Shown here: positions 1-64,000 of the stretch, in pieces
Layout of the letters: every line of letters begins with the position of its first letter
Position numbering within the stretch: position 1 is the first letter of the stretch
Source: Microbispora sp. H11081
GTDB lineage: Bacteria > Actinomycetota > Actinomycetes > Streptosporangiales > Streptosporangiaceae
Direction: 5' to 3'
Assembly (NCBI RefSeq): GCF_012999535.1
Contig: NZ_JABBWV010000014.1
Coordinates: forward strand, 1 to 64,000
DNA length: 64,000 nt
Made by a program: the position numbers and the translations under genes
The notes under the pieces: model-generated
What the model saw: only the letters and a program-made list of their open reading frames with translations
What the model was told of the DNA's origin: nothing
The model's database searches: none

Positions 1-86
1 GCAAACGCTGGGTCACCCGCTGGAAAGCCGCCCTCAACGCCTTCGCCATCACCTTCGAAGGCCGGCTATCCCCGGCCTCTCGATAG
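1..86 (+). pseudogene. 3' end of an IS256 (mutator)-family transposase
   Basis: An open frame enters from the left edge and ends at TAG 84-86. It encodes a tail with the pattern RWxxRWKAALNAFAITFEGR, which from memory is the typical C-terminus of mutator-type (IS256 family) transposases of actinomycetes. The following bases to about position 122 (TTACACCG then ACTGGACA) look like the terminal inverted repeat of such an element. Only the last 27 residues are visible, so whether the element is intact outside the window is unknown. No target duplication can be scored because the other end is missing. Confidence 0.6.
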
Positions 87-128
87 AAGAAATCAGCCGC
101 GAGTTACACCGTTGACTGGACATTCCCG

Positions 129-165
129 CCCGCGCATCCGTGTGCACCATGCACGCATGCGCGGG
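129..165 (-). terminator. Hairpin downstream of the DUF222-HNH gene
   Basis: CCCGCGCAT (129-137) pairs perfectly with ATGCGCGGG (157-165). Inside lies a second stem GTGCA (142-146)/TGCAC (150-154) with a 3-nt loop. It lies about 40 bases after the stop of the leftward HNH gene and between that gene and the transposase tail, so it may terminate from both sides. No T-run follows, as is common for actinobacterial terminators. Confidence 0.5.
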
Positions 166-203
166 CCCCGGCGTGTGGCGGGGTCGGTGTCATGCTCACC
201 CCG

Positions 204-2147
204 CTACACCTGCATCCGTCTGATGCGGCCGTGGTAGGTGAAGGCCCAGCGGTCTTTGCCGGTCTTGTGGCGGGTGTAGCGGTGGGGGTGTTGGTAGCGG
301 TCGCGGTTGTGGAACTGGCAGGCGGGGCCGAGGAGTTTGAGGTCGGTGAGGCCGCCGGTGCTCCAGTTGTCGGCGTGGTCGATCTGGCACATGGTTGCGG
401 GTAGTGGGCAGCCGTCGATCCAGCAGGTGGCGTAGCGGGCGAAGATCGCGCGCCGCTGGGCGGGGGTGGCCAGGCGGACTTTGCGGCCCATGTCGAGGAC
501 CTGGCCGTCGGCGTCCATGACGATCCGCATGAGGGTGGAGGTGCGGGCCAGCCGGTGCACGCCGGTGACGGGCAGCACCTGTCCGGTCGCCAGCAACAAC
601 CCGGGCACCATCCCCAACCCAACACCCAACGCCGCCTCCGGCCCTGCTCCCCGTGACGCCCCCGGCGAGGTCCCCGGTGCTGCTCCCGGTGTCTGCTCGC
701 CGCGCGGGGTCTCACCGCTGCCCTGCTCACCGCTGCTCTGCTGACTGCTGCTGTGCGCATGCGGGACCTCCCTCGCAGGCCGGGGCCCGGCGTGGGTGTG
801 GTGGGCATGGGTATCCCCCGCAGGATCGGGCGAGCACCACTCACCCCACCGCGACTCCCGCGATCTCCCCTCCTGCCTACGCCTCGCGCTCTCCTGCGGC
901 TCCTCCTGCTTGGGCCAACCCGGCTGCGGCGGGTGCGGCGAGTCCTGATGCGCCTCGTCCTGCTCCTGCCTGCTGTGCTCCTGGTCGCTCTGCTGTGGCT
1001 CCCGCCGCGGCTCGCTCCGCTGCCCGGTCCTCGCCTGCGCGCGGCCGGTCATGTCGCCGCCGAACTCCTCGTCACGGAGGCCGGCCGCGCCGCCAGTCGC
1101 AGTGCCACCCGCGCCGTCAGCCACACTGCCGCTCGCGCCGCCGACCGTGCTGCCACCTGTGGTGTCGGCGTCGGTGCCCGTCGCGACGTCGGGCTCGGGG
1201 CCTGCTTCCGGGTCGGGGTCGGTGGGGAGGGACTCGGCGTTGACCAGCACCAGAAGCTCGGTGGTGATCTGCTGTTCCAGCAGAGCGATGAACGCGTCCG
1301 CCTGACGCTCTGCCAGTGACCGGTCATCGCCCTCCGCCCGTGGCCGGGCGTAGGCGTCCAGCAGCGCCCGCAACCGGGCCGCCGCCTCACGCGGCAGATA
1401 GAACTCCCCCTCCAGACCCCCGCCCTTGCCGGGGCGCACCCGCAGGGACCGCCGCGCGTAGTCGGCCCGCTCGTCGCGGTCTTCGCCGTCGGGGTCCAGC
1501 ACCGCCCGCAGATACCGCCCCGCCTTGGCCACCTCCGCCGCGCCCGCCCGCCCCGCCAACTCCACCAGGATCGGCTCGGCCAACCGAGCCTGCTCATCCG
1601 ATAGCCCGGACACTGCGGCGCAGATCGCCTCCACCACCCCCGCCGCCAACCCTCCGGCGGCGAACATCTCCCGCACCCGGGGCAGCCGCGCCAGCTCAAT
1701 CCCCAGGGTGAGCAGGCGGCCCGCACCCCCGACCGTCATCCCCCCGGCCGTCCGCAACCAGCTACGGGTCGAGGCATGCCCATGCTGTCTGGCCTGCCCC
1801 GCCCGATGCACCCGACCCACCCGCTCAGCCAGCGCACACGTGATCCGATCCCGCACGAACAACAGATCCTCAGCCTCGGCCAGGCAGATCTCCACCGCTT
1901 CGGGGACCGGAGCCAACGCCAGCGCCTGCGCCGACTCCCGCAACGACCCCACCAGCACCCACGACGACCGGCCCTTGCCACCGGCGGCCCCGCTGTCGGT
2001 GGGCGCGTCGTTTTCCACATCTTCGTCGCGGGCTGCTGAGCCGTCGGACGACCACAAAGGAGAATCGGCGACCAGCCGATCCCACCAGCCGTCGTCACCG
2101 CTATTCGAACGATGGTGGCGCTCTGGATCGAGGTCGGACAGGTCCAT
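204..2147 (-). CDS. DUF222 / HNH endonuclease-type protein (13E12 repeat family)
   Basis: 647 residues. The start is ATG 2147, preceded by GGGAGGT seven bases upstream; a longer frame to 2210 lacks a ribosome site. The first ~300 residues are the helical DUF222 domain. Residues ~310-500 are a low-complexity linker rich in Asp, Gly, Glu, Gln and Arg. The end carries an HNH zinc-finger nuclease fold: CWIDGCPLP, the IDHADNW motif and a final CQFHNRD, giving paired Cys ligands and the catalytic His. The family is multicopy in actinobacteria; in Mycobacterium tuberculosis its REP13E12 copies serve as integration sites for prophage phiRv1. A second, broken copy lies inverted at 38449-40709. Biological role is unknown; selfish or homing-type behaviour is only a suggestion. 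Confidence 0.85.
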   Translation of the reverse strand: MDLSDLDPERHHRSNSGDDGWWDRLVADSPLWSSDGSAARDEDVENDAPTDSGAAGGKGRSSWVLVGSLRESAQALALAPVPEAVEICLAEAEDLLFVRDRITCALAERVGRVHRAGQARQHGHASTRSWLRTAGGMTVGGAGRLLTLGIELARLPRVREMFAAGGLAAGVVEAICAAVSGLSDEQARLAEPILVELAGRAGAAEVAKAGRYLRAVLDPDGEDRDERADYARRSLRVRPGKGGGLEGEFYLPREAAARLRALLDAYARPRAEGDDRSLAERQADAFIALLEQQITTELLVLVNAESLPTDPDPEAGPEPDVATGTDADTTGGSTVGGASGSVADGAGGTATGGAAGLRDEEFGGDMTGRAQARTGQRSEPRREPQQSDQEHSRQEQDEAHQDSPHPPQPGWPKQEEPQESARRRQEGRSRESRWGEWCSPDPAGDTHAHHTHAGPRPAREVPHAHSSSQQSSGEQGSGETPRGEQTPGAAPGTSPGASRGAGPEAALGVGLGMVPGLLLATGQVLPVTGVHRLARTSTLMRIVMDADGQVLDMGRKVRLATPAQRRAIFARYATCWIDGCPLPATMCQIDHADNWSTGGLTDLKLLGPACQFHNRDRYQHPHRYTRHKTGKDRWAFTYHGRIRRMQV

Positions 2148-2241
2148 CGCACCTCCCAACGCGATTCGAACTCTTGTATGAATTCTTTCACGCCAGCACC
2201 CCACCAACACCCCTGAGCAGGCGATTTGTTGGAGCTACAGG
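204..2241 (-). repeat. Long inverted repeat, left copy (DUF222-HNH unit)
   Basis: This segment, read on the minus strand, is closely similar at the nucleotide level to 38355-40709 on the plus strand. Similarity covers about 90 bases upstream of the start (shared tract GCTCCAACAAATCGCCTGCT) and stops exactly at the shared stop codon. The linker region is the most diverged part. The two copies bracket about 36 kb in inverted orientation. Confidence 0.85.
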
Positions 2242-2260
2242 CTCGTATGCCGTCACAGCC

Positions 2261-2935
2261 TCATGGAGAAAGCGGCAGGAGGTCGAGCAGGGCGTGGAAC
2301 ACGTAAGAGAGCCCGACCGCGGCAAGGATGGGGATCACCACGCTGAGACAGACAGCCAGGGCGCAGCCGCGGCCTCCACTCAGGGGCTTGGAAAGCGACT
2401 CCTGCGACTCAAGCCCATGCCACAGGGACCGTGGTTCGAGGAGAAGGAACAGAATCGCGCCCACCTCGCCGACCGTGAACAGCCAGAACCAGGCCCATCT
2501 GTTCCCCAGCCGGGGCCGTTCTATGCCCAGCATCACGAGGAGCGCGACGATCCAGGCCACGCCGACGGGCCAGGCCGCGCCGTGGACCGGCACATGGAAC
2601 GGCCAGCCCGAGAAGAACGCCCAGCGGGACCGGGCCCATGCGACCTCCGGGCCGGGGACGGCGGGGTCGAGATCGCGGAGCAGGTCACGGCGGGTGTAGG
2701 GCTCGGGCTGATGGGCGCGATACCAGAACAGAGGGGCCGTCGACCAGCGCAGGTCCGTCTGTTCCCCCCGGTAGATCACGTAGGTGACCTGCCCGGCCCG
2801 CAGCGCCGTGCGGAAGTCCGCGAGGGTACGCTCCCGCGGCGTCAGGCTGAGCACGCTCACCAGAGCGCCCCACAGCAGCACGACGAGCAACACGACACGC
2901 ACCCACAGCCCCGCGATCCGGTACGGCAGTCGCAT
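2261..2935 (-). CDS. Multi-pass membrane protein of unknown function
   Basis: 224 residues that I do not recognise. There is a hydrophobic N-terminal segment (about residues 8-30), then a ~90-residue hydrophilic stretch rich in Arg and Trp, which would lie on one side of the membrane. Two close segments follow at about 120-140 and 147-170, with a last one at about 190-215. No catalytic motif is evident. No strong ribosome-binding site precedes the ATG at 2935. It lies alone between the HNH gene and the AI-2E transporter gene, all read leftward. Reasonable GC3 bias and absence of internal stops support it as a real gene. Confidence 0.6.
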   Translation of the reverse strand: MRLPYRIAGLWVRVVLLVVLLWGALVSVLSLTPRERTLADFRTALRAGQVTYVIYRGEQTDLRWSTAPLFWYRAHQPEPYTRRDLLRDLDPAVPGPEVAWARSRWAFFSGWPFHVPVHGAAWPVGVAWIVALLVMLGIERPRLGNRWAWFWLFTVGEVGAILFLLLEPRSLWHGLESQESLSKPLSGGRGCALAVCLSVVIPILAAVGLSYVFHALLDLLPLSP

Positions 2936-2973
2936 GATCCGAGCTTCACACGACCGCGCTCTCGGGGAAACCG

Positions 2974-4206
2974 CTACAGGCGGTCCTGCCTGGGCAGCAC
3001 CACCTCGCGCGCCAGGAGGAGCAGGGCCGCCGCCAGCGGGATGCCGAGCAGGGCTCCGACGATGCCCAGCAGCGCCCCGCCGAGCAGCGCCCCGACGATG
3101 GTCGCCACGGGCGGTACGTCGACCGACGACTTGAACACCTTCGGGGAGATCCAGTAGTTCTCGACCTGCTGGTAGACGACGAAGAAGATCACGCAGGCGA
3201 TCCCGGCCTGTACGGAGGACAGGAAGCCCACGCCCGAGGCGACGACCGCGCCGATGACCGCGCCCACCAGCGGGATCAGGTCGGTGACGGCGACGAAGAT
3301 GGCCAGCGCGAGCGCGTACGGCACATCCATCATGGCCAGGAACAGGAAGGTCACCACGCCGGCGATCAGCGAGATGATCAGGTTGCCCGCGACGTAGCCG
3401 CCGATCTGGTTGATGATCTCGTCCCCGAGCAGGCGGACCCGCGTACGGCGCGAGCGGGGCACGAACCGGTAGGCCGTCTCCTTGATGGAGTTGAGCGAGC
3501 CGAGGAAGTAGAGAGTGAGCACGAGCACGGTGAAGGCGCTGAACAGGGCGCTTATCACGATGCTCGCCACGCCGAGGAGCCCGCCGAACATCTGGGTGGC
3601 GAGCCCGCCTCCCGCGACGTACTGCTGGATCTTCTCGAGGATCTGGTAGCGCTCGTCCACCGAGCGGATCACCGGATGGTTCTGGAGTTGCTGTACGTAG
3701 TCGGGCAGTTGCTGGACGAACCCGGTGGTCTGCTCGGTGAGCGGCGGCACGACCGCGAGCCCGAAGATCACGAAGAACGCGATGACCGATCCGAACACGA
3801 TCCCGATCGCGAGGCGGCGGGACAGGTTGTGCCGCTGGAGCGCCTCGACCGCCGGGTTCAGGCCGATGGCCAGGAACAGGGAGACCACGATCAGCACGAT
3901 GGCCGAGCCCGCGCTGGCGATCGCCTGGACCAGGAGCCAGGCGGTGAGCACTCCCAGCGCGCCGGTCAGCCCGTAGATGAACCAGTTGCCGCGCAGGGGG
4001 CGTCCGGGCAGGCCGAACGGCCGGTCGGGGGGCGTGTCATGGTCGTCGCTCCGCTGGCCGGCGCCGTCCCCCGGCCTGTCGGGGGTCTCCGGAGAGCCGG
4101 ACGGCTCGGGCATCGTCTCGCCCTGGCCGGGGAGCGACGGGAACACGCTGGAGATGCCGCTTCCTGGGGAAAGACCGCTGTCGGACACGCTCCCGCTGCT
4201 GCCCAT
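2974..4206 (-). CDS. AI-2E family transporter (PF01594)
   Basis: 410 residues. The first ~70 are disordered and rich in Ser, Pro, Gly and Asp, followed by about eight hydrophobic segments arranged as in the AI-2E/YdiK/PerM exporter family: two early segments, a long amphipathic middle part (about 150-210) and a cluster of segments to the C-terminus. Conserved features include the run DLIPLVGAVIGA and the loop YWISPKVF followed by VDVPPVAT, typical of the family signature. Substrates of most members are unknown; the name comes from E. coli TqsA. An internal ATG at residue 32 is an alternative start. It follows the acyltransferase gene by about 40 bases on the same strand. Confidence 0.85.
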   Translation of the reverse strand: MGSSGSVSDSGLSPGSGISSVFPSLPGQGETMPEPSGSPETPDRPGDGAGQRSDDHDTPPDRPFGLPGRPLRGNWFIYGLTGALGVLTAWLLVQAIASAGSAIVLIVVSLFLAIGLNPAVEALQRHNLSRRLAIGIVFGSVIAFFVIFGLAVVPPLTEQTTGFVQQLPDYVQQLQNHPVIRSVDERYQILEKIQQYVAGGGLATQMFGGLLGVASIVISALFSAFTVLVLTLYFLGSLNSIKETAYRFVPRSRRTRVRLLGDEIINQIGGYVAGNLIISLIAGVVTFLFLAMMDVPYALALAIFVAVTDLIPLVGAVIGAVVASGVGFLSSVQAGIACVIFFVVYQQVENYWISPKVFKSSVDVPPVATIVGALLGGALLGIVGALLGIPLAAALLLLAREVVLPRQDRL

Positions 4207-4244
4207 CCAAGGTCACTTGACACGGATTTTCCGGATAAGTCGCC

Positions 4245-5561
4245 CTATCCGGCTGGTGAGGTCGGCGGCCCGTGCGACGCTCTGGCGGCCCGCAGCAGCG
4301 CGGCCCCCGCGAGGTAGACCGGGAGCATCGGCGCGGGCAGACCGTCTCCGCCGGTGAGCGCCGCGCCGAGGAGACCCGCGACGACCAGGCCGGCGCCCAC
4401 GAGGGTGACGGCCGCGACCCCCGCGCCCACGGGCTGCCCGGGCGCCGGGCTAGGACCCGCGTTCCTCTCGAACCGGCCGAACACGGCGACGAGGACCACG
4501 AGGACCGCCGTGAGGAACGCGAGCCAGGGCACGCGCAGAAGCAGCCACTCGGCCGATCCGGGCGGCGGCTGCGGCATCAGGCCGGTGATGTAGAGGGCCG
4601 GCACGGCGATCACGACCGCGGTCATGTGCCAGAGGAAGACGGTCATGATCACGGAGTTGACCGCGACGACCAGCGTCCACGGGCGCGTACGGCGCAGCAG
4701 GCGCCTGCCGCGCTCGTGCAGCAACAGGGCGACGCCCGTCTGCGCGACCGCCAGGGCGAGCAGCGCGAGCGTCGGCGGCGAGGTGTTCTGCAGGCGGGTC
4801 CCGGGATCGGCCACCATGCTGACCGGGTACGGCCCCGGGACGGTGAGCAGCACGAGCGCCGCCAGGCCACCCAGGGCCATGGGGGCGGCGACCCGGGGAC
4901 GGGCGGGCAGCGCCCCCTCCCGCCAGGCGATGCCGAGCTGGTAGACCGCCGCCCAGGCCAGCACGTATCCGGCGGCGCCGAGCACTGCCGGACCGCCGAG
5001 CAGCCGTGCCGCGTCTCCGAGCGCCACCGGCACCGCGAACACGACGGGCACCGCGAGCCCCGCCCTGCGGTGCAGCGCGAGCAGGACCGGCGTGAGCAGG
5101 ACGACCGTGACGTACGCGGTGAGGAACCACAGCGGCAGGCAGGCGAGCCAGACTCCCCTGGCGACCGTGGCGGGGTCCGTCCCCAGGAGGACCGCGACCA
5201 GGGCCGCGCCGCTCAGCGTGAGCACGAACGCCGTCGCCGGGCGGATCAGCCGGTCGGCGCGGCCCAGGAACCACCCGGCCGCGCCGCCGCCGCGGCGCCG
5301 GTAGGAGTCGAGCGAGGCGGCGTTGGCGAAACCGCCGACCAGGAAGAACACGGGCATGACCTGGAAAAGCCAGGTGAGCGGCCGAGCCCAGGGGGCGAAC
5401 GCGAGGACCGTGCCGCCGCCGACGTGCTCGCCGTACGTGACCACGACGGCCAGCCAGTGGCCGAGCACCACGAGGACGATCGCGACGGCGCGCAGCAGGT
5501 CGACGTGGCGGTCGCGGCCGGGCGGCGTGCGCTCCGCCGTACGCCGCAGGGTCGTGAACAC
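4245..5561 (-). CDS. Acyltransferase family 3 membrane protein
   Basis: 438 residues with about ten hydrophobic segments. Near the N-terminus the pattern RHVDLLRAVAIVLVVLGHW contains the Arg and the conserved His of the acyltransferase-3 (PF01757) family, whose members transfer acyl groups to carbohydrates or lipids at the membrane. It ends two bases before the CBS-domain gene on the same strand; CBS stop and acyltransferase start are practically abutting (5561/5562), so the two are probably co-transcribed. The acceptor is not predictable from sequence. Confidence 0.85.
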   Translation of the reverse strand: MFTTLRRTAERTPPGRDRHVDLLRAVAIVLVVLGHWLAVVVTYGEHVGGGTVLAFAPWARPLTWLFQVMPVFFLVGGFANAASLDSYRRRGGGAAGWFLGRADRLIRPATAFVLTLSGAALVAVLLGTDPATVARGVWLACLPLWFLTAYVTVVLLTPVLLALHRRAGLAVPVVFAVPVALGDAARLLGGPAVLGAAGYVLAWAAVYQLGIAWREGALPARPRVAAPMALGGLAALVLLTVPGPYPVSMVADPGTRLQNTSPPTLALLALAVAQTGVALLLHERGRRLLRRTRPWTLVVAVNSVIMTVFLWHMTAVVIAVPALYITGLMPQPPPGSAEWLLLRVPWLAFLTAVLVVLVAVFGRFERNAGPSPAPGQPVGAGVAAVTLVGAGLVVAGLLGAALTGGDGLPAPMLPVYLAGAALLRAARASHGPPTSPAG

Positions 5562-5993
5562 CTAGTCGCTCTGCCGCTGCGGTTCGCTGATCTCCTTGAC
5601 CACCGGCGTGATCAGGTCGGCGGTGAGCTGGTGCATCTGAAGGAGCAGGTCGTCGATGGTCAGCATGCCGACCACCCCCGCGTCGTCGACGACGGGCAGC
5701 CTCCGGAAGGCATGGCGGCGGAACACGTCGAAGGCCACCTCGACCTCGTCTTCCGGCCCCACCACCACGGGATGCTCCGACATCACCCGGCCGACCGGCG
5801 TGTCCCCGTCCTCGCCCTGGGCGACCACGCGCAGGGCGAGGTCGCGGTCGGTCACGACGCCCGTGACGCCCCGTCCCTCGGAGACGACGACGCAGCCGAT
5901 CCCCGAGTAGTCCATGTGCCGCGCGACATCCCGCACCGGCGTGATCGGCGGCACGACGACCACCGGCGTGGACATCAAATCTCTGATTTTCAT
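5562..5993 (-). CDS. Two-CBS-domain protein
   Basis: 143 residues consisting almost wholly of a tandem CBS pair. The first unit begins MKIRDLMSTPVVVVPP; the second begins at about residue 68 with VGRVMSEHPVVVGPEDEV. Each ends in a typical TDRDL- or IDDLL-like helix. Such stand-alone CBS pairs bind adenosine nucleotides and are common members of dormancy or hypoxia gene sets in actinobacteria, where they sit beside phosphoribosyltransferase and DUF1918 genes, as here. It is divergent from the DUF1918 gene with a shared 120-bp upstream region. No DosR-type palindrome that I would trust is visible there. Confidence 0.85.
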   Translation of the reverse strand: MKIRDLMSTPVVVVPPITPVRDVARHMDYSGIGCVVVSEGRGVTGVVTDRDLALRVVAQGEDGDTPVGRVMSEHPVVVGPEDEVEVAFDVFRRHAFRRLPVVDDAGVVGMLTIDDLLLQMHQLTADLITPVVKEISEPQRQSD

Positions 5994-6093
5994 GGCGGGC
6001 CGTCCCCTCGTACGGAAGTCCGCCCTGCTTTGTGACCTAATGCCCTATTTATCCACGTAAGTGCGAATAAACGTGTAGATGGAGGTGGTCCTT

Positions 6094-6117
6094 ATGAGCA
6101 CGGAGCGGGTGCGATGA
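6094..6117 (+). CDS. Seven-codon leader ORF ahead of the DUF1918 gene
   Basis: ATG 6094 is preceded by a strong GGAGG (6081-6085) and encodes MSTERVR, ending in TGA 6115-6117. This stop overlaps the ATG of the next gene as ATGA. The best ribosome site of the region therefore serves the mini-ORF, and the DUF1918 gene would be translated by coupling or from its own weaker GGAGCGGG site. No peptide evidence can be given from sequence alone. Confidence 0.4.
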   Translation: MSTERVR

Positions 6118-6341
6118 ACGGGCCCGTGTTGAGAGCGAGGGTCGGCGACCTTCTGATCGTCGAGAGCATCACCCGGGGCAGGGCGGGCCGCACCGGACTC
6201 GTCGTGGCGCTGTACCACACCGACGGCTCACCCCCCTACCTGGTGCGATGGCTCGGCGAGGGCTGCGAGACGCCCTGCTACTACCCGGGACCCGACGCCC
6301 GGGTCGAACGCCGCTGGGAGCGGCTGCCAGAAAGCCCTTGA
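6114..6341 (+). CDS. DUF1918 domain protein
   Basis: 75 residues forming a single small beta-barrel-type DUF1918 domain: it begins RARVGDLLIVES, has the central run GRTGLVVAL and ends with the W-x-x-L-P signature (WERLPES). The family occurs in actinobacteria next to CBS and stress-response genes, but its biochemical role is unknown. The start at 6114 overlaps the stop of a seven-codon leader ORF. The stop codon lies in a 10-bp tandem duplication (6333-6352). Confidence 0.85.
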   Translation: MNGPVLRARVGDLLIVESITRGRAGRTGLVVALYHTDGSPPYLVRWLGEGCETPCYYPGPDARVERRWERLPESP

Positions 6342-6352
6342 TAGCCCTTGAT
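6333..6352. repeat. 10-bp tandem duplication over the DUF1918 stop codon
   Basis: AGCCCTTGAT occurs twice in direct succession (6333-6342, 6343-6352). The first copy contains the TGA stop of the DUF1918 gene. It is one of five such stop-associated tandem duplications in the window (see findings). Confidence 0.85.
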
Positions 6353-6364
6353 CAGTTCTGCGGA

Positions 6365-7009
6365 TCAGCTTCCGGCCTGCCGCAGGCACTCGACCACGTC
6401 CTCGTCGCGCGTCTGGCTGAAGTCGTCGTACCAGGCGCCGATCGCGGAGAAGCGATCGGGCGTGTAGAGGCAGACCACCTCGTCGGCGTCCTCGCGCAGG
6501 CTCGCGATCGTCTCGGGGGCGCCGACCGGCACCGCGAGCACCACCCAGGAGGCCCCGTGCGCGCGGGCCACCCGGCAGGCGGCCCTGGCCGTACCGCCCG
6601 TCGCGATGCCGTCGTCCACCACGATCACGGTGCGGCCTGCCAGGTCCACCGGCGTGCGATCGCCCCTGAAGCGCCGCGCCCTGCGCTCCAACTCGACCCG
6701 CTCGCGCCGCTCCACCTCGGCCATCTCCTCGGGGGTGACTCCGGCGAGCCGCAGGACGTCGGCGTTCAGCACCCGCACCCCTCCCTCGCCGATGGCGCCG
6801 AAACCCAGCTCAGGCTGGTACGGCACGCCGAGCTTGCGTACGACGATCACGTCCAGGGGGGCGCCGAGTGCCCTGGCGACCTGGAACGCGACCGGCACAC
6901 CCCCTCGCGGCAGCCCGAGGACGACCGCGTCCTCCGTCCCGGGGAGTCCGCGCAACCGCTCACCCAGGCGCAGCCCGGCGTCTCGACGATCGACGAACAC
7001 GGCACTCAC
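6365..7009 (-). CDS. Phosphoribosyltransferase-fold protein
   Basis: 214 residues from GTG 7009, chosen because a purine-rich site (AGGAGGGGG) lies about 11 bases upstream and the protein then begins with the usual FVDRRDAGLRL helix; an in-frame ATG at 7033 is the alternative. The PRPP-binding loop VIVVDDGIATGGTA (about residues 124-137) carries the paired acidic residues of type I phosphoribosyltransferases. The hydrophobic core VVLGLPRGGVPVAFQVA and the RKLGVP element match the stress-associated subgroup found in dormancy clusters. No nucleobase specificity can be assigned. It is divergent from the LacI-type regulator. Confidence 0.85.
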   Translation of the reverse strand: MSAVFVDRRDAGLRLGERLRGLPGTEDAVVLGLPRGGVPVAFQVARALGAPLDVIVVRKLGVPYQPELGFGAIGEGGVRVLNADVLRLAGVTPEEMAEVERRERVELERRARRFRGDRTPVDLAGRTVIVVDDGIATGGTARAACRVARAHGASWVVLAVPVGAPETIASLREDADEVVCLYTPDRFSAIGAWYDDFSQTRDEDVVECLRQAGS

Positions 7010-7094
7010 CCCCTGGCCTCGCCCCCTCCTCATCGTCCATACCCGCCGCCGCCCGCCGTAGGTCAGAACGACCCGGGGAAACAAGCCGGGCAAA

Positions 7095-7100
7095 TAGACT
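7095..7100 (+). promoter_or_regulatory. Candidate -10 element for leaderless transcription of the LacI gene
   Basis: TAGACT fits the TANNNT -10 pattern of actinobacteria and ends six bases before the GTG start at 7107, so transcription would begin at or next to the start codon. No Shine-Dalgarno sequence precedes the GTG, which agrees with a leaderless mRNA. Confidence 0.4.
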
Positions 7101-7106
7101 GTCGCC

Positions 7107-8141
7107 GTGACCTCGACCGACCCGGCCCTCGACGGGGAGCTTCCGCGTCAGAGGCTGACCGTGGCCGAGATCGCCCACCTGGCCGGGGTGTCCGCGCCGA
7201 CCGTGTCCCGGGTGCTCAACGGTCACGCGGGAGTCGCCCTGGCCACCCGGCAGCGGGTGGAGACGGTGCTCAGGGAGCACGGCTACCGGCGGCGCGACAG
7301 CGAACCCGCGGCGATCCTTGAGCTCGTCTTCCACGCGCTGGAGAGCCTGTGGGCTCTGGAGATCATCCAGGGCGTCGAGCAGGTCGCCCGGGAGCGCGAG
7401 CTGGCCGTGGTGCTGACCGAGATGGAGGGCAGGCTGACCCCGGGCCGGGCGTGGACCGAGCAGGTGCTCGCCCGCCGTCCCACCGGGGTCGTGGCGGTCT
7501 TCTCCGAGCTCACCGTGCAGCAGCAGTCGCAACTGGCCACCCGCTCCATCCCCCTGGTCGTGCTCGACCCGACCGGCGAGCCGCTGCACCAGACCCCCTC
7601 GGTCGGCGCCACCAACTGGAGCGGCGGGATGGCCGCCACCCGCCACCTGCTCGACCTCGGCCACCGCCGCATCGCGATGCTGAGCGGGCCCACCCAGTGG
7701 CCGTGCTGCCGGGCGCGGCTCGACGGCTACCGCGCCGCCATGGACGCGGCGGGCGTGCCCGTGGACCCCGCGCTCGTGCGCGTCAGCACGCTGTACGTCG
7801 AGGGCGGCCTGCGTGACGGGGCCGAACTGCTGCGCCTGCCCGATCCCCCGACCGCCGTCTTCGCCGCCAACGACCTGCAGGCTCTCGGCGTGTACGAGGC
7901 CGCCAGGCGGGCCGGGCTGCGCATCCCCGATGACCTGAGCGTCGTCGGATTCGACGACCTGTCGTTCACGCAGTGGGCCGGGCCGCCCATGACGACCGTA
8001 CGGCAGCCGCTGGTGCAGATGGGGGCCGCCGCCGCGCGGATGGTCCTGGCCCTCGCGGACGGCGGGCGCCTCGAACAGCACCGGGTCGAGCTCGCCACCA
8101 CCCTTGTCGTACGGGAGAGCACCGCGCCGCCACGCTCCTGA
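7107..8141 (+). CDS. LacI-family transcriptional regulator
   Basis: 344 residues. The DNA-binding helix-turn-helix and hinge lie at residues ~12-60 (VAEIAHLAGVSAPTVSRVLN, then the minor-groove hinge region). A periplasmic-binding-protein-like effector domain follows to the end, with the usual NDLQALGVYEAA and DDLSVVGFDDL elements and the C-terminal dimerisation helix. Most relatives bind a sugar or sugar phosphate and repress nearby catabolic genes; no sugar operon is next to it here, so its regulon is probably elsewhere. The start GTG 7107 appears leaderless. It converges with the DUF418 gene. Confidence 0.9.
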   Translation: MTSTDPALDGELPRQRLTVAEIAHLAGVSAPTVSRVLNGHAGVALATRQRVETVLREHGYRRRDSEPAAILELVFHALESLWALEIIQGVEQVARERELAVVLTEMEGRLTPGRAWTEQVLARRPTGVVAVFSELTVQQQSQLATRSIPLVVLDPTGEPLHQTPSVGATNWSGGMAATRHLLDLGHRRIAMLSGPTQWPCCRARLDGYRAAMDAAGVPVDPALVRVSTLYVEGGLRDGAELLRLPDPPTAVFAANDLQALGVYEAARRAGLRIPDDLSVVGFDDLSFTQWAGPPMTTVRQPLVQMGAAAARMVLALADGGRLEQHRVELATTLVVRESTAPPRS

Positions 8142-8162
8142 GGCGGCGGCAATTGAGCGGGT

Positions 8163-9125
8163 TCACCGCGCCCCGGCCCAGGTGACCCGCCGCCACAGCC
8201 ACTCCAGGGGGCCGTACGCGCGCCGGCGCAGCCAGAGCGTGGACCACAGCCACTGGACGGCGAGGACGGCGGCCGAGGTGAGGGCCACCCGCGCCGAGGA
8301 CCAGGCGTCCGCCGAGCCGCCGCCGGCGCGGGCGACCAGCAGGACGAGGACCGTCGCGGTGAGGTAGTTGGTCAGCGCCATCCGGCCGAGCGGCGCGAAG
8401 ACGGCCGCCAGCGCCGGCCGCAGCGGCGTGCGCAGCAGCACCAGGAGGCCGCAGACGTACACCCCGGCGACCAGCAGCCCGCCCAGCGCCAGCGCGCGGC
8501 TGGCGCCGGCATCGCCACCGCCCAGCCGGGTCTGCCACCACAGGACGGGCGCGGCGAGCGCCGCGAAGGCCAGGCCGAGGACGGCCGGGGCCCGGAGGGA
8601 CCGCTCGATCCCTGCGGTCACGCCGTACCGGGTCAGCGCGGAACCCAGCAGGAACAACCCGGCGACCAGCAGGAACCTCTCGCCTTGGAGGATCAGCGAC
8701 GCCGTGACGAGCACGGGGGCGAGCACGGCGACGGCCGCGCGCGGCAGCCACGTCGAGGGCAGCAGCACCAGCAGCCCGACGACGGCGTACGTGCTGAGGA
8801 TGTCGCCGGGCCAGATCAGGAAGAAGTGCGCCAGCCCGGCCGCGAGTAGCACGATCAGCCGGCGAGCCAGGACCAGCCGCGGCCGGGCGACCCGGGCCGC
8901 GGCCGACTCCAGCAGCAGCGAGAACCCGACCCCGAACAGCAGGGAGAAGATCGGGAAGAAGCGCTGCTCGACGAGCAGCCCCATCCAGGCGTCGTCGGGA
9001 GTCGCGGGCTCGACGGGCGCCATGATGTCGCCGACGTGGGCGATCGGTTTGACGTTGGCCAGCAGGATCCCGCACAGCGCGAACCCGCGGACCACGTCGA
9101 GCGCGACGATTCGTTCACGTTTCAT
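8163..9125 (-). CDS. DUF418 family membrane protein
   Basis: 320 residues with seven to eight hydrophobic segments. The N-terminus [20 protein letters not shown] is the diagnostic start of the DUF418/YeiB family (related to acyltransferase-like and heparan-N-acetyltransferase-like membrane proteins). The loop [18 protein letters not shown] and the C-terminal GRMALTNYL element are also typical. The protein is somewhat shorter than many members (around 380-400 residues). Function is unknown. No operon partner is visible; the upstream neighbour is a divergent histidine kinase. Confidence 0.85.
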
Positions 9126-9233
9126 GGGGCCTCATGGTGCGCGGGGCCGCCCGGCTCCGGCATCGGCCGGAAGCGGGAATCAGCCCGGTCACGACCGTAC
9201 TTTCGGCCGGTATGGCGGGCCGGGCCGATCTCG

Positions 9234-9239
9234 TAGCCT
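9234..9239 (+). promoter_or_regulatory. Candidate -10 element for the histidine kinase operon
   Basis: TAGCCT ends six bases before the GTG at 9246, with no Shine-Dalgarno sequence between. The spacing suggests leaderless transcription starting at or beside the GTG. Confidence 0.35.
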
Positions 9240-9245
9240 CGTGCC

Positions 9246-10400
9246 GTGAACGTTCGGGAGTGGCGGGCCGGGATCGCGGCCGACGCGGCGTTCGGCGTCG
9301 TGGCGGCGGCCGTGCTCGCGTTCTGGGCCTCCCTGATCGCGGACAGCTGGGGCGGCGGCTACTGGCGGTTCGGCTGCGCGGCGGGCGCCGTCGTCTGCGT
9401 CGCCGCCCTCGCACGGAGGCTCGACCGCACGTGGGCGGCCGTCGCCGGCCTGGCCGTCGCTGCGACCGCCGTCCTGGCCTCCCGGTTCGCCGAACTGCCG
9501 AGCGAGCCGGGCCCCGGCATGGCCCTTGGCCTGTCGGTGCTGGTCGGCTCGGCGGTGCGGGCGCTGCCCGTGCGCGCCGCCGGCGCCGTGGCGGGCGGCG
9601 GCCTCGCCGTGGCGGTGGGCAGCGTGCTGTCCGCGAACACGCTCACCGCCGGGGTGCCCTCCGTCACCGTGCTGAACGTGGCCGCCTGGCTCGCGGGCGT
9701 CGCGGCGGGGCTGGTGCCCCGGCTGCTGGACTCCCGTCGCCGGGCCGCCGCCGAGGCCGTACGCCGCGCCGAACGGCTGGCGCTCGCCCGCGAGTTGCAC
9801 GACGTCGTCGCGCACCACGTCACCGGCATCGTGGTGCAGGCCCAGGCCGCCAGGATCGTGGCGGGCAGGAGCCCCGAGAAGGTGGGCGGCGCCCTTGCCG
9901 ACATCGAGGCCGCCGGCTCCGAGGCGCTGGCCGCGATGCGCCGCGTCGTCGGCCTGCTGCGCGATCCCGCCGCTCCCGCCGCTCCGACCGCTCCCACCGG
10001 GCCCGCAGGGCTGGGCGAGCTGGTCGAACGCTTCACGGCCGACGGCCGCGCCGTACGCGTGCGACTGCCGGGAGAGGACGAGACCGCCGCGTGGCCGCCC
10101 GAGGTGGCGGGCACGGTCTACCGGGTGGTGCAGGAGTCTCTGACGAACATCGCGCGCCACGCCCCGCACGCCCGCTCGGTCACGGTCAGCGTGGAGCGCG
10201 AAGGCGACGCCGTCACCGTCGAGGTCGCCGACGACTCCCCGAGGATGCCCGCGCGGCACCACCAGCGCGGCGGCTACGGCCTTCTCGGGATGCGTGAGCG
10301 GATCGAGGCGCTCGGCGGCACGCTGCGCGCCGGGCCGCGCCCCGGACGCGGCTGGTCGGTCCTCGCCACCCTGCCCGTCCCGGGGAACGACCGCCGATGA
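9246..10400 (+). CDS. Two-component sensor histidine kinase (HisKA_3/NarL type)
   Basis: 384 residues. The first ~160 form several membrane segments with short loops, so the sensor lies in the membrane. The dimerisation/phosphoacceptor helix is at about residues 175-240, with the H-box ELHDVVAHHVTGIVVQA (first His after the Glu-Leu pair is the phosphoacceptor). The HATPase domain follows with an N-box QESLTNIARHA and a G-box GGYGLLGMRERIEAL. It overlaps the response-regulator gene by ATGA, a normal coupled pair. In comparable Streptomyces pairs the signal is often cell-envelope stress or unknown. Confidence 0.92.
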   Translation: MNVREWRAGIAADAAFGVVAAAVLAFWASLIADSWGGGYWRFGCAAGAVVCVAALARRLDRTWAAVAGLAVAATAVLASRFAELPSEPGPGMALGLSVLVGSAVRALPVRAAGAVAGGGLAVAVGSVLSANTLTAGVPSVTVLNVAAWLAGVAAGLVPRLLDSRRRAAAEAVRRAERLALARELHDVVAHHVTGIVVQAQAARIVAGRSPEKVGGALADIEAAGSEALAAMRRVVGLLRDPAAPAAPTAPTGPAGLGELVERFTADGRAVRVRLPGEDETAAWPPEVAGTVYRVVQESLTNIARHAPHARSVTVSVEREGDAVTVEVADDSPRMPARHHQRGGYGLLGMRERIEALGGTLRAGPRPGRGWSVLATLPVPGNDRR

Positions 10401-11065
10401 CGATCAGGGTCCTGGTGGCCGACGACCAGGCGATGGTCAGGGGCGGCCTCCGGCTGATCCTGGAGGATCAGCCCGACATCGAGGTGGTCGCCGAGGCGGC
10501 CGACGGAGCCGAGGCCGTCGAGGCGGCCAGGCGGCTGCGGCCGGACGTGTGCCTGGTCGACGTGCGGATGCCCCGGCTCGACGGCATCGCGGTCACCCGT
10601 GCCCTGGCCGGGCCCGGCGTGCCCGAGCCGCTGCGGGTGGTCGTGGTCACCACCTTCGACCTGGACGAGTACGTCTACGGCGCGGTGCGGGCGGGCGCGA
10701 CCGGCTTCGTGCTCAAGGACTGCGGCCCCGCCCTGCTCGTGGAGGCCGTACGGGCCGCTCACCACGGCGAGGCCCTGGTCTCCCCCTCGGTCACCCTGCG
10801 GCTGCTGCGCCACCTCGCGGCCACCGGGCCGTCCACCGGGCCGTCCACAGGGCCGCCCACAGGCCATCCGCTCTCGAAGCGGGAGATCGAGGTCGTCAGG
10901 GCGGTGGCGAGGGGGCGCACCAACCACGAGATCGCCGCCGAACTGTTCATCTCTCTGAGCACGGTCAAGACTCACGTGGCCGGTGTCCAGGCCAAACTCG
11001 GCCTGCGCAACCGGGTGGAGATCGCCGCGTGGGCCTGGGAGAACCACATCGCGGACGGCATCTAA
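10397..11065 (+). CDS. NarL/LuxR-family response regulator
   Basis: 222 residues. The receiver domain at 1-120 has the acidic pair after VLVADDQ, the phosphoacceptor Asp in VCLVDVRMPRLDG (about residue 55) and the conserved Lys in FVLKDCG. A short Thr/Pro/Ser/Gly linker with three near-identical GPSTGP-type repeats joins it to a LuxR helix-turn-helix (SKREIEVVRAVARGRTNHE, ELFISLSTVKTHV). It is translationally coupled to the upstream kinase. The adjacent GlsB-like gene, 77 bases downstream on the same strand, could be a target or simply co-transcribed. Confidence 0.93.
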   Translation: MTIRVLVADDQAMVRGGLRLILEDQPDIEVVAEAADGAEAVEAARRLRPDVCLVDVRMPRLDGIAVTRALAGPGVPEPLRVVVVTTFDLDEYVYGAVRAGATGFVLKDCGPALLVEAVRAAHHGEALVSPSVTLRLLRHLAATGPSTGPSTGPPTGHPLSKREIEVVRAVARGRTNHEIAAELFISLSTVKTHVAGVQAKLGLRNRVEIAAWAWENHIADGI

Positions 11066-11142
11066 CCCCTCCCGATTTGTCTGGTTTTGTCCGGTTTTGG
11101 CTGGGCAAGAGGGAGGCACCGGACACGAGGGAGGGTGGAAGT

Positions 11143-11415
11143 ATGGCCGTCAGCGGCATCATCTCCGCCATAATCATCGGACTCATCATCGGCGCTCTCG
11201 GTCGGCTTGTGATTCCCGGGCGCCAGAAGATCCCGATCTGGCTGACCATGGTGATCGGTATCGTCGCCGCTCTCATCGGCACGGCGATCGCCCGCGGCCT
11301 GGGGGTCGCCACCACCCGCGGCGTCGACTGGATCGAACTGATCATCCAGGTGGCGCTCGCCGCCCTCGGCGTCGCCGCCGCCGTGGCGTTGTTCCGGCGC
11401 AAGAGCGTCGGCTAG
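11143..11415 (+). CDS. GlsB/YeaQ/YmgE-type small membrane protein
   Basis: 90 residues, almost entirely three hydrophobic segments. The first contains the family signature IIIGLIIGALGRLVIPGRQ; the second begins IWLTMVIGIVAALIGT; the third is followed by a basic tail RRKSVG. The family (transglycosylase-associated protein, PF04226) is stress-induced in many bacteria, but its activity is not established. The ATG at 11143 is preceded by GAGGGTGGAAGT. A very strong hairpin ends the transcription unit 12 bases after the stop. Confidence 0.85.
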   Translation: MAVSGIISAIIIGLIIGALGRLVIPGRQKIPIWLTMVIGIVAALIGTAIARGLGVATTRGVDWIELIIQVALAALGVAAAVALFRRKSVG

Positions 11416-11427
11416 ACACCGCACCCC

Positions 11428-11460
11428 GCCGACGGCCCCGGCCTGACCGGGGCCGTCGGC
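11428..11460 (+). terminator. Strong terminator hairpin
   Basis: A perfect 14-bp stem (GCCGACGGCCCCGG at 11428-11441 with its complement at 11447-11460) closes a 5-nt loop CCTGA. It follows the GlsB-like gene and separates the two-component/GlsB unit from the hydrogenase maturation genes. No T-tail follows. Confidence 0.8.
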
Positions 11461-11602
11461 GTGTCCGGACTCTGATGACCTTTACTAAATCACCGACATC
11501 TGTTGATTCCCCCCGGCCCGGGTCGGCGTACGGTCGTTAACCAGGGGTTTTCCTGAGGCAATGACGCGATCCGGGGGCGGGTCGGCCGTCAAGGAGGTGC
11601 GC

Positions 11603-11851
11603 GTGTACGTCGAGCCGAGTTGCCCGGACCACACCTGCGTCACCTGCTCCGACGAGGCGGTCGCCGTGACCGTCGTACGGCTCCTCGACCAGGACCTCGC
11701 GCTCGTCGACACCGGCCGGGAGGGCCGGGAGGTGGTCAGCGTCGCCCTGGTGGACGCCGGGGCGGGCGACACCGTCCTGGTCCACGCCAAGGAGGCCATC
11801 GCGGTCGTGCGAAAGGCGGGGCCGGCGTCACCGGAGAACCCGCATCGTTGA
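11603..11851 (+). CDS. HypC/HupF-like hydrogenase chaperone paralogue
   Basis: 82 residues from GTG 11603, selected because a perfect AAGGAGGT lies 4 bases upstream; a longer frame from 11561 lacks such a site. The core AVAVTVVRLLDQDLALVDTG and VSVALVDAGAGDTVLVHAKEAIAVV follows the beta-barrel pattern of HypC, but the usual Met-Cys N-terminus is replaced by a Cys-rich start (CPDHTCVTC). In actinobacterial uptake-hydrogenase clusters such atypical HypC-like proteins accompany the canonical one; here canonical hypC is 1.5 kb downstream. Canonical HypC uses Cys2 to carry the iron centre, so the role of this paralogue may differ. Confidence 0.65.
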   Translation: MYVEPSCPDHTCVTCSDEAVAVTVVRLLDQDLALVDTGREGREVVSVALVDAGAGDTVLVHAKEAIAVVRKAGPASPENPHR

Positions 11852-11863
11852 AAGGGGCTGAAC

Positions 11864-11932
11864 TTGGACGGTGATCTCCGCTTCGATCGCCCGCGCGTGG
11901 CGGACCCCTCCCCTGAGGAGGCGGACCGGTGA
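11864..11932 (+). CDS. Possible 22-residue ORF coupled to the hydrogenase companion gene
   Basis: TTG 11864 is preceded by GAAAGGGG and opens 22 codons (starting LDGDLRFDRPRVADP) that end in TGA overlapping the GTG of the next gene as GTGA. The overlap and the lack of other function for this gap make it a candidate small or remnant gene. The rare start codon and shortness keep confidence low. Confidence 0.25.
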   Translation: MDGDLRFDRPRVADPSPEEADR

Positions 11933-12960
11933 CCATTCCCATGGAGACGGCTCGCCGCGTCGCCGACGCCGTGCTGTACGCCTCGGCGGCCAAGACCCGC
12001 GTGCGCTGGCAGTTCGGCGTGCTCGTGCCGCCGAACTACCCCGGCGAGCCGTCCGGCAGCGTGACCGAGTGCCTGCTCGAGTCCCCGGGCGAGGCCCGGC
12101 TCGACGTACGACTGCGCTTCCTGCACATCAGGGGCAGGACGGTCGAACGGAGGGAGGACGACGGCTACTGGCCCGTGCCGCGGCTGACCGTCGCCGGGCG
12201 CGACTACCTCAGCTTCGACGAGGCCGGCGAGCGGGAGGCCCGCGCCACGCTGTCCCTGGCCGACGTCCTGGAGGCGCGGGCGGCCGGGGGGCGGCGCACG
12301 ATCGAGATCCGCGTGCCCGGCGACCGGGTCATCGAGCCCATCGCCGATCCCGGCGGTGAGCGGGCGGGCCGGGTCGTCTGCGAGCACCAGCCGCTCGACG
12401 CGGAGATGCGGATCTCCGCCGAACGGCTGCCCGGCCCGTACGGGCTGGTCAAGCTGCGGGTCGAGGTCGACAACACCTCCCACTGGGAGCGGGCGGACGC
12501 GCCGCGCGAGGAGGCCCTGCGCCGTTCGCTGGTCGCCACCCACCTGCTGATCGGGGTGAGCGGAGGCGCCTTCGTCTCGCTGCTCGATCCGCCGCTGTGG
12601 GCCGAGGCGGCGGCGCGGCAGTGCCGCAACGAGAACACCTGGCCGATCCTGGTCGGCGAGCCGGGCCGCCGCGACATCGTGCTGTCCTCCCCGATCATCC
12701 TGTACGACCACCCGGCCATCGTCCCGGAGAGCCCCGGAGACCTGTTCGACTCGCCCGGCACCGACTCGACCGGGATCGACTCGCCCGGGATCGACTCGCC
12801 CGGGATCGACGAACTGCTCACGCTGCGCACGCTGACACTGACCGAGGAGGAGAAGCGGGAGGCCAGGGTCACCGACCCGCGGGCCGCCGAGATCCTCGAA
12901 CGGGCCGCACATCTGCCGCCGGAGCTGCTCGAACGCCTCGACGGCGCGGGGCCCGCCTGA
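11929..12960 (+). CDS. Conserved hydrogenase-cluster companion protein
   Basis: 343 residues from GTG 11929, with GAGGAGG seven bases upstream. From memory it resembles a conserved protein of unknown function found beside [NiFe]-hydrogenase genes in actinobacteria: shared features are the N-terminal ADAVLY and KTRVRWQFGVLVPP, the middle SFVSLLDPP-like run (AFVSLLDPPLWAEAAARQCR), and the C-terminal DEILTLRTLTLT-like element followed by EEKREARVTDPRAAEIL. Relatives I recall have about nine extra residues after ADAVLY, so a small internal deletion is possible. Residues ~274-293 are four DSPGI-type repeats encoded by a 15-bp tandem DNA repeat. No enzymatic motif is visible. Confidence 0.6.
   Translation: MTIPMETARRVADAVLYASAAKTRVRWQFGVLVPPNYPGEPSGSVTECLLESPGEARLDVRLRFLHIRGRTVERREDDGYWPVPRLTVAGRDYLSFDEAGEREARATLSLADVLEARAAGGRRTIEIRVPGDRVIEPIADPGGERAGRVVCEHQPLDAEMRISAERLPGPYGLVKLRVEVDNTSHWERADAPREEALRRSLVATHLLIGVSGGAFVSLLDPPLWAEAAARQCRNENTWPILVGEPGRRDIVLSSPIILYDHPAIVPESPGDLFDSPGTDSTGIDSPGIDSPGIDELLTLRTLTLTEEEKREARVTDPRAAEILERAAHLPPELLERLDGAGPA
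12748..12807 (+). repeat. Four 15-bp in-frame tandem repeats
   Basis: Four consecutive 15-base units of the form GACTCGCCCGGGATC (12748, 12763, 12778, 12793; first two with one to three changes) encode DSPGT, DSTGI, DSPGI, DSPGI in the hydrogenase companion protein. Units 3 and 4 are identical, which points to recent slippage and possible length variation between strains. Confidence 0.9.
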
Positions 12961-12991
12961 GAACCCTGCGGATCAGAAGGATGTGACCCCG

Positions 12992-13393
12992 ATGCACGAG
13001 TTCGGGATCGCCGAGGCGGTGGTGGAGACCGTCACTCTGCGGGCACGCGGCAGAAGGGTGCGCCGGGCCCGGGTGCGCGTCGGCGCCCTGCTGCGCATCG
13101 TCCCCGCGACCCTGGACCAGGCCTTCTGCCTGGCCGCCACCGGTACGGTCGCGGAGGGGGCGACGCTCGACCTGGTCGTCGAGCCCGCCCGGCTCGTCTG
13201 CCGGCGGTGCGGGCACTCCGCGCTGAGCACGGACCCGCTCACGATCTGCGGACTGTGCGGGGGGATCGACGTCGACGCGGAGGGCGGGGACAGCCTCGTC
13301 CTCGAGTCCGTCCAGTTCGACCCCGAGGCCACCTTCGAAACCATCCCCGAGCGCACCGTGGAGGTGTCCCGTGTGCCTGGGCATTCCCGGTGA
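12992..13393 (+). CDS. hypA: Hydrogenase nickel-insertion protein HypA
   Basis: 133 residues. The start is fixed at ATG 12992 because HypA requires the N-terminal Met-His-Glu (MHEFGIAEAVV), whose His2 is a nickel ligand; an earlier GTG at 12983 would bury it. The zinc site is the CRRC (residues ~70-73) and CGLC pair. HypA brings Ni2+ to the hydrogenase large subunit, normally together with the GTPase HypB, which is not encoded in this window. It overlaps hypC by 23 bases and shares a transcript with hypC, hypD and hypE. Confidence 0.92.
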   Translation: MHEFGIAEAVVETVTLRARGRRVRRARVRVGALLRIVPATLDQAFCLAATGTVAEGATLDLVVEPARLVCRRCGHSALSTDPLTICGLCGGIDVDAEGGDSLVLESVQFDPEATFETIPERTVEVSRVPGHSR

Positions 13394-13646
13394 GATCGTG
13401 GAGCTCCCGCCGGACCGGAGCGGCCTCGCCAAGGTCGACGTGAGCGGGGTGCGGCGGGCCGTGCACATCGGCCTGCTCGACGACCAGCCCCTGGGACCCG
13501 GCGACTGGGTCCTGATCCACGTCGGTTTCGCGCTGGCGAAGATCGACGAGGCCGAGGCCCGCGCCGCGCTGGCGTTCCTCGAAGGCGTCGGCAAGGCGTA
13601 CGAGGACGAACTGGCCGCACTGCGGGACTCACCGGCGGAGGGGTGA
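13371..13646 (+). CDS. hypC: Hydrogenase maturation chaperone HypC
   Basis: 91 residues, starting with the diagnostic MCLGIPGEIVEL: Cys2 with the following Gly-Ile-Pro is needed for binding HypD and the Fe(CN)2CO precursor. A small beta-barrel follows and a C-terminal helix rich in Ala/Glu. The GTG start lies within the 3' end of hypA, so translation is coupled. It delivers the iron centre from HypD to the hydrogenase large-subunit precursor in the cytoplasm. Confidence 0.95.
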   Translation: MCLGIPGEIVELPPDRSGLAKVDVSGVRRAVHIGLLDDQPLGPGDWVLIHVGFALAKIDEAEARAALAFLEGVGKAYEDELAALRDSPAEG

Positions 13647-13652
13647 GCGGCG

Positions 13653-14777
13653 ATGCGGTTCGTCGACGAGTACCGGGACGCGGACAAGGCGCGGGCGCTG
13701 TCCGCCAGGATCGCGAGCCTGTGCGAGCCCGGCCGGGCGTACCAGTTCATGGAGGTGTGCGGCGGCCACACCCACACGATCTACAAGCACGGGCTGGAGG
13801 ACTACCTGCCGGAGACGGTCACGATGGTGCACGGCCCCGGCTGCCCGGTCTGCGTGATCCCGATGGGCCGTGTGGACGACGCGATCCGGATCGCGGAGGA
13901 GCCGGACGTGATCATGACGTCGTTCGGCGACATGACGCGCGTGCCCGGCGGGCGCGGATCGTTCCTGGACGCCGCCGCCCGGGGCGCCGACATCCGCATG
14001 GTCTACTCACCGCTGGACGCCCTCAAGATCGCCCGCGCCAACCCCGACCGCCGGGTCGTCTTCATGGCCATCGGGTTCGAGACCACCGCGCCGTCGACCG
14101 CCATGACCGTGCTGCGTGCGGCGGCCGAGGACGTGCGCAACTTCTCGGTCTTCTGCAACCACGTGAGGGTCATCCCCGCGATCCAGGCCATCCTGGACTC
14201 GCCCGGCCTGCGTCTCGACGGTTTCATCGGGCCCGGCCACGTGTCCACGGTCATCGGCTGCCGACCGTACGAGTTCATCGCCGGGGAGTACGGCAAACCG
14301 CTGGTGGTGGCGGGCTTCGAGCCGCTGGACATCCTCCAGTCGGTCTACATGCTGCTGCTCCAACTCGCCGAGGGCCGATCTGAGGTCGAGAACCAGTACG
14401 CCAGGGTCGTGCCGTGGGCGGGCAACGCCAGGGCCCTGCGGGCGATCGGCGAGGTGATGGAGCCGCGGCCGTCCTTCGAGTGGCGCGGGCTCGGGTTCAT
14501 CGCCCACTCCGCCCTGCGGATCAGGGAGAAGTACGCGGCCTACGACGCGGAGCGCCTGTTCGCGGTCCCCGGCGTCCGGGTGGCCGACCCCAAGGCGTGC
14601 CAGTGCGGCGAGGTGCTCAAGGGCGTGCTCAAGCCGTGGGAGTGCAAGGTCTTCGGCACGGCCTGCACGCCGGAGACCCCGATCGGCACCTGCATGGTGT
14701 CGTCCGAGGGCGCCTGCGCGGCCTACTACAACTTCGGCCGCTTCTCGCGGCAGCGGGTGAGGGAGGCGACCCGGTGA
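13653..14777 (+). CDS. hypD: Hydrogenase maturation protein HypD
   Basis: 374 residues, the usual size. Conserved Cys/His motifs are present in order: EVCGGHTHTIYKHGL near residue 35, HGPGCPVC near 65, and the C-terminal four-Cys cluster binding the [4Fe-4S] (CQCGEVLKG, WECKVFG, GTCMVSSEGAC). HypD is the scaffold where the Fe(CN)2CO unit is assembled with HypC and receives cyanide from HypE. It starts six bases after hypC and overlaps hypE by GTGA (14774-14777). Confidence 0.96.
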   Translation: MRFVDEYRDADKARALSARIASLCEPGRAYQFMEVCGGHTHTIYKHGLEDYLPETVTMVHGPGCPVCVIPMGRVDDAIRIAEEPDVIMTSFGDMTRVPGGRGSFLDAAARGADIRMVYSPLDALKIARANPDRRVVFMAIGFETTAPSTAMTVLRAAAEDVRNFSVFCNHVRVIPAIQAILDSPGLRLDGFIGPGHVSTVIGCRPYEFIAGEYGKPLVVAGFEPLDILQSVYMLLLQLAEGRSEVENQYARVVPWAGNARALRAIGEVMEPRPSFEWRGLGFIAHSALRIREKYAAYDAERLFAVPGVRVADPKACQCGEVLKGVLKPWECKVFGTACTPETPIGTCMVSSEGACAAYYNFGRFSRQRVREATR

Positions 14778-15856
14778 CCGAGACGGCCCGCGAGCGGCAG
14801 GTGCTCGACCGCGTCGACCGCGCCCGGCAGCGGAAGGCCCGCCTCCGCGAGGAGCACGTCACGATGGCCCACGGCGCCGGCGGCAAGGCGACCCAGACCC
14901 TGATCGAGGCCGTCTTCCTCGACGCGTTCCGCAACCCGCTGCTGGAGCCGCTGGAGGACGCCGCGGTGTTCGGCGCCGGCGGCGCCCGGCTCGCGTTCAC
15001 CACCGACTCCTACGTGGTCTCCCCTCTGTTCTTCCCCGGCGGCGACATCGGCGACCTCGCCGTCAACGGCACGGTCAACGACCTGTCGGTGTGCGGGGCG
15101 CGTCCGTTGCACCTGTCGGCCGCCTTCGTACTCGAGGAGGGCTTCCCCATCGAGGACCTGCGGCGGATCAGCGCGTCGATGGCGCGGGCCGCCGCGTCGG
15201 CGGGGGTGTCGATCGTCACCGGGGACACCAAGGTGGTGCAGCGCGGCAAGGCCGACGGCTGCTACGTCACCACCGCGGGCGTGGGCCTGCTGGAGCACGA
15301 CGCTCGTCTCGGCGTCGCGCACGTCCGTCCCGGCGACGCCGTCCTCGTGTCCGGCCCGATCGGCGATCACGGCGTCACGGTCATGCTGGCCAGGGGCGAG
15401 CTCGGCATCGAGGCCGACGTGACCTCGGACACCGCTCCGCTGAACGGTCTCGTCGCGGTCCTGCGGGCCGCCGTGGGCAACGGGGTGCGGTGCCTGCGGG
15501 ACGCGACCAGGGGCGGCGTCGCGACGATACTCAACGAGATCGCCGGTGCCTCTGGCGTCGCCGTCGTGGTCGAGGAGGACGCGGTGCCCGTACGGCCCGC
15601 CGTACGCGGAGCCTGCGAGCTGCTGGGCATCGACCCGCTCTACGTCGCCTGCGAGGGCCGGATGGTCGCGGTCGTGGACGGGGACGCGGCCGAGTCCGCG
15701 CTGGCCGCCCTGCGGAGCCATCCGCTCGGCGAGGGCGCCGCGATCATCGGCCGCGCCGGAGCCGATCCCCCTGGCCTGGTGCTGCTCAAGACCGCCTTCG
15801 GCGGCACCCGGATCATCGACGTGCTGGTCGGCGACCCGCTCCCACGGATCTGCTGA
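14774..15856 (+). CDS. hypE: Hydrogenase maturation protein HypE
   Basis: 360 residues from GTG 14774, which overlaps the hypD stop. It belongs to the AIR-synthase/PurM fold: AHGAGGKATQTLIE near residue 35 and the ATP-binding DNDVT-type region, with VSGPIGDHGVTVML near 195. The C-terminus ends PRIC, the conserved terminal Cys that HypF carbamoylates and HypE dehydrates to thiocyanate. The enzyme thus supplies the cyanide ligands. It converges with hypF, 14 bases between the stops, an unusual split since hypF is often co-oriented. Confidence 0.95.
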   Translation: MTETARERQVLDRVDRARQRKARLREEHVTMAHGAGGKATQTLIEAVFLDAFRNPLLEPLEDAAVFGAGGARLAFTTDSYVVSPLFFPGGDIGDLAVNGTVNDLSVCGARPLHLSAAFVLEEGFPIEDLRRISASMARAAASAGVSIVTGDTKVVQRGKADGCYVTTAGVGLLEHDARLGVAHVRPGDAVLVSGPIGDHGVTVMLARGELGIEADVTSDTAPLNGLVAVLRAAVGNGVRCLRDATRGGVATILNEIAGASGVAVVVEEDAVPVRPAVRGACELLGIDPLYVACEGRMVAVVDGDAAESALAALRSHPLGEGAAIIGRAGADPPGLVLLKTAFGGTRIIDVLVGDPLPRIC

Positions 15857-15870
15857 CCGTACGGCTGAGG

Positions 15871-18144
15871 TCACGCGTGGTCGCGGGCCGCGGCGACGGC
15901 GGCCTGGCCCAGGCTGACGCCGCCGTCGTTCGGGGGGACGCGGTGGTGGGTGAGCACCGTGAAACCGCGCTCCTCCAGCAGGGTCACGGCCCGACCGAGC
16001 AGCAGCAGGTTCTGGAACACGCCGCCGGACAACGCGACCGTGGACAGGCCGCGGGCCTCCCTGATCAGGGCGCAGCCGTCGGCGACGACGCGGGCCACGG
16101 CGTTATGGAAGCGCGCGGCGACGACGTCACGCGGCACACCGGCCCTCAGGTCGTCGGCGACCGCGCGGACCAGTGCCGCGCCCGGCACGGTGAACCGCGT
16201 GCCCGCGAGATCGAGGCCGCAGGCGTACGCGTCGTCCACGGCGGGGTCGGCCAGTTGCTCGAACTCGACGGCCGCCTGGCCCTCATAGGTGATCGCGTCG
16301 CGGACGCCCGCGACCGCCGCCACCGCGTCGAACAGACGGCCCATGCTGGAGGTGGGAGGCGCGTTCCCGCCCCGGCGGGCCAGCGCGACGACGGCCGCCC
16401 ACTGCCCGGCGTTGCGCCGTACGACGTCCAGGTCCTCCGGGACGTCACCTTCGTAGGCGAGATCGAGATAGGCCGCCGCCATGCGCCAGGGCTGCCGGAT
16501 CGCGGTCACGCCGCCGGGCATCGGCACCGGGACGAGGTGGCCCGCGCGCTCGAACCCGGCCAGGCCGGCCACGAGGAACTCGCCGCCCCACAGGGTGCCG
16601 TCCAGGCCGTACCCGAGGCCGTCGAAGGCCACCCCCGCGACCGGCCCCGCCACCCCGTTGTCGGCCAGGCACGACGCGACGTGGGCGTGGTGGTGCTGCA
16701 CGCCGACGAGGTCCGCGTCCTGGTCGAGGGCCCACTTCGTGGACAGGTATTCGGGGTGCAGGTCGTGCGCGACCACCCCCGGCGTGATGTCGAACAGCCG
16801 CCTGAAGTGCTCCACCCCCTCCGTGAACGACCTCAGGGTCTCGTAGTTCCCCAGGTCGCCGATGTGGTGGGAGACGAACGCGCGGTCCTCCTTGACCAGG
16901 CAGAACGTGTGCTTCAGCTCGGCGCCGCAGGCGAGCACGGGCCGGGGGGCCGCCCTGGCGAGCGCCAGCGGACGCGGCACGTATCCCCGCGACCGCCTGA
17001 TCGGCAGGTCGCGGCCCCGGAAGACCCGTACGACCGAGTCGTCCGTGCGGACGTGGATCGGGCGGTCGTGGGTGAGGAAGGCGTCGGCGATGCCACCGAG
17101 CCGTTCCAGGGCGTCCTCGTCGCGGTAGGCGATCGGCTCGTCCGACACGTTGCCGCTGGTCAGCACGATGGGCCGGCCCAGCTCCCGGAGCAGCAGGTGG
17201 TGCAGCGGGGTGTAGGGCAGCAGCACCCCCAGCCACCGGTTGCCCGGCGCGACTGACGGCGCGACGGGCGCGTCCGGCAGCCGCCGCAGCAGCACGACGG
17301 GACGGGCGGGCCCGGTCAGCAGGCGCTCCTCCGCCGGGTCCACCTCGCACAGCCGCCGCGCCTCGTCCAGGTCGCCCGCCATCACCGCGAACGGTTTGTC
17401 CTCGCGGTGCTTGCGCGCCCGCAGCGCCGCCACGGCGGGCTCGTGCGCGGCGAGCGCCGCCAGGTGGTAGCCGCCGAGCCCCTTGACCGCCAGCACCCCG
17501 CCCGCCCGCAGCAGCCGTACGGCCCGCCGCAGCGGGTCGCCTGTTCCCGGGGGACCGGTGCCACCGGGACCGGTGAACCCCAGCCGGGGCCCGCAGGCGG
17601 CGCAGCACACGGGCTGGGCGTGGAAGCGCCGGTCGGCGGGGTCGTGGTACTCCCCGGCGCAGTCCGCGCACATCAGGAAGCCGGCCATCGTCGTGTTCGC
17701 CCGGTCGTACGGCACGTCACGGACGATGGTGAAGCGCGGCCCGCAGTCCGTGCAGTTGGTGAAGGCGTAGCCGTGCCTGCGGTCGGCGGGGTCGGTCACC
17801 TCGCGCAGGCAGGCGTCACAGGTCGCCACGTCCGGCGAGACGAGCGCGCGACGGCCCTCCCCGGCCGCGCTCGGCGCGATCACGAAGGTCCTGCGGCCGG
17901 TGACCGGCGCCGGGCCCGTGCTGATCCGTTCGATCGTCGCCAGCGGGGGCGGGTCGCCGGCCAGCGCGGCGAGGAACTCCTCGACCGGTGCGCCGCCGCC
18001 CTCGACCACGATGAAGACCCCGCGCTCGTCGTTGCCGACGATCCCGGCGAGACCGAGTCGCGTGGCGAGGCCGTGCACGTAGGGCCGGAAGCCGACCCCC
18101 TGCACGACGCCCTCGACCCGGACGGCGACGGCACGCCTGCTCAC
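15871..18144 (-). CDS. hypF: Carbamoyltransferase HypF
   Basis: 757 residues with the complete domain order: N-terminal acylphosphatase (VRVEGVVQGVGFRPYVHGLA, residues ~8-90), two zinc-finger-like Cys motifs (CDACL...CTDCG and CADC...CAACG, ~110-190), a YrdC-like carbamoyl-adenylate domain (~210-400) and a Kae1-like C-terminal domain with HHHAHVASCLADNG. It converts carbamoyl phosphate and ATP to a carbamoyl group for the HypE cysteine. It is transcribed from the strand opposite to hypA-E, convergent with hypE, and starts just downstream of the STAS operon, which reads in the same direction. Confidence 0.96.
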   Translation of the reverse strand: MSRRAVAVRVEGVVQGVGFRPYVHGLATRLGLAGIVGNDERGVFIVVEGGGAPVEEFLAALAGDPPPLATIERISTGPAPVTGRRTFVIAPSAAGEGRRALVSPDVATCDACLREVTDPADRRHGYAFTNCTDCGPRFTIVRDVPYDRANTTMAGFLMCADCAGEYHDPADRRFHAQPVCCAACGPRLGFTGPGGTGPPGTGDPLRRAVRLLRAGGVLAVKGLGGYHLAALAAHEPAVAALRARKHREDKPFAVMAGDLDEARRLCEVDPAEERLLTGPARPVVLLRRLPDAPVAPSVAPGNRWLGVLLPYTPLHHLLLRELGRPIVLTSGNVSDEPIAYRDEDALERLGGIADAFLTHDRPIHVRTDDSVVRVFRGRDLPIRRSRGYVPRPLALARAAPRPVLACGAELKHTFCLVKEDRAFVSHHIGDLGNYETLRSFTEGVEHFRRLFDITPGVVAHDLHPEYLSTKWALDQDADLVGVQHHHAHVASCLADNGVAGPVAGVAFDGLGYGLDGTLWGGEFLVAGLAGFERAGHLVPVPMPGGVTAIRQPWRMAAAYLDLAYEGDVPEDLDVVRRNAGQWAAVVALARRGGNAPPTSSMGRLFDAVAAVAGVRDAITYEGQAAVEFEQLADPAVDDAYACGLDLAGTRFTVPGAALVRAVADDLRAGVPRDVVAARFHNAVARVVADGCALIREARGLSTVALSGGVFQNLLLLGRAVTLLEERGFTVLTHHRVPPNDGGVSLGQAAVAAARDHA

Positions 18145-18156
18145 CAGGCCATTGTC

Positions 18157-18486
18157 TCAGCGAGGCAGGTCGAGGACGTCGTCGAGGGCGATGACTTCGA
18201 GCAGGTGACGCAGGTAGGGGGTGACCGCGGTGATCCGGAAGGCGACCCCGCGTTCCCCCGCCCCCGTGTAGGCGTTCATCAGTACGGCCATGCCGGAGGA
18301 GTCGACGAACTCCAGCCCGGACAGGTCGAGTTCGAGCAGGCGCAGGTCCTCGGCGAGCGCCTTCGCGACGGCGGCGGACGCCTCGTCCACCATGCTGTAA
18401 TCGAGCTCACCGATCATCACCAGGCGTACCGCGCCGGGCTCAGGGACGAGCGCCTCAACCTGAAAAGGGGGCGTGTCCTGCATCAA
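18157..18486 (-). CDS. STAS-domain anti-sigma factor antagonist
   Basis: 109 residues, a single STAS domain. The phosphorylatable Ser lies in the conserved loop FVDSSGMAVLM (about residue 67), as in SpoIIAA/RsbV. The domain docks on an anti-sigma kinase when dephosphorylated and releases the sigma factor. It is the last gene of a three-gene operon; its start overlaps the cobalamin-protein gene by 32 bases. No anti-sigma kinase or sigma gene is adjacent, so the partner is elsewhere. Confidence 0.9.
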   Translation of the reverse strand: MMQDTPPFQVEALVPEPGAVRLVMIGELDYSMVDEASAAVAKALAEDLRLLELDLSGLEFVDSSGMAVLMNAYTGAGERGVAFRITAVTPYLRHLLEVIALDDVLDLPR

Positions 18487-19507
18487 AAGCTCGTCTCTGT
18501 TGTCGAGCCGCGCTGCACATCTGTGCCGCGGCGACGCCCTCGCTCAGCAGTGCCTGGGCGCGAGGGCAGTCATTCAGTACATCACGGAAAACGCTCAGCG
18601 CGAGCACCACGAATTCCGCGGGCACCTTCCTGGCCAGCAGCACGCCGCAGGTCCAGGTGACGTAATCGGTGAACAGCGAAGCGTCGTGGACGTACATGGC
18701 CGCGATCAGGTAGTCGGCGATATAACCGAGATCATCGTCGTGGCCGCCCTCCGGGGTGTGCGCCTCCTTAAGCGTGGCCGCGACGCGGGACACCAACTCG
18801 GCCCGGTGCCGGGTCAGGTACACGTACTCCTCGCCGCCCACGCGGGCAGCGCCCTCACGAGCGGAGGGAAAGGACGGCAGCCCGGAGGCGAGCCGGTCGG
18901 CCGCCGCGTCGGCGGTGGGCGCCCACGCGTCCGCGCCGAGCAGGCGGGCGTAGCGGCCGTCGGCGCCGAACCCGGCCCCACCGGCCAGCACGGGCACGCC
19001 CACGGCCTGGCAGGCCGCGATGAGGGCGTGGGCGCGGGGCAGCCGGGTCGCGAGTGTGCAGCCGAGCGCGACCACGTCGGGACCCTCCCGGTGCAGGTAC
19101 GTGATCAGCTGCGGGCCCGGCACGCTCGCGCCGAGGAAGTCGGCGTGCCATCCCCGCAGGCGCAGCACCTCCGTCACGATGTGGGCGGGCAGCGCGTGAT
19201 ACTCGCCGTCGGCGCAGGCGACGACCACCCTGCCGCGGGACGGCGCGGGACGGACGTGGGCGCCGACGGCGGCCACCGCCCGCTCGCTGACCTTGGTGGC
19301 GCCGTGCTCGCGCGCCACCGGCCACTCGTCCGACTCCCACAGCTCGCCCACCCTGCGCTGGCTCGTCGCGATGACCCTCAGCAGCACGTCCTCGGCGGGG
19401 ACGCCCTCGTCGAGCAGGCTCACGACCAGGCCGACCGCGCCCTCCTCGTCGGCCCGGCCGATCAGCTCCAGGTAGCGCCGGGCGGCGGCCGGCAGGTCCG
19501 GAATCAT
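18455..19507 (-). CDS. Cobalamin-binding photoreceptor-like regulator in a partner-switching operon
   Basis: 350 residues from ATG 19507, which overlaps the phosphatase stop as ATGA. Residues ~1-85 form the four-helix cap of cobalamin photoreceptors, with an exact W-x9-E-H signature (Trp57, Glu67, His68). Residues ~93-215 form a B12-binding Rossmann domain with EYHALP (His104 at the position of the lower axial His; Asp and Gly of the common DxHxxG replaced by Glu and Pro) and VLAGGAGFG. The remaining ~130 residues are helical, resembling accessory domains of stressosome or RsbR-type proteins, not DNA-binding. In CarH-type proteins the same cap and His chemistry senses light through adenosylcobalamin. 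Here no DNA-binding domain is present, so output probably goes to the STAS/phosphatase neighbours. Confidence 0.8.
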   Translation of the reverse strand: MIPDLPAAARRYLELIGRADEEGAVGLVVSLLDEGVPAEDVLLRVIATSQRRVGELWESDEWPVAREHGATKVSERAVAAVGAHVRPAPSRGRVVVACADGEYHALPAHIVTEVLRLRGWHADFLGASVPGPQLITYLHREGPDVVALGCTLATRLPRAHALIAACQAVGVPVLAGGAGFGADGRYARLLGADAWAPTADAAADRLASGLPSFPSAREGAARVGGEEYVYLTRHRAELVSRVAATLKEAHTPEGGHDDDLGYIADYLIAAMYVHDASLFTDYVTWTCGVLLARKVPAEFVVLALSVFRDVLNDCPRAQALLSEGVAAAQMCSAARQQRRAFDAGHAPFSG

Positions 19508-21075
19508 CGCGACGCCCCTCTCCCCGCCCGTACGGCGAGCAGCGCGCGGTCGTCCTGCTGCCCGCCCCGCAACCAGTCGGTGCTGAGCTGCTCCAGCCGC
19601 TCCACCAGCGCGTCCACCGGCATGACCGCGCAACTCGCCAGCGCCCGCCTCAGCCGCTCCTCGCCGAACATCTCCCGGCCGCTCGGGCCGCCGAACGCCT
19701 CGGTGATCCCGTCGCTGTACAGCAGGCACGTCTCGCCGGGCGCCAGGTCGACGGTGGCGGGCCACAGGCTGATCTTCTGCAGCGCGCCGAGGAGCGAACC
19801 TCTGACCGCGACCTCCTCGACCGTGCCGTCCCGGCGCAGGACCAGCGGCGGCGGGTGCCCGGCGACGGCCAGGTCCACCTGCACGTGGCCGCCGGGGGCG
19901 GTCCGCAGCGCCGCGAGGATCAGCGTGACGTACGAGTGCGGCGACGGGGACGCGAGCAGCGACCGGTTGAGCAGTTCGAGCAGCCGCTCGGGCCTGCTCT
20001 CCATCAGCAGCAGCGTGCGCAGGCTGTGGCGGACCTGACCGGCCAGGACCGCCGCGCGGGCGCCCTTGCCGCAGACGTCGCCCAGGATCACCAGCGGAGG
20101 CCGCTCCACCGGCCCGCTCTCGGGCAGGTAGACGTCGTAGAAGTCGCCGCCGATGGCGCCCGCCTGCTGCGAGGCCCGCAGCCGGCCGGCCAGCCGCATG
20201 CCCTCGATCTCGGGCAGGTCGGGCGGCAGCAGGTCACCGGTCAGTATGCCGTTGACCGTGCTCTGGTCACGGAACAGGCAGGCCGCCGAGATCGCGGCGC
20301 CGGCCCGGGTCGCGAGGTCGTACGCCATCCCCTGGTCATCCTCGTCGAACGACGGCCGCCCGGCGCGGCGGGCGAGCACGAGCGCCCCCGCCGACACGCT
20401 GTTACCGGGCAGCGGGAGCACCAGCAGGTGGCCGACCGGGCCGAACCCCTCAGGCAGGAGCCAGTCCGGTGTGCCGCCCGGGTCCTGCCGTCCCGCGACG
20501 TCCTCCCGCAGGCCGGCGAGCGCGTCGGTCAGGCCGGGCACCTCCGCCGCCGCGGCGGCGGGCACGGCGCCCTCGTCCGGGCCGGACCTGCCCGGCACGA
20601 CGCGGATCCACTCGATCCGGCGGCCGGAGGCAGGCGGCAGGAAGACGACCGCCGCGTCGCACAGGAATCGGGTGCCCAGCTCCGCCGCGGCCCTGGCGCA
20701 CCGGTGCGGGTTGAGCGACGCCGCCAGGCGGCGCGCGGCCTCCAGCAGGAACTCGGTGCGCCGGGACGTCTCCGCCGTCAGATACCAGGCGATCCGGCCT
20801 TCGCCCAGCTCCTCCGCGCGGACCTGGATCTGCCTGCCGTCGTGGGTCACGACCCGGGCCTCGGGGGCGGACAGCACGGAGTCGAGCGGGGCGGGCAGGG
20901 GCAGGCCCGGCTCAAGTCGTGGCGCCAGGCGGACCGCCGCCGGGTTGGCCAGCGTCACGACACCGTCGGCGTCGCACACCACGACGCCCTCACGGCTGTG
21001 TTCGAGCAGCGCCGCCATGAGGCCGGGAGATACGGCCCTGTGGCACGGGTCCGCGGAGCCCGTGGCCCACTTCAC
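19504..21075 (-). CDS. PAS-GAF-SpoIIE (PP2C) phosphatase
   Basis: 523 residues. An N-terminal PAS domain covers ~18-110 (EGVVVCDADGVVTLANPAAV), a GAF-type domain ~115-290, and a SpoIIE/PP2C phosphatase ~300-515 with metal-binding Asp residues in LVILGDVCGKGARAAVL and LLYSDGITEAFGG. Such enzymes dephosphorylate STAS antagonists and so release sigma factors. It heads the operon with the cobalamin protein and the STAS protein, overlapping the former by four bases, which makes the STAS protein its likely substrate. The sensory input of PAS and GAF is not predictable. Confidence 0.92.
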   Translation of the reverse strand: MKWATGSADPCHRAVSPGLMAALLEHSREGVVVCDADGVVTLANPAAVRLAPRLEPGLPLPAPLDSVLSAPEARVVTHDGRQIQVRAEELGEGRIAWYLTAETSRRTEFLLEAARRLAASLNPHRCARAAAELGTRFLCDAAVVFLPPASGRRIEWIRVVPGRSGPDEGAVPAAAAAEVPGLTDALAGLREDVAGRQDPGGTPDWLLPEGFGPVGHLLVLPLPGNSVSAGALVLARRAGRPSFDEDDQGMAYDLATRAGAAISAACLFRDQSTVNGILTGDLLPPDLPEIEGMRLAGRLRASQQAGAIGGDFYDVYLPESGPVERPPLVILGDVCGKGARAAVLAGQVRHSLRTLLLMESRPERLLELLNRSLLASPSPHSYVTLILAALRTAPGGHVQVDLAVAGHPPPLVLRRDGTVEEVAVRGSLLGALQKISLWPATVDLAPGETCLLYSDGITEAFGGPSGREMFGEERLRRALASCAVMPVDALVERLEQLSTDWLRGGQQDDRALLAVRAGRGASR

Positions 21076-21187
21076 CCGTGCGTTCCCGTCATGGCCGCCA
21101 CTCCAGATCGTCGATTCGCCTCCAGCCTACGTGCGGCATTGGCGCGATCTCGCCGCCCCGGGGTATCCGTATTTCCGATGGGTTTGG

Positions 21188-21193
21188 TAGGAT
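21188..21193 (+). promoter_or_regulatory. Candidate -10 element for the TauE/SafE gene
   Basis: TAGGAT fits TANNNT and ends six bases before the GTG start at 21200; no Shine-Dalgarno is present. The surrounding 21175-21200 stretch is AT-richer than its neighbourhood. A leaderless start is likely. Confidence 0.45.
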
Positions 21194-21199
21194 TATTGG

Positions 21200-22183
21200 G
21201 TGGATTTCGACTACACCATGGCGATCGGCTCCTTCCTGGTCGCCGTCGTCGTCGGCCTGACCGGGATGGGCGGGGGCGCGCTGATGACGCCCATGCTCGT
21301 GACGTTCTTCGGCGTACCACCCCTCGCCGCCGTCTCCAGCGACCTCGTCGCCGCCGCCGTGATGAAACCGGTCGGAAGCGTCGTGCACCTGCGCCGGGGG
21401 ACGGTCAACCTGCGGCTCGTCGCCTGGCTGTGCGCCGGCTCGGTCCCCGCCGCGTTCTGCGGCGTGCTCATCGCCCGCGCCCTCGGCGACGGCGAGGGCG
21501 TGCAGGACGTGATCCAGAAGGGCCTCGGCATCGCGCTGCTCATCGCGGCGGCGGGCCTGGCCGTACGCGGCTACCTCGCGATGCGCGACCGCGCCGAGGG
21601 CCGCACCCCCGCCACCGGCCGGCGCACCGCCGCCCCCGGCGAGCCGGCCGCGACCGACATTCCCACCGTCACCGTACGGCCGCTGCCGACCGCGCTGGTG
21701 GGAGCCGTCGGCGGGCTGGTCGTCGGCATCACCTCGGTCGGCTCGGGCTCGCTGATCATCGTGGCGCTGCTCGCGCTCTACCCCGCGCTGAAGGCCAACC
21801 AGCTCGTCGGGACCGACCTGGTCCAGGCCGTGCCGCTGGTCATGTCGGCCGCGGTCGGCCACCTGATGTTCGGCGAGTTCACCCTGTCGGTCACCGTCGC
21901 GCTGCTGGCCGGCTCCATCCCGGGCGTCTACCTCGGCTCCCGGATCTCCTCGCGCGCCCCCGGCGGGCTGATCCGCCGCGCCCTGGCGTTCGTGCTGCTC
22001 GCCTCGGCGCTGAAGATGTTCGGACTCGGCAACGCCGAGACCGTCTGGATCCTCGTCGCCGCGCTGCTGCTCGCCCCGGCCTTCTGGATGGTCCTGCGCG
22101 TACGGTGCGGCCTGCCCGCGCTTCCCTGGCGTACGCCCGCGGACGGCGCGGACCGCCGGGAGGTGCCCGCCGATACCGTGTGA
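21200..22183 (+). CDS. TauE/SafE (TSUP) family sulfite/anion exporter-like membrane protein
   Basis: 327 residues with about eight hydrophobic segments in two halves, each beginning with the family motif: GLTGMGGGALMTPML near residue 18 and the second GITSVGSGSLIIVALL near 180, joined by a hydrophilic loop at ~130-160. The TSUP family moves sulfite, sulfonates or other organosulfur anions. A molybdopterin sulfite-oxidase-type gene lies 3.3 kb downstream, so a sulfur link is possible but not shown. The stop codon is part of a triplicated 14-bp repeat that leads straight to the next gene. Confidence 0.9.
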   Translation: MDFDYTMAIGSFLVAVVVGLTGMGGGALMTPMLVTFFGVPPLAAVSSDLVAAAVMKPVGSVVHLRRGTVNLRLVAWLCAGSVPAAFCGVLIARALGDGEGVQDVIQKGLGIALLIAAAGLAVRGYLAMRDRAEGRTPATGRRTAAPGEPAATDIPTVTVRPLPTALVGAVGGLVVGITSVGSGSLIIVALLALYPALKANQLVGTDLVQAVPLVMSAAVGHLMFGEFTLSVTVALLAGSIPGVYLGSRISSRAPGGLIRRALAFVLLASALKMFGLGNAETVWILVAALLLAPAFWMVLRVRCGLPALPWRTPADGADRREVPADTV

Positions 22184-22213
22184 TCGTTACCGTCTGATCG
22201 TTACCGTGTGATC
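22172..22213 (+). repeat. Three 14-bp tandem repeats spanning stop and next start
   Basis: GATACCGTGTGATC (22172), GTTACCGTCTGATC (22186) and GTTACCGTGTGATC (22200) are consecutive 14-bp units. The first contains the stop of the TauE/SafE gene; the third abuts the ATG of the aminotransferase gene at 22214. Because 14 is not a multiple of three, the repeated TGA falls in all three frames. Confidence 0.9.
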
Positions 22214-23002
22214 ATGGCGTTCTCCTCCGCTCCACGCATCGAGATCGACGGCCGCCCGCCCACGGTCGAGCAGCTGAGCCACCCCGCCCTGGTCAACTAC
22301 GGGCACTTCACCGCCATGCAGGTCAGAGGGTTCGCGACCCGCGGCCTCGCCCTCCACCTGGAGCGGCTCGACGCCGCGGGCCGGGAGCTGTTCTCCACCG
22401 GCCTCGACGGCGATCTCGTCCGCCACCGCATCCGGCACGCGCTGGGCGACGACACCCCCGACGCGTCGGTCCGCGTCGTCGTCCACCGCCCCGACGACGA
22501 CGCCGCGCCGTCCGTCATGGTCGTCGTACGGCCGCCGGTCCCCGCGCCGGAACGACCGGTCGGCCTGAAGTCCGTGCCCTACCAGCGGCCGGTCGCGCAC
22601 ATCAAGCACGTCGGAGGTTTCGGGCAGATCCACTACGGCACGCTGGCCAGGCGCGAGGGGTTCGACGACGCGCTGCTCACCGGACCGGGGGGCGTGATCT
22701 CCGAGTGCGGCATCGCGAACGTCGCGTTCTTCGACGGGTCACGGGTGATCTGGCCCGACGCGCCCTGCCTGCACGGCATCACGATGCGGCTGCTGGAGCC
22801 CCTGCTGACCGCCGCCGGGCTCCCGTCCCACCGGGCGCCGGTGCGGCTGGCCGACCTGCCGTCCTTCCGGTCCGCGATGGTCACCAACTCGCACGGAGTG
22901 GCCCCCGTCGACAGGGTGGACGACCTCGCCCTGCCCGTCGACGCCGCGTTCGCCGCCGCCGTGAGGGAGATCTACGAGTCCGTCCCCCTGGACGTGATCT
23001 GA
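22214..23002 (+). CDS. Class IV aminotransferase (aminodeoxychorismate lyase/BCAT fold)
   Basis: 262 residues. The fold-type IV PLP enzyme core is visible: the pattern KSVPYQRPVAHIKHVGGFGQ contains the lysine that binds PLP, and downstream lie ISECGIANVAFFDG (Glu and Asn contacting the cofactor) and PCLHGITMRLL. It could be a 4-amino-4-deoxychorismate lyase, a D-amino acid or an R-selective amine transaminase; sequence alone does not decide. The start ATG 22214 lies directly after three 14-bp repeats and has no Shine-Dalgarno; a GTG at 22208 is inside the repeat. Probably co-transcribed with the upstream transporter. Confidence 0.85.
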   Translation: MAFSSAPRIEIDGRPPTVEQLSHPALVNYGHFTAMQVRGFATRGLALHLERLDAAGRELFSTGLDGDLVRHRIRHALGDDTPDASVRVVVHRPDDDAAPSVMVVVRPPVPAPERPVGLKSVPYQRPVAHIKHVGGFGQIHYGTLARREGFDDALLTGPGGVISECGIANVAFFDGSRVIWPDAPCLHGITMRLLEPLLTAAGLPSHRAPVRLADLPSFRSAMVTNSHGVAPVDRVDDLALPVDAAFAAAVREIYESVPLDVI

Positions 23003-23008
23003 GCCGTT

Positions 23009-23977
23009 CTACGACAGGTCGCGGAGCGCGGGCAGGAGCTCCTTCTCCGACCACTCGAAGAACTCCCGCTGGCGCTCCCGCCCGACCTGCACGAGCGCGA
23101 GGTGGGTGAAACCGGCGTCGGTGTACTGCCGCACGGCCTCGACCACGGCGTCCACGTCCGCGCCGCAGGGCACCTTCTCCGCCACGTCCTGCGGCCGTAC
23201 GGTCTCGGTCGCGGCGGCGAAGTTGACCGGCGCGGGCAGCTCCGCCATGACCTTCCAGCCGGCCACCGACCAGCGCCACATGCGGTGCGCGCGCTCGATC
23301 GCGGCGTCCCTGTCCGGGTCGTAGCAGACGGCGAGCTGGCCGTAGACGGGCTTGCCCTCGCCGCCTGACGCGGCGAACTTCTCCACCAGCGACCCGTCGG
23401 GGTCGGTCGCCACGAGGCCGTCGCCCAGTTCGGCGGCGATGTCGACGGACTGCTCGCCCGACGCGGCCACCGCGATGGGCACCGGCCGCTCCGGCAGGTC
23501 GAACAGCCGGGCGGAGTCGATGTCGAAGTACTCGCCGCGATAGTTGCGGTAACCGCCCTGGAAGAGCTCCTTGATGACCTCGATGGCCTCGCGGAACATC
23601 TCGTGCCGGGTGTTGACCGGCGGCCAGCCGTGCCCGACCACGTGCTCGTTGAGGTTCTCGCCTGCGCCCACGCCGAGGGTGAACCTGCCGTCGCTGAGCA
23701 CGCCCATCGTGGCCGCCTTCTGCGCCACCACCGCGGGGTGGTACCGCATGATCGGGCAGGTCACGTACGTCATCAGCGGCAGCCGTTCCGTGGCCTGCGC
23801 CGCCGCGCCCAGCACCGACCACGCGTACGGGGAGTGCCCCATCTCCTCCAGCCACGGGAAGTAGTGGTCGGAGATGACGGCGTAGTCGAAACCGATCCTC
23901 TCGGCCGCGACCGCGTCCTCCACCAGTTCCTTCGCGGGCGTCTGCTCGCACATGAGGGTGAAACCGATCTCTGCCAT
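23009..23977 (-). CDS. F420-dependent LLM-class oxidoreductase
   Basis: 322 residues from ATG 23977, where the typical N-terminus MAEIGFTLMCEQTP begins; a 41-codon upstream extension is not protein-like. The TIM-barrel luciferase-like family features are RIGFDYAVISDHYFPW near 30, the GRFTLGVGAGENLNEHVVG region near 105 and a C-terminal THLALVQVG strand. The subgroup resembles the F420-dependent glucose-6-phosphate dehydrogenase-related oxidoreductases of actinobacteria. It would use reduced or oxidised F420; substrate unknown. It is convergent with the aminotransferase gene, seven bases away, and follows the OYE gene on the same strand. Confidence 0.88.
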   Translation of the reverse strand: MAEIGFTLMCEQTPAKELVEDAVAAERIGFDYAVISDHYFPWLEEMGHSPYAWSVLGAAAQATERLPLMTYVTCPIMRYHPAVVAQKAATMGVLSDGRFTLGVGAGENLNEHVVGHGWPPVNTRHEMFREAIEVIKELFQGGYRNYRGEYFDIDSARLFDLPERPVPIAVAASGEQSVDIAAELGDGLVATDPDGSLVEKFAASGGEGKPVYGQLAVCYDPDRDAAIERAHRMWRWSVAGWKVMAELPAPVNFAAATETVRPQDVAEKVPCGADVDAVVEAVRQYTDAGFTHLALVQVGRERQREFFEWSEKELLPALRDLS

Positions 23978-24005
23978 ACGGCCACCCCTACCCACGTGCG
24001 GGCGT

Positions 24006-25103
24006 TCAGACCGCCCGGTGGTACTGGTCGGGCCAGCGCCCGGCCACTCCAAGCTCACGCGCCGCCCTGTTCGGCCAGTAAGGGTCGCGCAGCAGCTCAC
24101 GGCCGAGCATCACCGCGTCGGCCTGCCCTGAGGCGACGATCTCCGCCGCCTGGCGCGGCTCGGTGATGAGGCCGACGGCCGACGCCCGCAGGTCGGTCTC
24201 CGCCTTCACCCGGGCCGCGAACGGCACCTGGTATCCCGGCTCCGCGGAGATCCGGGCCTTCGGCGCGTTGCCGCCCGACGAGACGTCGAGCAGGTCCACC
24301 CCGTGGACGAGCAGTTCCTTGGCCAGCCGCACGGTGTCGTCGGCCGTCCAGCCCTCTCGCGGGTCCTCGGGGTTCTCGCTCAGCCAGTCGGTGGCCGAGA
24401 TCCGGAAGAACACCGGCAGCTCGTCGGGCCACTCGGCGCGTACCGCGTCGACCACCTCGAGCGCGAAGCGGGCGCGGTTGGCGAACGACCCGCCGTACCC
24501 GTCGGTGCGCCGGTTGCTGAACGGCGACAGAAACTCGTTGATCAGGTAGCCGTGTGCGCCGTGGATCTCCACCACCTGGAAGCCGGCCGCGAGCGCGCGG
24601 CGGGCGGCCGCGGCGAAGTCGGCCACCACCTGCCGGATGTCCGCCTCGCTCAGCTCGTCCGGCACCGGGTGGCCCGCGTCGAACGGGACCGGGCTGGGCG
24701 CGACCGGCTGCCAGCCGTGGTCGTCGGGGCCGAGCGGCCCTCCGCCCCGCCAGGTGCGGTCGACGGACGCCTTGCGGCCCGCGTGCGCGAGCTGGATGCC
24801 GGGCACCGCGCCGTGGTCGGCGAGGAACCGGGTGATACGGCGGAAGCCCTCTTGCTGGCGCTCGTTCCACAGCCCGAGGTCGGCGGGGCTGATCCGGCCC
24901 TCGGGGGACACTGCGGTGGCCTCGACGAGGATCAGACCGGCTCCGCCGACGGCCCGGGACCCGAGGTGGGTCAGATGCCAGTCGGTGGGCACGCCCTGCC
25001 CGGGACCTTCGACCGCCGCGCTGTACTGACACATCGGGGCCATCCAGACGCGGTTGGGAATGGTCAGGCTCCGCAGGGTCAGGGGTTCGAACAACGCGCT
25101 CAC
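24006..25103 (-). CDS. Old yellow enzyme family NADH:flavin oxidoreductase (YqjM-like)
   Basis: 365 residues from GTG 25103, preceded by GAGAGGAG seven bases upstream. The FMN-binding TIM barrel begins LFEPLTLRSLTIPNRVWMAP, with the thermophilic-like/YqjM signature Cys in MAPMCQYSA. The catalytic His pair and substrate Tyr are in VEIHGAHGYLINEFLSP; NRRTDGYGGSFANR follows, and the C-terminal phosphate-binding ADAVMLGRELLRDPYW closes the barrel. These enzymes reduce activated C=C bonds. It probably forms a unit with the F420-dependent oxidoreductase 28 bases downstream. Confidence 0.92.
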   Translation of the reverse strand: MSALFEPLTLRSLTIPNRVWMAPMCQYSAAVEGPGQGVPTDWHLTHLGSRAVGGAGLILVEATAVSPEGRISPADLGLWNERQQEGFRRITRFLADHGAVPGIQLAHAGRKASVDRTWRGGGPLGPDDHGWQPVAPSPVPFDAGHPVPDELSEADIRQVVADFAAAARRALAAGFQVVEIHGAHGYLINEFLSPFSNRRTDGYGGSFANRARFALEVVDAVRAEWPDELPVFFRISATDWLSENPEDPREGWTADDTVRLAKELLVHGVDLLDVSSGGNAPKARISAEPGYQVPFAARVKAETDLRASAVGLITEPRQAAEIVASGQADAVMLGRELLRDPYWPNRAARELGVAGRWPDQYHRAV

Positions 25104-25230
25104 GCCGCGCTCCTCTCGTCGGTACGGGGCGGTGACAGGTCGGTGATAGTACGCGGGTCTACCTGAGGACCGCGTAAAACGACCTCCCCGCACGGCGGGG
25201 ACACGGGACGCCGTGACTGTCCAAGGCAAC

Positions 25231-25260
25231 TTGACCAGTTACGCCCTTTTGCCATATATT
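25231..25260 (+). promoter_or_regulatory. Sigma70-type promoter ahead of the 54-residue protein gene
   Basis: TTGACC (25231-25236) and TATATT (25255-25260) are separated by 18 bases in the most AT-rich stretch of this neighbourhood. Transcription would start near 25267, inside a 10-bp palindrome. Confidence 0.6.
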
Positions 25261-25292
25261 TGTAACTGTCTAAGAAAAAGAGGACAGTTACA
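25261..25292 (+). promoter_or_regulatory. Perfect 10-bp inverted repeat, operator or 5'-UTR hairpin
   Basis: TGTAACTGTC (25261-25270) and GACAGTTACA (25283-25292) are perfect complements separated by 12 purine-rich bases. A further half-site CAGTTAC lies between the promoter elements (25236-25242). The position overlapping the predicted transcription start fits a repressor operator; in RNA it would form a hairpin. Confidence 0.6.
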
Positions 25293-25310
25293 CCGACGAC
25301 CTGGACGGCA

Positions 25311-25475
25311 ATGATGTTCTACGACTACTCCCTGGCCACGGAGCGGATCACCGAGTTGCACCGCGAGGCGGACAACGCACGAGTCGCCGGCCGCCTGGTC
25401 GCGGCCAGGCGCTGGTCGCGTCTCGCGTCCTGGGCGCAGCGTCATGCCCGGAGAGCGAGCCACGACCTGGGCTGA
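25311..25475 (+). CDS. Small basic protein (54 residues), actinobacterial type
   Basis: MMFYDYSLATERITEL starts an amphipathic helix with a basic, Trp/Arg-rich second half (WSRLASWAQRHARRAS). The start may be ATG 25311 or 25314; no clear Shine-Dalgarno sequence precedes them. Similarity to the 55-residue protein at 51786 (shared pattern Y...R..EL..EA...R.A) indicates a family of tiny proteins. Function unknown. It has a good promoter and a palindromic operator-like site of its own, which is notable for so small a gene. Confidence 0.6.
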   Translation: MMFYDYSLATERITELHREADNARVAGRLVAARRWSRLASWAQRHARRASHDLG

Positions 25476-25514
25476 CGGGCCACTCGCCGCGTCGGCCCGG
25501 AAGGGAATGGGCCG

Positions 25515-26576
25515 ATGCGCACGACACCCGGCGGCATCCGCGCGGCGGTGGTGAAGCCGACGACCGCCGACCTCATGGAGGACGCGGGCACGGGCCTCGA
25601 CTACGGCACCAGGCCCGACCGCCTGCCCGGCCTGCTCACTCCCACCGACCGCCACTTCGTCCGCAACCACGCCCCGACCCCCTGTCTCGACGCGAGAACC
25701 TGGACGCTGCGCGTCGAGGGCGGCGGCGTACGCCGGACCGTCCACTACACGTACGAGGACCTGTGGCGCCGCTTCCCCCTCGTGTCCGTCGTACGGACCC
25801 TGGAGTGCGCGGGCAACAGACGCGCCTTCTTCGGCGCGGAGCACGGCCGCCGCTTCGGCGGAGTGCAGTGGGGCCGCGGCGCGATCGGCACCGCCGAGTG
25901 GACCGGGATCCCGCTGCGCGACCTGCTCGAACCCGCGGGCCTCACGGACGCCGCCTTCGAGGTGATGCCCGAAGGGCTCGACGAGGTGCGCGGACGACGC
26001 CCGATGCCCCTCGCGAAGGCACTGGCGCCCGACACCCTGCTCGCGCTCGCCATGAACGGCGAGATCCTGCCGCCCGACCACGGCTTCCCCGCCCGCGTGA
26101 TCGTCTCCGGCTGGCTCGGCGCGGCCAGCGTCAAGTGGGTGGGCCGCATCGAGGTGTCCGACCGGCCGCTGCGCGTGCCGTGGAACACCGACGACTACGT
26201 GCTCGTCACCGCCGGCCATCCTGCCGTGCCCATCACCTCCACGCCGGTCGCGAGCCTGGTCGAACTGCCCTGGCCCGCGCGTCTCGAGCCCGGCCCGCAA
26301 CTGATCCACGGCCGCGCGTACGCGGGTGAGGACCGCGTCGCGGCCGTCGCCTGCCGGATCGACGACGGCCCCTGGCAGCCGGCCACCCTCGAAGGACCGG
26401 ACCTGCCCGGCGTGTGGACCCGCTGGCGGTTCCCCTGGGACCCCACCCCCGGCGCGCATGTCCTGCGGGTGCGGGCCACCGACGAGCACGGCCGCTCCCA
26501 GCCGGACGCCACCGCCTGGAACGACCTCGGCTACTGCCACAACTCGGTGCTCCCCCACCCCGTCCTGGTCGCCTGA
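25515..26576 (+). CDS. Sulfite-oxidase-family molybdopterin oxidoreductase
   Basis: 353 residues. The molybdopterin-binding domain (PF00174) is at ~40-210 with the conserved Cys ligand in RTLECAGNRR, the GTAEWTGIPLRDLL motif and the C-terminal WLGAASVKWVGRIEVSD. The Mo-cofactor dimerisation domain follows (~230-350: VACRIDDGPW, WRFPWDPTPGAHVLRVRATD). There is no Tat or Sec signal and no haem domain, so it is probably a cytoplasmic enzyme that needs a separate electron acceptor. It may oxidise sulfite or another small substrate. Distance to the sulfite-type exporter is 3.3 kb. Confidence 0.9.
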   Translation: MRTTPGGIRAAVVKPTTADLMEDAGTGLDYGTRPDRLPGLLTPTDRHFVRNHAPTPCLDARTWTLRVEGGGVRRTVHYTYEDLWRRFPLVSVVRTLECAGNRRAFFGAEHGRRFGGVQWGRGAIGTAEWTGIPLRDLLEPAGLTDAAFEVMPEGLDEVRGRRPMPLAKALAPDTLLALAMNGEILPPDHGFPARVIVSGWLGAASVKWVGRIEVSDRPLRVPWNTDDYVLVTAGHPAVPITSTPVASLVELPWPARLEPGPQLIHGRAYAGEDRVAAVACRIDDGPWQPATLEGPDLPGVWTRWRFPWDPTPGAHVLRVRATDEHGRSQPDATAWNDLGYCHNSVLPHPVLVA

Positions 26577-26615
26577 TCACTCGCCGAGCTGCTCACCAAA
26601 CTGAGCCTGACGGGC

Positions 26616-27605
26616 TCAGGGGACGAGGACGACCTTCCCTGTAGTCGCGCGGTGCTCCAGCGCGGTGTGCGCGGCGGCGGCGTCCTTGAGCGGGAAGCTC
26701 CGCACCAGCGGGGCCAGCTCGCCCGATCCCGCCGCCGCCAGTGCCCGCTCCTCCAGGCCCCGCAGGCCGCCCGGCCGCTTCAGCACCCGCGGGCCGACCG
26801 CCACCGCCGCGGTGATGCCCCGGGCGTACAGGTCCTCCGAGGTGAGCGCGGTCGGGCCGCCCCGCGCGTCCGCCCAGCCGAACAGCACGATCCTGCCGCC
26901 GACGCCGAGCAACTCCAGCGTCTGCCGCCCGAGGTCCCCGCCGACGCCGTCGAGCGCCAGCGTGACCTCCCGGTCGCCGAGAAGCGCCCGCACCTCGTCG
27001 GGCCAGCCCTGGGCGGTGTAGTCCACGGCGTGGTGCGCGCCCAGCGCCCGCACCCGGCTCAGCTTCGCCGCGCCGCCGGCGAGCCCGACTACGGTGGCGC
27101 CGGCCCGCAACGCCGCCTGCACGAGCAGGTTGCCGACGCCTCCGGCCGCCGCCGTGACCAGCGCGACGTCGTCCGCCCGGATCTCCGCGACGTCGAGGAT
27201 GCCCATCGTGGTCCGGCCCGTGCCGATCATCGCCACGGCCTCCGCGTAGCCCAGGCCGTGCGGGATCTCGTGGATCGCCTGCGCGTCCCGTACGGCCAGT
27301 TCGGCGTAGCCGCCGGGAGCCATGCCGAGATGGGTCACCACCCGCCTGCCGACCAGCCCGGGATCGGCTCCGGGACCGACGGCGTCGACGACCCCGGCGA
27401 CCTCCCTGCCGGGGATCGTGGGGAGATCGGGGACGGGGATCGGGCCGCCCCCGTAGTCCCCGGCCCGCAACACGGTGTCGACCAGGTGCACCCCGGCCGC
27501 CCGTACGGCCACGCGGACCTGGCCGGGCCCCGGCTCGGGATCCTCGACCTCCTCGTAGACGAGATTCTCGGCGGGACCGAAGGCGTGCAGTCGAATGGCG
27601 TACAT
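26616..27605 (-). CDS. Zinc-independent quinone oxidoreductase (MDR superfamily)
   Basis: 329 residues from ATG 27605; the 12 codons upstream of it do not fit the family start MYAIRLHAFG. The GroES-like domain is at 1-125; the Rossmann domain follows with VTAAAGGVGNLLVQAALRAGATVVG (glycine-rich NADPH site). Zinc ligands of alcohol dehydrogenases are absent. Such NADPH:quinone oxidoreductases reduce quinones or enones. It is convergent with the molybdopterin enzyme gene; a 7-bp hairpin (26601-26619) covers its stop. Confidence 0.9.
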   Translation of the reverse strand: MYAIRLHAFGPAENLVYEEVEDPEPGPGQVRVAVRAAGVHLVDTVLRAGDYGGGPIPVPDLPTIPGREVAGVVDAVGPGADPGLVGRRVVTHLGMAPGGYAELAVRDAQAIHEIPHGLGYAEAVAMIGTGRTTMGILDVAEIRADDVALVTAAAGGVGNLLVQAALRAGATVVGLAGGAAKLSRVRALGAHHAVDYTAQGWPDEVRALLGDREVTLALDGVGGDLGRQTLELLGVGGRIVLFGWADARGGPTALTSEDLYARGITAAVAVGPRVLKRPGGLRGLEERALAAAGSGELAPLVRSFPLKDAAAAHTALEHRATTGKVVLVP

Positions 27606-27754
27606 GTGTCCGTTATAGATCTTCGGCAAGCCCGCCCACATCGGACCTTCGGCCTAGGTCGCGTACACCACTACCGGAAATGGCCGTGAATATTGTGTTA
27701 CCTCCTGCGTGTACTGGTTTCTTCCTTTAGGCGCGATACGCAAGGCTATGCGGC

Positions 27755-28030
27755 ATGCTCAAGCGCACCCGGCTGTTCGGGCAGAAGACCCGTGTCACCT
27801 TCGCCCTGCCCGTCGACGAGCCCACGGGGGCGGTCAGCGTGGTCGGCGACTTCAACGACTGGCTGCCCGGCCGCCACGAACTACTGCGGCGCAGGAACGG
27901 CACCCGCACCGTGTCGGTGATCCTTCCGCCCGGCGCGCACCGGTTCCGCTACCTCGCGACCGGCGGTGTCTGGTTCGATGACGACGGCGCCGACCACGTG
28001 GACGAGCAGGGCGGCATCCTGCACCTCTGA
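27755..28030 (+). CDS. Isoamylase-early-set (CBM48/AMPK-GBD-like) small protein
   Basis: 91 residues, a single beta-sandwich domain. The pattern VSVVGDFNDWLPGRHELLRRRNGT and LPPGAHRFRYLATGGVWFDDDGADH matches the glycogen-binding/CBM48 early-set fold (GDFNDW and the YRFRY-like strand). Stand-alone domains of this kind are common in actinobacteria beside metabolic genes; their role is not settled, but carbohydrate or protein interaction is likely. The ATG is 50 bases upstream of the dehydrogenase's leader and on the same strand. Confidence 0.85.
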   Translation: MLKRTRLFGQKTRVTFALPVDEPTGAVSVVGDFNDWLPGRHELLRRRNGTRTVSVILPPGAHRFRYLATGGVWFDDDGADHVDEQGGILHL

Positions 28031-28082
28031 TCCGGACAGAGGGGCCCGTTTCTCCCGCCGGGGGCGGGGCAGACGGGGAACC

Positions 28083-29264
28083 ATGAAGGCAGTTACCTGG
28101 CACGGCAAACGCGACGTACGGGTGGACGAGGTGCCCGACCCGGCCATCAAGGAACCCACCGACGCGATCATCCGAGTCACCACGAGCGCGATCTGCGGGT
28201 CCGACCTGCACCTCTACGAGGTGCTCGGCCCGTTCATCAGCGAGGGCGACATCCTCGGCCACGAACCAATGGGCATCGTCGAGGAGGTCGGTGCGGCGGT
28301 CACCCACATCAAGCCCGGCGACCGGGTGGTGGTCCCGTTCAACATCTCGTGCGGCCACTGCTACATGTGCGACCACGAGTTGTACGCCCAGTGCGAGACC
28401 ACCCAGGTCCGCGAGTACGACACGGGCGCCGCCCTGTTCGGCTACACCAAGCTGTACGGCGAGGTGCCCGGCGGCCAGGCGGAGTACCTGCGCGTCCCCC
28501 AGGCGCAGTTCGGGCCGATCAAGGTGCCGGACGGGCCGCCTGACGAGAGGTTCGTCTACCTCTCCGACGTGCTGCCCACCTCCTGGCAGGCCGTCGAGTG
28601 GGCCGAGGTGCCCGACGGCGGCAGCGTCACCGTCTTCGGTCTGGGCCCGATCGGGCAGATGTCGGCCCGCATCGCGCGCCACCGGGGCTACCGGGTCATC
28701 GGCGTGGACATCGTCCCCGAGCGCCTGGAGATGGCCCGCAGGCACGGCATCGAGGTGCTCGACGGCGCCGAGATCGACGACGTGCCCGAGGCGGTCCGCT
28801 CGATGACCGGAGGCCGGGGCACCGACTCGGTCATCGACGCCGTGGGCATGGAGGCGCACGGCTACACCGTCGGCAAGTTCGCCCAGACGGTCACCGGGAT
28901 GCTGCCCGACAAGGCCGCCGCCGCCATGATGACCCGCGCCGGCCTCGACCGGCTCGCCGCCCTGCAGGACGCCATCGAGACCGTGCGCCGTGGCGGCACG
29001 ATCTCCATCAGCGGCGTCTACGGCGGGATGACCGATCCCCTGCCCATGCTGCGGATGTTCGACAAGGGCATCGCGCTGAGGATGGGCCAGGCCCACGTCA
29101 AGCGGTGGGTGGACGACATCATGCCGCTCCTGACCGGCGACGGCGATCCCCTGGGAGTCGAGGACCTGGCGACCCACCGCCTGCCGCTCGACCAGGCCCC
29201 GCACGGCTACGAGATCTTCCAGAAGAAGGAGGACGGCGCGATCAAGGTCCTGCTCAAGCCCTGA
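28083..29264 (+). CDS. Zinc-dependent alcohol/formaldehyde dehydrogenase-like protein
   Basis: 393 residues from ATG 28083 (MKAVTWHGKRDVRVDEVPDP), with GACGGGGAACC upstream. The catalytic zinc ligands are Cys in ICGSDLHLY and His in GHEPMGIVEEVG; four structural-zinc Cys are in CGHCYMCDHELYAQC. The NAD Rossmann motif is VFGLGPIGQMSARIA, followed by GVDIVPERLEMARRHG. The length, and the extra loop after the structural site, fit the glutathione-independent formaldehyde dehydrogenase-like subgroup. Real substrate unknown. Its stop region is duplicated in tandem downstream. Confidence 0.88.
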   Translation: MKAVTWHGKRDVRVDEVPDPAIKEPTDAIIRVTTSAICGSDLHLYEVLGPFISEGDILGHEPMGIVEEVGAAVTHIKPGDRVVVPFNISCGHCYMCDHELYAQCETTQVREYDTGAALFGYTKLYGEVPGGQAEYLRVPQAQFGPIKVPDGPPDERFVYLSDVLPTSWQAVEWAEVPDGGSVTVFGLGPIGQMSARIARHRGYRVIGVDIVPERLEMARRHGIEVLDGAEIDDVPEAVRSMTGGRGTDSVIDAVGMEAHGYTVGKFAQTVTGMLPDKAAAAMMTRAGLDRLAALQDAIETVRRGGTISISGVYGGMTDPLPMLRMFDKGIALRMGQAHVKRWVDDIMPLLTGDGDPLGVEDLATHRLPLDQAPHGYEIFQKKEDGAIKVLLKP

Positions 29265-29306
29265 CGATCTGGCCCTGAAGATCAAGCCCTGAAGATCAAG
29301 CCCTGA
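29254..29306. repeat. Tandem repeat of a stop-containing segment between convergent genes
   Basis: CCCTGAAGATCAAG occurs at 29273-29286 and 29287-29300, followed by a third CCCTGA (29301-29306). The dehydrogenase end (TCAAGCCCTGA, 29254-29264) is the evident source. The repeats also contain, on the minus strand, the TGA of the permease gene (29296-29298), so both convergent stops lie in the repeat array. Confidence 0.85.
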
Positions 29307-30123
29307 CGGCCGCGGCCCGCCCGATCCTGCCGCGTACGGCGGTGCCGAGGAAGGCCGCCCCGAACACCAGGCCGACGAACAGGGCGATGGAGGCCCCGGT
29401 CGCGACGTTCCACTGCGTGGAGACCCACACGCCCGCCAGCGCGCAGCCGACCCCGATGGCCGCGGCGGCGGGAAACAACGCCGCCAGCCTGTCCGTGAGC
29501 AGCCGGGCGGTCGCGGCCGGGCCCACGATCAGCGCCACGGCGAGGATCGTGCCCAGCGCGGGCACGGTGGCGACGACGGTCACCTCGACGACCGCCAGCA
29601 GGGCGAAGTCCAGCAGCAGGATGGGCAGTCCGAGCGCCGCCGCCCCCACCGGGTCGAACGCCGCGAGCAGCAGTTCCTTGCCGACGAGGGCGAGCAGGAG
29701 CAGCACCCCCACGGTGACGGCGGCGGTCACCACCAGGTCACTCACACCGACGGCCAGGATGTCCCCCACCGTGTACGCCGCCAGGTCCTTGCTGAAGCCG
29801 TCCTGGGACGACACGAGCACCACACCGAGCGCGAAGCCGCCCGACAGCGCGATGCCGGTGGCCGTGCCGAAGTCCTGCCCGCGGCCCCGGCCGAACAGGA
29901 GGACCGCGGCGACCACCAGCAGCCCGAACAGCCCGCCGCCGAGGTAGAGGTTCACCCCGAGCAGGGCCGCGACGACGATGCCGGGAAACGTCGCGTGGGT
30001 GAGGGCCATCGTGAAGAACGGCAGCCGCCGCGCGACCACGAACACCCCGACCACCCCGCCGAGCACGCCGACGAGGACGGCCTCGACCATGGCCCGGTGG
30101 ACGGAGGAGTCGAACCAGCTCAC
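29296..30123 (-). CDS. znuB: Metal ABC transporter permease (ZnuB-like), second copy
   Basis: 275 residues from GTG 30123, chosen for the strong GGAGGTGGC just upstream and the GTGA overlap with the previous permease. About eight hydrophobic segments in the ABC-3 (MntB/ZnuB) pattern: MALTHATFPGIVVAALLG near the first third and the cytoplasmic coupling loop with FDPVGAAALGLP, then TILAVALIVGPAATARLL. It and the next permease gene probably form a heterodimeric channel for zinc. It is the last gene of the operon. Confidence 0.9.
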   Translation of the reverse strand: MSWFDSSVHRAMVEAVLVGVLGGVVGVFVVARRLPFFTMALTHATFPGIVVAALLGVNLYLGGGLFGLLVVAAVLLFGRGRGQDFGTATGIALSGGFALGVVLVSSQDGFSKDLAAYTVGDILAVGVSDLVVTAAVTVGVLLLLALVGKELLLAAFDPVGAAALGLPILLLDFALLAVVEVTVVATVPALGTILAVALIVGPAATARLLTDRLAALFPAAAAIGVGCALAGVWVSTQWNVATGASIALFVGLVFGAAFLGTAVRGRIGRAAAVRA

Positions 30124-31004
30124 GCCGCCACCTCCAGTGCGGCCCGGCGGCGGGCCCGGCTCAGCGCGGCCCTTCTGCGTACGGTCCCGGCGGCGTAGGC
30201 CACGCCGTACAGCGCGACCAGGGCGAGCACCACGGTCGCGCCGGAGGCGAGCCGCAGGTCGTACTCCACCGACGCCTGGTAGCTCACGACGAGGCCGAGC
30301 CATCCGCCGGCCGCGCCGACGAGGCAGGCGAGCGGCACGATGACCGCGAGCCGGTCCGACAGGTTCCTGGCCGCCGCGGCCGGCACGATGAGCAGCGCGA
30401 TCACGAGGATCGTGCCCACCGCCCGCACGGCGGCCACGACGACCAGCGCGACCGCGATGTTCACGACGAGGTCGAGCAGGCCCACGCGCACGCCGGCCGC
30501 GCGGGCGCCCTCGGGGTCGAAGGCGCGCAGCAGCAGCGGCCGGCGCAGCACCGCCAGCAACGCCACGACCACGACCGTCACGACGGCGGTCTGGACGAGT
30601 TGCTCCTCGCTGACCGTGAGCACCCGCCCGAACAGGAACGCCGTGAGGTCGGAGGTGAAGCCCGTCTGCCGCGACACCAGCACGACGCCGACCGCGAACA
30701 GCGTGGTCAGCAGCATCGCGAGCGCGGCGTCCTCGCTCACCCTGCGGCGGTGCGTAAGCAGCGTGAGCAGGACGGCCGTGACGACCCCCGCGGCCAGCGC
30801 CCCCCAGAAGATGCCGTCGTCCCCGGCCATGAGATGGCCGATGACCACACCGGGGAAGACGGTGTGGGTGAGGGTGTCGCTGACGAAGGCGAGCCTGCGC
30901 AGCAGCACCAGCACGCCGACCGTGCCCGCGAGCACGCCGAGAATGACCAGTTCGACCAGCGCCCGCGCCATGAAGGGCAGGTGGAACGGCTCGAAGAGGA
31001 TCAT
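30120..31004 (-). CDS. znuB: Metal ABC transporter permease (ZnuB-like), first copy
   Basis: 294 residues from ATG 31004. The ABC-3 family pattern is clear: SDTLTHTVFPGVVIGHLM, the EDAALAMLLTTLFAVGVV segment, the FDPEGARAAGV coupling loop and TILVIALLIVPAAAARNLSDR. The C-terminus ends in a basic/Ala-rich cytoplasmic tail. It starts within the ATPase gene's stop region (overlap 31001-31004) and overlaps the second permease by four bases. Two permeases per operon, as here, are common for actinobacterial zinc/manganese importers. Confidence 0.92.
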   Translation of the reverse strand: MILFEPFHLPFMARALVELVILGVLAGTVGVLVLLRRLAFVSDTLTHTVFPGVVIGHLMAGDDGIFWGALAAGVVTAVLLTLLTHRRRVSEDAALAMLLTTLFAVGVVLVSRQTGFTSDLTAFLFGRVLTVSEEQLVQTAVVTVVVVALLAVLRRPLLLRAFDPEGARAAGVRVGLLDLVVNIAVALVVVAAVRAVGTILVIALLIVPAAAARNLSDRLAVIVPLACLVGAAGGWLGLVVSYQASVEYDLRLASGATVVLALVALYGVAYAAGTVRRRAALSRARRRAALEVAA

Positions 31005-31762
31005 GTCTGGGTCACGATCACCCGGTCGCCGCGCAGTTCGAGTGCGTGCCCGCCGTACGTCGCGCGCAGCCGCTCGGGGGTCAGCACGTCGCCGGTCGGC
31101 CCGAAGCCGAACTGGTGCCGGTTGAGCAGGCACACCTCGTCGCAGGCGAGATGCGCGATGGCGAGGTCGTGGGTGCTGACGACGACGGAGGCGCCCTGCT
31201 CCTTCAGCGAGCCGATCGCCTCAAGCAGCGCGTGCTGGCTGACCGCGTCCACGCCGTTGAACGGCTCGTCGAGCAGCAGCATCCGGGGCTTGGCGGCGAT
31301 GGCGCGGGCCAGCAGCACGCGCTGGCGCTGGCCGCCCGACAGCGTGCCGAACCGGTCGCGGGCCCGTCCGGCCAGCCCGACCCGCTCCAGGGCCTCGGCG
31401 GTCTCGGCCCGGTCGGCGGCGGAGGGGCGGCGCAGCCAGCCGATCCGCCGGTAGCGGCCCATCATCACCACCTGCTCGACCGACACGGGGAAGTCGGGAT
31501 CGAGCGTGTCGGCCTGCGGTACGTAGGCGACGTCGCGGCGGGCCTGCGCCGGGGGCCTGCCCAGCACCTCGATCCGGCCGCGCACCACAGGCACCAGGCC
31601 GAGCAACGCCTTGATCAGCGTCGACTTGCCCGCGCCGTTCGGGCCGATCAGCGCGACGGCTTCGCCCTCGTGGACGACGCCGTCCAGTTCCTCCAGGACC
31701 GGGACGTCGCCGTAGGCCACACTCGCCCGGTCGAGCACCAGGGTGGGTGCGCGCTCGCTCAT
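31001..31762 (-). CDS. znuC: Metal ABC transporter ATPase (ZnuC-like)
   Basis: 253 residues from ATG 31762, overlapping the binding-protein stop as ATGA. Walker A is ALIGPNGAGKSTLIK (about residue 38), the signature is LSGGQRQRVLLARA and Walker B is MLLLDEPFNG, with the switch His in STHDLAIAHL. It drives uptake through the two permeases. The gene order binding protein, ATPase, permease, permease is continuous with four-base overlaps, indicating a single transcript under the Zur box. Confidence 0.95.
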   Translation of the reverse strand: MSERAPTLVLDRASVAYGDVPVLEELDGVVHEGEAVALIGPNGAGKSTLIKALLGLVPVVRGRIEVLGRPPAQARRDVAYVPQADTLDPDFPVSVEQVVMMGRYRRIGWLRRPSAADRAETAEALERVGLAGRARDRFGTLSGGQRQRVLLARAIAAKPRMLLLDEPFNGVDAVSQHALLEAIGSLKEQGASVVVSTHDLAIAHLACDEVCLLNRHQFGFGPTGDVLTPERLRATYGGHALELRGDRVIVTQT

Positions 31763-32700
31763 GCCGGGTTCCCTCTCAACGCGCCGACGATGGTGTCGGT
31801 ATTGTGCTCCAGCATCTGGAGGTAGGTCGCACCGGCCGAGCCCTCGGGGCCGAGCGAGTCGCCGTACAGCGCGTCCTCGCCGGCCACGACCGTCACCCCG
31901 GCCTCGCGGCCGATCGCCTCCGCCGTCTTCGGCGGCAGCGACGCCTCCGAGAAGATGGCCGCCACCCCGGTCGACTTGATCTTGGTGACGAGATCGGACA
32001 CCTGCTTGGCGGACAGTTCGGCGGAGGTGTCGAAGCTCGGGATGATCGATCCGACGAACGTCAGCTTGTAACGGTCGAGGTAGTAGCCGAAGGCGTCGTG
32101 GTTGGTCACGAGCTTGCGCCGGTCCACGGGGATCGACTCGATCTTCCTCGCGATCTCGGCGTCGAGCGCGTCCAGCTTCTCGTCGTACGCCACCCGGTTG
32201 GCCTGGTAGGCCGCGGTGTCGCCCGGATCGGCGGCGGCGAAGGCTATCTCGATCGTGGCGGCCATCGTCTTCACGTTGAGCGGGTTGTGCCAGATGTGCG
32301 GATCGCCGTCCTGGATCTGCACGCCCTTGGACGCGTCGACGACCGTGCCGCCGAACCCGGCGGCCTCGATCGTCTCGTCCAGCCACTTCTCCAGGCCCAC
32401 GCCGTTCTTGACGAGCACGTCGGCCTCGCCGATGGCCCGCATGTCGGCCGGGGACGGCTCGTAGTCGTGGGGATCGACGTTCGGCTTCAGCAACTGGTGC
32501 ACCGTGACCCGGTCACCGCCGACGTTACGGGCGAAGTCGGCCACCTGGGTGGTGGTCGCCACCACCTTCAACGGCTGCTCCGGGTCGGCTGAAGCGGAAG
32601 ACCGCTGTTCGCCGCCGCAGGCGGCCGCGAACAGCACGGTCAGCATGACCAGCACGGGCAGGGCGACGGACGAGCGCGCACGGGCAAGCGGCGAGAGCAC
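31759..32700 (-). CDS. znuA: Zinc-binding lipoprotein of an ABC importer (ZnuA-like)
   Basis: 313 residues from GTG 32700, with GAGGAG five bases upstream. A lipoprotein signal with lipobox FAAACGG ends near residue 28. The cluster A-I fold is shown by the conserved metal-binding His residues in NVDPHDYEPSPAD, the DPHIWHNPLN motif, TNHDAFGYY and the C-terminal Asp/Glu region. The His-rich acidic loop of some ZnuA proteins is missing, as in many actinobacterial ones. The Zur box directly upstream argues for zinc rather than manganese. Confidence 0.93.
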   Translation of the reverse strand: MLSPLARARSSVALPVLVMLTVLFAAACGGEQRSSASADPEQPLKVVATTTQVADFARNVGGDRVTVHQLLKPNVDPHDYEPSPADMRAIGEADVLVKNGVGLEKWLDETIEAAGFGGTVVDASKGVQIQDGDPHIWHNPLNVKTMAATIEIAFAAADPGDTAAYQANRVAYDEKLDALDAEIARKIESIPVDRRKLVTNHDAFGYYLDRYKLTFVGSIIPSFDTSAELSAKQVSDLVTKIKSTGVAAIFSEASLPPKTAEAIGREAGVTVVAGEDALYGDSLGPEGSAGATYLQMLEHNTDTIVGALRGNPA

Positions 32701-32757
32701 GACGGCTCCTCAAAGTCGGCGTATCACGGGAAACATCCCGTCCAAATGTCCCGCAAA

Positions 32758-32772
32758 TGAAAATCATTGTCA
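32758..32772 (-). promoter_or_regulatory. Zur box upstream of the zinc importer operon
   Basis: On the minus strand the 15-mer TGACAATGATTTTCA matches the Streptomyces Zur consensus TGAAAATGATTTTCA as I remember it at 14 of 15 positions. It begins one base into a TTGACA -35-like hexamer (32773-32768), 58 bases from the start of the binding-protein gene. Zur with zinc would block the promoter. It also covers the stop codon of the upstream GDPD gene. Confidence 0.85.
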
Positions 32773-33771
32773 ACTTGTGGCGATCCGCCGGGAACGCCCC
32801 GCGAGCACGGCCCGCGCCGTTCCCGGGTTGTCGGCGAAGACCCCGTCCACGCCGAGGTCGTACAGCATCGCCAGCCAGCCCATAACGTCTCCCGTCGCCC
32901 GTTCGTAGGCGGCGCCGTCCGGGTCGCCGCGCCGGAAGTCGGCCGGGAGCTGGGCGTTCTCGTCGCGGACGGTCCACACGTGTACGTCGAGCCCCACCCT
33001 GTGCGCGTCCCGCACCAGGGTCGTGGGGGCGAGGAGACGACCATCGGGACCGGTCGGCACCACCCGGGAGGTCGCCACGCCGATGCCGTCCGCGTACGTC
33101 GCGACCTCCTCGAGCCCGGCGGGCGTGACCATCCGGTCGTACGCCGCGCCGGAGCCGCCGATCAGCTGGATCAGCGGCAGCCGGGTCGCCCCGCGCAGCT
33201 CGCGCAGGTTGCCCTCCTCGAACGACTGGATGAAGACCGGGTCGCTCCGGTGACGCCAGCCGCGCCGGTCCAGCACGCCGAGCAGCGGCTCCTCCAGCGG
33301 CAGGCCGATGGAGGCGAAATAGGACGGGTGCTTGGTCTCGGGGTAGACGCCCACGCCGTTCCGCCGGGCCAGCTCGACGACCTCGTCGAAGGTCGGGATC
33401 ACGGCCAGGCCGTCGAAGGCGGCGTTGCCCGGCCGCAGGGCGGGGATGCGCTCGGTGGCCCGCAGCGTACGCAACTCCGCCAGCGTGAAGTCCTCGGTGA
33501 ACCAGCCGGTGACGGTCACCCCGTCGATGGTCTTGGTGGTGCGGCGGGCGGCGAACTCCGGGTGGTCCGCCACGTCCGTGGTCCCCGAGATCTCGTTCTC
33601 GTGCCGGGCCACCAGGACGTGGTCTTTGGTGGAGACCAGGTCGGGCTCGATGTAGTCGGCCCCGAGCGCGATCGCCGTCTCGTACGACGGCAGCGTGTGC
33701 TCCGGCCGCAGGGCGCTGGCGCCCCGGTGGGCGATGACGAGGGGTTCAGGCTGGTGCGGCACAGCGGCCAC
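32770..33771 (-). CDS. Glycerophosphodiester phosphodiesterase (GDPD)
   Basis: 333 residues, the TIM-barrel GDPD domain throughout. Catalytic residues are seen in VIAHRGASALRPEHTLPSY (general acid/base His and Glu) and in YIEPDLVSTKDHVLVARHEN (metal-binding Glu/Asp, second His). No signal peptide is evident, so a cytoplasmic or non-classically located form. It hydrolyses glycerophosphodiesters to sn-glycerol-3-phosphate and an alcohol. It is separated from glutamine synthetase by a strong terminator; the ZnuA operon's Zur box overlaps its stop codon. Confidence 0.9.
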   Translation of the reverse strand: MAAVPHQPEPLVIAHRGASALRPEHTLPSYETAIALGADYIEPDLVSTKDHVLVARHENEISGTTDVADHPEFAARRTTKTIDGVTVTGWFTEDFTLAELRTLRATERIPALRPGNAAFDGLAVIPTFDEVVELARRNGVGVYPETKHPSYFASIGLPLEEPLLGVLDRRGWRHRSDPVFIQSFEEGNLRELRGATRLPLIQLIGGSGAAYDRMVTPAGLEEVATYADGIGVATSRVVPTGPDGRLLAPTTLVRDAHRVGLDVHVWTVRDENAQLPADFRRGDPDGAAYERATGDVMGWLAMLYDLGVDGVFADNPGTARAVLAGRSRRIATS

Positions 33772-33779
33772 CGTATACG

Positions 33780-33814
33780 CGTACGGCTCCCGCGCCGGAG
33801 GCGGGAGCCGTACG
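33780..33814 (-). terminator. Terminator after the glutamine synthetase gene
   Basis: A perfect 14-bp stem (CGTACGGCTCCCGC at 33780-33793, its complement at 33801-33814) with a 7-nt loop lies 17 bases beyond the stop of the leftward glnII gene and before the GDPD start. No T-run follows. Confidence 0.8.
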
Positions 33815-33831
33815 AAGGAAGAGGGGGGCTG

Positions 33832-34845
33832 TCAGACCTGGCCGGCCTTCTCCAGAGCGGCGCAGCAGGTGCCGACCATCAGGCGGGTGACGACGTAGGG
33901 GTCGACGTTGGCGTTGGGGCGCCGGTCCTCGATGTAGCCCTTCTTGTCCACCTCGACCTGCCACGGGATGCGGACGGACGCGCCGCGGTCGGAGACACCG
34001 TAGCTGAACTCGTCCCACCGGCCGGTCTCGTGGTGGCCGGTGAGGCGGTCCTCGACGCCGTGGCCGTAGTTCTTGACGTGCTCCATGGCGTTCTCGCCCA
34101 GGGCCTCGCACGCGGTGATGATCGGGTCGTAGCCCTCGCGCATCGCCTTCGTGGAGAAGTTGGTGTGCGCGCCGGCGCCGTTCCAGTCGCCCTTCACCGG
34201 CTTGGGGTCGAGCGTGGCGGCCACGTCGAACTCCTCGGCGGTGCGGTAGAGCAGCCAGCGGGCGACCCACATGTGGTCGGAGACCTCCAGCGGACCGGCG
34301 GGGCCAACCTGGAACTCCCACTGGCCGGGCATGACCTCGGCGTTGATGCCGGAGATCTTCAGGCCGGCGGCCAGGCAGCGGTCGAGGTGCAGCTCGACGA
34401 TGTCACGGCCGAACACCTCGTCGGCGCCGACACCGCAGTAGTAGCCGCCCTGCGGAGCGGGGAATCCGCCCAGCGGGAAGCCGAGCGGGCGGCCCTCCTT
34501 GAAGAAGGTGTACTCCTGCTCGATGCCGAACCACGAGTCCTGGTCGGCGAACCGCTCGGCCACCTCGGCGAGCGGGGAGCGGGTGTTGGTGGCGTGCGGC
34601 GTCATGTCGGTGTGCAGGACCTCGCACAGGACCAGTACGTTGTCGCCGCCCCGGATCGGGTCGGGGCAGGTGAAGACCGGCTTGAGCACCAGGTCGGACG
34701 CGTGACCGCTGGCCTGGTTGGTGCTGGACCCGTCGAAGCCCCACAGCGGCGGCTCGGCGCCGTCCGCGAGGACCTTGGTCTTGGAGCGGAGCTTCGCGGT
34801 CGGCTCCGTGCCGTCGATCCAGATGTACTCGGCCTTGTAGGTCAC
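33832..34845 (-). CDS. glnII: Glutamine synthetase type II
   Basis: 337 residues from GTG 34845 (GAAGGGATCGAC upstream), the normal size of the eukaryote-like GSII found in Streptomyces and rhizobia. Visible elements are YIWIDGTEP, LPLWGFDGSST-type PPLWGFDGSSTNQA, the GIEQEYTFF metal-binding region, MPGQWEFQVGP, the ATP-binding NGAGAHTNFSTKAM and RGASVRIPWQVE with DRRPNANVDPY. GSII assimilates ammonium and lacks the adenylylation site of GSI. The 34925-34990 upstream stretch is AT-rich with GTAAC-n6-GTTAAC, reminiscent of GlnR half-sites, but spacing is not fully canonical. Ends in a strong terminator. Confidence 0.95.
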   Translation of the reverse strand: MTYKAEYIWIDGTEPTAKLRSKTKVLADGAEPPLWGFDGSSTNQASGHASDLVLKPVFTCPDPIRGGDNVLVLCEVLHTDMTPHATNTRSPLAEVAERFADQDSWFGIEQEYTFFKEGRPLGFPLGGFPAPQGGYYCGVGADEVFGRDIVELHLDRCLAAGLKISGINAEVMPGQWEFQVGPAGPLEVSDHMWVARWLLYRTAEEFDVAATLDPKPVKGDWNGAGAHTNFSTKAMREGYDPIITACEALGENAMEHVKNYGHGVEDRLTGHHETGRWDEFSYGVSDRGASVRIPWQVEVDKKGYIEDRRPNANVDPYVVTRLMVGTCCAALEKAGQV

Positions 34846-35067
34846 GTCGATCCCTTCGAGCGAGGCGGCCTGGGCGTTTCGTCCGCCACGCCCAACAGTG
34901 CCGTTGTGGGATTTCATAGCCTTTGCCCGTTTGTAACTGGAGCGTTAACGCGCGTTTCTTTACCAGGCGGTGTTTTGTCCTGTTGTGACCTGCGGCACAT
35001 GATCTCCATTCTTTTGGGCACTCGTAGGACGTCCACCAATCGCAACCGCACCTAGGAGTGAGGGCAG

Positions 35068-35628
35068 ATGGTCTTGTTGGGCCTGCTTCTGGTCCTGATC
35101 GCGGCGGCCGCTGTGATCGAGGTGTCGGTGAACGACACCGCGAACACTCTGCCGATCACCGTTCTCGATCGCACGTTCAACTTCAGCCCGTTCGAGCTGT
35201 TCATGGCCGGTGTCGTGACCACCGCCGTCTTCGTCGCCGGTCTGCTGCTCATCACCGGCGGCATGCGCCGCTCCGCCGTGAAGCGCCGCAAGCTGCGCGA
35301 GGCCCGTCTCGCGGAGCGGGACCGCGTGTCCCGCCTGGAGGCCGAGAAGCGCGACCTGGAGCGCCGCCTGGAGACCAGCTCGACGGCCGCGCATCCCAAG
35401 GTCGACCGGGACCGCGACGGCGTCGACGACCGCACCGAGGCCAGGACTGAGGCCAAGACCGAGGACAGGGCTGCGGCGAAGGCCGAGGACAGGGCGGCGG
35501 CCAGGACTGAGGACAGGGTCGAGGGTCCCACCGCGCCGCACGACCGCGTCTCGGTGCCCGCTCAGCAGTCCTCCCCCGACCGGCTCGTGGCGGGCGGCCG
35601 GCACTCGGCCGACGAGCGCCGCGCCTGA
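35068..35628 (+). CDS. Two-segment membrane protein with charged coiled-coil tail (LapA-like)
   Basis: 186 residues. Two hydrophobic segments (about 2-18 and 45-66) frame a short periplasmic loop, as in LapA-type proteins. A basic stretch and a coiled coil (~70-110: REARLAERDRVSRLEAEK) follow. Residues ~112-145 carry DRDRDGVDD, a Ca2+-binding-like motif of thrombospondin type 3, then a repeat of EDRAAA-K/R units. AGGAGTGAGG precedes the ATG at 35068. Function unknown; probable scaffold or envelope role. Confidence 0.65.
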   Translation: MVLLGLLLVLIAAAAVIEVSVNDTANTLPITVLDRTFNFSPFELFMAGVVTTAVFVAGLLLITGGMRRSAVKRRKLREARLAERDRVSRLEAEKRDLERRLETSSTAAHPKVDRDRDGVDDRTEARTEAKTEDRAAAKAEDRAAARTEDRVEGPTAPHDRVSVPAQQSSPDRLVAGGRHSADERRA

Positions 35629-35651
35629 CCCGGCATGCCGGGGATCACACT

Positions 35652-35687
35652 CGCCCGCGGGCCGTTCCGGCGCCCGGCCCGCGGGCG
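35652..35687. terminator. Bidirectional terminator hairpin
   Basis: A perfect 13-bp stem (CGCCCGCGGGCCG at 35652-35664 and its complement at 35675-35687) with a 10-nt loop lies between the convergent membrane-protein gene (ends 35628) and DUF72 gene (ends 35692), so it could serve both. Confidence 0.8.
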
Positions 35688-35691
35688 CCGG

Positions 35692-36462
35692 TCATGACCG
35701 GACCTGCGCCGTTCTCGGCGGGCGCGCCCTGGTGACATCCGGCCTCCGCGCGCACGCCAGCTCCGCGAAGGTGATCGCGTTGCGTACGGCGGCGCCGCCG
35801 GGATCGTTGTTGAAGTAGACGTAGGCGTCCGGCACGTCCCCCACGCGCTCCACCCAGCTGCCCAACGCCTGTGCGCCGTAGCTGGGCCACGGCTCGGCCC
35901 GCCCCTCGTGGAAGCGCAGGTAGACCCAGTCGGCCGTACGCCACAGGGGGCCGGCGGGCCGGCCGAGACGGTCCGCCCAGCACAGCGCGGCCCCGAACTC
36001 CGTCAGCAGGTCGCGGATCTCCCCGGTCCACCACGAGGCGTGCCGCGGCTCCACCGCCACCCGTACGGCACGCGGAAACCGGGCCAGACAGGCCCGCAGC
36101 CGGCCCGCGTCCACCTGCAGCGTCGGCGGCAGTTGCAGCAGGATCGGGCCCAGCTTCGAGCCGAGACCCTCGGCCACGCCCATCAGCCGCTCGACCGGCT
36201 CCTCCGGGTCCTTCAACCGCTTGATGTGCGTGAGGAAGCGGCTCGCCTTGACCGCCATGACGAAGTCGGGCGGCGTACGCTCCCGCCACGACTCGAACGT
36301 CTCCCGCTTCGGCAACCGGTAGAAGGCGTTGTTGTTCTCGACCGTGGCGAAGATCTCGCCGTAGCTCTCCAGCCACAGCCGCTGCGGCACGCCCCCGTAG
36401 ACGACGTCGCGCCAGTCGGCGTACTGCCAGCCGGAGGTCCCCACCAGCACGGGCATGCCCAT
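35692..36462 (-). CDS. DUF72 family protein
   Basis: 256 residues. The TIM-barrel-like DUF72 (YecE) family pattern is clear: VLVGTSGWQYADWRDVVYGG, ENNNAFYRLPKRETFESWRE, the VEPRHASWW element and the C-terminal DAYVYFNNDPGGAAVRNA. Family function is not established, though nucleic-acid processing has been suggested from fold comparisons. The start could be ATG 36462 or 36456. It is divergent from the DJ-1/PfpI gene. Confidence 0.88.
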   Translation of the reverse strand: MGMPVLVGTSGWQYADWRDVVYGGVPQRLWLESYGEIFATVENNNAFYRLPKRETFESWRERTPPDFVMAVKASRFLTHIKRLKDPEEPVERLMGVAEGLGSKLGPILLQLPPTLQVDAGRLRACLARFPRAVRVAVEPRHASWWTGEIRDLLTEFGAALCWADRLGRPAGPLWRTADWVYLRFHEGRAEPWPSYGAQALGSWVERVGDVPDAYVYFNNDPGGAAVRNAITFAELACARRPDVTRARPPRTAQVRS

Positions 36463-36539
36463 CCCCTACCCCGCGTACGGCATAGATCGCACTCGTCCGG
36501 GCACGCGACGTCAAGACCGAGCAAAAGAGGGGAGCAACA

Positions 36540-37085
36540 ATGATCCAGGGCAAGACGATCGCATTCCTCGTCGCCCCCGAGGGGGTCGAGCAGGTCGAGC
36601 TCACCGAACCGTGGCGGGCCGTCGAGCAGGCGGGCGCCACGCCGAAGTTGGTCTCAGTGGAACGCGGGGAGATCCAGGCGTTCAACCACCTCGACAAGGC
36701 CGGCACCTTCCCCGTGGACGCCGTCGCGGGAGAGGTCACCGCCGCCGACTTCGACGCGCTGGTCCTCCCCGGCGGCGTCGCCAACCCCGACTTCCTGCGG
36801 ACGCGGCCGGAGGCCGTACGGTTCGTCAAGGAGTTTTTCGACGCGGGCAAGCCGGTCGCGGCGATCTGCCACGCGCCGTGGACCCTCGTGGAGGCCGACG
36901 TGGTGCGCGGGCGCACACTGACCTCCTGGCCCAGCCTGCAGACCGATCTCCGCAACGCGGGAGCGACCTGGGTGGACCAGGAGGTCATGGTCTGCACGGG
37001 TGGCCCGAACACGTTGGTCACCAGCCGGAAGCCGGACGATCTCAAGGCCTTCTGCCAGGCCGCCGTGGACGCGTTCGGCGCCTGA
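36540..37085 (+). CDS. DJ-1/PfpI family protein
   Basis: 181 residues. The PfpI/YraA-like fold has the nucleophile Cys in PVAAICHAPWTLVEADVV (about residue 106) and the supporting Glu near the N-terminus (VEQVELTEPW). The general pattern of stress proteins such as general stress protein 18 is kept. These proteins are variously reported as deglycases, chaperones or proteases; no activity is assigned here. RBS GAGGGGAGCAACA lies just before the ATG. Confidence 0.9.
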   Translation: MIQGKTIAFLVAPEGVEQVELTEPWRAVEQAGATPKLVSVERGEIQAFNHLDKAGTFPVDAVAGEVTAADFDALVLPGGVANPDFLRTRPEAVRFVKEFFDAGKPVAAICHAPWTLVEADVVRGRTLTSWPSLQTDLRNAGATWVDQEVMVCTGGPNTLVTSRKPDDLKAFCQAAVDAFGA

Positions 37086-37151
37086 ACCAGGGCTTTCCGG
37101 GCGGATCAAGGTCTGTCATGCTTTTCGGATGTACTTCCGTGGACTCACGGC

Positions 37152-38030
37152 ATGACCGAGGTTTTCACGCTCGGAGAGGCATTGGGCGTCGTCTCCGGCG
37201 ACAGGCTGCGGCATGACACGACCATCCGCCTCGACGTCGAAGGGCCGGAGCTGACGACGGCGATCGGCCTGGCCCGGCTCGGCCACACGGTGAGCTGGCT
37301 GGGCCGGGTCAGCGCCGACGAGCTCGGCACCCGCACGCTGGCGGTCCTGCGCGGCGAAGGCGTGGACGTCTCCCACGTACGGGTGGACGAGACCGCGGCG
37401 ACCGGGCTGATCCTCCGCCAGCGGCGCATCGGCCGGTCGTCGCATGCCGTCCACTACAGGGAAGGCTCGGCCGGATCACACCTGTCGACCGGCGACGTGC
37501 CCGGCGAGGTGGTCCAGTCGGCGCGGATCCTGCACGTCACCGGCGTCACCCTCGGGCTGAGCGGCCTCGCGTGGAGCGCCGTGCACCACGCGGTCAAGCT
37601 CGCCAAGGACGCCGGGGCGCTCATCTCCGTGGACGTCAACCACCGCGCGAACCTCTGGCAGAGCGCGGAGGAGGCCCGCCAGGGGCTCACCGAACTCGCC
37701 GCCTCGGCCGACGTGCTGTTCGCGACCCAGGACGAGCTCTCGCTCGTCGAGCCCGTGCTCGCGTCCACCTCCGAACTGGTCGTGACCCGGGGTGCCAAGG
37801 GAGCCAGCGCCACCGTCGAGGGCCTGCGGTACGACACACAGGCCGCCCCCGTGACCGCGGTCGACCCCTCCGAGGTCGGAGGCGCGTTCGTCGCGGGCTA
37901 TCTCAGCGCGATCCTGGACGGGCTGCACCCCGCGGACCGCCTCAAGCGCGGCATCTCGGTGGCCGCGTTCGCCGTCGCGAGTTACAGCTCCTGGCAGGGC
38001 CTGCCCACCCGCCGCGAACTGCCCCCGTGA
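37152..38030 (+). CDS. PfkB-family carbohydrate kinase with a degenerate active site
   Basis: 292 residues. The ribokinase-like fold is intact in outline: IGLARLGHTVSWLGRVSADELGTR, the LHVTGVTLGLS strand and SVDVNHRANLW. The catalytic motif, however, reads VDPSEVGGAFVAGY where active PfkB enzymes have a GAGD anion-hole/base (VDPxGAGDAFxAG): Gly-Ala-Gly-Asp is Glu-Val-Gly-Gly, so the catalytic Asp is missing. The substrate-loop G-A-E-x-N pattern is also altered (GPELTTA). It is therefore probably a pseudokinase or a decaying gene. The next sequence is a remnant of a cysteinyl-tRNA synthetase and an HNH pseudogene. Confidence 0.85.
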   Translation: MTEVFTLGEALGVVSGDRLRHDTTIRLDVEGPELTTAIGLARLGHTVSWLGRVSADELGTRTLAVLRGEGVDVSHVRVDETAATGLILRQRRIGRSSHAVHYREGSAGSHLSTGDVPGEVVQSARILHVTGVTLGLSGLAWSAVHHAVKLAKDAGALISVDVNHRANLWQSAEEARQGLTELAASADVLFATQDELSLVEPVLASTSELVVTRGAKGASATVEGLRYDTQAAPVTAVDPSEVGGAFVAGYLSAILDGLHPADRLKRGISVAAFAVASYSSWQGLPTRRELPP

Positions 38031-38333
38031 GCCCGCCGTCCTCGAGTACCGGCGGCCGGTCGACCTGACCTGGGACGCGCTCCGCGCCGCCGACGAGGAA
38101 CCGCGCCGCCATCGGCGGCGGGTGGCCGAATGGGCGCAATCGCCGAGCCGCCCGATCGACGGCGGTTACGCCGAACGCGTCCAGCGGGCACTGGACGACG
38201 ACCTCGACACCCCGGAGGCGCTGCGCCTGCCGCGCTGGAAGCCGACGCGTCGGTCACGCCACGTTTCGAGACCTTCCTCCACTTCGACCACGTGCTCGCC
38301 CTCGACCTGCCCGCCGACATCGGCCGGATCTGA
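38029..38333 (+). pseudogene. C-terminal remnant of a cysteinyl-tRNA synthetase-like protein
   Basis: From 38029 the frame reads VLEYRRPVDLTWDALRAADEE, then VAEWAQSPSRPIDGGYAERV and RALDDDLDTPEALRL. This matches the anticodon-side helical tail of class I cysteinyl-tRNA synthetase or MshC-type proteins as I know them. The sense then continues in another frame after about 38230 as ALEADASVTPRFETFLHF, ending PADIGRI at 38331, so there is at least one frameshift. The N-terminal catalytic domain is absent: the remnant overlaps the stop of the PfkB gene. It is a decayed fragment, not a gene. Confidence 0.7.
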
Positions 38334-38354
38334 CGGCGCTACTCCCTCTCCCCA

Positions 38355-40709
38355 CCTGTGGCTCCAACAAATCGCCTGCTCAGGGGTGTTGGTGGGGTGC
38401 TGGCGTGAAAGAATTCACACAAGAGTTCGAATCACGTTGGGAGGTGCGATGGATCTGTCCGACCTCGATCCTGAGCGCCACCATCGTTCGAATAGCGGAG
38501 ATGACGGCTGGTGGGATCGGCTGATCGCCGATTCTCCTTTGTGGTCGACGGACGGTTCGCTCGCCCGCGACAAGCCTGTGCACAACGCCAGTGCCACTGC
38601 CTACGAGGCCACCGCCAGCAAGACTCCAGACAGCGGGACTTCTGATGGTGACGCTTCTGCCGGTCCTGCCGGTGCGGATGCCGCCGGTGCCGATGCCGGT
38701 GCCGGTGGTCCCGAGGGAGGGGCGGATGCCGGTGGTGGGGGTGATCGGCGATCTCGGTCGTCGTGGGTGCTGGTCGCCTCGCTGAGGGAGTCGGCGCAGG
38801 CGCTGGCCTTGGCTCCGATCCCCGATACGCCCGAGATCTGCCTGGCCGAGGCCGAGGATCTGTTGTTCGCCCGCGATCGGATCACGTGTGCGCTGGCCGA
38901 GCGTGTCGGGCGGGTGCATCGGGCGGGGCAGGCCAGACAGCATGGGCATGCCTCGACCCGGAGTTGGTTGCGCACGGCCGGGGGGATGACGGTCGGGGGT
39001 GCGGGCCGCCTGCTCACCCTGGGCATCGAACTGGCGCGGCTGCCCACCGTGCGGGAGATGTTCGCCGCCGGACATCTGGCGGCGGGGGTGGTGGAGGCGA
39101 TCTGCGCCGCCGTTGCCGGGCTCTCGGATGAGCAGGCAGGGCTGGCCGAGCCGATCTTGGTGGGGTTGGCGGGGCGGGCGGGCGCGACGAGCGGGCCGAC
39201 TACGCGCGGCGGTCATTGCGGGTGCGCCCGGGCAAGGGCGGCGGCCTGGAAGGAGAGTTCTATCTGCCGCGTGAGGCGGCGGCCCGGTTGCGGGCGCTGC
39301 TGGACGCCTACGCCCGGCCACGGGCGGAGGGCGATGACCGGTCACTGGCGGAGCGTCAGGCGGACGCGTTCATCGCCCTGCTGGAACAGCAGATCACCAC
39401 CGAGCTTCTCGTGCTGGTCAACGCCGAGTCCCTCCCCACCGACCCCGACCCGGAACCTGGCCCCGAGCCGGAAGCCGACCCCGACCCCGAGGCCGCGTCG
39501 GGTAGCGACCCCGAGCCCACCAGCGAGCCCACCACGGACCCTGCGGCCGACCCGACGACGGAGACCGCCGAAGACCCTGCGCAGGGCGGGGCCCCCTACG
39601 ACACCCCAGGCAGCGACGACAACGACGACACCGAGGACGCCGGGGCGGCCGAGACTGGCCGCCAGGCGTGGCAGCCCGGGGAGGCCAAGGTCGCGCCGGT
39701 CAGCCCGGACAGCGATCACACCAACTATCCCTCCGAGTACGACAAGACCGACGCAAACACGACAGGTGCCAGAACAAGCGGCAGTGCGGTTGACGCGGAT
39801 GGCACTGCGGCTGGCGGCTCGGCCGGCCTCCGTGACGAGGAGTCCGGCGCTGACATGACCGGTCGCGCGCAGACGAGGACCGGGCAGCAAAGCTGGTCGC
39901 GGTGGGGTGAGTGGCGCTCACCCGATCCTCCGGGGGATACCCATGCCCACCACACCCACGCCGGGCCCCGGCCTGCGAGGGCGGTACCGCATGCGCACAG
40001 CAGCAGCCAGCAGAGCAGCGGTGAGCAGGGCAGCGGTGCGATCCCGCGTGGCGAGCAGACACCGGACGCGCCGACCGCGCCGACCGCGCCGACCGCGCCG
40101 GAGGCACCGCACCCGTCGGGAGAGGCGGCAGCAGGAGGACCGGCAGGGCCGCCGGGAAGAACGGCACGAGCGTCAGGAGGGGCACCGGGAGCAGCACAGG
40201 GAGCAGAGCCGCCGCCCGGCGCACCCGGAGCGGAGCCGGGAGCAGCACCGGGGGCGCCACAGGGAGCGGGGCCGGGTGCGCGGTTGGGTGCGGGGTTGGG
40301 GATGGTGCCGGGGTTGTTGCTGGCCACCGGACAGGTCCTGCCCGTCACCAGCGTGCACCGGCTGGCCCGCACCTCCACCCTCATGCGCATCATCATGGAC
40401 GCCGACGGCCAGGTCCTCGACATGGGCCGCAAAGTCCGCCTCGCCACCCCCGCCCAGCGACGGGCCATCTTCGCCCGCTACGCCACCTGCTGGATCGACG
40501 GCTGCCCACTGCCCGCCACCCTGTGCCAGATCGACCACGCCGACAACTGGAGCACCGGCGGCCTCACCGACCTGAAACTCCTCGGCCCCGCCTGCCAGTT
40601 CCACAACCGCGACCGCTACCAACACCCCCACCGCTACACCAGACGCCAAACCGGCAAAGACCGCTGGGCCTTCACCTACCACGGCCGCACCAGACGGATG
40701 CAGGTGTAG
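38355..40709 (+). repeat. Long inverted repeat, right copy (DUF222-HNH unit)
   Basis: Similar to 204-2241 in inverted orientation, beginning about 95 bases before the start codon and ending at the stop. The linker has expanded with Pro/Asp/Thr-rich and Gly/Ala-rich tracts relative to the left copy, making it longer even after a 64-bp deletion. Confidence 0.85.
38449..40709 (+). pseudogene. Frameshifted DUF222-HNH gene
   Basis: The start ATG 38449 and its GGGAGGT site are the same as in the left copy. The reading frame breaks near 39187: compared with the left copy, 64 bases are missing between two CGCG tetranucleotides (GGCGCG joined to ACGAG), which shifts the frame. The downstream frame stays open from about 39190 to TAG 40707-40709 and retains the complete HNH finger (CWIDGCPLP, IDHADNW, CQFHNRD). 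A weak TTG at 39216 could start a truncated protein, but no ribosome site supports it. The N-terminal half is also still open, so inactivation looks recent. Confidence 0.85.
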
Positions 40710-40890
40710 ATGCGCATGGACCACAGGCGCCAGAGCGCACAGCGCAGGCCCACGAAGGCACGGAGGCACCGCCGAGGCGGCAGGTACGACCGCGCCCAGA
40801 AGCCTTTGCCCGGGACTGGTCCTGGCACGCGCGGAGGCTCCGCACCTCCGAGCAGGGTGGCCGGACGAGATGCCGGCCCGGGTGCTGGGG

Positions 40891-41529
40891 TCAGACGGCC
40901 TCGAACGCCTCTGCGACGACTCGGCGGGCCTCTTCCATGGAGGCCCGTCCGAGCTCGTGAGCGACCGAGGTCATCTCCACGTCGGGCATGCCGCAGGGGA
41001 TCGCGAGGTTCCACGGCGTGAGGTCGCCGTCGACGTTGAGCGCGAAGCCGTGGCTGGTGACCGACCGGCTCGACCGCATGCCGATCGAGACGATCTTCCG
41101 GCCGGTGTCCTGTGTCCACACGCCGGTCAGCAGCTCAGACCCGGGCGGCGTGTCGCGGCGCTCCGCCGGGATACCGATCCTGGCCAGTGCCTCGACCAGC
41201 CGCAGCTCGACCTCGCGGATGTAGTCGACCACGCCCTCGTCGGACCGCAGCTTCACGATGAGATAGCCCACCAGCTGCCCGGGGCCGTGATAGGTGAGCT
41301 GACCGCCACGGCCGGTCGGCACCACGGGGATGCCGGCCGACGGGTCGGGCAGATGGGTCTCCAGCGTCCGCTTGCCGACCGTGAAGACCGGGGGATGGCT
41401 GAGCAGCCACAACGTGTCTGGCCGCGCGTCGTCCTGCCGTTCCTCGACCAGCGCGGCCATCCGCTCCATGGCCTTCTCGTAGTCGACCAGCTCGTCCTGG
41501 ATCAGCGTCAGGGGCCGTTGCCTCATCAT
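40891..41529 (-). CDS. lipB: Octanoyltransferase LipB
   Basis: 212 residues. The LipB signature RGGQLTYHGPGQLVGYLI is complete, with Lys in RKIVSIGMRSS and the catalytic Cys in WNLAIPCGMPD, forming the Cys/Lys dyad. LipB transfers octanoyl from acyl carrier protein to lipoyl domains of 2-oxoacid dehydrogenases. lipA, often next to it, is not visible in this window, so the lipoylation genes are split here. It lies next to the HNH pseudogene with a 181-base non-coding gap holding nothing recognisable. Confidence 0.95.
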   Translation of the reverse strand: MMRQRPLTLIQDELVDYEKAMERMAALVEERQDDARPDTLWLLSHPPVFTVGKRTLETHLPDPSAGIPVVPTGRGGQLTYHGPGQLVGYLIVKLRSDEGVVDYIREVELRLVEALARIGIPAERRDTPPGSELLTGVWTQDTGRKIVSIGMRSSRSVTSHGFALNVDGDLTPWNLAIPCGMPDVEMTSVAHELGRASMEEARRVVAEAFEAV

Positions 41530-41585
41530 CGCTCACCTCTTCCGATGTGAGCATAGACGCGGCCGCTCCGGCCCCGCGCAGCCGC

Positions 41586-41801
41586 CTACCTGCGGTCGTA
41601 CGAGTAGTCGTAGCCGGCCGACGAGGGGGCCGGGGCCTTGGGGAAGAGCACCCACATGATGAGGTAGGCCACGAACTGGGGGCCAGGCAGGATGCACGAC
41701 AGCAGGAACAGCAGGCGCACGACGGTGGGCGACATGTTGTACCGCTCCGCGATCCCCCCGCACACACCGGCGATGATCTTGTACTTTCTCGATCGGTACA
41801 T
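41586..41801 (-). CDS. PspC-domain membrane protein
   Basis: 71 residues. The PspC domain is clear: YKIIAGVCGGIAERYNMSPTVVRLLFLL, with a second hydrophobic segment (FVAYLIMWVLFPKAP). The short tail is rich in Tyr and Ser. In actinobacteria these small PspC proteins belong to envelope-stress responses. AAAGGAG lies eight bases before the ATG, and an ECF-type promoter is seen further upstream. Confidence 0.9.
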   Translation of the reverse strand: MYRSRKYKIIAGVCGGIAERYNMSPTVVRLLFLLSCILPGPQFVAYLIMWVLFPKAPAPSSAGYDYSYDRR

Positions 41802-41827
41802 CGACCGCTCCTTTCGTCACCCGGTTC

Positions 41828-41853
41828 AACGGACCTTCCTCATGACACGTTCC
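41828..41853 (-). promoter_or_regulatory. Candidate ECF sigma-factor promoter of the PspC gene
   Basis: On the minus strand GGAAC (41853-41849) and GTT (41830-41828) are separated by 18 bases, the spacing and sequence of the SigR/SigE class (GGAAT/C-N18-GTT). The predicted start lies about 20 bases before the ATG at 41801. This fits envelope-stress control of a PspC protein. Confidence 0.5.
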
Positions 41854-41905
41854 GCGAGAAACCCTGAGAAAACCCCGATGCTCCGACCCTGAGGTCCCAG
41901 CGGCC

Positions 41906-41945
41906 TAATCCGCGCTGCCTATCCGCGCTACCTATCCGTGCTGCC
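41906..41945. repeat. Three 13/14-bp tandem repeats at the siderophore ATPase stop codon
   Basis: TAATCCGCGCTGCC (41906), TATCCGCGCTACC (41920) and TATCCGTGCTGCC (41933) follow each other. On the minus strand the ATPase gene ends within the units (TAG 41934-41932) and each unit carries a TAG-type stop. Offsets of 13 and 14 spread them over the three frames. Confidence 0.85.
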
Positions 41946-42729
41946 AGGGCGCGCCGGGTACGACCAGTGGGCTGCCGGTGACCGGATCCGGTACGACGAC
42001 GGAGGTGAGCCCGAAGACCTCGTGGACCAGATCGGCGGTGATGACGTCGCTCGGCGGGCCCTGCGCGACGATTCGTCCCGTCTTCATGGCGATGAGATGG
42101 TCGGCGTAGCGGGCGGCCTGGTTGAGGTCGTGCAGGACGGCGACGACGGTACGGCCGCGCTCCCGGTTGAGCTGCCGGACCAGGTCGAGCACCTCGACCT
42201 GGTGCGCGATGTCGAGGTAGGTCGTCGGCTCGTCCAGCAGCAGGAGGTCGGTGTCCTGGGCGAGTGCCATCGCGATCCAGGCCCGCTGCCGCTGGCCTCC
42301 GGACAGCTCGTCGACCGGCCGGTCGGCGAGGTCGCCGGTCGCGGTGCGCTCCATGGCCTCGCTGACGGCCTTCTCGTCCGCCTCCGTCCACTGCTGCCAC
42401 CACTTGTGGTGTGGCTGCCGCCCACGCGTGACCAGTTCGGAGACCGTGATCCCCTCCGGCGGCACCGGCGTCTGCGGCAGCAGCCCGATCTTCTGCGCGA
42501 CCTGCTTGGTGGGGATGCGGGACAGCTCGGCGCCGTCCAGCAGGACCGTGCCGCGCCGCGGCTTGAGCAGCCGGCCCAGGGCGCGCAGGAGGGTGGACTT
42601 GCCGCACGCGTTGGGCCCGATGATGACGGTGACCCGTCCGTCCGGGATCTCCAGGTCGAGGCCGTCGACGACCGTGCGGTTGTCGTAGGTGAGCACGAGC
42701 CCTTCGGCCCTCAGGCGGTTGCCGGTCAT
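41932..42729 (-). CDS. Siderophore ABC transporter ATPase (FepC/FhuC type)
   Basis: 265 residues from ATG 42729, overlapping the permease stop by ATGA. Walker A is VIIGPNACGKSTLLRAL, the signature LSGGQRQRAWIAMALAQ, Walker B LLLLDEPTTYLDIAHQ and the switch His in AVLHDLNQAARYADHL. The Cys in Walker A (NACGKST) is typical of iron-siderophore ATPases. It is the last gene of the four-gene uptake operon behind the iron box. Confidence 0.95.
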   Translation of the reverse strand: MTGNRLRAEGLVLTYDNRTVVDGLDLEIPDGRVTVIIGPNACGKSTLLRALGRLLKPRRGTVLLDGAELSRIPTKQVAQKIGLLPQTPVPPEGITVSELVTRGRQPHHKWWQQWTEADEKAVSEAMERTATGDLADRPVDELSGGQRQRAWIAMALAQDTDLLLLDEPTTYLDIAHQVEVLDLVRQLNRERGRTVVAVLHDLNQAARYADHLIAMKTGRIVAQGPPSDVITADLVHEVFGLTSVVVPDPVTGSPLVVPGAPWQHG

Positions 42730-43790
42730 GCTGCGCCTCCGGAACGGCTGCGAGTGCGGACGATCAGCCACATCAGGTACGGCGCGCCCACCGCGGCGGT
42801 GAGCACGCCGACCGGCAGCTCGATCGGGGAGAACAGCTTGCGGGCCAGCAGATCGGCGAGGGCCATGATGAGCGCGCCGGTCAACGCGGAGCCGACGAGC
42901 GGGATCTGCGCGGTGCGGGTGAGGCGGCGGGCGATCTGCGGGGCCAGCAGCGCGACGAAGTCGACGGGGCCCGCCGCGCCCGTCGCCACCGACGCCAGGA
43001 CGACTCCGAGGGCGATCAGGCCGAGACGGACCCGGCCGAGCCGTACGCCGAGAGCGGTCGCCGTGTCGTCGTCGAACGACATGGTGCGCTGGGCTCTGGC
43101 CGCCCACAGCAGCGCCGGTATCAGCACGAGCATGAGCAGGGCGAGCGGCACGGCCTGGTCGTAGCCGCGGCCGTTGAGCGACCCGGTGAGCCAGACTCTG
43201 GCCTGCTGGGCCACCAGATAGTCGCCCTTGGTGACGAACAGATGCGTCAGGGAGCCGAGGGCGACCGAGATGCCGATGCCGATGAGCACGAAGCGGCCGG
43301 CGAGCAGGCCCCGGCGCCAGGCGAAGACGTAGACCAGCGTGGCGGCGGCCATGCCGCCGAGGATCGCGACGTACGGCAGGGTGGTGTGCGCGGTGACGCC
43401 GAAGGTCATCATGGCGACGGTCGCCGCGCCCGCGCCGTGCGTCACACCGATCACGTCCGGGCTGGCGAGCGGGTTGCGTGCCACGGTCTGGACGAAGGCT
43501 CCGGCGAGGCCGAAGGCGGCGCCGGCCAGCAGGCCGACGGCGAGGCGGGGCATCCGCAGGGTGCCGACCACGAACTCGTCGGGGCTCGGCTGCCCCGCGA
43601 GCACGCGGACGACCTGTGCGGGGCTGACGAAGGACTCTCCGACGCACAGATAGGCGATGACGGTCACCGCGAGCACCGCGCCGAGCGCGGTGGCGACGAG
43701 TGTCGCCCTGCGGTGCAGCAGGAAGCTGCCCCGCCCCGCGCGCAGGACGGAGAAGCCGGTGGGGCGCACGGAGGTCCCGGGCGTCGTCAC
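42726..43790 (-). CDS. FecCD-family siderophore permease (FepG-like)
   Basis: 354 residues with about nine hydrophobic segments. FecCD landmarks are RMPRLAVGLLAGAAFGLAGAFVQ near residue 80, NPLASPDVIGVTHGAG, and the coupling region VLASVATGAAGPVDFVALLAPQIAR. It starts inside the stop of the other permease gene (four-base overlap) and overlaps the ATPase similarly. With the upstream permease it forms the heterodimeric channel for ferric siderophores such as desferrioxamine- or enterobactin-type ligands; the ligand is not predictable. Confidence 0.94.
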   Translation of the reverse strand: MTTPGTSVRPTGFSVLRAGRGSFLLHRRATLVATALGAVLAVTVIAYLCVGESFVSPAQVVRVLAGQPSPDEFVVGTLRMPRLAVGLLAGAAFGLAGAFVQTVARNPLASPDVIGVTHGAGAATVAMMTFGVTAHTTLPYVAILGGMAAATLVYVFAWRRGLLAGRFVLIGIGISVALGSLTHLFVTKGDYLVAQQARVWLTGSLNGRGYDQAVPLALLMLVLIPALLWAARAQRTMSFDDDTATALGVRLGRVRLGLIALGVVLASVATGAAGPVDFVALLAPQIARRLTRTAQIPLVGSALTGALIMALADLLARKLFSPIELPVGVLTAAVGAPYLMWLIVRTRSRSGGAA

Positions 43791-44839
43791 GCCGCCACCG
43801 CCTTCCTGCGTACCAGTGCGATCAGGAACGGCACGCCGAGCAGCGCGGTCATGACGGCCACCGGCACCTCCGAGGGCGCGAAGACGACCCGGCCGATGAC
43901 GTCAGCGACCAGGATCATCACGGGACCGAGCAGGGCCGCCGCGGGCAGGACCCAGCGGTGGTCCGTGCCCATGAGCGCTCGCGCGATGTGGGGGACGGCC
44001 AGGCCGGTGAAGGCGATCGGACCGGCGGCGGCGACCGCGACGCCGGTCAGGACGGTGGCGGCGAGACCTCCGAGGATGCGCAGCAGGGGGACGTTGTGGC
44101 CGAGTCCCCTGGCCACGTCGTCGCCGAGCGCGAGCGCGTCGAGTCCCCGGGCCAGCGCGGCGACCAGCAGCACGCCGGCGAGCAGGAACGGCCAGATCTG
44201 GCCGGCGACATCGAGGGTCCGGCCGCTGATCGAGCCGACGTTCCAGAACCGGAACTCGTCCAGTGTCCTGGCGTCGGTCGTCACGATGCCGGAGACCAGG
44301 GAGGCGAGCAGGGCGTTCATCGCGGTGCCGGCCAGGGCGAGCTTGACGGGGGTGGCGCCGCCGCGCCCGCCGGCGGCGATCACGTGGACCGCGACCGCCG
44401 CGATCCCGGCGCCCGCGAAGGCGAACCACACGTAGCCGGTGAGCGAGTGCACTCCGAAGAGCGCGATCGCGCACACCACGCCCACCGAGGCGCCCTGGCT
44501 CACGCCCAGGATGCCGGGCTCGGCGATGGGGTTGCGGGTGATGCCCTGCATGACCGTGCCCGCGATGGCGAGGGCGACGCCGACCATCACCCCGATGAGG
44601 GTGCGAGGCGCGCGTAACGACCGTACGACGTGGGCGTCGTCGCCGGTGCCGCCGTGCAGCAGGGCGTCCACCACGACGCCCGGCGCGATCTGCCGGCTGC
44701 CCACCGCGAGGCTGAGCAGCACGGCGAGGACGAGCAGGACGGCGAGGAGCAGCAGGAGTGCGCTCCCCGCCATCCCGCCGACGCGCCGCCGGGGGGCACG
44801 GGACATTCGTTCGGTTTCTAGGACCTGGGACGGGACCAC
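43787..44839 (-). CDS. FecCD-family siderophore permease (FepD-like)
   Basis: 350 residues with about nine to ten hydrophobic segments. RAPRTLIGVMVGVALAIAG near residue 90, NPIAEPGILGVSQGASVGVV and VAAAGPIAFTGLAVPHIARAL are the family marks. The start may be GTG 44839, six bases after the binding-protein stop, or ATG 44806; the latter gives the usual MSRAPRRR-type basic N-terminus. It lies second in the operon. Confidence 0.93.
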   Translation of the reverse strand: MVPSQVLETERMSRAPRRRVGGMAGSALLLLLAVLLVLAVLLSLAVGSRQIAPGVVVDALLHGGTGDDAHVVRSLRAPRTLIGVMVGVALAIAGTVMQGITRNPIAEPGILGVSQGASVGVVCAIALFGVHSLTGYVWFAFAGAGIAAVAVHVIAAGGRGGATPVKLALAGTAMNALLASLVSGIVTTDARTLDEFRFWNVGSISGRTLDVAGQIWPFLLAGVLLVAALARGLDALALGDDVARGLGHNVPLLRILGGLAATVLTGVAVAAAGPIAFTGLAVPHIARALMGTDHRWVLPAAALLGPVMILVADVIGRVVFAPSEVPVAVMTALLGVPFLIALVRRKAVAA

Positions 44840-44845
44840 GTGCGC

Positions 44846-45889
44846 CTATCGGGTGAGGTATCTGTCCAGGTCGGCGACGACCTCCATGGCGGCGGTGACG
44901 CCGAGGCCGAGATACCAGGTCTCGTCGGGGACGTCGTACGCGTGGCCGGCCTTGACCGCCTTGAGGTTCTGCCACAGCGGGTTGCCCTGGACGGCGGCCT
45001 TGTCGGTGGCCTTCGGATCGCCGTAGACACCGGTGAAGATGACGTCCGCGTCCGCCTGGTCGATGTTCTCCGCGCTCACCTCGGCGGCGAGGTCGGGGAT
45101 GTTCTGGTTGTCCGGGCGGGGGATTCCTGCGTCGTCGAGGATGGTGCCGATGAAGGAGGCCTTGGCGTAGAGGCGGATCCGGCCGTCGGGCATGAAGCGC
45201 ACCATCGAGACGACGGGCTTGTCGTCGCCGAGCTTCCCGTCGAGGTCCTTGACCGCGCGGTCGTAGTCGGCGAGCTTCGCCTTGGCCTCCTCGGTCTTGT
45301 CGAGGGCGGCCGCGTTGAGGAGGTAGTTCTCCTTCCAGGTGAAGCCGGGACGGATGGAGAACACGGTCGGGGCGATCTTCGACAGCTCGTCGTACTGGTC
45401 GGCGGCGCGCAACTGGCTGCCGAGGATCAGGTCCGGGCGCAGCCCGGCGATCGCCTCCAGGTTGAGGCTGTTGATGGTGCCGATGTTCTCGGGGGTGCCG
45501 GCGTCCTGCTTCAGGTACGACGGCAGTTCCGGCGACCCCTCGGTGGGCGCGTAGCCGACCGGCTGAACGCCCAGGGAGACGACGTTGTCGAGCTCTCCGA
45601 CGTCCAGGACGACGACCCGCTTGGGCTGCGCCTTGATTTCGGTCGTGCCCATGGCGTGGGTGATGGTGCGCGGCCATTCGCCGGGCTTGGCGTCGGTGCC
45701 CATCGCGGCGGTCTTCTCGGCGGCGGTGGTGAAGTCCGCACCACCCTGTGCGACGGCCTTCTTGGCGGCCTCGCCGGTGGGCTTGCCCGCGTCCGCGCTC
45801 GTCCCGGAGGAGGCGCCGCAGGCCGCCAGGGAGAGCGCGACCGCGACGGCGCCGATACCGAGACCGATGCCGCGGTGCCGGAGAAACAT
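44846..45889 (-). CDS. Ferric-siderophore-binding lipoprotein
   Basis: 347 residues. The signal peptide ends in the lipobox LSLAACG near residue 24; a low-complexity linker follows. The FhuD/FepB-type two-lobe fold is shown by ITHAMGTTEIKAQPKRVVVL, the LEAIAGLRPDLILGSQLR element and PDETWYLGLGVTAAMEVV near the C-terminus. Trp and Tyr residues suitable for siderophore contact are frequent. It is the first gene of the operon; the iron box lies 29 bases upstream of the ATG. Confidence 0.94.
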   Translation of the reverse strand: MFLRHRGIGLGIGAVAVALSLAACGASSGTSADAGKPTGEAAKKAVAQGGADFTTAAEKTAAMGTDAKPGEWPRTITHAMGTTEIKAQPKRVVVLDVGELDNVVSLGVQPVGYAPTEGSPELPSYLKQDAGTPENIGTINSLNLEAIAGLRPDLILGSQLRAADQYDELSKIAPTVFSIRPGFTWKENYLLNAAALDKTEEAKAKLADYDRAVKDLDGKLGDDKPVVSMVRFMPDGRIRLYAKASFIGTILDDAGIPRPDNQNIPDLAAEVSAENIDQADADVIFTGVYGDPKATDKAAVQGNPLWQNLKAVKAGHAYDVPDETWYLGLGVTAAMEVVADLDRYLTR

Positions 45890-45917
45890 GAAGGGGCCCC
45901 CTACCAGAAAGCAAAGA

Positions 45918-45936
45918 TTAGGTAAGGCTTACCTTA
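45918..45936 (-). promoter_or_regulatory. DmdR1/IdeR iron box
   Basis: The 19-bp palindrome TTAGGTAAGGCTTACCTTA matches the actinobacterial iron-box consensus TTAGGTTAGGCTAACCTAA at 16 of 19 positions and is symmetrical except for one base pair. It lies 29 bases before the ATG of the siderophore-binding protein gene, so Fe2+-bound DmdR would repress the operon. Confidence 0.92.
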
Positions 45937-46074
45937 TAGGTATCCTCCCTGGTTTCAGCAAGTCCGAAAGGTGTCATTGAGGCCACCGAGTGGCCGATTG
46001 AGGGGGGTGAGACTGGTGATCTTCTTCAAGAAGAGGGCATACATGGAGCCAAAAGACCGTTCCTGGAGACCCAC

Positions 46075-46653
46075 ATGGACATAGCGACCCTGCAGGCGCA
46101 GACCCGCCTGTACCTGCGCCAGAAGATCACCGTGATGGTGAACAGGTACGTCGTCCATGTGGTTCTCCCCGACGGCTCCGAGGGGGAGGCCGTCGCGTTC
46201 GCCGAGCAGAAGCGGATGGCACTCAAGGAGCAGGTGACGCTCTACACCGACGAGTCCCGGCAGGCGACGCTGGCCGGTTTCAAGGCGCGCAAGGTCCTCG
46301 ACGTCGCCGGCGAGTACGACGTCGTCGACCACGCGGGAGCGCCGATCGGCACCTTCCGCAAGGACTTCGGCCGGTCGCTGCTCCGCTCGACGTGGCACCT
46401 CTCGCAGCCGGGGCTGCCGACGCTGACCGGCAGGGAGCGGAACCTGGCGGTCGCGCTGTTGCGCCGGTTCTCCGACTCGCTGGAGTGGCTGCCGTACCAC
46501 TTCGACTTCAGCATCGGCGCCTCGATCGCGTTCTCCGTCGAGCGCCGGTGGGGCCTGCGTGACCGGTACGCGATCGAGATCCGCGACCCGCGCGTCGACC
46601 GCCGCCTGGTCATCGCTATGGCCGTGGCGCTCGACGCCCTTCAGTCGCGGTAG
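46075..46653 (+). CDS. LURP-one-related protein
   Basis: 192 residues from ATG 46075 (CTGGAGACCCAC upstream). The LURP-one/tubby-like beta-barrel pattern is seen: YLRQKITVMVNRYVVHV, then KARKVLDVAGEYDVVDHAGAPIGTFRKDFGRSLLRSTW and the closing hydrophobic helix region at the C-terminus. In bacteria the family is uncharacterised; the tubby-like fold suggests lipid or membrane interaction. A 25-codon frame (GTG 46007 to TAG) ends across its start, but I do not treat it as a gene. It is divergent from the siderophore operon. Confidence 0.75.
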   Translation: MDIATLQAQTRLYLRQKITVMVNRYVVHVVLPDGSEGEAVAFAEQKRMALKEQVTLYTDESRQATLAGFKARKVLDVAGEYDVVDHAGAPIGTFRKDFGRSLLRSTWHLSQPGLPTLTGRERNLAVALLRRFSDSLEWLPYHFDFSIGASIAFSVERRWGLRDRYAIEIRDPRVDRRLVIAMAVALDALQSR

Positions 46654-46686
46654 ATCACGAGGAATCGCCGCGGCAGGTGGGCCTGT

Positions 46687-46692
46687 TATAGT
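46687..46692 (+). promoter_or_regulatory. Candidate -10 element for the short rho gene
   Basis: TATAGT (46687-46692) fits the TANNNT pattern; no convincing -35 is visible. It would start a leader of about 200 bases before the rho ATG at 46901. Confidence 0.4.
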
Positions 46693-46694
46693 CG

Positions 46695-46904
46695 ATGAGC
46701 TGCCGTATGGTTCTGGCTCCGATTCGAGCACATACGCGGCACCTATGCCTTATCTACGCCTGCCTTGTCTACGCCGTATCTACGCGGCACATGCGCGTCT
46801 CACCGCTCAACACACGCACCTGCGCACCCACCGCTGCGTGCACGCCTGTCCGGCCTTCCCGCTCCGGACGTGCCCTGGCATCCACAGCTCTAGGAGTTCC
46901 ATGA
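46695..46904 (+). CDS. Possible leader ORF overlapping the rho start
   Basis: A 69-codon frame from ATG 46695 (MSCRMVLAPIRAHTRHLC) ends at TGA 46902-46904, overlapping the ATG of rho as ATGA. Its second Met (46707) would lie close to the predicted transcription start. E. coli rho has a leader peptide gene (rhoL) as well, but the sequences are not comparable. The C-rich composition may create this frame by chance. Confidence 0.25.
   Translation: MSCRMVLAPIRAHTRHLCLIYACLVYAVSTRHMRVSPLNTRTCAPTAACTPVRPSRSGRALASTALGVP
46699..46900 (+). promoter_or_regulatory. C-rich, G-poor 5' leader of the short rho gene
   Basis: In 46741-46860 I count 53 C and 24 G in 120 bases, against roughly equal C and G in neighbouring genes. 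Short direct repeats of the form TATCTACGCC/TGTCTACGCC/TATCTACGCG lie near 46751-46785. Unstructured C>G RNA is the hallmark of rut sites, so this leader could bind Rho and serve feedback control of rho. The composition is seen directly; Rho binding is inference. Confidence 0.5.
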
Positions 46905-48088
46905 CCCTGACCGCTTTCGACGTTCCCCAGCCCCGCAGCGCGCCCCGCGCCTCGTCCGGCCGGACCACCTCAGGCCGGACTTCCTCTGGCCGGACTTCCT
47001 CTGGCCGGAGGAGAAACTCCCCGCCCTCCGAGGTCACCGGCCTGCTCGACCTGACCGAGAGGAACGCGGTGATCCGGGCCCGCGGCTACCTGCCCGGGCC
47101 GAAGGACGTGACCGTTCCCGCCACGCTCGTCGACGCGCTCCGGCTGCGGCGTGGCGATCTCGTCACGGGCATCGCGGCGGACGGCCGGCTTCTCTCCGTC
47201 ACGACCGTCAACGGCGGGCCGGCGGACGTGGCGCGGCCGGACTTCGCCGACCTCGTGCCGATCCACCCCGACGAGCGGCTTCGCCTGGAGACGTCGCGGA
47301 ACGCCCTGGCCACGCGCGTCATCGACCTGATCGCCCCGATCGGCAAGGGCCAGCGCGGCCTGATCGTCGCCCCGCCGAAGGCCGGCAAGACGACGCTGCT
47401 CAAGGCCGTCGCGAATGCCATCACCACAAACCACCCCGAATGCCACCTCATGGTCGTCCTGGTGGACGAGCGGCCGGAAGAGGTCACCGACATGCGGGAG
47501 TCGGTCCGGGCCGAGGTGATCGCCTCGACCTTCGACCGGCCGCCGCAGGACCACATCACCGCGGCCGAACTGGCCGTCGAGCGGGCCAAGCGCCTCGTGG
47601 AGACGGGCCGGGACGTGGTCGTGCTCATCGACTCGATCACCCGCCTCGGCCGGGCGTACAACATGGCCGCGCCGAGCGGAGGACGGGTGCTCACGGGCGG
47701 CATGGACGCCGGGGCCCTGTACCGGCCCAAGAGGGTGCTCGGCGCCGCCCGCAACATCTCCGGCGGCGGCTCGCTCACGATCCTCGCCACCGCGCTGGTC
47801 GAGACGGGCTCGAAGATGGACGACATCGTCTTCGAGGAGCTCAAGAGCACCGGCAACATGGAGCTGAAGCTGAGCCGGAGCCTGGCCGACCGCCGCGTCT
47901 TCCCCGCCGTCGACGTCGTCGCGTCCGGCACCCGCCGCGAGGACCTGCTGCTGCACTCCGCCGAACTGCCGCTGGTGTGGCGGCTGCGCCGGGCGCTGCA
48001 GGACCAGGAGGCGTTCGACCGCTTCCTCACCACGCTGAAGAACACGGGCTCGAACGGCGAACTCCTCCTGGCCCTGGGGAAGGGCTAG
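46901..48088 (+). CDS. rho: Short Rho transcription-termination factor paralogue
   Basis: 395 residues from ATG 46901 with TAGGAG eight bases upstream. It lacks the Rho_N helix bundle and the long Arg/Gly insertion of the main actinobacterial Rho (about 600-700 residues). Residues 1-45 are a Ser/Gly/Arg/Thr-rich tail built partly from 15-bp DNA repeats (46969-47010, SGRTS units). The cold-shock-like RNA-binding domain is at ~48-130, P-loop GLIVAPPKAGKTTLL at ~155, LMVVLVDERPEEVTDMRESV, the Q-loop LTGGMDAGALYRPKR, and the C-terminal SGTRREDLL. Catalytic residues appear intact. Such short Rho proteins would be second copies; whether the standard rho exists elsewhere is outside the window. Its stop overlaps that of the downstream convergent aldehyde dehydrogenase (CTAG). 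Confidence 0.9.
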   Translation: MTLTAFDVPQPRSAPRASSGRTTSGRTSSGRTSSGRRRNSPPSEVTGLLDLTERNAVIRARGYLPGPKDVTVPATLVDALRLRRGDLVTGIAADGRLLSVTTVNGGPADVARPDFADLVPIHPDERLRLETSRNALATRVIDLIAPIGKGQRGLIVAPPKAGKTTLLKAVANAITTNHPECHLMVVLVDERPEEVTDMRESVRAEVIASTFDRPPQDHITAAELAVERAKRLVETGRDVVVLIDSITRLGRAYNMAAPSGGRVLTGGMDAGALYRPKRVLGAARNISGGGSLTILATALVETGSKMDDIVFEELKSTGNMELKLSRSLADRRVFPAVDVVASGTRREDLLLHSAELPLVWRLRRALQDQEAFDRFLTTLKNTGSNGELLLALGKG

Positions 48089-48951
48089 ACCCCGATCGGA
48101 TGCCAGACGGTCTTGGTCTCCAGGAACGCCGTCATCCGCCCGATGCCGGGCTCGGCGAGCCAGTCGACCGGACCGGCCGGCGGCCTGAGCACCCGCTTGA
48201 GGTTCTCCGCGGCCAGTTCCTCGCACGTGACGGCCAGTTCGGCGTCCGCGCCCGTGAGGTCGATTCCGTTGACGTCCATGTGACCCGCCAGCCAGGGGGC
48301 GATCTCCGCGGCCGAACCGGTGAGGATGTTCACCACCCCGCCCGGCAGGTCGGAGGTCGCCAGCACCTCGGCCAGCGTGATCGCCGGCAGCGGCACCCGC
48401 TCGCAGGCCACCACCACACAGGTGTTGCCCGTCACGATCACCGGGGCGATCGCGCTGACCAGCCCGAGCAGCGGTCCCGTCTGCGGGGCGATCACGGCCA
48501 CCACGCCGGTCGGCTCCGGGCTCGACAGGTTGAAGTACGGCCCGGCGACCGGGTTGGCCGAGCCGACGACCGCCCCGATCTTGTCCGACCAGCCCGCGTA
48601 CCAGACCAGCCGGTCGACCGTCGCGTCCACCATGTCGCCGGCCTGCTTGGCCCCCACGCCGCCGACCGCGGTGATCTCCGCGACGAACTGCGCGCGGCGG
48701 CCCTCCAGCATCTCCGCGATCCGGTACAGGATCTGGCCCCTGTTGTACGCCGTGGCGCCCGACCAGCCGGGGAACGCCTTCCGCGCGGCCACGACCGCGT
48801 CCCTGGCGTCCTTGCGCGAGGCCCTTGCCGCGTTGGCGAGGAAGTCGCCCTTGGAGGAGGTCACCTCATACGACCTTCCGCTCTCCGAACGCGGGAACGC
48901 GCCCCCGATGAACAGCTTGTACGTCTTGCGCACGGCCAGCCGCTCACTCAT
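48085..48951 (-). CDS. Aldehyde-dehydrogenase-like protein without the catalytic half
   Basis: 288 residues from ATG 48951 (MSERLAVRKTYKLFIGGAF), GGAAG upstream. It covers the NAD-binding half of the ALDH fold and stops near the point where the catalytic Cys domain would begin; no GQxC motif is present. The NAD region is altered (IAPQTGPLLGLVSAIAPVIV, ILTGSAAEIAPWL). An alternative start at ATG 49176 overlaps the stop of the preceding ALDH as ATGA but would add 75 unlikely residues. Encoded directly after a complete ALDH, it resembles the extra non-catalytic ALDH domain of ALDH16, here as a separate gene. Likely a structural or regulatory partner. Confidence 0.8.
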   Translation of the reverse strand: MSERLAVRKTYKLFIGGAFPRSESGRSYEVTSSKGDFLANAARASRKDARDAVVAARKAFPGWSGATAYNRGQILYRIAEMLEGRRAQFVAEITAVGGVGAKQAGDMVDATVDRLVWYAGWSDKIGAVVGSANPVAGPYFNLSSPEPTGVVAVIAPQTGPLLGLVSAIAPVIVTGNTCVVVACERVPLPAITLAEVLATSDLPGGVVNILTGSAAEIAPWLAGHMDVNGIDLTGADAELAVTCEELAAENLKRVLRPPAGPVDWLAEPGIGRMTAFLETKTVWHPIGV

Positions 48952-49172
48952 CGAAACTTCCAATCTCCAGTGGACGGGCCGGCTGGTAGGTCTGACCGCA
49001 CCGGCACACGCCGCCGCGGTGCGCGAACCAGCCGTGCCGTACGGCGAAGCGGCCGGAGCGGCGGCCCCGCGAGTAACCCTCGCCCGCCCCTGCGCGGGCC
49101 CGGCGGACGAGACGGCGGCGCTGCCCGTCGGCGCACCTGCAGGACGGGCGGCCGGAGGGGTGATGACAACGG

Positions 49173-50600
49173 TCATACGGCAAGGTAGGCCTCCAGACCG
49201 TGGCGCCCGCCCTCGCGGCCGTAGCCCGACTCCTTGTAGCCGCCGAACGGCGACGTGGGGTCGAACCGGTTGAACGTGTTGGACCAGACGACCCCGGCCC
49301 GCAGCTTGGACGCCGTCCACAGCATGAGCGAGCCCTTCTCGGTCCACACGCCCGCCGACAGCCCGTACGGCGTGTTGTTGGCCTTCTCCACGGCCTCGGC
49401 CGGGGTGCGGAAGGTCAGCACGGACAGCACAGGCCCGAAGATCTCCTCCCTGGCGATGCGGTGCGACTGGGCCACGCCGGTGAAGACGGTGGGCGGGAAC
49501 CAGTAGCCGCGGTCGGGGATCGGGCACGCGGGCGACCACCGCTCCGCGCCCTCGGCCTCCCCCGACTCCGTCAGCTCGCGGATCCTAGCGAGCTGCTCGG
49601 CCGAGTTGATCGCGCCGATGTCGGTGTTCTTGTCCATCGGGTCGCCGAGCCGCAGCGTGCCGAGGCGCCGCTTGAGCGCCTCCAGCAGTTCCGCGGCGAC
49701 CGACTCCTGCACCAGCAGCCGCGACCCGGCGCAGCAGACGTGGCCCTGGTTGAAGAAGATGCCGTTGACGATGCCCTCGACGGCCTGGTCGAGCGGCGCG
49801 TCCTCGAACACGATGTTGGCGGCCTTGCCGCCGAGCTCCAGCGTGAGCTTCTTGCTGGTGCCCGCGAGGCTCCTGGCGATGAGGCGGCCGACCTCGGTCG
49901 AACCCGTGAAGGCGACCTTGTCCACTCCGGGGTGGTTCACGAGCGCCGCGCCCGTCTCGCCCGCGCCGGTGACGATGTTGACGACCCCCGGCGGCAGCTC
50001 CGCCTGACGGCAGATCTCGGCGAACGCCAGCCCGGTCAGCGGAGTGGTCTCGGCCGGCTTGAGCACGACCGTGTTTCCGCAGGCCAGCGCGGGCGCGATC
50101 TTCCAGGCCAGCATGAGCAGCGGGAAGTTCCACGGGATGACCTGCCCGGCCACGCCCAGCGGGCGAGGGTTCTCCCCGAACCCGGCGTACGCCAGCTTGT
50201 CGGCCCAGCCCGCGTAGTAGAAGAAGTGGGCGGCGACCAGCGGGAGGTCCACGTCGCGGGCCTCCCTGATCGGCTTGCCGTTGTCGAGCGTCTCCAGGAC
50301 CGCCAGCTCACGCGAGCGTTCCTGGATGATCCGCGCGATCCGGAACAGGTACTTGGCCCGCTCCGCGCCCGGCATGGCCGACCACACGGGGAACGCCTTC
50401 GTCGCGGCCTGGACCGCCCGGTCGACGTCGGCCTCCCCCGCCCACGCGACCTCCGCGAGCACCTCCTCGGTGGCCGGGTTGACGGTCTTGTGGCGATCCT
50501 CGCCCTGCGGGTCGACCCACTCTCCGCCGATGAACAGGCCGTACGACGGCCGGATGTCGACGATGTCCCGCGACTCGGGCGCGGGTGCGTATTCGAACAT
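49173..50600 (-). CDS. NAD(P)-dependent aldehyde dehydrogenase
   Basis: 475 residues, full length. The catalytic Cys is in [17 protein letters not shown], the general-base Glu in [17 protein letters not shown], the NAD motif [19 protein letters not shown] and FTGSTEVGR, and the C-terminal [15 protein letters not shown]. It is the first ALDH of a pair and follows deoC by 15 bases on the same strand, within a tandem repeat. The deoC link suggests oxidation of acetaldehyde from deoxyribose-5-phosphate cleavage; substrate preference cannot be shown. Confidence 0.95.
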
Positions 50601-50601
50601 G

Positions 50602-50625
50602 CCTCAGTCCAGCCCTCAGTCGAGC
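50602..50625. repeat. 12-bp tandem duplication across the deoC stop codon
   Basis: CCTCAGTCCAGC (50602-50613) and CCTCAGTCGAGC (50614-50625) differ in one base. On the minus strand each contains CTGAGG with an in-frame TGA, the second of which lies between deoC and the ALDH start. It is the only stop-linked duplication whose period (12) keeps the frame. Confidence 0.8.
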
Positions 50626-51569
50626 GTGAAGTAGTCGGGACCGGCGTACCGGCCGGTGGCCATCTTCTGCCGCTGCATGAGCAGATCGTTCAGCAGCGAG
50701 GACGCGCCGAGGCGGAACCAGTCGGGGTGCAGCCAGTCGGGCCCGGCCGTCTCGTTGACCAGCACCAGGTATTTGATCGCGTCCTTGGTGGTGCGGATGC
50801 CGCCCGCGGGCTTCACGCCCACCTTCCGGCCGGTCACGGCCAGGAAGTCGCGCACGGCCTCCAGCATGACAAGCGTCACCGGGAGCGTGGCGGCCGGCGA
50901 CACCTTGCCGGTCGAGGTCTTGATGAAGTCCGCCCCGGCGATCATCGCGAGCCAGGAGGCCCGCCGCACGTTGTCGTACGTCGCGAGTTCGCCGGTCTCC
51001 AGGATGACCTTGAGGTGAGCTTCGCCACAGGCCTCCTTGGTGGCGACGATCTCCTCGTACACCTTGAGGTAGTCGCCGGCGAGGAACGCGCCGCGGTCGA
51101 TGACCATGTCGATCTCGGCGGCTCCGGCGGCCACGGCCAGGCGGGTCTCCGCGGTCTTGACCTCCAGCGAGGACCGGCCGCTGGGGAACGACGTGGCGAC
51201 GGACGCCACCTTCACCCCCGACCCGGCCAGTGCCTCGACAGCGGTCGCGACCAGGTCGGGATAGACGCAGACCGCGGCGACGGGCGGCACGGACGCGTCG
51301 GTGGGGTCGGGGCGCACCGCCTTGGCGCACATCGCCCTGACCTTGCCGGGAGTGTCCGCGCCTTCGAGGGTGGTGAGGTCGACCATCGCGATGGCCGTGT
51401 CGATGGCCTGTTTCTTGGCGGTCGTCTTGATGGATCGCGTGCCCAGCATCGCGGCCCGTGCGTCCGCACCGACCCGGTCGACCCCGGGAAGCCCGTGCAG
51501 GAACGCCCGCAACGTCGAGGGTGAGGAGGCGACCCCGTCGAACTTCGCTGCCGCGAGCGGAGTAGTCAT
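50616..51569 (-). CDS. deoC: Deoxyribose-phosphate aldolase DeoC
   Basis: 317 residues from ATG 51569; the N-terminal ~40 residues extend the usual ~250-residue core, as in many actinobacterial DeoC. The Schiff-base Lys is in MIAGADFIKTSTGK, the second Lys in VGVKPAGGIRTTKDA, and the phosphate-binding FRLGASSLL closes the barrel. It cleaves 2-deoxyribose-5-phosphate to glyceraldehyde-3-phosphate and acetaldehyde. It heads the operon deoC-ALDH-ALDH-like. The same order is known, from memory, in Streptomyces. Confidence 0.96.
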   Translation of the reverse strand: MTTPLAAAKFDGVASSPSTLRAFLHGLPGVDRVGADARAAMLGTRSIKTTAKKQAIDTAIAMVDLTTLEGADTPGKVRAMCAKAVRPDPTDASVPPVAAVCVYPDLVATAVEALAGSGVKVASVATSFPSGRSSLEVKTAETRLAVAAGAAEIDMVIDRGAFLAGDYLKVYEEIVATKEACGEAHLKVILETGELATYDNVRRASWLAMIAGADFIKTSTGKVSPAATLPVTLVMLEAVRDFLAVTGRKVGVKPAGGIRTTKDAIKYLVLVNETAGPDWLHPDWFRLGASSLLNDLLMQRQKMATGRYAGPDYFTLD

Positions 51570-51785
51570 AGTTGGCACGGAACCAGCATCCCCGACCACT
51601 CGGATTGATTCCAAACCCGGCGACCCCGGCGCACCTAAGACATCCTTACCCGCCTTAGAAGTCCTACGCCGTCTGCCGTACCGGAGATGCGCCCAGAGAT
51701 AGGGCATCCGCCTGATGTGCCGCACCCCGTCTTAGACCGAACCTTGAGGAGTACGAAAAGAGACGCGAAACAAGGAGACGCAGCG

Positions 51786-51953
51786 ATGGGTCCCGAACTG
51801 CACTACCAGGTGATGATCGACCGGGCGGCCGAACTCCAGCAGGAGGCCAGGGAGCACCGGCTCGCCCGCCAGTCCCAGGCGGGCGCGAAGGCCCGGCAGC
51901 GCTCCGGCCAGCGCCGGCTGCGCGCGGCCTTCGGCAAGCTCCGCACCTCATGA
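51786..51953 (+). CDS. Small helical protein (55 residues)
   Basis: MGPELHYQVMIDRAAELQQ starts an amphipathic helix; the C-terminal half is rich in Arg, Gln and Ala (KARQRSGQRRLRAAF). RBS AAGGAG lies eight bases upstream of ATG 51786. Shared pattern with the 54-residue protein at 25311 (Y..xxxR..EL..EA...R.A). Both lie beside larger catabolic or regulatory genes. Function unknown. Confidence 0.65.
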   Translation: MGPELHYQVMIDRAAELQQEAREHRLARQSQAGAKARQRSGQRRLRAAFGKLRTS

Positions 51954-52073
51954 AACGCGCTCGAAGGCCCGGCCGGCCCCTCCCTCCCGGCCGGGCTTCT
52001 CGGCCGCCGTGACCCTGTCCGGTGAGCGAGATCTGGCGGTAAAACCACGCGAAGCCACGTAAAGGGTCATGAC

Positions 52074-55004
52074 ATGCTTTACGGCATGACACGCCGGGCG
52101 GTGAGCCCCGTCTTCGTCGGGCGGGGCACGGAGTTGGAGACCCTGAGCGAGGCATACGACCAGGCCAGGAAGCAGGCCACGGCGGCGGTCCTCATCGGGG
52201 GCGAGGCGGGTGTGGGGAAGACCCGCCTCGCCGTCCGCTTCGCCGAGCAGGCCGCGCAGGACGGCGCCCACGTGCTCGTCGGGGGCTGCGTGGAGCTCTC
52301 CGCCGAGGGCCTCGCCTACGCGCCGTTCACCGCCGCGCTGCGGCAGCTCGTCAGGGAGGGCGGCGCGGCGGAGGTCGCCGCCCTGCTGCCCGACGGCGCC
52401 GCCCGCGACCTGGCCAGGCTGCTGCCCGAGTTCGGCGAGCCGAGCGGCGACGGGGAGACCGAGTCGGCCCGCGCCCGGCTGTTCGAGCTGATCCTGACCT
52501 TGCTTGAGCGCCTCGCCGAGCGCCGGCCGGTGGTCCTCGTCATCGAGGACATCCACTGGGCCGACCGCTCCAGCCGCGACCTGATCGCCTTCCTCAGCCG
52601 CAACCTCAGGTCGGCTCCCGTCCTGATGGTCATGACGTACCGCTCGGACGAGTTGCACCGCACCCATCCGCTGCGGCCGGTGCTGGCCGAGCTGGGCAGG
52701 GTCGACGGCGTGGTCCGGGTGGACCTGCCCCGCTTCACCCAGAGCGAGGTCGCGGCGCAGATGGCCGGGATCCTCGGAGTCACCCCGGAGTTCGCCAAGG
52801 TGGACCGGGTGTTCGACCGCAGCGGCGGCATCCCGCTGTTCGTGGAGGCGCTGCTCGACTGCGGCGACGAGTGCTCGTTCCCCGACTCGCTGCACGACCT
52901 GATCATCGGCTCCGTGGAGCGGCTGCCCGAGGACTCCCAGCGGGTGCTGCGGATCGCCGCCGCCGGTGGCGTACGCGTCGGGCACGACCTGCTCGCGGCG
53001 GTCAGCGGCCTGTCCGACGTGGAACTGGAGAACGCGCTGCGGCCGGCCATCGCGGCCAACGTGCTGCAGGTGGCCGACGGCGGGGCGTACGCGTTCCGGC
53101 ACGCGCTGATCCGCGAGGCGGTCCACGACGAGCTGCTGCCGGGCGAGCACGCGCGGATGCACGCGCGGTACGCCCAGGAGATCGACCGTGACCGCACCCT
53201 GGTGCCCCCGGGCCGGGCGGCCATAGAGATCGCCCACCACTGGTACTCCGCCCGGGACGACCTGTGGGCCCTGATCTCGGCGTGGGAGGCCGCCGGGAAG
53301 GCGGCCAAGTCGTTCGCCTACACCGAGCAGATCCAGCTGCTCGAACGCGTGCTGACCCTGTGGGACAAGGTCCCCGACGCCGCCGAGCGCATCGGCCACG
53401 ACCACTGCACTGTGCTGGAGCGGGCCTCCGAGGCGGCCTTCCTCAGCGGCGAGATGGAGCAGAGCCAGAAGTACGTGCGCGGCGCCCTGGCCGAGCTGGA
53501 CGAGCGCACCTCCCCCGAGCGGGTGGCCGAACTGCTGGTCCGGATGGCCAACGTCAAGGAGCACAAGGGCAAGCCGGGGAGCCTGGAGTACCTGTGGCGC
53601 GCCGAGCGGCTGGTCCCGCATCCGGGCGACGTCCGCGCGCTCGTGCTGGCCCGGCTGGGTCAGAGCCTGATGTGCGCCGACGAGGTCGAGCAGGGCACCG
53701 CGCTCACCGAGGAGGCGCTGCGCATCGCCCGCGAGACGGGCGACGAGGTGCAGGAGGCCGACCTCCTGATCAACCTCGCGCTCGGGCACTCCATCAACGG
53801 CGACCTGGAGACCACGTTCGCGGCCAACGAGCGGGCGCTGACGATGGGCACCCGCCTGAACTCGCCCCGCATCATCCTTCGCGCCCTGGGGAACAACGTC
53901 GACGCCCTCGACAACCTCGGCCGCTCGGAGGAGGCCGTGGCGCTCGCGCTGGAGGGCGAGAAGCTCGCCCGCCGGTACGGCAGGTTCCGCCACCAGGGCA
54001 CGTTCATCGCCAACAACCGCGCGGAGGCGCTGGAGTCGCTCGGCCGGTGGGACGAGGCCATCGAGATCATCAAGCGGTCCCTGACGATGGGACCGACCCC
54101 GCGCAACCGGTGGCACATGCAGCGGGTCCGGGCGGACATCGCGATCGCGCGCGGCGAGGAGGACCTGGCGCGGGACATCCTCACCGAGGTCGGCGCCTTC
54201 TCTCCGCACCGGGACGAGCAGACGCAGGAGTGGACGAACAACGTCCGCCTGCGAGTCGCGTGGCACCTGATGCGCGGCGAGCCGCTGCCGGCCCTCGACG
54301 TGCTGGAGGCGGAGCTCGACGACCCGCCGCTCGCCCGCAAGGCCATGCTCGCCGGGCGGCTGCTCGCGTCGGTCAGGTACGTCTGCGACGCGGCGGCTCC
54401 GGTCGCCCCCGACCGGGTGGCCCGGGTGTGGGCGCTGGGCGACCGGCTGGCGGAGAACCTGGGCGGGGGGCCGGTGAACGAGGCTTTCGGGCTGGTCTAC
54501 CGGGGCGAGTTCGACGCCGCCGCCGAGGCGTGGCAGCGGCTGGGCCGTCCGTACGTCCGGGCCAAGGCGCTGCTGCACGGAGCGATGGTCGCCGCCGCGA
54601 GCGGCGACCGCGACGGGGCCTCGCTCCGCCTGCGCGAGGCCCACCCGCTCGCGGTCGCGCTGCGCGCCGCACCTCTGGTCACCCAGATCGACACGCTGGC
54701 CCGCCGGGTCGGCTGCCCGATCTCGGAACCCGCACGGCAGGCGGCGGAGCCGGGCACAGATGCAGGCGCAGCAGCAGGCACGGAGCAGGTCGCGCTGACC
54801 CCGCGCGAACTGGAGGTGCTGCGCCTGGTCGCGGCCGGGCGCAGCAACAGGGACATCGCGGCCGAGCTGTTCATCTCGGCCAAGACGGTCAGCGTGCACG
54901 TGTCGAACATCCTGCCCAAGCTGGGCGTGTCGAGCCGGGGCGAGGCGGCGGCCGCGGCCCACCGCCTGTCCCTCCTCGACCAGGGAGTGTCCGGCACGGC
55001 CTAG
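52074..55004 (+). CDS. LuxR-family giant ATPase transcriptional regulator (LAL type)
   Basis: 976 residues. N-terminal AAA/STAND ATPase: VFVGRGTELETL, Walker A IGGEAGVGKTRLA (about residue 43) and Walker B PVVLVIEDIHWADRSSRD. A long tetratricopeptide-like helical middle (~400-850) follows. The C-terminus is a LuxR helix-turn-helix: LTPRELEVLRLVAAGRSNRDI, ELFISAKTVSVHVSNILPKLG. LAL regulators commonly activate secondary-metabolite or sugar-uptake genes. Start ATG 52074 or 52086 are both possible. The stop TAG overlaps that of the convergent GDT1 gene (CTAG). No biosynthetic cluster is adjacent. Confidence 0.92.
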   Translation: MLYGMTRRAVSPVFVGRGTELETLSEAYDQARKQATAAVLIGGEAGVGKTRLAVRFAEQAAQDGAHVLVGGCVELSAEGLAYAPFTAALRQLVREGGAAEVAALLPDGAARDLARLLPEFGEPSGDGETESARARLFELILTLLERLAERRPVVLVIEDIHWADRSSRDLIAFLSRNLRSAPVLMVMTYRSDELHRTHPLRPVLAELGRVDGVVRVDLPRFTQSEVAAQMAGILGVTPEFAKVDRVFDRSGGIPLFVEALLDCGDECSFPDSLHDLIIGSVERLPEDSQRVLRIAAAGGVRVGHDLLAAVSGLSDVELENALRPAIAANVLQVADGGAYAFRHALIREAVHDELLPGEHARMHARYAQEIDRDRTLVPPGRAAIEIAHHWYSARDDLWALISAWEAAGKAAKSFAYTEQIQLLERVLTLWDKVPDAAERIGHDHCTVLERASEAAFLSGEMEQSQKYVRGALAELDERTSPERVAELLVRMANVKEHKGKPGSLEYLWRAERLVPHPGDVRALVLARLGQSLMCADEVEQGTALTEEALRIARETGDEVQEADLLINLALGHSINGDLETTFAANERALTMGTRLNSPRIILRALGNNVDALDNLGRSEEAVALALEGEKLARRYGRFRHQGTFIANNRAEALESLGRWDEAIEIIKRSLTMGPTPRNRWHMQRVRADIAIARGEEDLARDILTEVGAFSPHRDEQTQEWTNNVRLRVAWHLMRGEPLPALDVLEAELDDPPLARKAMLAGRLLASVRYVCDAAAPVAPDRVARVWALGDRLAENLGGGPVNEAFGLVYRGEFDAAAEAWQRLGRPYVRAKALLHGAMVAAASGDRDGASLRLREAHPLAVALRAAPLVTQIDTLARRVGCPISEPARQAAEPGTDAGAAAGTEQVALTPRELEVLRLVAAGRSNRDIAAELFISAKTVSVHVSNILPKLGVSSRGEAAAAAHRLSLLDQGVSGTA

Positions 55005-55570
55005 GCGAACAGCGGCTCGGCCAGCAGGAGCAGTCCGAAGACGGCGAACGCGGCGGCCGCGCCATACTTGATCCACTTCTCGGGCAGCCTCGTGCCGAGG
55101 AACCTGCCGACCAGGATGGCCAGGGCGTCGGCGGCGACCATGCCCACGGTGGAGCCGACCCACGTGCCGAACCAGCCGTGCTGGGTGGCCAGCGTGATCG
55201 TGGCTAGCATGGTCTTGTCGCCCAGTTCGCTGAGGAAGAACGCCACGGCGACGGCGATGAACGCGTTGCGGGTGGTCCTGGCCGCCTTGCCCTTCTCCTC
55301 CTCGGTGAGCTCGTCGCCCCGCAGCGTCCACGCGGCGAAGGCGAGGAACGCGAGGCCGGCGACGATCGAGATGGCGGTGGTGGGGAGCGCGTCGCCGACG
55401 AGGTTGCCGAGGCCGACGCTGGCGAGATGGACGAGCGCGGTCGCGGCGGTGATGCCGGCCAGCACCGGCGCCGTCTTGAACCTGGTCGCGAAGGTCAGGG
55501 CCATGAGCTGGCTCTTGTCGCCCAGTTCGGCCACGAAGATGACGACGAGGGATATCCAGAGGGCTTGCAC
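55001..55570 (-). CDS. GDT1/UPF0016 family (TMEM165-like) cation exporter
   Basis: 189 residues from GTG 55570 (GGAAGG seven bases upstream), six hydrophobic segments. Both family signatures E-x-G-D-K-[ST] occur: VAELGDKSQLMALTF near residue 12 and LSELGDKTMLATITL near 110, in opposite topology. Bacterial members such as MneA export Mn2+. The manganese riboswitch-like element directly upstream supports the assignment. A longer frame to 55654 would run over the leader and has no ribosome site. Confidence 0.92.
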   Translation of the reverse strand: MQALWISLVVIFVAELGDKSQLMALTFATRFKTAPVLAGITAATALVHLASVGLGNLVGDALPTTAISIVAGLAFLAFAAWTLRGDELTEEEKGKAARTTRNAFIAVAVAFFLSELGDKTMLATITLATQHGWFGTWVGSTVGMVAADALAILVGRFLGTRLPEKWIKYGAAAAFAVFGLLLLAEPLFA

Positions 55571-55672
55571 GGGGTCGCCTTCCGAAGGGAGATCGCGACC
55601 GGGCCGCCGTACGACACCCGGGGAGCTCCGGGCGCGACCTCGGCCCGGCAGCATGCGGTCATGACTGTCGGG

Positions 55673-55762
55673 CCGAAGGTCTCGTCCGCCACGAGGGCTC
55701 CACGACCGGGCGGACAGGCCGCCAGTGTGTCGATCAGTGGATTTCGGACTACTCCCCTTCGG
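55673..55762 (-). promoter_or_regulatory. yybP-ykoY-type Mn2+ riboswitch
   Basis: On the minus strand CCGAAGG (55762-55756) pairs with CCTTCGG (55679-55673) as P1. Just inside the 5' side lies GGGGAGTAG, and inside the 3' side GAGA directly followed by the stem; these two loops are the Mn2+-binding motifs of the yybP-ykoY class. The element begins about 20 bases after the murB start side of the gap and ends 102 bases before the GTG of the GDT1 gene, leaving room for an expression platform (GC-rich stems between 55575 and 55660). A covariance search with RF00080 would settle it. Confidence 0.8.
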
Positions 55763-55783
55763 TGTGCCGTCAGTCTAGCCGAG

Positions 55784-56833
55784 CTAAAGAGTCACGCCCA
55801 CCAGCACGGGCTCGTTGACGAGCCACACCCCGAACTTCTCGTGCACGCCGTCGCGGACCTCGCGGGCCAGCGCCAGCAGTTCGTCCGCGCCCGCCTCACC
55901 CGTGGGGTTGGTGAGGGCGAGCGTGTGCTTGGTCGAGATCCGGGCCCGCCCCTTCTCGTAGCCCTTGGGGAAGCCGGCGTGCTCGATCAGCCACGCCGCA
56001 GGGACCTTGACCATGCCGTCGGGCGTGTCCCAGCGCGGGTGCCCGGGGGCCCGCAACGCCAGGGCCGCCGCCTCCTCGGGGCCGAGCACGGGATTGGTGA
56101 AGAAGGACCCGGCGCTGCGCGTGTCGGGGTCGTCCGGGTCGAGGACCATGCCCTTGCCCCGCCGCAGCTCCAGCACCGCCTCGCGGGCGTCGGACATGGG
56201 CACCCGCTCGCCGATCTCCACGCCGAGGCGGACCGCCAGCTCCCGGTACGCCACGGGCCCCGACAGCGCCGAGCGCCGCAGGGCGTAGGTGACCGCCAGC
56301 ACCACGTGCCGGCCGGGGTCGTGCTTGAACGCGCTGTCGCGGTAGGCGAAGCCGCACTCGGCCGCGGTGAGGTCCCGCACCTCGCCGGTGTACCGGTCGT
56401 ACGCGCGGACCCCGGTGACGGTCTGCGACACGTCCTGGCCGTACGCGCCGACGTTCTGGATCGGGGTGGAGCCGACCAGCCCTGGAACGCCCGACAGGCA
56501 CTCCACGCCCGACCAGCCCTCCGTCACGCAGCGGGCGACCAGGGCGTCCCAGTCCTCCCCCGCCTGCACGGTGACCAGCGCGCGGCCGTCCTCGACCGTC
56601 ACGTCGACGCCCCGGGTGGCGATGCGGACCACGAGCCCGTCGAACCCGTCGTCGGACACCACGAGGTTGCTGCCGCCGCCGAGCACCAGCACGGGCTCGC
56701 CCACGCGGTCGGCCTCGGCCACGATGGCGACCAGCTCGTCCTGCGTCTCCGCCTCGGTGAAGGCCCGGGCCGGTCCGCCCGTCCGCAGGGTGGTGTACGG
56801 GGCGAGTGGCACCCCTGCCAGCCGGTCAGCCAT
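55784..56833 (-). CDS. murB: UDP-N-acetylenolpyruvoylglucosamine reductase MurB
   Basis: 349 residues. FAD-binding PCMH features: TTLRTGGPARAF, VLVLGGGSNLVVSDDGFDGLVV, and the GVPGLVGSTPIQNVGAYGQ loop. The catalytic Ser is in SAGSFFTNPVL, with YRDS Arg and the closing Glu in the C-terminal domain (EVRDGVHEKFGVWLVNEP). It makes UDP-MurNAc for peptidoglycan. It is 39 bases downstream of a small unknown gene and in the same direction as the hadA-hadB genes. Confidence 0.96.
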   Translation of the reverse strand: MADRLAGVPLAPYTTLRTGGPARAFTEAETQDELVAIVAEADRVGEPVLVLGGGSNLVVSDDGFDGLVVRIATRGVDVTVEDGRALVTVQAGEDWDALVARCVTEGWSGVECLSGVPGLVGSTPIQNVGAYGQDVSQTVTGVRAYDRYTGEVRDLTAAECGFAYRDSAFKHDPGRHVVLAVTYALRRSALSGPVAYRELAVRLGVEIGERVPMSDAREAVLELRRGKGMVLDPDDPDTRSAGSFFTNPVLGPEEAAALALRAPGHPRWDTPDGMVKVPAAWLIEHAGFPKGYEKGRARISTKHTLALTNPTGEAGADELLALAREVRDGVHEKFGVWLVNEPVLVGVTL

Positions 56834-56872
56834 CGGTCTCCTCGCACCCGGAACATCCGACGAACAGGATAG

Positions 56873-57238
56873 CTAGCCGCGGTCCTCCCGCTCCCCCTCG
56901 GCTACTGCCTCGGCCACCACCTCGTCGATCCTCGACGTGGCCGAACTGCCGTCCCACAGGAGCTGGGAGGCGACCACCGACGGCTCACCCGAAGGGGTCA
57001 GCGCGGTCTCGATCGTCCCGCCGGGAGCGACGTCCCGCTTGACCTCGGCGATCTCCTCCGGGCCCGCGGCTTCGCCGGCCTCCCTGGCGTTCCGCGCCCG
57101 CGGACGCGGCATCGCGCCGCCCTGGGCGTCGCCCGCCTTGCCCGGGTCCTGGGTCTGCGCGGCGACACCGGCGACGTCGCCGTGCTCCCGCTGCGTCGTG
57201 ACCGGCTCGTTCTTCGCTTTGATGTCTCGCTCGCTCAC
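56873..57238 (-). CDS. Hydrophilic protein of unknown function between hadB and murB
   Basis: 121 residues from GTG 57238; an upstream extension by 11 codons is possible. Composition is Glu/Ala/Gly/Arg-rich without hydrophobic segments, so it is cytoplasmic and perhaps partly disordered. A short ordered part near the C-terminus (PSVVASQLLWDGSSATSRID) may form a helix. I do not recognise it. Position in the had-murB locus suggests co-expression only. Confidence 0.5.
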   Translation of the reverse strand: MSERDIKAKNEPVTTQREHGDVAGVAAQTQDPGKAGDAQGGAMPRPRARNAREAGEAAGPEEIAEVKRDVAPGGTIETALTPSGEPSVVASQLLWDGSSATSRIDEVVAEAVAEGEREDRG

Positions 57239-57299
57239 GATCCGACCGCTACCCAGCACCGTCACGGCCAATCGGGAGAGGCCGGTCAGGAGAGGCAGG

Positions 57300-57728
57300 T
57301 CAGGAGAGCTGGACCACTGCGCGGGCCTTGGACAGGACGCGGGAGTCGCCTGACCTCGCGGTCAGCGTGACGACGACGCGCTTGTCCTCGCGCTTCTCCT
57401 CGACGATCCCGCTGATCCTGATCACGGCGCCGTTGTCGTCGTCCGGCACCACGACCATGGACGAGAAGCGGACGCCGTACTCCACGACAGCGCCGGGGTC
57501 GCCCGCCCAGTCCGTCACGAACCGGCCGCCCTGCGCCATCGTGTACATGCCGTGCGCGATGACGTCGGGCAGGCCGACCGCCTTGGCGAACCGCTCGTTC
57601 CAGTGGATGGGGTTGAAGTCGCCGGAGGCGCCGGCGTACCTCACGAGGTCCACCCTGCGGACCTGGTACTCGACGGCCGGGATCTCCTGGCCGGCCTCCA
57701 CCTCGTCGTACTTGACCGTCGCCGCCAT
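57300..57728 (-). CDS. hadB: MaoC-type (R)-3-hydroxyacyl dehydratase subunit (HadB-like)
   Basis: 142 residues, a single hotdog fold. The hydratase-2 motif with catalytic Asp and His is in YAGASGDFNPIHWNERFAKAVG (Asp at ~37, His at ~42), followed by HGMYTMAQGGRFVTDW. This is the catalytic half of the heterodimer, the partner hadA lies upstream with one base between the genes. In mycobacteria HadAB acts in FAS-II; outside mycolate producers the pair probably serves other fatty-acid or acyl-thioester steps. Confidence 0.92.
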   Translation of the reverse strand: MAATVKYDEVEAGQEIPAVEYQVRRVDLVRYAGASGDFNPIHWNERFAKAVGLPDVIAHGMYTMAQGGRFVTDWAGDPGAVVEYGVRFSSMVVVPDDDNGAVIRISGIVEEKREDKRVVVTLTARSGDSRVLSKARAVVQLS

Positions 57729-57729
57729 G

Positions 57730-58179
57730 TCAGGCCGCCCCTCCCCGCTCCACGATGACGTTGTAGGTCCGGCAGACCAGCTCGCCGGAGGTGGTGGAGA
57801 CGTCGCTCCGCAGGGTCAGGAACGCGTTGCGTCCGACGCTGCGGATCTCCGCGATGGTCGAGGCGCACACCAGCTCGTCACCCGCGTGGATGGGCCTCTC
57901 GTACTCGAACCGCTGCTCGCCGTGCACGACCATCGAGAAGTCGAGCCCGAGCTCGGGGTCGGAGAGCGCGTCCCCGGTCCCGAGGAGGCTGAACACGATG
58001 GGGAACGTGGGCGGCGCGACGACGTCAGGGTGCCCGGCCGCCACCGCGGCCTGCCTGTCGTGGTAGATCGGGTTGGAGTCGCCGATCGCGGTGGCGAACT
58101 CGCTGATCTTCACGCGGCTGACCTCGTAGGGCGCGGACGACGCGTACGTCCGCCCGACGAAATCACGGTTCAAAGCCAT
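57730..58179 (-). CDS. hadA: MaoC-N-type dehydratase subunit (HadA-like)
   Basis: 149 residues from ATG 58179 with GAAGGAG eight bases upstream. Hotdog fold with EVSRVKISEFATAIGDSNPIYHD, the degenerate non-catalytic motif, and VAPPTFPIVFSLLG; the C-terminal half has the strand pattern LTLRSDVSTTSGELVC. In the Mycobacterium locus rpmG-hadA-hadB the order is the same. hadC is absent here. Confidence 0.92.
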   Translation of the reverse strand: MALNRDFVGRTYASSAPYEVSRVKISEFATAIGDSNPIYHDRQAAVAAGHPDVVAPPTFPIVFSLLGTGDALSDPELGLDFSMVVHGEQRFEYERPIHAGDELVCASTIAEIRSVGRNAFLTLRSDVSTTSGELVCRTYNVIVERGGAA

Positions 58180-58277
58180 CGGGCCGGGCTCCTTCTGGTG
58201 AGCAGGTAGGCCGTACCGTAACAGAAGCCGGAACCACAACCCCGGGCGCGGAACGCGGACACGTGCGGACACGACAA

Positions 58278-58304
58278 ACCGGCGTTCCCGCGGGAAACGC
58301 CGGT
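58278..58304 (-). terminator. Terminator between rpmG and hadA
   Basis: On the minus strand ACCGGCGTT, one bulge, CCC then GC and the complementary GGG...AACGCCGGT (58304-58278) form a 12-bp stem, followed by TTTGTCG. It would end the tRNA/rpmG transcript before hadA. Confidence 0.7.
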
Positions 58305-58364
58305 GTCGGAAGCGCGTGGGGTTGTGAGATGACGCCTACGCGGGGGCCGCGCCGCCTGCCAGGA

Positions 58365-58529
58365 CTAGCGGGTCTCGCGGTGCGCCCGGTGGGTCTTGCA
58401 GTTGGGGCAGTACTTCTTCAGCTCAAGCCGATCCGGGTCGTTGCGCCGGTTCTTCCGCGTGATGTAGTTGCGGTGCTTGCACTCCTGGCAGGCCAGCGTG
58501 ATCTTCGGCCTAACGTCTGTGGCAGCCAC
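58365..58529 (-). CDS. rpmG: Ribosomal protein L33 (zinc-ribbon form)
   Basis: 54 residues from GTG 58529: [36 protein letters not shown] and [17 protein letters not shown]. Two CxxC pairs (residues 14-17 and 41-44) make it the zinc-binding C+ form. Zur-regulated, zinc-free L33 forms exist in actinomycetes; this one would be the normal zinc-replete version. AAAGGCACTCCC precedes the GTG. Located between tRNA-Met and hadA, the conserved actinobacterial order. Confidence 0.95.
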
Positions 58530-58608
58530 GTGGGAGTGCCTTTCTGCGTTTGGGACTACTGGACAACCCGCACCGGGGCCGCCTACTGCGGATGACCCGG
58601 GAGGGTAG

Positions 58609-58682
58609 TAGCGGAGGCCGGACTTGAACCGGCGACACAGCGATTATGAGCCGCTTGCTCTGCCTGACTGAGCTACTCCGCC
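58609..58682 (-). tRNA. tRNA-Met (CAU, elongator type)
   Basis: 74 nt without encoded CCA. Acceptor strands GGCGGAG/CTCCGCT pair with a terminal G-U; the anticodon loop CTCATAA carries CAU within an AGCGG/TCGCT stem; the T-arm GCCGG-TTCAAGT-CCGGC is perfect. A74 discriminator is A. Features of an initiator tRNA (unpaired 1:72, three G-C pairs in the anticodon stem) are absent, so it is the elongator. Confidence 0.95.
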
Positions 58683-58858
58683 TCGGCCGGAACTGAGCCC
58701 GGCCACGCAAGGATACCCGACCCGTACGACTGTTCGCGCATCCGAAACAGCCATGATCGCGATCGGTCTTCCCCCCGAGGAAGAGGTATCCCCACCAAGC
58801 CGAAAGCCCCACCCTGCAGCGCCAGAGAACCACTGCTTGGATAGGACTTCTCGACTAG

Positions 58859-58931
58859 AGCCCCCAAACGGAATCGAACCGTTGACCTTCTCCTTACCAT
58901 GGAGACGCTCTGCCGACTGAGCTATAGGGGC
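58859..58931 (-). tRNA. tRNA-Thr (GGU)
   Basis: 73 nt without encoded CCA. Acceptor stem GCCCCTA pairs with TGGGGGC; the anticodon loop ATGGTAA (GGU) is closed by TCTCC/GGAGA; T-loop GGTTCGATTCC is normal; the discriminator is T. It precedes tRNA-Met by 176 bases on the same strand, the order tRNA-Thr, tRNA-Met, rpmG being typical of actinobacteria. Confidence 0.95.
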
Positions 58932-59025
58932 GAGCCCGCCTGCCGCTTTCGCGTTGCGGACAGGTGTAACCATACACGGCCCCGGCGACCTACGCGAACT
59001 CGAATCACCCCGCCGCGCGGGCCGC

Positions 59026-59469
59026 TCAGGGCGTCGGCAGGGCTCCCGACAGGTCGGCCTCCGGCCGGTGCCTGACGGGCAGGTCGGCCGTGACCGTGTA
59101 GCGGCCGAAGTAGCCTTTGCCCTTGACCGGGGTCACGCTGCTCAACGTCACCGTGGCGTCGTACGGCGCGTCCGCGCACTCGGGCAGGCACCAGGTGCCG
59201 CTGAGCTTGCCCGCGCCGGTCGCCCTGGTCGGCCCCCAGGTCCGCCAGGTGACCTCGCTCATCGTGCTGAACTCCGAGAGCACGAGGTTCGCCGGCCGCT
59301 GGTCGGCCCTGCCCCGCTCGGAGTCCCGGAAATTGAGCACGTACACCGGCGTCTCGGCCGCGGTTTCCGTGGGCGCGGACCCGCAGCCGGCGACCAGCAT
59401 GACGACGGTGGCGCACACGCGCACAGGCACGCGCACGGGCACGCGCATGGGCAGGGCAGGTTGGCGCAT
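59026..59469 (-). CDS. Putative lipoprotein
   Basis: 147 residues. The N-terminus has an unusual basic repeat, MRVPVRVPVRV, then a hydrophobic core and the lipobox LVAGCGS near residue 29. DNA in this part is a tandem CACGGGCACGCG-type repeat (59420-59450). The mature protein is small, with WGPTRATGAGKLSGTWCLPEC and a probable disulfide pair; no family is recognised. Start ATG 59469 has GAGGGGGAATCG upstream. Exported and membrane-anchored by inference. Confidence 0.65.
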   Translation of the reverse strand: MRQPALPMRVPVRVPVRVCATVVMLVAGCGSAPTETAAETPVYVLNFRDSERGRADQRPANLVLSEFSTMSEVTWRTWGPTRATGAGKLSGTWCLPECADAPYDATVTLSSVTPVKGKGYFGRYTVTADLPVRHRPEADLSGALPTP

Positions 59470-59528
59470 CGATTCCCCCTCGGCAGTGTGAGTGCCCAGG
59501 GGCCGCGACTGTTACGCCTGTGACCTGG

Positions 59529-59738
59529 CTACTTGACGGCCGTACGGGCGTCGCCGGCCCGGACGGGCAGCGGGATCACCTCGCACAGGTCGGCGAGGTC
59601 GACATACCGGGCGACCTCCTCGACCGACAGACAGTCGGCGACCACCTGACCATGGCGCCGCACCCGCAGCACCTGGCGGTCACGGCGGTACGCGGGAACG
59701 ATCTCGTATCCGTCCGGTCCCACCCATCGGCTGTCCAT
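59529..59738 (-). CDS. Small hypothetical protein (69 residues)
   Basis: From ATG 59738 it reads MDSRWVGPDGYEIVPAYRR, then VLRVRRHGQVVADCLSVEEVARYVDLADL. Alternating hydrophobic strands followed by a helix suggest a small soluble domain, of the kind found in actinobacterial transposon- or transcription-related small proteins, but I do not recognise the family. A 22-codon extension to 59804 is unlikely. Confidence 0.55.
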   Translation of the reverse strand: MDSRWVGPDGYEIVPAYRRDRQVLRVRRHGQVVADCLSVEEVARYVDLADLCEVIPLPVRAGDARTAVK

Positions 59739-59868
59739 AGCGGAACAAGCTATCGGGTTTTCCCCATGGCTATCTCCCGTCCCATGGGAATCGGCCTTGA
59801 TCACCTAAAGGTTCGACCTTAAGTCGGGTCTTAACCGACCCCAAGTGGGGCGCAGCAGGATGAGCCCC

Positions 59869-60489
59869 ATGTCCGACACCCCCAACCTACTGGGCTTCCG
59901 CATCACGCACCGGGCGATGCGCGCCGACTCCCGGCGCCTCGCCGAGGTCACCGCCGAGATCGCCGCGGGCCGGCAGCCGTGCGGCCCCGAGCGCGCCGCC
60001 GCCATCCGCGAGTACGTCACCAAGCTGTGCCGCGGCATCCACCATCACCACAAGGCCGAGGACGACCGCCTGTGGCCCCTGCTCGTCCGCTCCGCGGGCG
60101 CCGAGGTCGACCTGAGCGAGCTGAGCGAGGACCACTCCGAGCTCGACCCGCTGCTCGACGAGATCACGTCCGTCGCCGGCGACCCGGTCGAGCTCGCCAA
60201 GCCGCTGCGCCGGCTGGCGGACCTGCTCGACGAGCACATCGAGGAGGAAGAGCGCACGATCTTCCCGATCATCGCGCGGCATGTCTCGGGCAAGGACTGG
60301 GAGGAGCTGGAGCGGCACGTACGGAAGGGCGGCGACGCGCGCTTCGAGCTGCCCAGGATCGAGCGGCACGCGCGGCCCGAGGAGATGAGGGAGCTGCGCG
60401 CGCTGGCCGGGCCCATCCTGGTCGTCATGCTGGCGCTGCTGCGCCGTGCCCACCTTCGCCGGGAGCGGCTCGTCTTCGGCGCCGCGTGA
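59869..60489 (+). CDS. Hemerythrin-like HHE-domain protein
   Basis: 206 residues from ATG 59869 (AGGA eight bases upstream); ATG 59860 is an alternative. A four-helix HHE-type domain is seen: ITHRAMRADSRRLAEV, GIHHHHKAEDDRLWPLL and LSEDHSELDPLLDEI, with DEHIEEEERTIFPII. His and Glu residues suited for a diiron site are present. A basic C-terminal helical part (~170-206) follows. Such proteins respond to oxygen, NO or iron. Its last 65 bases overlap the end of the convergent SARP gene. Confidence 0.85.
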   Translation: MSDTPNLLGFRITHRAMRADSRRLAEVTAEIAAGRQPCGPERAAAIREYVTKLCRGIHHHHKAEDDRLWPLLVRSAGAEVDLSELSEDHSELDPLLDEITSVAGDPVELAKPLRRLADLLDEHIEEEERTIFPIIARHVSGKDWEELERHVRKGGDARFELPRIERHARPEEMRELRALAGPILVVMLALLRRAHLRRERLVFGAA

Positions 60490-63400
60490 GCGCCGCGTTG
60501 CCGGCTTCGCGGCGGGCCGCCTCCTCCCAGTGCGGCGAGCCGACCTGCCCGGCGACCTCGGCGGCCCGCAGATAGTGGGCCTCGGCGTCGCCTGGCCTGC
60601 CCAGGAACACCGCGAGGTCGCCGAGCGTGTGCGCGACGGGCCCGAGCGTGACCGAGCCCGAGTGCAGGCCGGCCAGCTCGCCGTCGGACGACAGCAGCAG
60701 GCGGTAGCACTCCCGCGCCGTCGCCCGGTGGCCGAGCGCGATCGCGTTGTCCGCGCGCAGCGACATGAACACGAGCCAGTAGTAGTCCCTGCGGGGGACC
60801 CGCGCGGAGGCCCACACCGCGCGGGCCTCCTCCAGGCGGCCTGCCCCGGCGAGCGCTCGCGCGTACAGCTCGCCCACGTCCTGCGGCAGGCGTTCCCACA
60901 GGGCGGCGAGCTCCTCCACCGACTCGTGCACCCGTCCCGCCGCCAGCTTGACCAGGAAACGGCCGACCACTCCCACCATCGCGCCGTTGGCGTCGCCGGT
61001 GCTCGCCAGCCGCTCCCCGAGCCGCGAGTAGACGCTCTCCGCCCGCTCGAACTCGCCCCTGACCAGCAGGTGCAGGGCGTCGAGGAAGGAGAGGATGCCG
61101 AGGGCCAGGCCGAGCTGGCCGCTCGTCGACAGCTCCATGGCCATGTCGGCGTGGCGGCGCGCGGTGGCCCAGTCGTTGCGGCCCAGGGCGACCATGAGCA
61201 GGGCGAAGTGGCCGAGCGTCTGGTAGCCGAGCAACCCGGCGGCGGCCGAGGCGGCCAGCAGGTCGTGCCCGAGCCGCTCCAGGTCGTCCCGCCTGTCCGG
61301 GGTGAGGCAGACCCAGTAGCGGCCGTTGAGCGCCATGCACCGCAGACGGGGGTCGCCGAGCGCGTCGGCGATCGCCAGCGCCTCCCCGCTGGCCGCCTCG
61401 ATGCGCTCCGCGTCGTGTCCTTCGAGCGCGTGGCAGAGGGCGACGAGCATCCGGCAGCGGGATTCGCCCGCCTCGGCGGGGAGCGACTCCTCGATCGCGC
61501 CGACGAGATCGGCGTCGAGCCGCCGGTCCGGCTGGATGGTCCAGATGACCGGCGCGTCGAGCGAGGACACCGCCCGCGCCACCGCGTCCCGATCACCCAT
61601 CCGGCGGGCCACCGCCAGCGCTCTCGTCCGGTTGTGCACCGCCGTGATCACGTCGCCCGCGTGCGCCTGCGCGGACACCAGACGGCACAGGAGATCGAGG
61701 CGGACGTCCGGATGCGCGTCGTCCGTCCCCTCGCCGAGCAGGTCGAGCGCGCCCAGCGCGCCCTGGAGCAGCGCGGCCGCCTCCCTGTGGGCGTAGAGCG
61801 CGGCCGCCTGCCCGGCGGCCCGCGCCGCGTACTCCGCGGCCGTACGGGCGGTCGCGGTCGTCGCGGCGGCGAGCGCGTGGTGCCCGAGCGCCCCCACGTC
61901 GCCGGGGCGCACCCGCTCCAGCGCCGTCAGGACCTTGCCGTGCATCCGCGCCCGGCGCAGCCGCGGGATGTCCTCGTACAACGTCTCGCGGACGAGCACG
62001 TGGGCGAACCGGACCCGGCCGGGGCGCGGCTCCTCCAGCAGGCCCGACAGCACCCCCGCCTCCAGGCCGTCGAGCACCGTCTCCTCGTCCGCCCCCGGCA
62101 GGGCGACCAGCACGTCGGCGTCGGCCTCGCGGCCGAGGACGGCGGCCGTGCGCAGCGTGGTCCGCGCCGTCGCGGGCAGCCGGGCGAGGCGGCGGCGGAT
62201 GAGGTCGCGCACGCCTGGCGGCAGCGCGTGGGCCGCGGAAGGGCCGTCCACCGCGAGCAGCCTGGCGGTCTCGCTCACGAACAGCGGGTTGCCGCCGGTC
62301 CGCTCGGTGACCGTGCGCACCGTGGCCTCGTCGACCTCCGTGCCGGAGCGCGCCGCGAGCAGGAGTGCCACCTCCGGCTCCCCCAGGCCGTCCAGGGTGA
62401 TGTGCTCCACCGTCTGCACGGCGAGCGCCGCCGAGGTGGCCGTGAGGTCGTCGCCCGCCTCGGCCGGACGGTGCGTCAGCAGGACGAGAACCGGCGTCCT
62501 GGTCAGGCGGCCCGCCAGGTGACGCAGGAGCTGGAGGGTCTCCTCGTCGGCCCGGTGCACGTCCTCGAGCACGATCAGCAGCGGTCCCGGCACGCCCTCC
62601 AGGTAGTCGCCGGCCGCCCGCGCCAGCCAGAACTGGCCCACGGGCGCGGCGTCGTCGGTCAGCAGGGGCGCGAGCCTGGTTGCGGTCCCCGGCTCCGGCG
62701 GGCAGGTCGCGGACAGCTCCCGCAGCACCTCGCTCCACGCCCAGGCGGGCGGCACGCCGCCGCTCGTCTCAGGGCAGCGGCCGACCACGGTCCGCCAGCC
62801 GTCCGCGGCCAGGCGCCGTACGAGCGCGTCGGCCAGGGTGCTCTTGCCCGAGCCCGCCTCGCCGCCGAGCCACACGATGCGGAATCCGGTCGCCGCCTGC
62901 TCCGCAGCGGCGGCCAGTCGGGACAGCTCCGCCGTACGGCCGACCATGCGGGGGGAGACGGGCTCCGGGGCGGGAGCCGTGACCTCTGGCCTGGAAACCA
63001 CGGGCCCGGCCGTGCGGGGCATGTCGAGAGACTCGGACTGCGCGAGGATGTCCGACTCCAGCGCGCGCAGGGCGGGCCCCGGGTCGATGCCGAGTTGCTC
63101 GGCGAGCAGGGCGCGCGTGCGGCGCAGGACCGCCAGGGCCTCCCCCTGCCGCCCGGCCCGGTAGTAGGCGATCGCGAGCAGCCGCACGGCGTTCTCCCGC
63201 AGCGGATGCGCGGTGAGGTGGCGCTCCAGCTCGGGGACGACCTCGGCGTGGCGGCCGAGCGCTAGCCCGGCCTCGGCGCGGTGCTCCACCGCGACGACCC
63301 GCAACTCGTCCAGGTGGACGACCTCGGGGACGGCCCACTCCTCCTCGGTGAACTCCGCGTACGCCGGGCCGGTCCACAACGCCAGGGCCTCGTCCACGAC

Positions 63401-63787
63401 CTCGACCGCGTGGTCGGGCCGTCCCTCGGCGAGCAGGCCGGCGGCGGCCTCGACCAGCCGGGGGAAGCGCCAGGCGTCCACGTCGTCCGGCTCCAGCGCC
63501 AGGCGGTATCCGGGGGGAGCGCTCACCAGCACGCGGGCGACGGCGCGGGGGGCGCGGTCCGGTTCCAGGGCCCGCCGCAGGTTGGAGACGTAGACCTGGA
63601 GGGCGGCCAGCGCGCGTGGCGGCGGCTGCCCCCGCCACAGGTCGTCCACGAACCGGTCGGTCGACACCACGTGTCCACGGGCGCACACCAGCCGGGCCAG
63701 CACGGCGCGCTGGAGCGAGGTCCCGAGGTCCGCGGGGCGCCCACCGACCTCCGCCGCGATCCGCCCTAAAACCCGCACTTTTACCAT
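60425..63787 (-). CDS. SARP/AfsR-type giant transcriptional regulator
   Basis: 1120 residues. A winged-helix OmpR-type DNA-binding domain at 1-95 (LGTSLQRAVLARLVCARG, LWRGQPPPRALAALQVYVSNLRRAL) and a bacterial transcriptional activation domain at ~97-245 are followed by an ATPase (VWLGGEAGSGKSTLADAL at ~310, LLIVLEDVHRADEETLQLL at ~400) and a helical TPR-like C-terminal half. These proteins activate secondary-metabolite clusters in Streptomyces and relatives. No biosynthetic genes are visible next to it, so the target is beyond the window or remote. It is the last gene in the window. Confidence 0.93.
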   Translation of the reverse strand: MVKVRVLGRIAAEVGGRPADLGTSLQRAVLARLVCARGHVVSTDRFVDDLWRGQPPPRALAALQVYVSNLRRALEPDRAPRAVARVLVSAPPGYRLALEPDDVDAWRFPRLVEAAAGLLAEGRPDHAVEVVDEALALWTGPAYAEFTEEEWAVPEVVHLDELRVVAVEHRAEAGLALGRHAEVVPELERHLTAHPLRENAVRLLAIAYYRAGRQGEALAVLRRTRALLAEQLGIDPGPALRALESDILAQSESLDMPRTAGPVVSRPEVTAPAPEPVSPRMVGRTAELSRLAAAAEQAATGFRIVWLGGEAGSGKSTLADALVRRLAADGWRTVVGRCPETSGGVPPAWAWSEVLRELSATCPPEPGTATRLAPLLTDDAAPVGQFWLARAAGDYLEGVPGPLLIVLEDVHRADEETLQLLRHLAGRLTRTPVLVLLTHRPAEAGDDLTATSAALAVQTVEHITLDGLGEPEVALLLAARSGTEVDEATVRTVTERTGGNPLFVSETARLLAVDGPSAAHALPPGVRDLIRRRLARLPATARTTLRTAAVLGREADADVLVALPGADEETVLDGLEAGVLSGLLEEPRPGRVRFAHVLVRETLYEDIPRLRRARMHGKVLTALERVRPGDVGALGHHALAAATTATARTAAEYAARAAGQAAALYAHREAAALLQGALGALDLLGEGTDDAHPDVRLDLLCRLVSAQAHAGDVITAVHNRTRALAVARRMGDRDAVARAVSSLDAPVIWTIQPDRRLDADLVGAIEESLPAEAGESRCRMLVALCHALEGHDAERIEAASGEALAIADALGDPRLRCMALNGRYWVCLTPDRRDDLERLGHDLLAASAAAGLLGYQTLGHFALLMVALGRNDWATARRHADMAMELSTSGQLGLALGILSFLDALHLLVRGEFERAESVYSRLGERLASTGDANGAMVGVVGRFLVKLAAGRVHESVEELAALWERLPQDVGELYARALAGAGRLEEARAVWASARVPRRDYYWLVFMSLRADNAIALGHRATARECYRLLLSSDGELAGLHSGSVTLGPVAHTLGDLAVFLGRPGDAEAHYLRAAEVAGQVGSPHWEEAARREAGNAALTRRRRRAAPGEGGHGAAAPA

Positions 63788-64000
63788 TTGGCGGCAAGCA
63801 TAGGGATGAATCCGAGCCTGCCGTAGACGACCAGGTCACCGGCAAAGGCGGTCATAGATCGGGACATAGCCCTCCATCTCTGTCTCGATCGTGGCATCTT
63901 TGCTCCACCCGATCGACGCGCCGGAGACGGATTGTTACCCTGAGTGCGGCTCAGCTCGTTCGTCGGCGTGTCCGTCGAAGCGCTTCGCCGGTCACCCCCG
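63788..64000. other. Non-coding end of window
   Basis: 213 bases upstream of the SARP gene. I see no convincing open frame, repeat or promoter pair here; a SARP promoter must lie in it because its gene starts at 63787. Confidence 0.5.

Follow-up and report, generated by a model that had tools for sequence, protein, structure and literature searches.

What does a B12 photoreceptor act upon when it carries no DNA-binding domain and its gene lies between those of a phosphatase and a STAS-domain antagonist? This question is raised by a three-gene locus of Microbispora sp. H11081, which we analysed within a stretch of 64,000 nucleotides of contig NZ_JABBWV010000014.1 (the window). The first-pass annotation suggested light- or B12-dependent control of a sigma factor through partner switching. 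That idea is sound, and had been proposed earlier for SasPcob, a relative of the middle protein. Judged from its sequence, the operon is a real, conserved and predicted light-sensing unit, belonging to a recently named family and not to a new kind of system. We consider it likely that the operon provides a light input to a partner-switching pathway, in which a photocobilin would act on a SpoIIE phosphatase and thereby on the STAS protein and a sigma factor.

Operon structure and flanking partners

The three genes lie head to tail and overlap, all on the minus strand, with coordinates and order as first annotated. The SpoIIE-type PP2C phosphatase (523 aa, from the open reading frame list and Pfam) is encoded at 19504..21075, the photocobilin (350 aa, with a four-helix cap, a B12-binding domain and a photoglobin, or bilin, domain) at 18455..19507, and the STAS-domain antagonist (about 108 aa, with a DSSG motif) at 18157..18483. 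The stop of the phosphatase gene and the start of the photocobilin gene share four bases (ATGA, 19504..19507, minus strand), as had been described. The second overlap had been given as 32 bases, a figure that presupposes translation from a TTG at 18486. We took as start the ATG at 18483, which aligns with an ATG in the loci L099, L102 and L103 and gives 29 bases (18455..18483, minus strand). In those three loci the stop of the B12 gene falls exactly at the STAS ATG (TGATG). The window photocobilin gene has a one-base gap near its 3' end in the alignment and its frame continues into a different short tail, and the longer overlap represents local variation associated with this changed tail. A HypF gene starts 12 bases past the STAS gene, HypF being found downstream in five Microbispora loci as well, and a divergent TauE-family gene lies upstream of the operon.

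In Pfam the phosphatase matches SpoIIE at 2.1e-38, with N-terminal PAS and GAF matches that are weak and below the Pfam cut-offs, and the STAS protein matches STAS_2 at 9.6e-17. The motifs GGDFYD, GDVCGKG, SDGITEA and DDRAL of the phosphatase and DSSG of the STAS protein are intact. The first-pass annotation was right in linking the B12 protein to partner-switching proteins, the phosphatase and the STAS antagonist. We take these motifs to have the roles that they have in SpoIIE and SpoIIAA/RsbV, the DSSG serine presumably being the phospho-acceptor. Over all loci, strict phosphatase patterns were matched in 110/134 (GGDF.D), 119/134 (GDV.GKG) and 85/134 (SDG..EA) cases, and a strict DSSG/DSTG/DSTA pattern in 51 of 75 STAS proteins; a further variant, DSMG, is carried by at least L067.

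Identity of the middle protein

On the evidence of its sequence the middle protein is a photocobilin, a member of a recently described family of light sensors that bind vitamin B12 and are able to take up a bile pigment as well (PMC10979010). When solved structures were searched with the window protein, SasPcob came first (8j2x, E 8.5e-85, residues 5-326; 8j2w, 9.5e-85, residues 6-326) and AbPcob next (8j2y, 1.3e-41), with CarH chains far behind (1.7e-6 and weaker). The profile search proposed in the first-pass annotation found the B12-binding domain (5.3e-16) and the cap domain B12-binding_2 (7.4e-12), and as Pfam shows these two B12 domains alone, the view of a CarH-type module for adenosylcobalamin (AdoCbl) photoreception that lacks a DNA-binding domain is upheld. 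A CarH-like repressor was considered and rejected, there being no MerR DNA-binding domain and only 43.1 bits against the NCBIfam CarH model, whose cut-off is 400. CarH and LitR B12 photoreceptor repressors share the cap, the B12 domain and the key residues with the window protein, which differs from them in lacking the MerR domain and in having a photoglobin domain.

In SasPcob, the residues that hold AdoCbl are Trp61, Glu71-His72 and His108, while those in contact with biliverdin are Asp270 and Trp296 (PMC10979010). The window equivalents of these ligand residues are W57, E67, H68, H104, D259 and W285, with E102 in the ExH motif, and the positions first reported for W57, E67, H68 and H104 are exact. 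In the W57-x9-E67-H68 motif, the Trp57 codon (19337..19339, minus strand) is the counterpart of the adenosyl-stacking Trp61, and the Glu67-His68 codons (19304..19309, minus strand) correspond to a pair that forms a network across the dimer interface of SasPcob (PMC10979010). His104 (19196..19198, minus strand) is predicted, by homology to SasPcob His108, to be the lower axial cobalt ligand. Asp259 (18731..18733) and Trp285 (18653..18655, both minus strand) align with the biliverdin-contacting Asp270 and with Trp296, which lies near the bilin D ring. The helical C-terminal part described in the first-pass annotation is present, and what had been overlooked is its identity: the equivalents of the biliverdin contacts and the match to SasPcob indicate a photoglobin domain, the bilin-binding part of photocobilins. 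Homology between photoglobins and the globin domain of RsbR is used in a PNAS paper of 2023 (PMC10151467).

The B12 residues are almost invariant in an alignment of 155 photocobilin rows, which is partly redundant (some strains occur twice, and gen_L196 duplicates the first rather than the tandem copy at its locus) and to which eight later-added class loci do not belong. W57, E67, H68 and H104 are kept in 154, 155, 155 and 154 rows, L082 being the single row that fails both W and H104. The ExHxxP sequence of the window protein (E102-Y-H104-A-L-P107) had been given as a ground for doubting cobalamin binding. This doubt does not hold, as ExHxxP is normal for the family: position 102 is E in 152 of the 155 aligned sequences and D in 3, position 107 is P in 146, and SasPcob, which binds AdoCbl, carries EWHALP, a sequence of the identical type.

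SasPcob, a standalone photocobilin of Saccharothrix syringae (PDB 8J2W, 8J2X), is like the window protein in domain order, in W-x9-EH and ExH and in the biliverdin Asp and Trp; relative to it, the window protein is eight residues short before the biliverdin Asp, has another C-terminal tail and comes from a genome without a PF01126 (heme oxygenase) match. The photocobilin-diguanylate cyclase AbDPcob (photocobilin part PDB 8J2Y) has the photocobilin core in common with the window protein, but its output domain is fused, whereas the window has a separate phosphatase, and the biliverdin Asp, kept in the window protein, is His in AbDPcob, for which reduced bilin binding is reported (PMC10979010).

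The shortened bilin domain in Microbispora

The eight residues missing from the window protein lie directly before Asp259 and correspond to a 24-base in-frame deletion when M. catharanthi (L099) and further relatives are taken as reference, with an approximate junction at 18734..18739 (minus strand). Loss of this segment is recurrent in Microbispora. Full-length photocobilin is found in 12 of 15 Microbispora genomes (of the three without, one is only 92% complete), and in six of the 12 it is short by 8, 11 or 14 residues before the bilin Asp. Among the partly redundant rows, a shortening of at least five residues occurs in 9/24 from Microbispora, 1/114 other Asp-bearing rows and 4/17 Asp-less rows. 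A FastTree phylogeny groups the window branch with one intact and one 14-residue-deleted sequence (support 0.97), and the 8-residue length is absent from every other Microbispora row, so the window deletion probably arose independently. Two photocobilin genes stand in tandem in three Microbispora genomes (G016, G161 and G402).

Heme oxygenase (PF01126) gave no match in the genome of the window species or in any of the 15 Microbispora genomes; it is present in 11 of the 12 other genomes of the same family with a full-length photocobilin match, among the matches listed. Neither the deletion nor the missing PF01126 match figures in the first-pass annotation. Given the shortened bilin arm and the absence of a PF01126 match, the sensor of the window species would probably work mainly or only via B12. 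The bilin-holding part may be decaying in Microbispora with the B12 residues intact, and the output could be altered or inverted. More specifically, it is possible, though we put it forward tentatively, that a B12 and biliverdin sensor became a B12-only sensor in Microbispora by repeated loss of the segment after loss of PF01126.

The wider survey gives a mixed picture. With matches counted as strong when the 11 of 159 matching genomes with E above 1e-9 are omitted, a strong PF01126 match was missing in 21 of 47 surveyed genomes with an Asp-bearing photocobilin, six of them Microbispora and six from one other family (f4). These latter six keep both the Asp and the segment, which speaks against a simple story of bilin loss. 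Strong matches occurred in 29/57 photocobilin genomes and 119/337 others (Fisher p 0.027, kinship ignored); once seven further photocobilin genomes had been moved over, the counts were 31/64 and 117/330 (p 0.066, kinship again ignored). Divided by the bilin Asp, they were 26/47 with and 3/10 without (p 0.18). Heme oxygenase as a general correlate of photocobilin is therefore a weak association, and with the Asp comparison giving no clear split, absence of PF01126 alone does not predict loss of the bilin site. The reading of the operon as a light input rests on gene pairing and on residues and is not shifted by this weaker association.

The same deletion could mean that the photocobilin of the window species is a relic in decay that retains little function, a reading that we hold to be unlikely. 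It would account for the eight lost residues, the changed tail and the long branch, for the three genus genomes without full-length photocobilin (one of them the 92% complete genome) alongside deletions in six of the other 12, and for broken copies elsewhere, as L211, L213 and L216 in other genomes are truncated or frame-broken. By a rough Nei-Gojobori estimate on these GC-rich genes, dN/dS for photocobilin was raised when the window gene was compared with that of M. catharanthi (0.77, against 0.45 for the phosphatase, 0.46 for STAS, 0.23 for HypF and 0.25 for TauE), which suggests that the window gene may be losing function, and between L099 and L103, two other Microbispora, it was 0.78. Against a relic, the reading frame is open, every core B12 residue is kept, and the ratio relative to M. 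hainanensis (L102) was 0.48. For the globin part it was 0.465 in Microbispora, 0.463 in other Streptosporangiaceae and 0.227 in Herbidospora, and we saw no relaxed constraint on this part as a dN/dS ratio in the genus compared with the rest of the family; the B12 part gave 0.364, 0.333 elsewhere in the family and 0.134 in Herbidospora.

Light or cobalamin supply

It is rather improbable that the photocobilin senses the supply of AdoCbl instead of light. AdoCbl-bound and apo AbDPcob differ in dark activity (PMC10979010), and a gene of the adenosyltransferase family (Cob_adeno_trans, PF01923) is present in the genome, which agrees with this reading as well as with a light sensor; but the CarH-type light-sensor Trp and Glu-His are near invariant across the 155 rows, and photoconversion has been demonstrated for two relatives. 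In SasPcob and AbDPcob, for which both AdoCbl photochemistry and a dimer have been demonstrated, the B12 is converted by green light, and also by red light once biliverdin is bound (PMC10979010).

Conservation of the gene neighbourhood

The locus was compared with two samples that overlap in strains, so that their counts are not to be summed. The class-wide search over 394 genomes yielded 69 surveyed loci among the matches listed, down to about E 1e-26, comprising the window, 60 stretches and eight more, of which L210 is a full-length match and the other seven are partial or weaker. A scan of named genomes covered at least 595 stretches with at least 551 relatives, ranked by likeness to 18 sequences (A1), and the best 80 were surveyed. 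STAS and HATPase matches were scored with our own profiles, which a diverged STAS protein could escape.

The gene immediately preceding photocobilin, in the same orientation, encodes a phosphatase in 59 of the 69 class loci (54/61 and 5/8, among the matches listed) and in all 80 named loci (the best 80 of at least 551 relatives), 55 of which have the 4-base overlap between the phosphatase stop and the nearest photocobilin start. The paired class loci include L213, in which both genes are truncated. No upstream phosphatase was found in 10 of the 69 listed class loci (7/61, with L087 starting at a contig end, and 3/8), and these phosphatase-less loci rank among the lowest-scoring photocobilins. 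The pair recurs across Actinobacteria in many genera and families, among them Streptomyces, Micromonospora and one Mycobacterium. A STAS gene directly downstream is less regular, with 33/69 class loci (31/61 and 2/8, among the matches listed) and 44/80 named loci (the best 80 of at least 551). The gene order that the first-pass annotation expected to be conserved is thus strongly so for the phosphatase and less so for STAS. An HATPase anti-sigma-like match was found within about 4 kb in 18/69 listed class loci and within 3.5 kb in 16 of the best 80 of at least 551 named loci, and ten loci have STAS, HATPase, PP2C and photocobilin genes on one strand (L068, L072, L073, L078, L083, L097, L098, L158, L171 and L174). 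We also looked for phosphatase-photocobilin fusions in a single reading frame, of which there are none among 141 loci (the eight added class loci not included), and for viral carriage, where 22 pattern matches in viral contigs contained no relative.

These counts suggest that standalone photocobilins most likely act on the SpoIIE phosphatase. Direct action on the STAS protein rather than the phosphatase is improbable to our mind: the STAS gene overlaps that of photocobilin here and follows it in the proportions just given, but the phosphatase is by far the more constant partner in both samples. No STAS gene was found immediately after photocobilin in 36/69 class loci, among the matches listed, or in 36 of the best 80 of at least 551 named loci. 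None of the 21 loci from Actinoplanes, Paractinoplanes and Amorphoplanes gave a STAS match within 3.5 kb (at least one of them, L117, is close to the end of its contig), and M. siamensis (L100) has lost most of the STAS gene while phosphatase and photocobilin remain. STAS therefore need not be the sole target. That the neighbours form a chance operon without functional link is hardly credible, for although HypF may be an accidental neighbour, the phosphatase pairing recurs in many genera and families, and with 22 SpoIIE matches in a genome of 7.4 Mb a chance SpoIIE neighbour would be rare.

Proposed mechanism and known systems

We propose that in the dark AdoCbl would be held between Trp57, Glu67-His68 and His104 in a head-to-tail dimer, and that green light would break the Co-C bond and change the shape of the photocobilin, as has been shown for SasPcob and AbDPcob (PMC10979010). 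In one of its states the photocobilin would touch the co-translated phosphatase at the N-terminal PAS-GAF region and set the activity of this enzyme. This contact is suggested by the near-constant gene pairing and by published control in trans, where a standalone photocobilin acted in vitro on an enzyme domain supplied separately and light altered the effect (PMC10979010). The phosphatase would then dephosphorylate the STAS protein at the DSSG serine, and the dephosphorylated STAS protein would free a sigma factor from an unlinked anti-sigma kinase of the HATPase type, both steps being modelled on the protein families.

No gene for such a kinase was found in or near the operon; over the window, our own HATPase profile matched only at 9237-10397, a HisKA_3 histidine kinase. 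Across the genome we counted 13 SigBFG matches along with 72 to HATPase_c_2, many of which are probably histidine kinases. Two of the SigBFG matches (C1 and C15) exceed the cut-off of that model and each has an HATPase_c_2 match close by; in the profile search of the genome neither pair was near the operon. SigB-type promoters follow the pattern G..T-N14-17-GGGTA[CT], which was not found in the approximately 190 bases upstream of the phosphatase gene in the window or in 10 relatives.

A comparable arrangement is that of RsbQ-RsbP and RsbT-RsbU in Bacillus subtilis, where a PP2C phosphatase is governed by a partner encoded as a protein of its own and in turn feeds a STAS antagonist. The partner here would be a B12 photoreceptor, and the likeness is one of function, with no kinship implied. 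For Saccharothrix SasPcob, a STRING network pointed to possible interaction with STAS, SpoIIE and PP2C proteins (PMC10979010). The same paper of 2024 lists genome-neighbourhood analysis among its methods and calls the function of standalone photocobilins less clear (PMC10979010). In the literature covered, which did not extend to the supplement of PMC10979010 or to Schneider et al. 2022, we found no experimental test of the photocobilin-SpoIIE pairing, and given this coverage our neighbourhood counts may not be entirely new.

Implications

The new points of this analysis are the tight pairing with the phosphatase and the finding that, within Microbispora, the bilin domain has been shortened repeatedly. 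If the sensor is indeed B12-only in this genus, its colour sensing would be narrowed to green. As the effect of light on the partner enzyme of SasPcob is opposite with and without biliverdin (PMC10979010), light control of the SpoIIE phosphatase could then also reverse sign. The Microbispora deletion alleles offer a natural series for asking what the bilin adds. The pairing counts name a testable partner for the photocobilin in many actinobacteria, namely a SpoIIE phosphatase whose N-terminal part is PAS/GAF-like. Through the three genes of this locus light probably governs a programme of stress response or development, and if the proposed pathway is true, light read by vitamin B12 would be a direct input to sigma-factor control.

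Results and Discussion

Loci L042 (genome G016), L043 (genome G161), L101 and L124 carry two tandem photocobilin genes between the phosphatase gene and the STAS gene. The second tandem copy shares approximately 57–59% identity with the window protein (genomes G016, G161 and G402), and in the alignment its bilin Asp is present and the segment that precedes it is complete. The Asp and an intact segment are also found in the photocobilins of genomes from one other family, f4 (loci L055, L057, L058, L063, L065 and L066), and these genomes contain no strong match to the heme oxygenase family PF01126.

In M. siamensis (locus L100) only a short 3' remnant of the STAS gene is left between photocobilin and hypF, at 7071–7121, and the frames of both the phosphatase and photocobilin are open. 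The C-terminal tail of the M. hainanensis photocobilin is extended by four 12-base tandem units (locus L102, 6982–7028). In three genomes (loci L211, L213 and L216) the phosphatase gene is adjoined by a broken or truncated photocobilin copy.

In the genome of H11081 itself, locus L009 (contig C49, 79581–79901) encodes a MerR-like protein. Read by eye, its B12-like domain retains an EH pair and an ExH-like stretch, and the cap Trp is not evident; the protein is possibly a LitR-like regulator.

The hydrogenase maturation gene hypF (window 15871–18144) lies on the same strand as the STAS gene and starts 12 bases past it. Five Microbispora loci (L099, L100, L102, L103 and L124) likewise have hypF downstream of these genes. 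It is possible that hypF is co-transcribed with the photocobilin operon.
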